IMG/VR virus record: IMGVR_UViG_3300042673_000738
Span: 1 to 20,691 of that record
DNA length: 20,691 nucleotides
Source of the DNA: a virus
Direction: 5' to 3' (one strand)
Shown here: positions 1 to 20,691 of the stretch, piece by piece
How positions within the stretch are numbered: the first letter of the stretch is position 1
Layout of the letters: the number at the start of each line of letters is the position of its first letter
Notes under the pieces: model-generated
Database searches by the model: none
What the model was told of the DNA's origin: nothing
Seen by the model: the letters and a program-made list of their open reading frames with translations, nothing else
Position numbers and translations under genes: made by a program

Positions 1-282
1 CTCTAACAGGGCCCAGAACTGTACCCACGGGTTGGGTCGGTCCTCGAGATCTTCTGTCTCAGGAACTTGCCGTACGTTATAAACAAAAAAAGGATTGTAA
101 GCCAGGTAGCAGTTGTAAAGGAAACATTGTGCATTGGCACTGCCCAATTGAGCAGCCATCAGGGCCTTTTCAATTACCGATTCCTTGTGTAAACGGCTAT
201 CGCTAGACTCTAAATCTCTGATCCAATCAGCTGCCAATCGTAGTCCATTAAATTTTTCATTGTCTGTAAGGTTGTTTGACAT
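1..282 (-). CDS. Partial CDS, possible N-terminus of ATP-dependent DNA ligase
   Basis: Open reading frame of 94 codons from an ATG at 282, running off the left edge of the window, so the C-terminal part is missing. The visible part is mainly helical and charged. The middle stretch (about residues 40-75, with ANAQCFLYNCYLAYNPF, then a VRQVP motif, then NPWVQFWALLE) reminds me of the N-terminal helical region of T4-type phage ATP-dependent DNA ligases. The nucleotidyltransferase KxDG motif would lie outside the window, so this is a resemblance from memory and not proof. A well-formed sigma70-like promoter (-35 at 336-341, -10 at 313-318) lies upstream, suggesting early expression by host polymerase. 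It could equally be another early phage protein. Confidence 0.55.
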   Translation of the reverse strand, partial: MSNNLTDNEKFNGLRLAADWIRDLESSDSRLHKESVIEKALMAAQLGSANAQCFLYNCYLAYNPFFVYNVRQVPETEDLEDRPNPWVQFWALLE

Positions 283-312
283 TTATTTAAGTCCAAATGT
301 TTAGTATAATGT

Positions 313-341
313 ATTATACACAAGACCGTGTTTTTGGTCAA
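313..341 (-). promoter_or_regulatory. Sigma70-like promoter for the gene at 1-282
   Basis: On the minus strand TTGACC (336-341) and TATAAT (313-318) are separated by exactly 17 bases. The -10 box lies in the inverted repeat GTATAA-TGTA-TTATAC (304-319), which could be an operator. The same TTGACC/17/TATA layout occurs in front of three other small genes in the window. Confidence 0.7.
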
Positions 342-347
342 TAAATA
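341..347 (+). promoter_or_regulatory. T4-like late promoter element (ATAAATA) abutting a start codon
   Basis: The ATAAATA core of a T4-like late promoter is followed by CTGT and then the ATG at 352. T4 late transcripts start a few bases downstream of this box, so an RNA made here would begin at or very near the start codon. The element shares its first base with the -35 box of the opposing minus-strand promoter. The match is short and could be chance. Confidence 0.4.
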
Positions 348-351
348 CTGT

Positions 352-1305
352 ATGACTCAATACTCCTACGCAGATTACACACCCTTATACGATACCTTTT
401 TTGCCGGCGCCATTGCCAGTTATGCTCCTCGCACCATTGATACTGCAGGAATGGGAACCAATGATCGTTGCCAAACCTGGGCAATGACCTTCCGTGTAGG
501 ATCAGATTGGGTCACTGAACCCACACGCATGTACCAAGGTTGTTTTCGCATGTACCAGAACTTTGATCAGGCTGGTACATTGATCCAGTTAAACCAAGGT
601 GCTTGGGAACACAAGGGCAAAATAAACTTTGGGTATACATCTGATTATTTCCTAGGTATACAGTTTACGCCCGAAGAGTTTGCGCCTTATCGCAACCGTT
701 GGCTGGGCCTGGTGTCTGCTACCAGCGACAACAGAGCTGACTTCGAGCAATGGTATTCGGGAGATCGAATCAAAAACAACTACTTTGTGCGAAATGTCTT
801 GGTAGATTTAGAAACAAAAAAGATTATAAAAAAATCTGATCGCAGTGCTCATAACATAAAAGATGCTATTGATTTTACTCAACCTTGGCAAGTGGCCAAC
901 AACACACAAACAGCCAGCACAGGTGAATACTACAATTCCAACTTCTTGCTGTTGGGTGCAAGAAATCACAACGAAGAGATTGACGACATAAAATTCACTG
1001 CCGGGCAAACTCAATACCAATGTTTGAGTACATGGTGTGCTATGGGTTCTGCATTGGATCCCATGTATCACTGGTCTTCCTTGACTGGAGCTGGCCTAGT
1101 CCATACAGTCGAATCAGTACGAGCTTGGCAGATACATCAATTTCCTGATACTGGACGTTGGGTAGATGACACCTTTATGGGAAACACCAGATATGTTCCG
1201 TCCTTGGAAGAATCACCCACTACTAGGTGGCCATCTGACTTGGGATGGACCATCTTTAGTAGAAAGAGATCTGACCTGGCCCAGTCCGTTTACCAGACTT
1301 ACTAA
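352..1305 (+). CDS. Unrecognised phage protein, possibly virion/tail associated
   Basis: A 317-residue protein if started at ATG 352. The frame is open from a GTG at 328, but the late-promoter-like ATAAATA at 341-347 and the MTQYSYADYTPLYDTFF N-terminus favour 352. No Shine-Dalgarno sequence is visible before it. There is no signal peptide or membrane helix. It is rich in Tyr, Trp, Asn, Thr and Phe, typical of beta-rich phage adhesins or structural proteins. A central stretch (about residues 145-165, LVDLETKKIIKKS) and a later FLLLGARNHNEEIDDIKF loosely recall concanavalin/LamG-like folds, but no family can be named. It is one of only two plus-strand genes here and converges on the 35-aa gene with a 4-base overlap of stop regions. 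Confidence 0.8.
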   Translation: MTQYSYADYTPLYDTFFAGAIASYAPRTIDTAGMGTNDRCQTWAMTFRVGSDWVTEPTRMYQGCFRMYQNFDQAGTLIQLNQGAWEHKGKINFGYTSDYFLGIQFTPEEFAPYRNRWLGLVSATSDNRADFEQWYSGDRIKNNYFVRNVLVDLETKKIIKKSDRSAHNIKDAIDFTQPWQVANNTQTASTGEYYNSNFLLLGARNHNEEIDDIKFTAGQTQYQCLSTWCAMGSALDPMYHWSSLTGAGLVHTVESVRAWQIHQFPDTGRWVDDTFMGNTRYVPSLEESPTTRWPSDLGWTIFSRKRSDLAQSVYQTY

Positions 1306-1409
1306 ATCAATTCAATCAAGATCATGACGGCTGCAAATGCCACCAGTCCCAGGAATGTGCCAACAGCCCAGGCCAACACAGTCAATACAAAACGACCAAT
1401 AGCGTTCAT
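1302..1409 (-). CDS. Small single-span membrane peptide (35 aa)
   Basis: A 35-residue ORF starting at ATG 1409 whose A overlaps the TAA stop of the upstream zinc-ribbon gene (TAATG), so it is probably translationally coupled. It reads MNAIGRFVLT followed by an almost uninterrupted hydrophobic run to the end, giving one transmembrane helix with a short basic N-terminus. Function is unknown. Small membrane peptides are common in phage early and host-takeover clusters. Its 3' end overlaps the convergent plus-strand gene by 4 bases. Confidence 0.55.
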   Translation of the reverse strand: MNAIGRFVLTVLAWAVGTFLGLVAFAAVMILIELI

Positions 1410-1588
1410 TATCGTATCTCCATGACTTGTTCGTAATGTGGATCAAGTGAGCCAGAGTAAGCACCGGACATTTTGACGGATTTGGGTATTTTTTTACACT
1501 TGCAAAACCAACCTACAAATTCGTCGTAGTAGCCTTCGAACCGGAAAGGTGTTAGTTCAGTCTTGCAATGTGGGCATACGGGTTTCAT
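1409..1588 (-). CDS. Small zinc-ribbon-like protein (59 aa)
   Basis: A 59-residue ORF from ATG 1588. It begins MKPVCPHCKTEL and carries CxxC at residues 5-8 and CxC at 29-31, a likely four-cysteine zinc site. It contains several aromatic residues (FEGYYDEFVGWF). The AGGAATCAAA just before the ATG can serve as a ribosome binding site. It follows the lipoprotein gene (stop at 1598) by 9 bases and is coupled to the 35-aa membrane peptide. The function is unknown; small phage zinc ribbons often bind host RNA polymerase or nucleic acid, but that is not shown here. Confidence 0.65.
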   Translation of the reverse strand: MKPVCPHCKTELTPFRFEGYYDEFVGWFCKCKKIPKSVKMSGAYSGSLDPHYEQVMEIR

Positions 1589-1597
1589 TTTGATTCC

Positions 1598-1873
1598 TTA
1601 AAATCGAGAGCAAGTTATGTATGATCCGGACTGATGGCAAGTAGTTGTTTTAGGTCCATAAGATTCATATTGATATGATACTTGTGGTGCAGAAGCACGG
1701 TTGATCATATACTGTTCAAATGCCGTTCGTTTGGTTTGATTATTGATACAGCCTAGATACATATCAGATCCAGGTTTGAATCCGGCTTTTTGACAGTCCG
1801 TTGAGGCTTGCTGGAAACTACTAGCGCATCCGCTTAATAACAAAATCACTGCCGCTAAGATGATCTTTTTCAT
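1598..1873 (-). CDS. Small lipoprotein (91 aa)
   Basis: The frame opens further upstream, but the N-terminus MKKIILAAVILLLSGCASS at ATG 1873 is a textbook type II signal peptide with lipobox LLSGC, and GGAGATAAT directly precedes it as a ribosome binding site. The mature protein would be anchored through the lipobox cysteine (residue 16) in the cell envelope. It has further cysteines at CQKAGF, MYLGCINN, TTTCHQ and near the C-terminus (ITCSRF), suggesting disulfides in the periplasm. It starts 1 base after the stop of the 93-aa gene (1875). Phage lipoproteins can act in superinfection exclusion or as Rz1-type spanins, but it lacks the proline richness of Rz1. Function unknown. Confidence 0.75.
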   Translation of the reverse strand: MKKIILAAVILLLSGCASSFQQASTDCQKAGFKPGSDMYLGCINNQTKRTAFEQYMINRASAPQVSYQYESYGPKTTTCHQSGSYITCSRF

Positions 1874-1874
1874 A

Positions 1875-2156
1875 TTATCTCCGATCTGGAAAGTATTCAA
1901 ACAGTACAAACTTGGCACGGTTCAACAGTTGACGCTGGTCTTCCAACAGGTTAGCAAGAGTGTCGCCGTCATACGGGCCATAGCTGACCATCTCTTGTGC
2001 ATCGCTCAACATACTGGCCGCAACCATTGCGGGACCAGAGAACTTAAAAGTAGAGCTGGACTCCACTGCTTCACGCATGCCCGCTTCGGTCACTCCAAAC
2101 ATACGCACTTGGTTTTTTTCTTGCTCAGTTAGAGCTTGGTAAGTTGCTGTAGTCAT
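1875..2156 (-). CDS. Small hypothetical protein (93 aa)
   Basis: The start was set at ATG 2156 (MTTATYQALTEQEKNQVRMF), preceded by CAGGAGCAGAAA as ribosome binding site; the longer reading frame would run back through the promoter. It is a soluble, mostly helical, acidic protein without recognisable motif, ending in FEYFPDRR. It is first in a short operon with the lipoprotein, the zinc ribbon and the membrane peptide, driven by the promoter at 2187-2215. Confidence 0.7.
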   Translation of the reverse strand: MTTATYQALTEQEKNQVRMFGVTEAGMREAVESSSTFKFSGPAMVAASMLSDAQEMVSYGPYDGDTLANLLEDQRQLLNRAKFVLFEYFPDRR

Positions 2157-2186
2157 TTTCTGCTCCTGTTTGTTCACTGTATATAC

Positions 2187-2215
2187 ATTATAGTGGATCT
2201 GGGATTTCTGGTCTA
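2187..2215 (-). promoter_or_regulatory. Sigma70-like promoter, cassette copy 1
   Basis: Minus strand TAGACC (2210-2215), 17-base spacer, TATAAT (2187-2192). The spacer starts AGAAAT as in copy 2. Downstream comes the palindrome TGTATATACA and a leader ACAGTGAACAAACAGGAG that nearly equals the leaders of copies 2 and 3. Confidence 0.75.
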
Positions 2216-2246
2216 CCGTTTTCTGAGTGTTGCCTAAATACAACAG

Positions 2247-2468
2247 TTAAATCAAGTGCCTATGTAGCAATCCTACCACATAAATCACCAATAATCCGGC
2301 GTTGATCACTACCAAACTCAACTCACGGATACGGATGGCCCAAATCAGGTACAAGGTACTTCCTACATTTAACAGGTAAATGTTGAGTGGATCCATTTGT
2401 AGGCTTGTGGTCAGGGCACCGGCTAAGGTAAGAAAGCAGGCGGTCCACTTTAAGATATTATTCAGCAT
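2247..2468 (-). CDS. Small integral membrane protein (73 aa, about three TM helices)
   Basis: A 73-residue very hydrophobic protein starting MLNNILKWTACFLTLAGAL at ATG 2468. Three hydrophobic stretches can be seen (about residues 7-21, 28-45 and 51-68), separated by MDPLN and RIREL loops. The size and three-helix layout are compatible with a half-transporter such as SemiSWEET, but no PQ motif is seen, so this is only a comparison. It follows the 77-aa gene by 8 bases and shares its promoter. Confidence 0.7.
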   Translation of the reverse strand: MLNNILKWTACFLTLAGALTTSLQMDPLNIYLLNVGSTLYLIWAIRIRELSLVVINAGLLVIYVVGLLHRHLI

Positions 2469-2476
2469 CGGGTTCC

Positions 2477-2710
2477 TTAGCTGTTGACAGTATTGAACGG
2501 GCTGTGATCTTCAAAGATCCACCCTTGCTCTTGCAAGTAGGCGCGATTGGCTGGATTTTTGGTAAACGCATCCAGGGCTTCTAAACGGCGCACAATAGCG
2601 CAACGGCCTGTGCCGTGTTGGCGATCACGATAACCTGTGACTGACTTTGAATAATCGCTGAGAATGTCTGCTAGGTCTGCATCGCTGTAACGGCTGTTGA
2701 ACCAATCCAT
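2477..2710 (-). CDS. Small hypothetical protein (77 aa)
   Basis: Starts at ATG 2710 with AGGAGTAACAA as a strong ribosome binding site. It is a soluble protein of mixed charge starting MDWFNSRYSDADLADILSDY, with central RDRQHGTGRCAIVRRLEAL and a C-terminal FEDHSPFNTVNS. No family is recognised. It is the first gene behind promoter cassette copy 2 (2741-2769) and precedes the 73-aa membrane protein. Confidence 0.7.
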   Translation of the reverse strand: MDWFNSRYSDADLADILSDYSKSVTGYRDRQHGTGRCAIVRRLEALDAFTKNPANRAYLQEQGWIFEDHSPFNTVNS

Positions 2711-2740
2711 TTGTTACTCCTGTTTGTTTACTGTAAAAAC

Positions 2741-2769
2741 AGTATAGCATTTTGGGTATTTCTGGTCAA
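2741..2769 (-). promoter_or_regulatory. Sigma70-like promoter, cassette copy 2
   Basis: TTGACC (2764-2769), 17-base spacer, TATACT (2741-2746) on the minus strand, followed by the inverted repeat TACTGT-TTTT-ACAGTA overlapping the -10 box and initiation region, and by the shared leader ACAGTAAACAAACAGGAG directly before the 77-aa gene. Confidence 0.8.
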
Positions 2770-2784
2770 CCAAAAAGTGTTGTA

Positions 2785-3150
2785 TTAAAACAATATGTCC
2801 CACAAGAAAAGAGGTACAGCAAGGAAACACGCAATGAAAAATAGAATCAAAGTCCAAAGAAACTTGACAAAGGTCACTATTCCCCAATGTGGGAAAAACA
2901 AGAATCCTATTACAACCACTGCAACCAAGATTAACAATGCTATGTAGATTGGCCATGGCGGAGGAGCAGTGTCGCTGTAACCACCACCAAAACCACCACC
3001 GGCTCCCGCCTGTTGGGACAACAGTTTGTTTTGTTGGTCTAGTTTTTCATTGGTCTGGCAACCCGCGCAAGTCAATGACCAACCGTATGGTTTTACTGTA
3101 CCGCACCGAATACAGTTTGAATTATTTTTTAGGTAATTACCGTCGCTCAT
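2785..3150 (-). CDS. Zinc-ribbon membrane protein (121 aa)
   Basis: Start set at ATG 3150 (MSDGNYLKNNSNCIRCG), preceded by AGGACTGGCAAAC; the open frame further upstream runs through the promoter. The N-terminal 35 residues hold two CxxC pairs (CIRC and CAGC, 10 residues apart), a likely zinc ribbon. Then follow a Gln/Gly-rich linker (QQAGAGGGFGGGYSD), a PPPWP hinge, and two hydrophobic helices covering most of the C-terminal half. This layout resembles the zinc-ribbon plus transmembrane proteins common in bacteria. Function unknown. It is a single gene behind promoter cassette copy 3. Confidence 0.7.
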   Translation of the reverse strand: MSDGNYLKNNSNCIRCGTVKPYGWSLTCAGCQTNEKLDQQNKLLSQQAGAGGGFGGGYSDTAPPPWPIYIALLILVAVVVIGFLFFPHWGIVTFVKFLWTLILFFIACFLAVPLFLWDILF

Positions 3151-3182
3151 GTTTGCCAGTCCTGTTTGTTTACTGTAAAAAC

Positions 3183-3211
3183 AGTATAGCATTAGGGCGA
3201 TTTTGGGTCAA
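3183..3211 (-). promoter_or_regulatory. Sigma70-like promoter, cassette copy 3
   Basis: TTGACC (3206-3211), 17-base spacer, TATACT (3183-3188) on the minus strand, then the same TACTGT-TTTT-ACAGTA inverted repeat and ACAGTAAACAAACAGGA leader as copy 2. The downstream gene is the zinc-ribbon membrane protein. The promoter lies 38 bases past the stop of the large structural gene. Confidence 0.8.
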
Positions 3212-3249
3212 CCAAAATCTCAGCAAAAAGTGTTGTTTTTCAGCAACAA

Positions 3250-5139
3250 TTACGCAGAAGTTGCAGGTATTTGGGTGTCAGAACCTATTCCAGCTGTGTC
3301 AAATACCTTGATATTTCTGCCTTCTCTAAAGCTGGCAATAATGGCTTGCCCGTACTGATTTGAAGTGTCAGTGATTGCTGTAAAGAAATCGTTTTGACCT
3401 TTTGGGGCCACATCTGTGCCAATGTCGTGCAGACTACTGCTGAGACTCATGACGCTGCTTCTGGAGTTGGCAGCAAGATCTGTAAATGTCACTTGTGCAA
3501 GAACCAAGTTATTTGTTTCTGCGCTCAACTGCTGAGCCATTGTGGTAAAGCTGGTATTGAGACTACTGGTGTTGCTGGCGTTGTTTGCGGCCACGTTGGC
3601 AATAAGGTTGGCAGCGGCTGGTATTAGACCGGTACTGAAAGCAGCATCCAAGTTGCCATATGTTCCTGCTCCCGGCAAGCCTGGTGGGATAGTGATGGTG
3701 ATTTCGATGGGGCTGGGATTTACTACCGTGGTATAATCACCGTTTAGTGTGTCTTGCATTACGGTATAAACGCCGTTGGTGGCGTCAGTTAAGGTGTAGA
3801 GAGCATTGGCTGACTGCATGTAGTTTATGGTGCTGGTCACGGAAGTGAATTCAGCAGTATAAGGTACGCCAGCAGTGGCACCCATGAAGTCAAACAAGGT
3901 TAGTGTACCGTTTGGACCTGTTCCTGTGGCCAAGGTACTGTTGATGTTGGAAGCAACACTGGCAGGAACAGGTTTTGTTAGGGCAGTAATATCTCCCAAG
4001 CCCGAGTTGGTTTCAGTTGTTGCTACTGTTCTGGCCAACACTGGCAAGGTCAGTTGAAAAATGTTTTTGACCTGTTGCAAACTGTCAGCAATGGCCTGCG
4101 CAGCTAAGGCCTGGTCTGGTGGTATAATCTTAGATAAACCAACGTAGGCTGGGCTGGTACCATACACTAACAGCAGATTGCTGTTGACAGTGGCAGCAGA
4201 AACATACACATTGCTGAGCACCGTGGCAGTGGGGCTGACATCAGTACCAGTGGGTGTTAAATTGGTCAGACCCAAGTAACTGTTGGGCAGGCTCTTTACT
4301 GGATTCAACAGGTCAGCCATTGTGGACAAGTTTTCAGTGGTCACACTCAACAGCAGCTTGACCTGATCTAGTAGGTCGCCTGTGACTTGAGTCATGACTT
4401 GATAAATCAACAGATCCACTGATCCAGCCACTTCAGATCCGCGTTGTATAGAACTGAGGTCATCTATAGTAACTCCAGCATTGATTAACTGTTGTGTCAA
4501 TTCTGGCATGATACCGCCAGCTTGTGACATTTGATACAGTAACACCCAGGGATATCCAAACAGCGGTAATTTGTTCAAGGCCCAAGCAGTTCCTAGTTTG
4601 GCCAAGTCTGCGCCAAATGTCGGCAAGTTTCTATTGATGTCGCTAATGCCACCTGTAGTTATGCTGTTCATACTGGTAAAGGTTGTGTCCAACACCGCAG
4701 AATTTTTTACACTGTTGATGATGGGATTGTTTTGTACAATATAGCCTTGACACTGACCATATACCTGTGCAAACTTGCCCAGGTCGCCGTTGCCCAAGAT
4801 TAAGTTTGCCTGTGTGGTCACCAGACCCGAAAACCCTGTGGCACTGTTGCCAATAGGCAAGGTGTTGGCATACGCAGCAGGCACTGCATCAGTAATGGCT
4901 GGCAGTGTGTTGGCCGCCAGGCTCTGTAAAGAACTAAAAGTGCTGGTGGTGATTTGATCATTGGCTGTGCCCACATTGGCAGCAGCCGATGACAGTATAC
5001 CAAGATAGTCACTGACCGCAGTGGTACTGGCATAAGCATTAATGGCCACTGTCAAGTTGCCACTGATCACGAGACCTTGGTTTTGCAGTAGGCCATCAGT
5101 GGCAATCAACATTACTGAACTATAAGGACCTTGACTCAT
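3250..5139 (-). CDS. Large hydrophobic virion structural protein (629 aa), PAAR neighbour
   Basis: A 629-residue protein rich in Ala, Thr, Ser, Asn and Leu with few charges, without a signal peptide. It begins MSQGPYSSVMLIATDG and ends with GSDTQIPATSA. It shows long alternating hydrophobic/small-residue segments and one more hydrophobic stretch (KLPLFGYPWVLLYQMSQAGG, roughly residues 190-210). The start lies 3 bases after the PAAR stop, so the two are co-expressed from the late promoter at 5456-5462. In T4-like marine phages a large structural protein often accompanies the PAAR tip, which supports a baseplate, tail-tip or spike role, perhaps membrane-interacting during infection. No specific T4 gp number can be assigned. 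Confidence 0.75.
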   Translation of the reverse strand: MSQGPYSSVMLIATDGLLQNQGLVISGNLTVAINAYASTTAVSDYLGILSSAAANVGTANDQITTSTFSSLQSLAANTLPAITDAVPAAYANTLPIGNSATGFSGLVTTQANLILGNGDLGKFAQVYGQCQGYIVQNNPIINSVKNSAVLDTTFTSMNSITTGGISDINRNLPTFGADLAKLGTAWALNKLPLFGYPWVLLYQMSQAGGIMPELTQQLINAGVTIDDLSSIQRGSEVAGSVDLLIYQVMTQVTGDLLDQVKLLLSVTTENLSTMADLLNPVKSLPNSYLGLTNLTPTGTDVSPTATVLSNVYVSAATVNSNLLLVYGTSPAYVGLSKIIPPDQALAAQAIADSLQQVKNIFQLTLPVLARTVATTETNSGLGDITALTKPVPASVASNINSTLATGTGPNGTLTLFDFMGATAGVPYTAEFTSVTSTINYMQSANALYTLTDATNGVYTVMQDTLNGDYTTVVNPSPIEITITIPPGLPGAGTYGNLDAAFSTGLIPAAANLIANVAANNASNTSSLNTSFTTMAQQLSAETNNLVLAQVTFTDLAANSRSSVMSLSSSLHDIGTDVAPKGQNDFFTAITDTSNQYGQAIIASFREGRNIKVFDTAGIGSDTQIPATSA

Positions 5140-5142
5140 TGT

Positions 5143-5433
5143 TTATCCGATAAAGACACTTTCGCTGCCTTGAATTATTTGTGTGCATTCACTCATACGA
5201 TCGCCTACAGTGGCAATGGGCTTTCCATTCACAAAAACAGAACTGCTACGAGCTATGATTTTGCTCACATGCGGTACGCACTTGTTGCCCTGTGGTTTTT
5301 GATGCACTGTGCTGGAATCGCCGTCGCGAGCCACAGGCCGCCCATCAACAAACACATCTGGGGATCCTGCAGCAATTGTGTATCCACTGCAATGTACAGC
5401 CCCGGCATCACCTTGTCTTGCTACTGCTGGCAT
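5143..5433 (-). CDS. PAAR-domain tail spike tip protein (96 aa)
   Basis: A compact 96-residue protein with PAAR-type features: it starts MPAVARQGDAG, contains GSPDVFVDGRPVARDGDS and the related second copy SSSVFVNGKPIATVGDR, and ends in a beta repeat SESVFIG. His and Cys residues (VHCSG, STVHQ, CVPHVS, SECTQ) could bind the metal that stabilises the cone. PAAR proteins cap the gp5/VgrG needle and sharpen the tip that pierces the outer membrane; T4 gp5.4 is the phage example. The length is normal. Expression is predicted from a late promoter located inside a 12-bp inverted repeat whose 3' arm ends 1 base before the ATG, so translation from read-through mRNA may be blocked. Confidence 0.9.
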   Translation of the reverse strand: MPAVARQGDAGAVHCSGYTIAAGSPDVFVDGRPVARDGDSSTVHQKPQGNKCVPHVSKIIARSSSVFVNGKPIATVGDRMSECTQIIQGSESVFIG

Positions 5434-5434
5434 A

Positions 5435-5474
5435 GTATTTCTCTCGTAAGTTGTATATTTATCGAGAGAAATAC
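5435..5474 (-). promoter_or_regulatory. 12-bp inverted repeat enclosing the PAAR late promoter
   Basis: Perfect inverted repeat GTATTTCTCTCG (5435-5446) / CGAGAGAAATAC (5463-5474), with a 16-base loop that contains the late promoter core ATAAATA (5456-5462, minus strand). In RNA read through from the oxygenase gene (stop at 5482), the 3' arm, which holds the GAGAG ribosome-binding sequence and ends 1 base before the PAAR ATG, would be paired. RNA starting from the late promoter would begin inside the loop and lack the 5' arm. Confidence 0.8.
5456..5462 (-). promoter_or_regulatory. T4-like late promoter element upstream of PAAR
   Basis: GATAAATA on the minus strand matches the T4 late -10 consensus TATAAATA at seven of eight positions. 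It is 23 bases upstream of the PAAR start codon, the expected spacing for a short late leader. Confidence 0.65.
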
Positions 5475-5481
5475 AGGTGTA

Positions 5482-6129
5482 TTATGTATTGGCCAGTTGT
5501 GCAAGATACTGGTCAGTAGCCGGAGTTCGAACACCAGTTACTTGCAGCGTTACTCTTGGGTGATGGCTGGCATTGGCTGTGGCATGTGGTAGATTTTGCC
5601 AATCAAATGTGGTCACTTCGCCGGCACGCCAACGACTATGGCAGTAGTTGCCATAACTCCAAAACTGTCCAGATTCCCAATCAGTCAGCTGTATTTGTAC
5701 ACGAAGCACACTGTCGGGATCGTCGGGATTCCACTTTTCCAACTTGTCCAGGTGCAGGTTCCAAACTTGACCAGGCATTTGTACGTGAATACGAGCCATG
5801 GAATCTTCCAAGGCAAAGCGGTCAGCAATATCTTGTAACACAGGAGGAATTGCCCAGTTGAGATTGCTAATCACATAGTCTTTACCGTAGCCTTCACGTT
5901 CCAGGTCGTAGTCTTCAGCGGCTAGTTCTTCTTCAGGACGGCTTTTGCCCGCAGCACCCCGTGTGCGCCAAGTAGCAGACCGCGAGTTGGCCACAATGTC
6001 TGCCAACTCTGAATCCCAGCAGGGTTCAATAAATCCCAAGCGCACAACACGATCTTGATCGGGATCAAATTGTTGATTATCAAAATGATATTGACTGCGT
6101 TTTTTTGTTTCGTCCCAGGAGCTTTTCAT
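5482..6129 (-). CDS. 2-oxoglutarate/Fe(II)-dependent oxygenase-like protein (215 aa)
   Basis: The double-stranded beta-helix signature is readable: HxD at His126-Asp128 (WNLHLDK), a distal His at 182 (LPHATAN) and an Arg at 192 (HPRVTLQV) placed to bind 2-oxoglutarate. Between them lies RVQIQLTDWESGQFW, typical of aspartyl-hydroxylase/prolyl-hydroxylase-like folds. The likely reaction is hydroxylation of an amino-acid side chain or small molecule with Fe(II), O2 and 2-oxoglutarate; the substrate is unknown. Its ATG overlaps the TGA of the sulfotransferase-like gene (ATGA), so the two are coupled. Such oxygenases are common in T4-like marine phages. Here it is the last gene of the tctA operon. 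Confidence 0.8.
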   Translation of the reverse strand: MKSSWDETKKRSQYHFDNQQFDPDQDRVVRLGFIEPCWDSELADIVANSRSATWRTRGAAGKSRPEEELAAEDYDLEREGYGKDYVISNLNWAIPPVLQDIADRFALEDSMARIHVQMPGQVWNLHLDKLEKWNPDDPDSVLRVQIQLTDWESGQFWSYGNYCHSRWRAGEVTTFDWQNLPHATANASHHPRVTLQVTGVRTPATDQYLAQLANT

Positions 6130-6740
6130 ACGACTGTTACCTCTATGTCTGATTTTTTATAACTTTGATAATACTCCATTGGCGGTGGTTCGATACCCAA
6201 GGTTCTTGCCAAGGTCAGGTTGTCACCAATGTAATAGCTGTCTTTCCATGCTGCCAAGATGTCACGATTTTGATCTGCAATGATGCCGGCCATGTTTCTT
6301 AAGTTTACGTAATACTTATCATATTTGGGGTATGTGATGTCAAAGTGTCCGCACTTGACCCACCAGCCCAGGCAAGCATCGTCGTTTCTGTGTACCAGAA
6401 TAACAGGACACTCGGGCCAATGCTGCTTTAAGAAATCAATATGATGCGCAAACACATGACTCTTAACAATGCGTACACCTTCACCTGAAAATGGACGATC
6501 AAATTCTGCTTCACATTCAGCTTTGGTATATTCGTTTAGTCGATCAAAGAATCCGCCAAATTCCATGCCGGGATCAAAGTATGCGCCCATATGCATCAAA
6601 TGTGGTTCTCCCCAAGCACTGTGCCAGTATTCGCGTTCAGGACTTGCGTCACTACGATCGATACTGGGACTAAAGTAAATGTTCTTGCTGACACTGGACC
6701 ACTTGGATCCCGGTGCACCTGCCATAAAAATATATTTCAT
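6126..6740 (-). CDS. Sulfotransferase-like P-loop protein (204 aa)
   Basis: The N-terminus MKYIFMAGAPGSKWSSVSK has a beta strand plus a P-loop-like GAPGSKWSS resembling the 5'-phosphosulfate binding loop of sulfotransferases. A later segment, RIVKSHVFAHHIDFLK followed by PVILVHRNDDACLGWW, resembles the 3'-phosphate/PAPS-binding part of the same fold (strand, then R and a downstream helix). The protein is shorter than typical sulfotransferases (about 250-300 aa), so a phage-specific P-loop kinase or transferase is also possible. The start overlaps the tctC stop as ATGA and its stop overlaps the oxygenase start as ATGA: three genes coupled in series. The acceptor is unknown. Confidence 0.65.
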   Translation of the reverse strand: MKYIFMAGAPGSKWSSVSKNIYFSPSIDRSDASPEREYWHSAWGEPHLMHMGAYFDPGMEFGGFFDRLNEYTKAECEAEFDRPFSGEGVRIVKSHVFAHHIDFLKQHWPECPVILVHRNDDACLGWWVKCGHFDITYPKYDKYYVNLRNMAGIIADQNRDILAAWKDSYYIGDNLTLARTLGIEPPPMEYYQSYKKSDIEVTVV

Positions 6741-7798
6741 TTGATCACCAATTCAGGTTTGTAAACGCTTTTGAATTGATAAGCATTGTCGTGCCACCAA
6801 ACCAAAGTCTGCAATTTTTTCTCAGTGATATTTTTACGCAAGCGATCTACAACTTGATTACCGTCTGCGCCGACAATCCATGTGTAACGACCCGAGTCTG
6901 CTTCTAATGCTTTGACTGCGTCGGGATCGGCTAACATACTGCGAAGTGCTGCTCGCAATTTTTCTGCATTGGGATTACCTTTGTTTACCCACAAAGCCTT
7001 TTGTAACACATCTCTAAAGTTTCTTTGCAGTGTATACGCTTCATACAATTCGCCACGAGGCTCTTGTCCGTATATGCGTTTGAAGACATCTTCAAATCGA
7101 AAACCTGGAGGAAAGTTAGGATCTTCTTGCTGCTGACCTGTTGCTAAATCTAACACACCGTGGTGATACCAAATCTTGCTGTCGGGTTTGTTGACATAGT
7201 GTTTGATCCAAGCAGCCGGTGTTTCTCTCACTGTGTTGAGTTCTCCTCGCTGATATGCCAATCTGCGTTCTGAACCTTTGATTCCGTTGACCCAGGTCAC
7301 ATGTTTTTTCCAACATGCCAGGTAATTTTCTTTCTTGGGCAAGTTGCCGCAGACCAGCATGGCAATGGCCATGCCGTCGGGTTCAAGTCCCGAGCCACCA
7401 GCAATACGTATACGATCACGTTCAGGATTAGTTGTAGCTGCATGTCCTAATACAATGTTGAGATTCTGCATGCCAATGGAATCGTAGTGCTTGTAGTCAT
7501 AGTCAATTTGGTCTACCAGATAACTGACGCCGTTGCCGCCGTGGCTGACCATGATCACTTTGGGATCTGTTCTTAGCTTGTTGTGAAACTCGTTAAAGCC
7601 AGGAATGTCTTTGGCCCCAGGAATGTGCTGGATTACAATTTTTTCTCCCAGATGCTTTTCTAAATGTCGGGCAACAATGTTGGCCCAAACACTGGTGCCA
7701 CCTCCGGGTGCCTGTGGTACAATCATGCGATACTCAGCATGTGCTGTGCTGACTACAACAGCCAATCCAGCAATGATCAATTTTACTATGTTGCGCAT
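6737..7798 (-). CDS. tctC: TctC/Bug-family periplasmic solute-binding protein
   Basis: A 353-residue protein with a Sec signal peptide: MRNIVKLIIAGLAVVVSTAHA with likely cleavage after residue 21. The first mature strand RMIVPQAPGGGTSVWANIVA corresponds to the VPFxPGGxxD-type opening of Bug/TctC proteins, followed by VARHLEKHLGEKIVIQHIPGA as in the family. A small-residue loop, AGGSGLEPDGMAIAM (133-147), takes the position of the usual G-S-x-G ligand loop. Two cysteines (150 and 162) in the exported domain may form a disulfide. TctC binds a carboxylate in the periplasm and hands it to TctA/TctB. The sequence is quite divergent and the ligand cannot be predicted. It follows tctA by 11 bases with a strong AGGAG site and overlaps the next gene by ATGA. 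Confidence 0.85.
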   Translation of the reverse strand: MRNIVKLIIAGLAVVVSTAHAEYRMIVPQAPGGGTSVWANIVARHLEKHLGEKIVIQHIPGAKDIPGFNEFHNKLRTDPKVIMVSHGGNGVSYLVDQIDYDYKHYDSIGMQNLNIVLGHAATTNPERDRIRIAGGSGLEPDGMAIAMLVCGNLPKKENYLACWKKHVTWVNGIKGSERRLAYQRGELNTVRETPAAWIKHYVNKPDSKIWYHHGVLDLATGQQQEDPNFPPGFRFEDVFKRIYGQEPRGELYEAYTLQRNFRDVLQKALWVNKGNPNAEKLRAALRSMLADPDAVKALEADSGRYTWIVGADGNQVVDRLRKNITEKKLQTLVWWHDNAYQFKSVYKPELVIK

Positions 7799-7809
7799 AT
7801 TAATCTCCT

Positions 7810-9249
7810 TTAATGATATGCTAACCCGCGATTGGGTCTAAAAATACTGTAAGTTACAATGACTAGAGAAATAACGGTTAGAGACACAAATATGGGTCGT
7901 GTTGCCAATTCGTTTATGGTGTACAAGGCTTGAGTTTGCTGAATGTAATTTTCCAGTTTCTCTACCAGGATAAATGCCACCATCACTGCTGGGCGTGAGA
8001 TACCAAATTTTTTGCAAGCCACGCCCAACACACTGCACAATGCCAAAATATAAAGATCGTTCACAGTTCCAGTGTATTCCAAGCAACTCCATACAATAAT
8101 GGACAAGATCACAACAGCGTAAATCCAGTAGGGTATTTCCAGCAGCTTGACCACAATGCGTGTGGTAAACATTGCAATAAAAAATGCTAATACCGTGCTG
8201 GCAATAAATGCTCCGCCCAGGCTCCAGAAAAATGCAGTGTCTTTGAGTGTTTCAGGTGTGCCCAATTCCATTCCAAAGTAAACACATATGGCCATCATAA
8301 TGGCTGCAAATGGTGCACCAGGGATGCCAAACAACACAGTAGGAACCATGCTGGAAGCTTTTTGTGCATTGTTGGCACCTTCGCAGCCCAGCAAGCCTTT
8401 GATGTTGCCGTTGCCAAATGTTTCTCGGGGATTCTTAGCCACTGTGGCACCATAGGCCATGATGTCGCCTACCGATCCACCAATTCCTGGCAGCAGGCCT
8501 GAAACAAATCCAATGAATCCACCACGCAAAACTTCACGCCAATGCATCACACAATCTCTGAACCCACAAAACAGTTGCGGCCAATAATCTGTAATGGGTT
8601 CTGGGCGTACTGCAGATTTTCTAAATCCCGACATGACTTCTGGTATACCAAACAAGCCAGCAATCAAAGGAATCAATTGTATGCCGGCTCCGAGATATTC
8701 CCAACCACCGGTATAACGCACAACTCCCGTGGCAGGGTTTTGCCCAATCATACCTAGAAAACAGCCCAGGCCGATGGCCACCAAACTCAGCAGCACATTT
8801 TTGCTGGTAATGAATCCCACACAGGCCAGTGCCATCAACATGAACGCCATAAACTCCGGAATACCAAATACCAATACCAATTTGGAATACCATGGCATCA
8901 GTGCAAATGCTATTGTGCCCCACAGCACTCCGTTTACAGTGGAATCCATAATGGCAATGCCAATGGCACGAGCAGCCTGTCCTTGCTGCGACATCTTGTA
9001 TCCATCAATAATGCTGGCAGCGGTGGAATTACTACCGGGTATTCCGGTCAAGATACTGGTGAAACTGTCGCCAGTTGACGATGCTGCTATTAGACTGGTT
9101 AAAAACACAATGCCCAAGTAAGGATCTGCAAGAAAGTAACTGCTGAGTCCAAACACAGTTAATAAACCTGTGGTGGCCCCAGCCATTGGCATGATGCCAA
9201 TAATCATTCCATAAACAGTACCAAGCAGGCACCAAATCACATAATCCAT
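7810..9249 (-). CDS. tctA: TctA-family tripartite tricarboxylate transporter large membrane subunit
   Basis: A 479-residue polytopic membrane protein, close to the usual TctA length of about 500. Both diagnostic halves are present: the first with GIMPMAGATTGLL (18-30) and LTGIPGSNSTAASIIDGY (68-84), the second with GLLPGIGGSVGDIMAYG (251-267), GANNAQKASSMVPTVLFGIP (291-310) and GAPFAAIMMA. About a dozen hydrophobic segments are visible. TctA forms the permease with the small subunit TctB and uses the ion gradient plus TctC to import carboxylates. No TctB-like gene (about 150 aa, four helices) is found in the window. It has no frameshift and is the first gene of the operon. The ribosome binding site before ATG 9249 is weak (CGGTAACTCG). 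Confidence 0.9.
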   Translation of the reverse strand: MDYVIWCLLGTVYGMIIGIMPMAGATTGLLTVFGLSSYFLADPYLGIVFLTSLIAASSTGDSFTSILTGIPGSNSTAASIIDGYKMSQQGQAARAIGIAIMDSTVNGVLWGTIAFALMPWYSKLVLVFGIPEFMAFMLMALACVGFITSKNVLLSLVAIGLGCFLGMIGQNPATGVVRYTGGWEYLGAGIQLIPLIAGLFGIPEVMSGFRKSAVRPEPITDYWPQLFCGFRDCVMHWREVLRGGFIGFVSGLLPGIGGSVGDIMAYGATVAKNPRETFGNGNIKGLLGCEGANNAQKASSMVPTVLFGIPGAPFAAIMMAICVYFGMELGTPETLKDTAFFWSLGGAFIASTVLAFFIAMFTTRIVVKLLEIPYWIYAVVILSIIVWSCLEYTGTVNDLYILALCSVLGVACKKFGISRPAVMVAFILVEKLENYIQQTQALYTINELATRPIFVSLTVISLVIVTYSIFRPNRGLAYH

Positions 9250-9364
9250 CGAGTTACCGTGTTGAGAGAGAAATATATTGCAGAAGATTTTGCAAGATAA
9301 TTAATACTATATATCAAAAATTTATTTGTTTAACAAATTTATTTATCAAAATAGGAAATTTTTA
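9250..9364. promoter_or_regulatory. Divergent intergenic control region (tctA / methyltransferase)
   Basis: This AT-rich 115-base gap separates the divergent tctA and methyltransferase genes. On the minus strand it holds a late-type ATAAATA (9340-9346) about 90 bases before tctA and a weaker sigma70-like pair TTGTTA-17-TATATA. A 7-bp inverted repeat ATTTGTT-T-AACAAAT (9324-9338) and the direct repeat AAATTTATTT flank it. On the plus strand AGGAAATTTTTA before ATG 9365 is the methyltransferase ribosome binding site; no convincing plus-strand promoter is seen. Confidence 0.5.
9340..9346 (-). promoter_or_regulatory. Candidate T4-like late promoter element for the tctA operon
   Basis: GATAAATA on the minus strand, seven of eight matches to the T4 late consensus. 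A transcript would start near 9333 and carry a leader of about 85 bases before tctA. The AT-rich context makes chance more likely than for the other late elements. Confidence 0.4.
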
Positions 9365-10099
9365 ATGAATAGCAAAATTTTTAATTGTATCTTAGAAAAA
9401 TTACAAGATACCTGGCATTTACCAAAATACGCAGAAATTCGTGCCGATTTCAACAAAGACACTGTGTTAGATCAATTGCCTTGGACTCCGGCACGCAAAC
9501 TAAAGTTTCAGCAAGATTTAAGTTCTACATTCAATGTACCTGTTGAAATAGAAGGCACTATTGCTAATCTAGTTAACAGAACCGATGTACGTTACTTGTC
9601 GTGGTTCTTTGGTGAGATATGGAAGCCCCGTACAGAAAAATATCATTGGACTGGATATCGTGTTGCAGAAGAAATTTGTCGTATGAATCCACGAAAAGTA
9701 TTGGATGTGGGTTGCGGATACAATCCCTTTAAAGGACGTATTCCTAATCTCATAGGTATTGATCCTTACAACAACTGTGCTGACTTCATGGTCGACATCT
9801 TGGATTATCATGTAGAGCCTGCTAGCTTTGATCATGTGATTGCCCTGGGTTCAATCAACTTCAACAGCAGGGAAGATATTGAACTACGGTTCTCTGCCAC
9901 TATCAACTTGCTGGCACCAGGCGGTCATTTGTGGATGCGTTGCAACCCAGGACACAGTCATAAAAATGGACCATGGGTTGAAATTTTCCCATGGTCCTTC
10001 GATGTTGCTTACGAGTTAGCCAAGCAGTTCGACTTAACTCTAGAAACTCTTAAACAGGATCAAGACAGATTGTTTTTCCTGTTCAAGCGTAACGCTTAA
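9365..10099 (+). CDS. Class I SAM-dependent methyltransferase (244 aa)
   Basis: The start was chosen at ATG 9365 (MNSKIFNCILEKLQ) with AGGAAATTTTTA before it; the open frame reaches back to a TTG at 9326. A helical N-terminal part of about 75 residues precedes the Rossmann core: motif I VLDVGCGYN (112-120), an acidic second strand GIDPYNNCADF with D133, and FDHVIALGSINF (155-166) as motif IV region, followed by LLAPGGHLWMR. It transfers methyl groups from SAM; the target is not evident and no DNA-MTase DPPY-type catalytic motif is seen, so a small molecule, protein or glycan is more likely. It is one of two plus-strand genes and overlaps the convergent Sm-like gene by 4 bases. Confidence 0.8.
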   Translation: MNSKIFNCILEKLQDTWHLPKYAEIRADFNKDTVLDQLPWTPARKLKFQQDLSSTFNVPVEIEGTIANLVNRTDVRYLSWFFGEIWKPRTEKYHWTGYRVAEEICRMNPRKVLDVGCGYNPFKGRIPNLIGIDPYNNCADFMVDILDYHVEPASFDHVIALGSINFNSREDIELRFSATINLLAPGGHLWMRCNPGHSHKNGPWVEIFPWSFDVAYELAKQFDLTLETLKQDQDRLFFLFKRNA

Positions 10100-10398
10100 C
10101 CTACTAAGATCTTCTTCTCCGGCGGTACTACTACGCCGGTTGTTACTTCAATATATTTGGTTTTGATATCATCCTTGGCGTCAGCAATCATGGAAACGGC
10201 TGCGCCATACAGAACAATTTCCTTGTCCAAGTTGCCGCTGAACATGCTGGGCATCATTTGCAGGCCTTGCTGAGTTGGTGCCATGCTGATGGGCTGTTTC
10301 AAAATAAACATACCATCAGTTACTTCCACAATCTTGGCAATCAGCTCTTCGCCGCTGTTTAATTTAAAAACCAATATTTCGTCTTTTTCAATCTTCAT
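10096..10398 (-). CDS. Sm-like (LSm fold) phage protein (100 aa)
   Basis: A 100-residue protein whose first half (EILVFKLNSGEELIAKIVEV, then MFILKQPISM) has the pattern of an Sm1 motif: strand, SGEE turn, strand, then a proline-ended strand. A second block (KEIVLYGAAVSMIADA) could be the closing strands, and the tail is hydrophilic (KTKYIEVTTG). Similar short proteins occur in many T4-like marine phages. An RNA-binding or Hfq-like role is inference from the fold only. The AAAGGATAACA ribosome site lies in the end of the glutaredoxin gene, 2 bases after which this gene begins. Confidence 0.6.
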   Translation of the reverse strand: MKIEKDEILVFKLNSGEELIAKIVEVTDGMFILKQPISMAPTQQGLQMMPSMFSGNLDKEIVLYGAAVSMIADAKDDIKTKYIEVTTGVVVPPEKKILVG

Positions 10399-10400
10399 TG

Positions 10401-10643
10401 TTATCCTTTAAGTTGTGTCCAAAATTCTTCGGGTTGTCCAGCAAGTCCTTGATAGCCACCTTGTAACAATGTTGTACCGTTGAATACTTGTGGAACACTA
10501 CGCAACCCTTGATCAACTAAAAAATCTCTAGCGTCAGGTTGATCCTCAAGATTAATGGTACGATATTCTACACCGCGGCTTTCTAGCAAAGCTTTCGCAC
10601 GATCGCAAAATGGACAATTATTTTTTGTGTATACTGTTAACAT
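10401..10643 (-). CDS. grx: Glutaredoxin, ribonucleotide reductase reductant
   Basis: An 80-residue classical dithiol glutaredoxin: CPFC active site at residues 10-13 (NNCPFCDRAK), cis-proline in SVPQVF (Pro51), and GG at 62-63 in the glutathione-binding QGGYQGL. It reduces the C-terminal cysteines of the NrdA encoded nearby, and other disulfides, with glutathione as electron donor. T4 NrdC is the functional counterpart. It has its own promoter (TTGACA-17-TATAAT) and AGGAAATTGAT ribosome site, so it can be expressed early and apart from nrdA/nrdB upstream. Confidence 0.95.
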   Translation of the reverse strand: MLTVYTKNNCPFCDRAKALLESRGVEYRTINLEDQPDARDFLVDQGLRSVPQVFNGTTLLQGGYQGLAGQPEEFWTQLKG

Positions 10644-10661
10644 ATCAATTTCCTAGTCTAA

Positions 10662-10690
10662 ATTATAGCAGTTTTTGTTTAGTGTGTCAA
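10662..10690 (-). promoter_or_regulatory. Strong sigma70 promoter for glutaredoxin
   Basis: Perfect TTGACA (10685-10690) and TATAAT (10662-10667) with a 17-base spacer on the minus strand, 18 bases before the glutaredoxin ATG. It partly overlaps the gap after the 109-aa gene. This is the closest match to the bacterial consensus in the window. Confidence 0.85.
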
Positions 10691-10692
10691 CA

Positions 10693-11022
10693 TCAAATGG
10701 ATTTGTTTATCAATTCAAACGTGATGCCGTTTTCCGTTTGGTATCGGGTAAAAAATGCCAGCCATTCAGGATCAGTTCCTTTTCCTTGTGCAGCAGTGGT
10801 TTCGTCTTTCCAAACATATACTCTGTCATTGACAGCACCAGATCCTTCGACCACTACAAGATCGCCGCGAGCAACGGCCTGATCTCTCAAATCAAACTGT
10901 CGTAGTTCGGCAGCACGAAACTGAGCTTGCTCGGCCATGGGTAGAGTTTCTATCCATTTGTGTAGTGGCACAGCTGGCTGTCCATCTTGGGTCTTGTAAA
11001 CAAATTCTTGTGCGACTGGCAT
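10693..11022 (-). CDS. Hypothetical protein downstream of nrdB (109 aa)
   Basis: A soluble 109-residue protein with MPVAQEFVYKTQDGQPAVPLHKWIETL, an acidic/basic central helix (EQAQFRAAELRQFDLRDQA), then VEGSGAVNDRVYVWKDE and an aromatic WLAFFTRYQTENG. No family is recognised. It starts 2 bases after the nrdB stop, a spacing that indicates co-translation. It is not the YfaE-type ferredoxin often found after nrdB, because the CxxxxCxxC cluster is absent. A role in RNR function or dNTP supply is only suggested by position. Confidence 0.7.
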   Translation of the reverse strand: MPVAQEFVYKTQDGQPAVPLHKWIETLPMAEQAQFRAAELRQFDLRDQAVARGDLVVVEGSGAVNDRVYVWKDETTAAQGKGTDPEWLAFFTRYQTENGITFELINKSI

Positions 11023-11024
11023 GA

Positions 11025-12128
11025 TTATAAGCTGGGCAGCTGATCGTAATCAAGGTCATCGCTCATGACACCAATTACATAATTTGTTGATTCTGTTTCT
11101 TGTAATGCTGACTGCTTCTTGTGTATATCTGTGTGCTTGTTAAACCAAGGAATTGGAGTGGTACGTGGGGCTGTGCCTTGATACTTGATGCCAATTTGTT
11201 TTAACGCATCTACTGCTGTGTAGTCTACAAAGTCCATCAAGATATTGGCGTTGAGTCCAATTACAGGACCTTTCTTAAACAGGTACACAGCCCAATCTTT
11301 TTCTTCGCGGATAACATCTTTGTAGATTTCATACACTTCTGCTTCGCACTCGGCCTTGATTTCAGCAAAGCGTGGATCTTCTTTGACCACCTGATTGATC
11401 AAGAAAGCTGTCCAGCCTTTGTGCAACAGTTCATCTTGCAGGATCAGGCTAATGATGTTGCCGTTGCCGATAAAGATACGATTCTCAACCATTGCTAAAC
11501 TTGTAGCAAACGAAACCATAAAGCGGAATGCTTCTAATGCATAGCTGGCGTGTAGTGCTAGCCAAATTGCCTTAATGTGTTCTTTCTCTGTGACATTATC
11601 AGGGTTGAGTTCTTTGCGGCAGTTTAATCTGTGTAAGTAGTCATAATACTTGCCCACGCTGCTTGCCATGCCCACAATTTCTTCTGTGTCGTGAATTGTG
11701 TTAAACACATCTTTGGGCACGTTGTAGATGTTGCGAATGATATGACTGTAGCTGCGACTGTGAATATTTGTTTCAAAAAAGCTCCAGTTGTACATTAGGG
11801 CTTCCAGCTCAGGCAGGCTTACACAAGGTGTAAACACCTGTGCAGGGCCACGCCCTTGCAAACTGTCTAGGGCTGTTTGACGTAACAAGTTGCTGGTAAA
11901 GATATGCTTGACAGCATCGCTGGCATCCTTAAAGTCACCTGCATCTTTAGTCAGACTGATCTCTTCTGGTACCCAATAGAAACCACGTGCTGTAGTTTCA
12001 AAGTTGGCAACCTTGTTGTACTTGACTTCTTCAAAGCGTTGAATAGTGACCGGACCTGCTGGATCCAGAAACATCTTGCGATTTAGATAGTCTGTTTTTG
12101 TTTTTAAGTTGTATTGTGCGTTGCTCAT
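11025..12128 (-). CDS. nrdB: Class Ia ribonucleotide reductase beta subunit NrdB
   Basis: A 367-residue protein that generates the tyrosyl radical for NrdA. Di-iron ligands and the radical residue can be placed by the family pattern: Asp88 (LDSLQGRG), Glu119 (SFFETNIH), His123, Tyr127 in HSRSYSHI, Glu199 (YALEAFRF), Glu233 and His236 (QDELLHKG). All are retained, so it should be a normal tyrosyl-radical class Ia enzyme. The extreme C-terminus (DLDYDQLPSL) is the tail that docks on NrdA. Its ATG lies 3 bases after the stop of a small membrane protein gene inserted between nrdA and nrdB. Confidence 0.97.
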   Translation of the reverse strand: MSNAQYNLKTKTDYLNRKMFLDPAGPVTIQRFEEVKYNKVANFETTARGFYWVPEEISLTKDAGDFKDASDAVKHIFTSNLLRQTALDSLQGRGPAQVFTPCVSLPELEALMYNWSFFETNIHSRSYSHIIRNIYNVPKDVFNTIHDTEEIVGMASSVGKYYDYLHRLNCRKELNPDNVTEKEHIKAIWLALHASYALEAFRFMVSFATSLAMVENRIFIGNGNIISLILQDELLHKGWTAFLINQVVKEDPRFAEIKAECEAEVYEIYKDVIREEKDWAVYLFKKGPVIGLNANILMDFVDYTAVDALKQIGIKYQGTAPRTTPIPWFNKHTDIHKKQSALQETESTNYVIGVMSDDLDYDQLPSL

Positions 12129-12131
12129 AAT

Positions 12132-12323
12132 TTACCAATTTTTAAGTATGTTTGCAATAATAAAAATGCAAGTTACCACATGTATAATGACCCAAAAAGT
12201 TTTAAGAAACAGTGCTATACGAGCTTCTCTAAGTGTAAGAATAGGAACATCTGGTCGATCATCGTCGGTATTACCCATCAAATGCCCAGTTGCCCTGGCC
12301 CATATCTTTTCAAAACTATTCAT
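12132..12323 (-). CDS. Small membrane protein between nrdA and nrdB (63 aa)
   Basis: A 63-residue protein starting MNSFEKIWARATGHLMGNTD, with an acidic stretch (NTDDDRPDVP), then REARIALFLKTFWVIIH and a hydrophobic C-terminal helix VVTCIFIIANILKNW. One, perhaps two, membrane helices. It lies 2 bases after the nrdA stop and 3 before nrdB, so its reading frame is fully embedded in the operon and very likely translated. Function unknown; it could tether RNR to the membrane, but nothing in its sequence shows this. Confidence 0.75.
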   Translation of the reverse strand: MNSFEKIWARATGHLMGNTDDDRPDVPILTLREARIALFLKTFWVIIHVVTCIFIIANILKNW

Positions 12324-12325
12324 AG

Positions 12326-14644
12326 CTAGAGTTTGCAGGCCTCACAGTCTTCTGCATCATCAAAATCAACAGCTTCTAGCATCACTGGTGCATCTTCTGC
12401 TGCGGCTTTGCTGCCTTGTTTGTTGATCAAGCTGTAGTAGAATGTTTTTAAACCCCAATGGTGTGCCTGCATCAAGTTTTTAGCAATCAATGTAGTTGGC
12501 ACTTTACGATCTGCCCAGTGTGCCGGATTGTAGAATGTGTTGGTTGAAATTGACTGGTCGACATAAGCTGCCAACACTGCCGCAGTCTTTAAATAGCCAA
12601 CACAGTCTGTTTGTTCCCACATCAGTTGATAACGATTCTTCAACTTTTGGTATTCTGGAACAACCTGTACCAATGATCCGGCTTTTGATTCTTTGACAGT
12701 GATCAAGCTCATTGGCTGTTCAATACCGTTGGTACTGTTGATAACAACACTGCTGGATTCCACAGGAGCAATGGCCATTTGCGTGGCATTACGTACACCT
12801 GATTTAATCATGCGTTCACGCAATGGTTCCCAAGGAAGTTCTGCTGTGAAGTCTGCAAGTTCGTTGACACCGGCAGCACGTAATTCCCAAGGAAACTTAC
12901 CTTGTCCGTAACGTGTCTGGCTACTGTGATCGCAAGCACCGCGTTCTTCCGCAAGCTCTACGCTGGCTTCTGTCAAATAGAACGCTTGATGTTCCATCCA
13001 GGATTTAACATCTGCTAAAGCATCGGCATCGCCGTACTTGAGTCCACGTTTGGCATGCCAGTAAGCCAGGTTGGTAATACCAATACCCAAGGGGCGAATC
13101 TCGTCATTGCTTAGTTTACTTTGTATTGATAAGAAGTCTTGATAGTCCAAGATGTTGTTTAAGCTGCGATGAAGTATACGACAAGCACGACGCATGTCTT
13201 CCGGGTTACGGAATGCACCCCAGTTGATAGAACCCAGGGTACATAAGGCAATGCGACCTTGGTCGTCATCGAGCCGTTGGAACGGCACTGTAGGCAATAA
13301 GATTTCACAGCACAAGTTGCTTTGATAGATGGTATGATACTCAGGGTCAAACGGACCTTGATTCATTACGTTGTCAATAAACACAAGATAGATACGACCA
13401 GTGTCGGTGCGTTCTTTGAGCAAGCCCGACTTGAATACTTCTTCAGCACTCATTGTTTTCTTACGTAGGTCTTTGCGCTTTTCGTATCGGACATACAGCT
13501 CTTCGAACAATTTTGTATCGCTATAGAAAGCTTGATGCAGATCAGGTACTTCGTTGGGATCAAAGAAGGTAATGTTTTCTTTGTTCTTAAAGCGACGCCA
13601 AAATAACGCACTTAGAACAACACCGTAGTCCATGAAGCGCACACGAGTTTCTTCTGTGCCTTGGTTGTTCTTCAGCACAATCAAGTCATCAAACTGATAG
13701 TGCCATATGGGATAAAATACTGTAGCTGATGCATTACGAATGCCACCTTGGCTGCAACTACGTAGGTCACCAAACCACTTTTTCAAGAATGGGATCATGC
13801 CTGTGTGCATGATCTCGCCACCGCGTATGGGTGCGCCTAGCGGGCGTAAGCGACCAATCTCCAAGCCAATGCCGGCACGTTTGGCCGCATACTTGGCCAT
13901 CATCTCGCCACTAGCAAAGATACTGTCAAGATTATCATCGCTACGAATAAGAACACAGCTACTAAACTGCTTAGTGGGTGTGCCAAGACCTGCAAGTACA
14001 GGAGTAGCAAGAGTGAATAAGCCATCCGACGCTGCATTATAATATTCTTTGATATAACGCATACGGACTGTGTTGGGTTCTTCTCGATGAAATACTGTTG
14101 CTGCCGCAACCATGTATCGCACTTGTGGAGTTTCGTATGTTTCTTTTGTGGTACGATTGCGCACCAGATACTTTTCGATCAGCTGTTCGATTGCAGCATA
14201 TCCGTACTGTTCATCTTTCTCGTGATCGATGATGTCGTCCATGCGATTCCAATCATCTTCTGTGTACCAAGTCAGTAGTTCACTGGTATACACACCTGCT
14301 GCCACGTTCTTGCAAACGATTTCGTACAGGCGAGGAGGCTCGTAACTACCATATACGTCCTTGCGGAGCATACTCAAGCGTTGCTTGCCGGCTACATATT
14401 GATAATTTACATGTCCCACATCAGGATTGGATTCTACATCAATCAAATCCACTATAGCACGTAGAGTTATTTCGTCGATTTCTTTTGTGGTAATGCCATC
14501 GTAAAAATGCGGCTGGCTTTTGATTTCTATCATCGATTGACTTACATCTGCTATGCCACTGCAAACTTTGGTAATTTGCGCTTGCCATTTATCGATGTTT
14601 AAAGGCTCACGATTACCGTTTCTTTTTTGAACTTGAATTGTCAT
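12326..14644 (-). CDS. nrdA: Class Ia ribonucleotide reductase alpha subunit NrdA
   Basis: A full-length 772-residue catalytic subunit that reduces NDPs to dNDPs. The N-terminus (VQKRNGNREPLNIDKW) is an ATP-cone, so dATP inhibition may be retained. The catalytic set is present: Cys230 (FSSCVLI), Asn443/Cys445/Glu447 (SNLCCEILLPT), Cys468 (ALCTLGSIN), the radical-transfer pair Tyr736-Tyr737 (KTFYYSL), and a C-terminal redox pair Cys767/Cys770 (DCEACKL) that the nearby glutaredoxin would reduce. No intein or intron interrupts it. It begins 7 bases after the stop of the 141-aa gene, within a run that starts with the tail-fibre gene, an unusual mixing of structural and nucleotide-metabolism genes. 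Confidence 0.98.
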   Translation of the reverse strand: MTIQVQKRNGNREPLNIDKWQAQITKVCSGIADVSQSMIEIKSQPHFYDGITTKEIDEITLRAIVDLIDVESNPDVGHVNYQYVAGKQRLSMLRKDVYGSYEPPRLYEIVCKNVAAGVYTSELLTWYTEDDWNRMDDIIDHEKDEQYGYAAIEQLIEKYLVRNRTTKETYETPQVRYMVAAATVFHREEPNTVRMRYIKEYYNAASDGLFTLATPVLAGLGTPTKQFSSCVLIRSDDNLDSIFASGEMMAKYAAKRAGIGLEIGRLRPLGAPIRGGEIMHTGMIPFLKKWFGDLRSCSQGGIRNASATVFYPIWHYQFDDLIVLKNNQGTEETRVRFMDYGVVLSALFWRRFKNKENITFFDPNEVPDLHQAFYSDTKLFEELYVRYEKRKDLRKKTMSAEEVFKSGLLKERTDTGRIYLVFIDNVMNQGPFDPEYHTIYQSNLCCEILLPTVPFQRLDDDQGRIALCTLGSINWGAFRNPEDMRRACRILHRSLNNILDYQDFLSIQSKLSNDEIRPLGIGITNLAYWHAKRGLKYGDADALADVKSWMEHQAFYLTEASVELAEERGACDHSSQTRYGQGKFPWELRAAGVNELADFTAELPWEPLRERMIKSGVRNATQMAIAPVESSSVVINSTNGIEQPMSLITVKESKAGSLVQVVPEYQKLKNRYQLMWEQTDCVGYLKTAAVLAAYVDQSISTNTFYNPAHWADRKVPTTLIAKNLMQAHHWGLKTFYYSLINKQGSKAAAEDAPVMLEAVDFDDAEDCEACKL

Positions 14645-14651
14645 TTGTCGC

Positions 14652-15077
14652 TTATTGTAAAAAACTTGCTAAATCTTTACTGTTGATACGTTGGAGCACA
14701 GTGAGTGGTGTTGAGTTGGTATTTAACACTTCACCAGGAGCCCAATTCAATATATATTTCCCAGAGTCGATCTGGACTAAATTGTCTTGGCCTGTTGAAA
14801 TGATCTCAAGATCAGTATATAGCTGACGATCCAACAACAGTAAAGTATACACGATACCGAGAGCTTTTGCAAGATCACAATAGCCGTTATTCACTAATAA
14901 ATCCCAGGGAGTTGGCCATTCAGCTGGGTTATCCCACGTTACTACTCTGTTGACAATAGGTGCGCGGAACCACCAGGTGTTGATCAGTTGTAACTGCTCA
15001 GGAAGTTCTACCGCAGAGGCTGCTTGCCGAAGATGATACCAATCAGCAAGTCTTTCTTGATACAGGTGTTTCCACAT
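14652..15077 (-). CDS. Conserved-looking phage hypothetical protein (141 aa)
   Basis: A Trp-rich 141-residue soluble protein: LINTWWFRAPIVNRVVTW, then a striking EWPTPWDLLVNNGYCDLAKA and LGIVYTLLLLDRQLY, and a C-terminal beta-rich part with WAPGEVLNTNSTPLTVLQRI. The WPxPWxLLxxNxYCxLAxALGxxYTxxLLDR pattern is one I associate with T4-like marine phages, but I cannot name a function. Its ATG overlaps the stop of the tail-fibre gene (TAATG) and it precedes nrdA closely, so it may be either a virion/assembly protein or an accessory of nucleotide metabolism. Confidence 0.75.
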   Translation of the reverse strand: MWKHLYQERLADWYHLRQAASAVELPEQLQLINTWWFRAPIVNRVVTWDNPAEWPTPWDLLVNNGYCDLAKALGIVYTLLLLDRQLYTDLEIISTGQDNLVQIDSGKYILNWAPGEVLNTNSTPLTVLQRINSKDLASFLQ

Positions 15078-16654
15078 TAAGCTAGTCGTGCTAAGGAATA
15101 TGTTATGGTTCCGGATAAACCTGTTGATGTACTTGAATAAAGTACACTGACTACATCGCCTGATCTAGTTACACTTAAAGTAATGCCCGAGCTGGCATCT
15201 TCAGTGTATTCATCAGCATAGCTTACTGCTGGCGATACAGATCCTGCTGTGACAACCAAGGTTCCAAAACGAACTACAGTATCTCGTATGATAGTGTAAG
15301 TCATCTCGTAGGCTTTGATAGTGGATGTGTCGGTTGTAAAAATAGTTTGATTACTTTGGTTATCTGTCAGGGTGAAGATTCTACCATTCTCTCTGGCATA
15401 GTGACCCACTTGTATTTGTGTGCCAGTAGTGGTGGCAGAACCTGTAACTTCGACTCTGGGTTCTATCCGTGCATCAACATCGTCGCGTTCAAACATGTCG
15501 CTGATCGACACGTTGTTGTCACTGCCAAACAAAACAACTGGTGTTGCAGGACTGGACGAATATTGATTACCTACATCGTAGAATACATTGTAAGCTGATA
15601 CGTTGAGATCAACATTATCATATATAATGCCTTCAGAATATATTTCATCAAACAAGTTTTGTACTGCGCGGAATCCCGTTGCGCCTCCGTTGACAGGTGT
15701 GCCAGTACCCAGAGAGATACCCTGGTACAGTGTGACAAATGCACCATTGCTGACTGTGACAGAATTGATTTCTTGATCTGTGTTGATACCGTATGTTAAG
15801 CCTTGGAAACGGCACTTGTCAAATGTGATTTGATTACATACCAAGCTGACTGTGCTGGCAAAACGCACGCCGGCAATGTTGTCAGCACTGGGGGTGGCAA
15901 TGATATCAGTTGCGGTCAACGGGCCCACAAAGTTCACGCTGTCAAAGTAACACTGTGTGGCATCTTCAACTAAGAATACATCAGTGACTTCTGCTGTTTG
16001 AAATGTCATTGACGAGATTTCAATGTTGGTAGGAGCAGTGGCACCGTTGTTGCCTATGTTGACACCGGTCTGCTGTAGGCTATCACCGTAGCGAGCCACG
16101 TATGCGCTCAAGCTGGAAATATCGCTGCTGGTATCTAAATAAATTGTGGTACAGTTTGCACCTTCGCCTACTAATTTAGCATAGGCAGGAACGATAATAG
16201 TTTCTGTTATTTTGTAAGTACCGGCTGGGAAATACAAAGTACGGCGGATCTGTGTGTTGGCTTCTACACAGTATAATTGGAACAAGGCACGATTAATGGC
16301 TGCTGTGTCATCAGCAGCACCGTCACCGACAGCACCAAAATCTCTAACATCTGCAAAGTCGTCCAGCTTGGCTTGTACTGTGCGTACCACTGGATCACTG
16401 GCTGTAGGACCTGTTTGTGCTGCATAGCCAACAGCAATGTCTTTGTAGGTGTAGTTGCTGACTGCTGTAATGTCTGAAAATTCTGTTAAGATCTCAGTAT
16501 TTCCGATTACTGGGGCACCTTCTTGCAATGTACCGTTACCGATAAACAACTGTCGAGTATCAACAGCCCAGCCCAATTCAGCGCCAGCCAGCTGCGGCAG
16601 GTTTTCTATTAACCCTTTACGGTTGGTAATTCTAGAGATTTGTACAATGGCCAT
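15077..16654 (-). CDS. Tail fibre/spike with pectate-lyase-like beta-helix (525 aa)
   Basis: The N-terminal part (ISRITNRKGLIENLPQLAGA, then ELGWAVDTRQLFIGNG) is the small virion-binding module shared by many phage fibres and related to the Mtd N-terminal domain. Residues 103-124 (VRDFGAVGDG, then ADDTAAINRA) are the classic opening of a pectate-lyase-3/right-handed beta-helix domain; the beta-helix continues through repeated short strands (AGTYKITETIIVPAYAKLVGEG, and onward) to about residue 400. The C-terminal 130 residues (IQVGHYARENGRIFTLTDN and after) form a separate beta domain, probably for receptor binding or trimerisation. It likely recognises or cleaves a surface polysaccharide. Expression is predicted from the late promoter at 16678-16684. 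Confidence 0.88.
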   Translation of the reverse strand: MAIVQISRITNRKGLIENLPQLAGAELGWAVDTRQLFIGNGTLQEGAPVIGNTEILTEFSDITAVSNYTYKDIAVGYAAQTGPTASDPVVRTVQAKLDDFADVRDFGAVGDGAADDTAAINRALFQLYCVEANTQIRRTLYFPAGTYKITETIIVPAYAKLVGEGANCTTIYLDTSSDISSLSAYVARYGDSLQQTGVNIGNNGATAPTNIEISSMTFQTAEVTDVFLVEDATQCYFDSVNFVGPLTATDIIATPSADNIAGVRFASTVSLVCNQITFDKCRFQGLTYGINTDQEINSVTVSNGAFVTLYQGISLGTGTPVNGGATGFRAVQNLFDEIYSEGIIYDNVDLNVSAYNVFYDVGNQYSSSPATPVVLFGSDNNVSISDMFERDDVDARIEPRVEVTGSATTTGTQIQVGHYARENGRIFTLTDNQSNQTIFTTDTSTIKAYEMTYTIIRDTVVRFGTLVVTAGSVSPAVSYADEYTEDASSGITLSVTRSGDVVSVLYSSTSTGLSGTITYSLARLA

Positions 16655-16660
16655 TTACGT

Positions 16661-16680
16661 ATACCTATTTGATTAGGTAT
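16661..16680 (-). promoter_or_regulatory. 7-bp hairpin covering the tail-spike ribosome binding site
   Basis: Perfect inverted repeat ATACCTA-ATCAAA-TAGGTAT on the minus strand. The 3' arm contains the AGGT ribosome binding site located 8 bases before ATG 16654. The late promoter ATAAATA (16678-16684) overlaps the 5' arm, so late RNA should start in the loop and lack the 5' arm, while read-through RNA from the nuclease gene would fold. Confidence 0.7.
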
Positions 16681-16684
16681 TTAT
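16678..16684 (-). promoter_or_regulatory. T4-like late promoter element for the tail spike
   Basis: CATAAATAC on the minus strand, seven of eight to the T4 late consensus, 24 bases before the start codon. It overlaps the TAA stop of the nuclease gene (16681-16683). Confidence 0.7.
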
Positions 16685-17391
16685 GCTGTTAGATAGTACA
16701 GCTCAACTCGCTTGGTCCACTCATCAGTCCAGTAGTCAAATTCGTCACCTTCAATGACAAATTCCAAGTACTGTGGTTTAGTGTAGGTTTGATCTTCCAA
16801 GAGTTTGGGCTGCACAGCCATTAAAATAACACCGGTGTTGATGTCTGTTCCGTGCATTTCATTGTGGGCTTGTGCGTATGCTGCCAACTGCAAGAAGTAG
16901 TCAGTGATGTACTCACGCTTCTTGACCTTGTTGCTTTGTTTGAAGTCCATGATAGCAGGTCGGTCTTTCCATTTACCTACCAAGTCTGTAGTACCAGCAT
17001 ATAACCCACTATAATACACAGGAACTTCTGTACCCCAGAATTCTGTGGCATTTACCAAACCTTGCAAGATAATTTCGGCTGCCATGAACCAACTTGGGTG
17101 TGCAAATGGGTTGCTGGGCAAAGGCTTCATTTCGTCCATCATCACATAAGTTTCCAAGTAGGCATGCATGCGTGTGCCTCTGTTGGCTGCTTCTGTGGTG
17201 ATTTGCTGGGCACGTTGTTCACCTACATTCTTGCGCCAGTTGGCCAAGGCGTCGCGATCTTTCTGCGGCTTGGTGCGGTCCAGGACGGTTGTTACACTGG
17301 GTACTTTCTTGCCATCAGGCAAGCAATAGTGTCTCTTGCCATCCACAGTGGTTCTGTCAATGGGCACATAATTATATCGTTGTGTTATCAT
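16681..17391 (-). CDS. PD-(D/E)XK exonuclease, RecB/Cas4-like (236 aa)
   Basis: The start was set at ATG 17391 (MITQRYNYVPIDRTTVDGKR), whose A overlaps the iscA stop (TAATG). Nuclease motifs follow in the order of RecB-family nucleases: RGTRMHAYLE with His76 and Glu80, Glu122 (TEVPVY), Asp136 (GTTDLVG), the core Asp149-x-Lys151 (AIMDFKQSNK), and the downstream helix motif QLAAY (Gln168, Tyr172). These predict a metal-dependent DNA exonuclease for recombination or host-DNA degradation. Cas4-type cysteines are absent, so no Fe-S cluster is predicted, and the neighbouring Fe-S genes are not obviously its maturation system. Confidence 0.85.
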   Translation of the reverse strand: MITQRYNYVPIDRTTVDGKRHYCLPDGKKVPSVTTVLDRTKPQKDRDALANWRKNVGEQRAQQITTEAANRGTRMHAYLETYVMMDEMKPLPSNPFAHPSWFMAAEIILQGLVNATEFWGTEVPVYYSGLYAGTTDLVGKWKDRPAIMDFKQSNKVKKREYITDYFLQLAAYAQAHNEMHGTDINTGVILMAVQPKLLEDQTYTKPQYLEFVIEGDEFDYWTDEWTKRVELYYLTA

Positions 17392-17717
17392 TAGATTGTA
17401 AAACTCTCGCCACATCCGCAGCGAGCCGATTCCTTGGGGTTGGAAAAATCAAAGCCTTCGTTGAGACCTTGACGTGTGTAGTCTATTTCTAAGCCGTCGA
17501 TATAGGCCAAATCTTTGCTATTGACCCAAACTCTGGCACCGTCTCGCTCATACTCAGTCCAGTCCCAGGTACAAGGTGCTTCATCCATATATTCTAGCAC
17601 ATAGGCCAAGCCCGAGCACCCTGTGGTTTTAACACCCACTCGAATGCCCACACCTGATCCACGCTTGGCTATGTTGCTGACAATCTTCTTTGCTGCTGTT
17701 TCAGTTATGGTTATCAT
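17391..17717 (-). CDS. iscA: A-type Fe-S carrier protein IscA/HesB
   Basis: A 108-residue A-type carrier. The three cluster-binding cysteines are in place: Cys34 (TTGCSGLAYV), Cys100 and Cys102 (RCGCGESFTI). Length and the GFDFSNP stretch before the last cysteines are typical. It accepts Fe-S clusters from the IscU scaffold and passes them to apo-proteins. It overlaps the end of the IscU C-terminal part by 17 bases, indicating one transcript with coupled translation. The bacterial orthologue lies in an isc operon; here no iscS, hscA/B or fdx is seen nearby, so the phage would rely on host cysteine desulfurase. Confidence 0.93.
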   Translation of the reverse strand: MITITETAAKKIVSNIAKRGSGVGIRVGVKTTGCSGLAYVLEYMDEAPCTWDWTEYERDGARVWVNSKDLAYIDGLEIDYTRQGLNEGFDFSNPKESARCGCGESFTI

Positions 17718-17967
17718 GTTTATTTCTGTAGTCTGCTATGGCTGCACGGACAGAATCCTCGGCTAGGATGGAACAATGAATTTTTACAGGCGGGAGAGCC
17801 AACTCCTCAGCAATATCCATATTACGAATTTCTAATGCTTGGTCAAGAGTTTTCCCTTTGACCCATTCAGTAACCAATGACGAACTGGCAATGGCCGATC
17901 CGCAGCCGTATGTTTTGAATTTTGCATCTGTAATAATGCCATCTAGAACTTTAATCTGTAACCTCAT
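17701..17967 (-). CDS. iscU: IscU scaffold, C-terminal part (split gene)
   Basis: Encodes MRLQIKVLDGIITDAKFKTY and onward, nearly colinear with bacterial IscU from residue 41: Cys22 here (FKTYGCGSAIASSS) is the second ligand cysteine, and Cys65 (KIHCSILAED) the third, with the LPPVK chaperone site at 59-63. Its own ATG 17967 has an AGGAG five bases upstream, so separate translation is plausible. The frame also extends back to a GTG at 17997, but those residues read differently from any IscU. The N-terminal 38 residues, with the first ligand cysteine, are in another frame (17978-18094). This is either a split protein, a +1-frameshifted gene, or a decayed copy. Confidence 0.85.
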   Translation of the reverse strand: MRLQIKVLDGIITDAKFKTYGCGSAIASSSLVTEWVKGKTLDQALEIRNMDIAEELALPPVKIHCSILAEDSVRAAIADYRNKHDNHN

Positions 17968-17977
17968 TACATCTCCT

Positions 17978-18094
17978 CTAACCGCAAGCTGGGGCACCGA
18001 CTAAGCCGGTCCCAACTTGCGCATCTCCTTTATCAAATGTTCCTACATTTCTTGGATTTTCATAATGGTCCAAGACTTCTTTTGAATATGCCAT
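17978..18094 (-). CDS. iscU: IscU scaffold, N-terminal part ending in a premature stop
   Basis: An ATG at 18094 with TAGGAGATTGAA upstream starts MAYSKEVLDHYENPRNVGTF, and the frame ends LVGAPACG followed by TAG, 38 residues. This equals the bacterial IscU N-terminus up to and including the glycine after the first ligand cysteine (Cys37); a normal gene continues DVM. Here seven extra bases (TAGAGGA) lie between the GGT glycine codon and GATGTAATG. They give a stop, move the rest to the +1 frame and form an AGGAG. A 38-residue product alone could not hold a cluster. Confidence 0.85.
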   Translation of the reverse strand: MAYSKEVLDHYENPRNVGTFDKGDAQVGTGLVGAPACG

Positions 18095-18095
18095 T

Positions 18096-18191
18096 TCAAT
18101 CTCCTATAATAGATTGTACTACATCATCTGGTTGAAAACTATCCCATTTTTTGCGATTTTCTTCGCCCAGTATAAATCTTAAATTATTTCC
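18096..18191 (-). other. Coding-looking 31-codon stretch without a start, before iscU
   Basis: Between the stop at 18192-18194 and iscU there is an open stretch in the frame of the upstream gene reading GNNLRFILGEENRKKWDSFQ and then PDDVVQSIIGD before TGA (18096-18098). Its composition looks like a real protein end, and its last codons carry the iscU ribosome binding site, one base before ATG. No ATG, GTG or TTG begins it. It may be the remnant of a gene cut off when the upstream gene arrived, or an extension reached by readthrough of TAA. Confidence 0.35.
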
Positions 18192-18530
18192 TTATCTATA
18201 ACATTGACACACACTATCCCAGTATAGCACTGGTGGGGGATTGGGATCCACGTAAGTGTTGGGAGGTGTGTAATACACCGGGGGTGGTGCATAAACAGGC
18301 GGCGGAGGTGCATAATAAATCAAAGGAGGTGCGTAGTAAGGTCTTGCTCCATATGTGAGAGCGCCGCCAATGATGGCTCCACCCAAAAAGGCTGCTCCGC
18401 CCCAGGCCCATGCATTGTTGTAGCCACGATTGTAACCGTTGTTGTAGCCGCGATTATAACCATAACCGCCGGCTTGGACAGTGCCCACAACAAAAATTGT
18501 TAAGATTAAACTGAGAAGTATTCGTTTCAC
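18192..18530 (-). CDS. Exported repeat-rich Gly/Tyr/Pro protein (112 aa)
   Basis: Starts at GTG 18530 behind a very strong AAGGAGG. It has a signal peptide MKRILLSLILTIFVVGTVQA, then GYNRGYNNG-type repeats, a glycine-zipper-like hydrophobic segment (WAWGGAAFLGGAIIGGALTYG, about residues 42-62), and a Pro/Tyr-rich tail with YAPPPPVYAPPPVYY-like repeats, ending WDSVCQCYR. Such proteins are bacterial envelope or surface proteins and are unusual in a phage; it could be acquired from a host. It might alter the cell surface during infection or embed in the outer membrane. A sigma70-like TCGATA-17-TATAAT lies within the end of the hydrolase gene. Confidence 0.75.
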   Translation of the reverse strand: MKRILLSLILTIFVVGTVQAGGYGYNRGYNNGYNRGYNNAWAWGGAAFLGGAIIGGALTYGARPYYAPPLIYYAPPPPVYAPPPVYYTPPNTYVDPNPPPVLYWDSVCQCYR

Positions 18531-18554
18531 GATAGGCCTCCTTGGACTATATTG

Positions 18555-19133
18555 CTATTTAATATTATACACGAACTCTTTGATAATATCGACTGTTTTG
18601 GGGCTCATTACCACTTCATAATGATTGATGTAAAGCTCTTCGAATTGCATTTCGGAACGATGCCTCATGCTGCTTATGGTTACCACTCCATCATTGGGTT
18701 GCATGATCCAAGGACTATCTCCACGAGTGGTTATTATGTTTAACCATGGATGTTGTATTCTAATTTTTCCGGCAGTTTTCATCGGAGTACTACTAGGGCC
18801 GATATCGCGCAATAGACGATTAAACGGTAAGAAGTATTTGGCATAGTCAGCTGATTCGGCGCCACCATATGGTGTGCTCATTGTTACTGCACCAGAAACT
18901 CGATCTGGAAAAGCATCAGCTAGATGTAGTGCGTATATGCCACCTAAGCTGTGGCACACAAACACAATCTCTTCAATGTTGGACACAATGCGTTTCATGT
19001 CATCGAGATTACGATCAAATCCATTTTGGCTGTCGTACTCTATGACAATTTCGTCATGGTGGTTGAGGTGGTGCCGAATGTAATTAAAGCTATCCCCGGT
19101 GGCACTGGCACCGTGAATATAAACAAGATTCAC
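18555..19133 (-). CDS. Alpha/beta hydrolase, lipase/esterase-like (192 aa)
   Basis: Starts at GTG 19133 overlapping the TGA of the 38-aa membrane peptide (GTGA). It shows the hydrolase hallmarks: oxyanion-side HG (residues 7-8, VYIHGASATG), nucleophile elbow CHSLGG with Ser62, a probable catalytic Asp148 (QPNDGVV) and His171 (INHYEVV). No signal peptide. The small size and the pattern PYGGAESADYAKYFLP recall PGAP1/lipase-like (class 2/3) esterases. The substrate is unknown: a lipid, acyl-thioester or polymer ester are possible. Its tight coupling to a membrane peptide suggests a job at the membrane. Confidence 0.85.
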   Translation of the reverse strand: MNLVYIHGASATGDSFNYIRHHLNHHDEIVIEYDSQNGFDRNLDDMKRIVSNIEEIVFVCHSLGGIYALHLADAFPDRVSGAVTMSTPYGGAESADYAKYFLPFNRLLRDIGPSSTPMKTAGKIRIQHPWLNIITTRGDSPWIMQPNDGVVTISSMRHRSEMQFEELYINHYEVVMSPKTVDIIKEFVYNIK

Positions 19134-19246
19134 GATCGCTTAAAGAAACCCAGTATCTTGGATTGAATGGCTTTGGCAAAATCAGGTTGTGGAAAGTTCC
19201 ATCCAACAAAAGCACCTAGTAATAACCAGAAAATTGTTTCTAACAT
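19130..19246 (-). CDS. Small membrane peptide coupled to the hydrolase (38 aa)
   Basis: ATG 19246 with AAAGGACTTTAAC upstream opens a 38-residue ORF: MLETIFWLLLGAFVGWNFPQ, then PDFAKAIQSKILGFFKRS. One N-terminal hydrophobic helix and a basic amphipathic C-terminal tail. It starts 1 base after the stop of the 112-aa gene (19248) and its TGA overlaps the hydrolase GTG, so it is packed between real genes and likely translated. A holin-like or anchor role is possible, but no family is recognised. Confidence 0.65.
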   Translation of the reverse strand: MLETIFWLLLGAFVGWNFPQPDFAKAIQSKILGFFKRS

Positions 19247-19247
19247 G

Positions 19248-19586
19248 TTAAAGTCCTTTTTTGTTTAGTGCCCGCTTGGCCATTGTGTCAACAGTGTCGC
19301 GAGCCTGATCCACAGTCATGTTTGGTGCACCTTCTACAGCACCTTTGAATATGATTTCGGTGTCAGTGACATCGGCAATTAATTCATTTAGCGGAGCCTG
19401 CTGAACCAGATTGCGCAGTTGAGAGTCAGTTAGGCTGACACCTATGTTGTTGGCCAATTCAAGAAATGCAGCAATAGATATTTTCTTTTGTGCATCTGTA
19501 TCTTGCGCACGTGCCAACAAAAACTGGCTTAATGCAGCCAGTTCTGTTGTGCTTTGTGTAGATACGTCGAATTCGTCAAGTCGCAT
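19248..19586 (-). CDS. Hypothetical structural/assembly protein (112 aa)
   Basis: A 112-residue soluble, helical protein: MRLDEFDVSTQSTTELAALS, then a region FLELANNIGVSLTDSQLRNL that looks like a helix-turn pattern, and a C-terminal ARDTVDTMAKRALNKKGL. Its ATG overlaps the TAA of the scaffold-like gene (TAATG). Position behind a scaffold-like protein suggests a head-assembly or neighbouring virion role, as in T4-like phages where small core proteins cluster, but no T4 homologue can be named. Confidence 0.7.
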   Translation of the reverse strand: MRLDEFDVSTQSTTELAALSQFLLARAQDTDAQKKISIAAFLELANNIGVSLTDSQLRNLVQQAPLNELIADVTDTEIIFKGAVEGAPNMTVDQARDTVDTMAKRALNKKGL

Positions 19587-20575
19587 TACTTGGTTTTCTT
19601 GGCAAAAGGATTTTTCTTTTTGTCCGCAGCAGCCTTCTTCATTGATTCTTTCTTGTTGCCGTCTTTGTCTAAATCAATGTAGTCGGGTTTAGCAGCTTCG
19701 GCTACGTCACGGCGTTCACGACCCAAGCCGGCACCACCTAACGGTGTTGGCTCTTCTTCGTCAGCTGGTGCAGCTTCAGCATCGACATCAAGTTCGGCTC
19801 CTATTTCTGGGGCAGGCTCAGCGTTTAAGTCAGCACCCATGTCTGCAGCAGGCTCAGCACCTGGTACAACTGGAGCAGTACCTGTCAATGTGCCTTGTGC
19901 GCCTTCTAAGGCTGTCTTACCTTGTTGCACACTGGACAACAACTGTGTAAGTGCGGCAGCAGCAGCTGATTGATAAGCAGTGGCTTGATCAACACCCATG
20001 TCGTTCTTGATTGAATCTGTCAAGGCTGGCAGATCTTTAAACTGCATGGCGCTGATCTGTTCCAGCATTTTTTGTACTTGATCAACCATGTCTTGTGCAG
20101 CCAACACAACTTGAGCTTGTTGGATTTCGCTTTCGCGTAGTCTGCGACGTGCTTGCATTGATTCTTTCTGCATAGAAGCAGTAGCAATGGCTCCCACCAG
20201 CTTTTGCTCTTCAGGATTGAGAGTTTGGCCAGCTTGCGATTTTTTCATTGCAGCTTGAACTTTGGGATCTTTGGGATCAACAGCCATGGTAGGTTCTGTA
20301 CCTGGTGCTGCCGGAGCTGGCATAGCAGCCTCGTGCAGGCGTCCTTTGAGACCAGATTCAAGCATAAGCAGTTTGAGATAAGCAGGATCACGTTCGCTTG
20401 AGTGCGATGCAGCACTGGATCTGTGCTCATTGATCAGCCCACGCACACGCATCAGCATATGGCGTGATTCACGCAGAGTAAGATTATTAAACGAAACGGT
20501 TTGACCCAATCGTTGTTCTAATACTTGTGCTGCTTTATCTTGTTGTTTGAGTGCGTCTAGTTCGTGCAGTTTCAT
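19586..20575 (-). CDS. Scaffold-like or internal virion protein (329 aa)
   Basis: The start is set at ATG 20575 (MKLHELDALKQQDKAAQVLE), with AAGGATTCAA upstream and a late element CTAAATAC at 20601-20608; the frame reaches 20620 but that would place the promoter inside the gene. The protein is highly charged and mostly helical, with coiled-coil-like segments (RRRLRESEIQQAQ and QKMLEQISAM), a PAAPGTEPTMAVDPKDPK linker, an acidic Ala/Pro-rich low-complexity region (EPAPEIGAELDVDAEAAPAD) and a Lys-rich end (KKAAADKKKNPFAKKTK). This composition is typical of phage prohead core or scaffolding proteins. The assignment is by composition and context only. Confidence 0.7.
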   Translation of the reverse strand: MKLHELDALKQQDKAAQVLEQRLGQTVSFNNLTLRESRHMLMRVRGLINEHRSSAASHSSERDPAYLKLLMLESGLKGRLHEAAMPAPAAPGTEPTMAVDPKDPKVQAAMKKSQAGQTLNPEEQKLVGAIATASMQKESMQARRRLRESEIQQAQVVLAAQDMVDQVQKMLEQISAMQFKDLPALTDSIKNDMGVDQATAYQSAAAAALTQLLSSVQQGKTALEGAQGTLTGTAPVVPGAEPAADMGADLNAEPAPEIGAELDVDAEAAPADEEEPTPLGGAGLGRERRDVAEAAKPDYIDLDKDGNKKESMKKAAADKKKNPFAKKTK

Positions 20576-20600
20576 CGCGGTTGAATCCTTGTATTTGCCA

Positions 20601-20607
20601 GTATTTA
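20601..20607 (-). promoter_or_regulatory. T4-like late promoter element before the scaffold-like gene
   Basis: CTAAATAC on the minus strand (TAAATAC at 20601-20607), 25 bases before ATG 20575, similar to the elements before the PAAR and tail-spike genes. Confidence 0.55.
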
Positions 20608-20691
20608 GCCAAATTGACACATTTAGTTAATTGTTTTTCTACTGTGTACATTGTGGTTTTTTTGGTTGTTAGCTTAAGGTGCGCAACTTCT

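Follow-up and report, generated by a model that had tools for sequence, protein, structure and literature searches.

Phage-borne TctA and TctC without TctB in a conserved cassette with three putative modifying enzymes

Tripartite tricarboxylate transporter (TTT) systems import carboxylates, and in bacteria they normally include TctB. The likeness of the phage genes described here to bacterial TctABC (TC 2.A.80) lies in membership of the TctA family. In many bacteria numerous orphan TTT receptors are proposed to be served by few membrane pairs (PMC5994714, PMC5812351), and for archaea it has been proposed that TctA works by itself (PMC5898192, PMC5812351). On viral contigs from SUP05 single cells, tctA has been described as an auxiliary metabolic gene, and a 2-oxoglutarate (2OG) oxygenase is also among the viral genes; in that 2014 report tctA was an isolated domain match whose role was not known then (PMC4164917). 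Tricarboxylate-transport genes are also present in an island of a T4-like norB/nirK virus (PMC8115048). The sections of these two reports that deal with the transport genes do not describe a receptor, a linkage to enzymes, a receptor swap or a lack of TctB. Within the literature searched, phage tctA is thus itself known, whereas the cassette, the receptor swap and a TctA without TctB in phages appear to be undescribed.

Two bacterial systems are of particular use for comparison. One is a Pelagibacterales subtype consisting of a TctA-TctB fusion and a TctC of about 355 aa, in which the fusion is, among the sequences sampled, the sister of the viral TctA and the receptors match the viral TctC profile. 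Unlike those fusions (651-668 aa), the viral TctA ends at 479 aa, without the TctB domain, and unlike the Pelagibacterales TTT genes the viral ones are linked to three putative modifying enzymes. The other is the set of orphan Bug/TctC receptors of Betaproteobacteria and Rhodoplanes, which are receptor genes without membrane partners (PMC5812351, PMC5994714). The receptor that fills the alternative slot in related phages is a canonical PF03401 protein, as they are, but it is virus-borne and joined to a sulfotransferase-like gene, and the receptor of the phage studied here is of another type and is accompanied by TctA.

The locus and its genes

The DNA analysed is a virus fragment of 20,691 bases (record IMGVR_UViG_3300042673_000738), referred to below as the window, and the range studied is 5482-9249. 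The features are as follows.

7810..9249, minus strand: tctA, the TTT large membrane subunit, 479 aa (Pfam PF01970)
6737..7798, minus strand: tctC, a divergent TTT periplasmic solute receptor as judged by fold, 353 aa (AlphaFold/Foldseek, AxA motif)
6126..6740, minus strand: small sulfotransferase-like P-loop protein, 204 aa (weak Sulfotransfer_3 match in relatives)
5482..6129, minus strand: 2OG-Fe(II) oxygenase-like protein, 215 aa (HxD...H...R motif)
9326..10099, plus strand: divergent SAM methyltransferase-like protein, 257 aa (Methyltransf_23 in relatives)
6741..9365, no strand: swap slot, holding tctA-tctC here and one Bug/TctC gene in the relatives L239, L159 and L158 (blastn, synteny)
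9250..9325, no strand: divergent intergenic region between tctA and the methyltransferase gene, presumably with promoters (layout only)

The coordinates and frames of all four minus-strand genes were verified, and tctA and tctC are intact. The two are separated by an 11-nt gap containing AGGAG. Serial coupling of tctC, the sulfotransferase-like gene and the 2OG gene by ATGA overlaps, as described from the sequence alone, was found at 6740-6737 and 6129-6126. The proposed operon arrangement stands, but the unit had been drawn too short, since the methyltransferase gene at 9326-10099(+), outside the range, also belongs to the module.

The other genes of the window are phage-like and encode NrdA/NrdB, glutaredoxin, IscA/NifU-type Fe-S proteins, PAAR, a phrog exonuclease and a tail-spike-like protein. 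The concern that this might be a bacterial contig with no phage genes flanking the range was answered by nrdA, nrdB and the exonuclease, tail-spike-like and PAAR genes around it. A bacterial contig or prophage is ruled out by these flanking genes on both sides together with the T4 major capsid family Gp23, which was detected in 12 of the 44 larger tctA-bearing relative records. A late-promoter-like ATAAATA core lies at 9340-9346(-), just within the annotated methyltransferase start; such cores were no more frequent in the window than chance would give (4 observed, 3.1 expected), and late promoters were dropped as evidence.

The identity of TctA held up well. PF01970 covers residues 5-423, nearly the full model, at E=4.1e-91, and the motif residues P21, G24, P71, G72, P254, G255, E290, N293 and K297 are invariant in 45 viral relatives. 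Compared with their nearest relatives, tctA and tctC show pN of about 0.09-0.17 and pS of about 0.70-0.74 without internal stops, and the pN/pS of tctA against two relatives at 85% identity is about 0.13-0.14, ratios that are indicative only because dS is close to saturation. All five module genes have pN far below pS and zero stop codons, and tctA is, judged by these substitution patterns, under strong purifying selection.

The naming of the 353-aa protein as TctC fared differently, in that it failed by Pfam profile and succeeded by fold. PF03401 gave no match to the window protein at E<=1 and matched only one of 50 viral relatives (E=0.008), which came close to refuting the identity on the terms set in the sequence-only reading. 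When the PDB was searched with a profile built from 50 viral relatives, the top match was BugD (E=0.003), aligned over the N-terminal ligand loop. The AlphaFold model (pLDDT 93) had TTT/Bug receptors as all of its top 17 Foldseek matches in the PDB (E 1.7e-10 to 1.5e-7, with TM by target of at most 0.67), among them BugD, Bug27, MatC with malate, TphC, AdpC and Polaromonas TctC. The N-terminus is hydrophobic and carries a signal-peptidase AxA motif at residues 19-21, where A21 is conserved in 50/50 and A19 in 48/50 sequences, and from this signal peptide the protein is predicted to be secreted via Sec. Because of the fold matches, the BugD profile match and the AxA motif, we accept it as a TTT receptor on the strength of its modelled fold. 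A weak Pfam match to GDSL lipase (0.014) was overruled by that fold. The ligand loop reads GxGTSVW in place of the usual GGxTD of Bug proteins.

The labels of the three enzymes are weak, being drawn from sub-threshold Pfam matches and, for the 2OG oxygenase, from a motif. The sulfotransferase-like protein has the P-loop GAPGSKWSSV, and Sulfotransfer_3 matches 8 of 26 relatives (best E=2.6e-5). Its model has a pLDDT of 94 and only weak Foldseek matches, none with E<=0.001; sulfotransferases head that list, with Cpz8 first at E=0.014. In the 215-aa protein H126, D128, H182 and R192 are invariant (27/27 relatives), and this metal triad with its arginine fits a 2OG-Fe(II) oxygenase; none of the 27 relatives has a Pfam family match, and an annotated 2OG oxygenase of a cyanophage is distantly matched (E=1e-6). 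Methyltransf_23 was found in 23 of 33 methyltransferase relatives (best E=3e-6), the match of the window protein itself being under the Pfam gathering cutoff, and the SAM motif DxGCGY is conserved. No useful match came from searching PDB sequences with the profiles of TctA, the methyltransferase, the sulfotransferase or the 2OG protein.

Enzyme linkage and the receptor exchange

The sequence-only reading had taken the presence of both transporter genes in a virus to be unusual. A receptor and permease without TctB in an operon with enzymes were indeed found, but the supposed rarity was refuted, as tctA occurs in at least 126 places in viral contigs and tctC in at least 240. After near-identical contigs had been merged into 73 groups, a methyltransferase gene lay no more than 6 kb from tctA/tctC in 54 groups, a 2OG gene in 46 and a sulfotransferase-like gene in 43, while the next commonest family reached 22. 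Up to 3 kb from tctA/tctC, the density of homologues of the three enzymes (251 in 0.66 Mb) is about nine times that at 3-10 kb (44 in 1.03 Mb). The order of the module genes is shuffled between groups; tctA and tctC lie within 25 nt of each other in 71 groups, in either order. SGNH-hydrolase-like and DUF2061 genes also recur near the cassettes.

The enzymes extend well beyond the transporter genes. Scans of viral contigs with the methyltransferase or the sulfotransferase-like protein as bait gave at least about 600 places each, which makes it likely that the chemistry of the cassette is widespread in lakes and oceans. Among the best 80 methyltransferase loci, 72 have a sulfotransferase-like gene and 61 a 2OG gene; among the best 80 sulfotransferase loci, 59 have a methyltransferase and 76 a 2OG gene. 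The module was absent from a collection of 50,697 cultured-phage records, whose few tctA matches have 26-28% identity and occur in faecal phage or Salmonella/E. coli records. A single-cell marine virus record has distant sulfotransferase-like copies and one weak methyltransferase match.

Most loci found with these baits are without tctA and tctC. In those that were read, the gap between the sulfotransferase-like and methyltransferase genes is usually filled by one canonical TctC/Bug receptor with a signal peptide, and the slot receptors of L177 and L183 match PF03401 at E=4.7e-21 and 9e-24. We counted 103 groups with sulfotransferase-like and methyltransferase genes within 7 kb. The Bug receptor is present in 57 of these and tctA in 37, with viral tctC alongside tctA in 35; tctA and Bug never occur together (Fisher p=8e-20). 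Viral tctC occurs without tctA in one group, and eight groups have neither receptor version.

The exchange is precise in the closest relatives of the window, L158, L159 and L239, in which nrdA is 93% and nrdB 96% identical to the window genes. The neighbourhood is collinear (spike, p141, nrdA, nrdB, glutaredoxin, methyltransferase, slot, sulfotransferase-like, 2OG, PAAR, 629-aa protein), and at the same locus one canonical Bug/TctC receptor replaces tctA-tctC. Blastn similarity between the window and L239 ends at 9365 and restarts at 6741, and the ATGA-type start of the sulfotransferase-like gene is retained in the Bug-version relatives. Across cassettes, no more than 10 nt separate the stop of the receptor gene from the sulfotransferase-like start in 52/63 Bug groups and 21/31 tctC groups. 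This stop/start coupling is the strongest evidence that receptor and sulfotransferase-like enzyme belong to one function. It also lends support to the earlier idea that the receptor may bind something on which the enzymes act.

The missing TctB and bacterial relatives

That tctB is missing was confirmed well beyond the window. TctB (PF07331) had no match in the window record and was absent, even at E<=1, from 50 related viral records of 22-359 kb, all of which are possible fragments. This null result rules out a hidden TctB in the records searched, and no small membrane gene was seen to recur beside tctA among the top linked families.

In the tree the viral TctA proteins form one clade, which includes two module-bearing MAG contigs (100/100). 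Its sister among the sampled bacterial sequences consists of Pelagibacterales proteins of 651-668 aa, in a tree whose bacterial sampling is essentially Pelagibacterales and whose branches are long (1.79 changes per site for the viral TctA). These sister proteins combine PF01970 with a weak PF07331 match at residues ~505-640 and are thus TctA-TctB fusions. The viral TctC profile detects the receptors adjoining them (E 1e-20 to 1e-24); the two of these that were checked are, like the viral TctC, missed by Pfam. Since TctA is placed as sister to the fusions and the fusion-linked receptors match the viral TctC profile, viral tctA and tctC look, by sequence, to be derived as a pair from this subtype, minus the TctB part. 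We do not name a donor, given the Pelagibacterales-dominated sampling and the long branches.

Searches for close bacterial relatives of the viral TctC, in 369 and 385 genomes of two classes and across 84,980 genomes, led to none besides the two MAG contigs, L155 and L156. The latter has all five module genes and is phage-derived in appearance, and the former has a bacterial context as judged from its ORFs. In the order of a Pelagibacter MAG, which may not be the order of the phage's host, TctB is present in 85/197 genomes (TctB/TctA in 85-86/197). A pairing of the phage TctA with a host TctB is possible in principle.

Possible roles of the cassette

On balance we favour a role of the cassette as an auxiliary module for nutrient uptake in T4-like aquatic phages, in which a carboxylate-like anion would be imported and then enzymatically modified. 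The host Sec system would export TctC to the periplasm, where its ligand would be a small anion, an organic di- or tricarboxylate being the likeliest candidate, and the phage TctA, alone or with a host TctB, would move this anion across the inner membrane by ion-driven symport. In the sister phages the stand-alone Bug receptor would do the same job and would need a host TctA/TctB. The sulfotransferase-like, 2OG-oxygenase-like and methyltransferase-like enzymes may then modify the imported compound or its product in the cell. We infer the direction of transport, the substrate class, the independence from TctB or its borrowing, and the action of the enzymes on the imported solute. Several observations count against this uptake reading: bacterial systems normally have a TctB, the ligand loop departs from that of Bug proteins, the enzyme labels are weak, some groups have neither receptor version, and a 2OG gene is absent near 20/103 of the sulfotransferase-methyltransferase cassettes, with the other enzyme genes also sometimes absent. 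A more specific proposal, which we advance tentatively, is a virus-specific pathway in which a receptor, with or without a TctB-independent TctA, feeds one anion to the three enzymes to give a modified small molecule; under that same tentative proposal the pathway would run in a substantial fraction of the uncultured T4-like phages of water.

The main rival is a surface- or virion-modification island, whose enzymes would decorate host glycans or tail parts, for example to block superinfection, while the TTT genes would supply a building block or merely share a variable island. We regard this as rather unlikely, but it has points in its favour. Clusters for surface modification also commonly contain sulfotransferase, methyltransferase and oxygenase families, tail-spike-like and PAAR genes are close by, and the recurrent second P-loop protein (22/73 groups) and the SGNH-hydrolase-like and DUF2061 genes fit such an island. 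Some related cassettes carry a glutamine amidotransferase, for which the best NCBIfam match is gamma-glutamyl-CDP-amidate hydrolase (E=1e-16, below cutoff), and some an adenylylsulfate-kinase-like/nucleotidyltransferase fusion, whose specific NCBIfam matches are below curated cutoffs. Together these genes recall the O-methyl phosphoramidate capsule pathway of Campylobacter, Cj1415-Cj1418 (PMC11800397). Unlike that pathway, the related cassettes have no glutamine kinase that we could see, and the window lacks the phosphoramidate-like genes altogether. Nor was a glycosyltransferase recognised among the recurrent linked families, and a random island leaves unexplained why one receptor is swapped so exactly for another, why the two receptor types never occur together and why receptor and sulfotransferase are coupled.

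Plain nutrient import, in which carbon or a 2OG-like cosubstrate would fuel replication and the neighbouring enzymes would be unrelated to the solute, seems to us improbable. It agrees with carboxylate import by TTT systems and with the nearest sampled bacterial operon, that of Pelagibacterales, which adjoins a PrpF-family gene and genes that read as organic-acid metabolism. However, the same three enzyme families are kept with two very different receptor types, and a generic carbon importer should not need them. A pure cosubstrate role is further opposed by the cassettes that lack a 2OG gene and by the presence, in most cassettes, of a receptor without a phage permease. That TctC and TctA form a sensor or exclusion device, either a signalling receptor or a block of DNA entry or uptake, and not a transporter, is very improbable. 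The absence of TctB would suit such a device, and some Bug receptors have sensory roles (PMC5994714), but the TctA motif residues are invariant in the 45 viral sequences, the gene is under strong purifying selection, and no signalling genes were seen among the linked families.

For the uptake module that we favour, the cassette supplies phage tctA with a context in the form of a conserved, shuffled enzyme set, and the replacement of receptor plus permease by a receptor alone, at one and the same locus in close relatives, constitutes a natural experiment. It predicts that phages either borrow a host permease or bring their own, and that TctA can function without a TctB of its own. Read in the light of the orphan-receptor and lone-TctA proposals, the Bug version would rely on host TctA/B, and the tctA version would be of use in hosts that lack a suitable permease. 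The two versions probably coexist, since the metagenome number 3300042291 is shared by L158, which has the Bug version, and L001, which matches the window at 100% identity in its cassette proteins.

Additional enzymes in related cassettes

Related cassettes add further genes to the module:
L197 1682-3848 and L176 6522-7070, amidotransferase, kinase-like fusion, second P-loop protein and cupin

The amidotransferase is a glutamine amidotransferase whose nearest relative is gamma-glutamyl-CDP-amidate hydrolase, the fusion is adenylylsulfate-kinase-like/nucleotidyltransferase, and the second P-loop protein is sulfotransferase-like. These additions could possibly constitute a phage donor pathway, either of the phosphoramidate type or of the PAPS type.

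Some cassettes have a further gene near the module:
L022 13555-14286; L040 7615-8670; L120 6509-7522, AMP-ligase-like, amidinotransferase-like or radical-SAM gene

These neighbours suggest additional small-molecule chemistry; the amidinotransferase-like gene had no Pfam match, and its label is our own reading. The N-terminal part of the methyltransferase in the window (9326-10099, + strand) is mostly absent from its short-form relatives.

Bacterial loci

L155 1722-3718 and 8527-12364, tctA, viral-type tctC, sulfotransferase-like gene and methyltransferase, near YcaO/TfuA genes (bacterial MAG contig, Marine bacterium B5-7)
L331 4066-8237, TctA-TctB fusion operon adjoining a PrpF-family gene (Pelagibacterales)

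On L155, the YcaO and TfuA genes, which normally serve to make thioamide or azoline peptides, lie a few kb from the module genes. The PrpF-family neighbour in Pelagibacterales hints at the substrate class of that transporter subtype.

Other genes of the window

Window 3250-5433, 629-aa protein, immediately downstream of the PAAR spike-tip gene
Window 17391-17997, an IscA-type gene (PF01521) next to a NifU_N gene (PF01592), both for Fe-S assembly

No convincing family match was found for the 629-aa protein; its order after the PAAR gene is repeated in related phages. Relatives of one or the other Fe-S assembly gene were found repeatedly near tctC at other loci.
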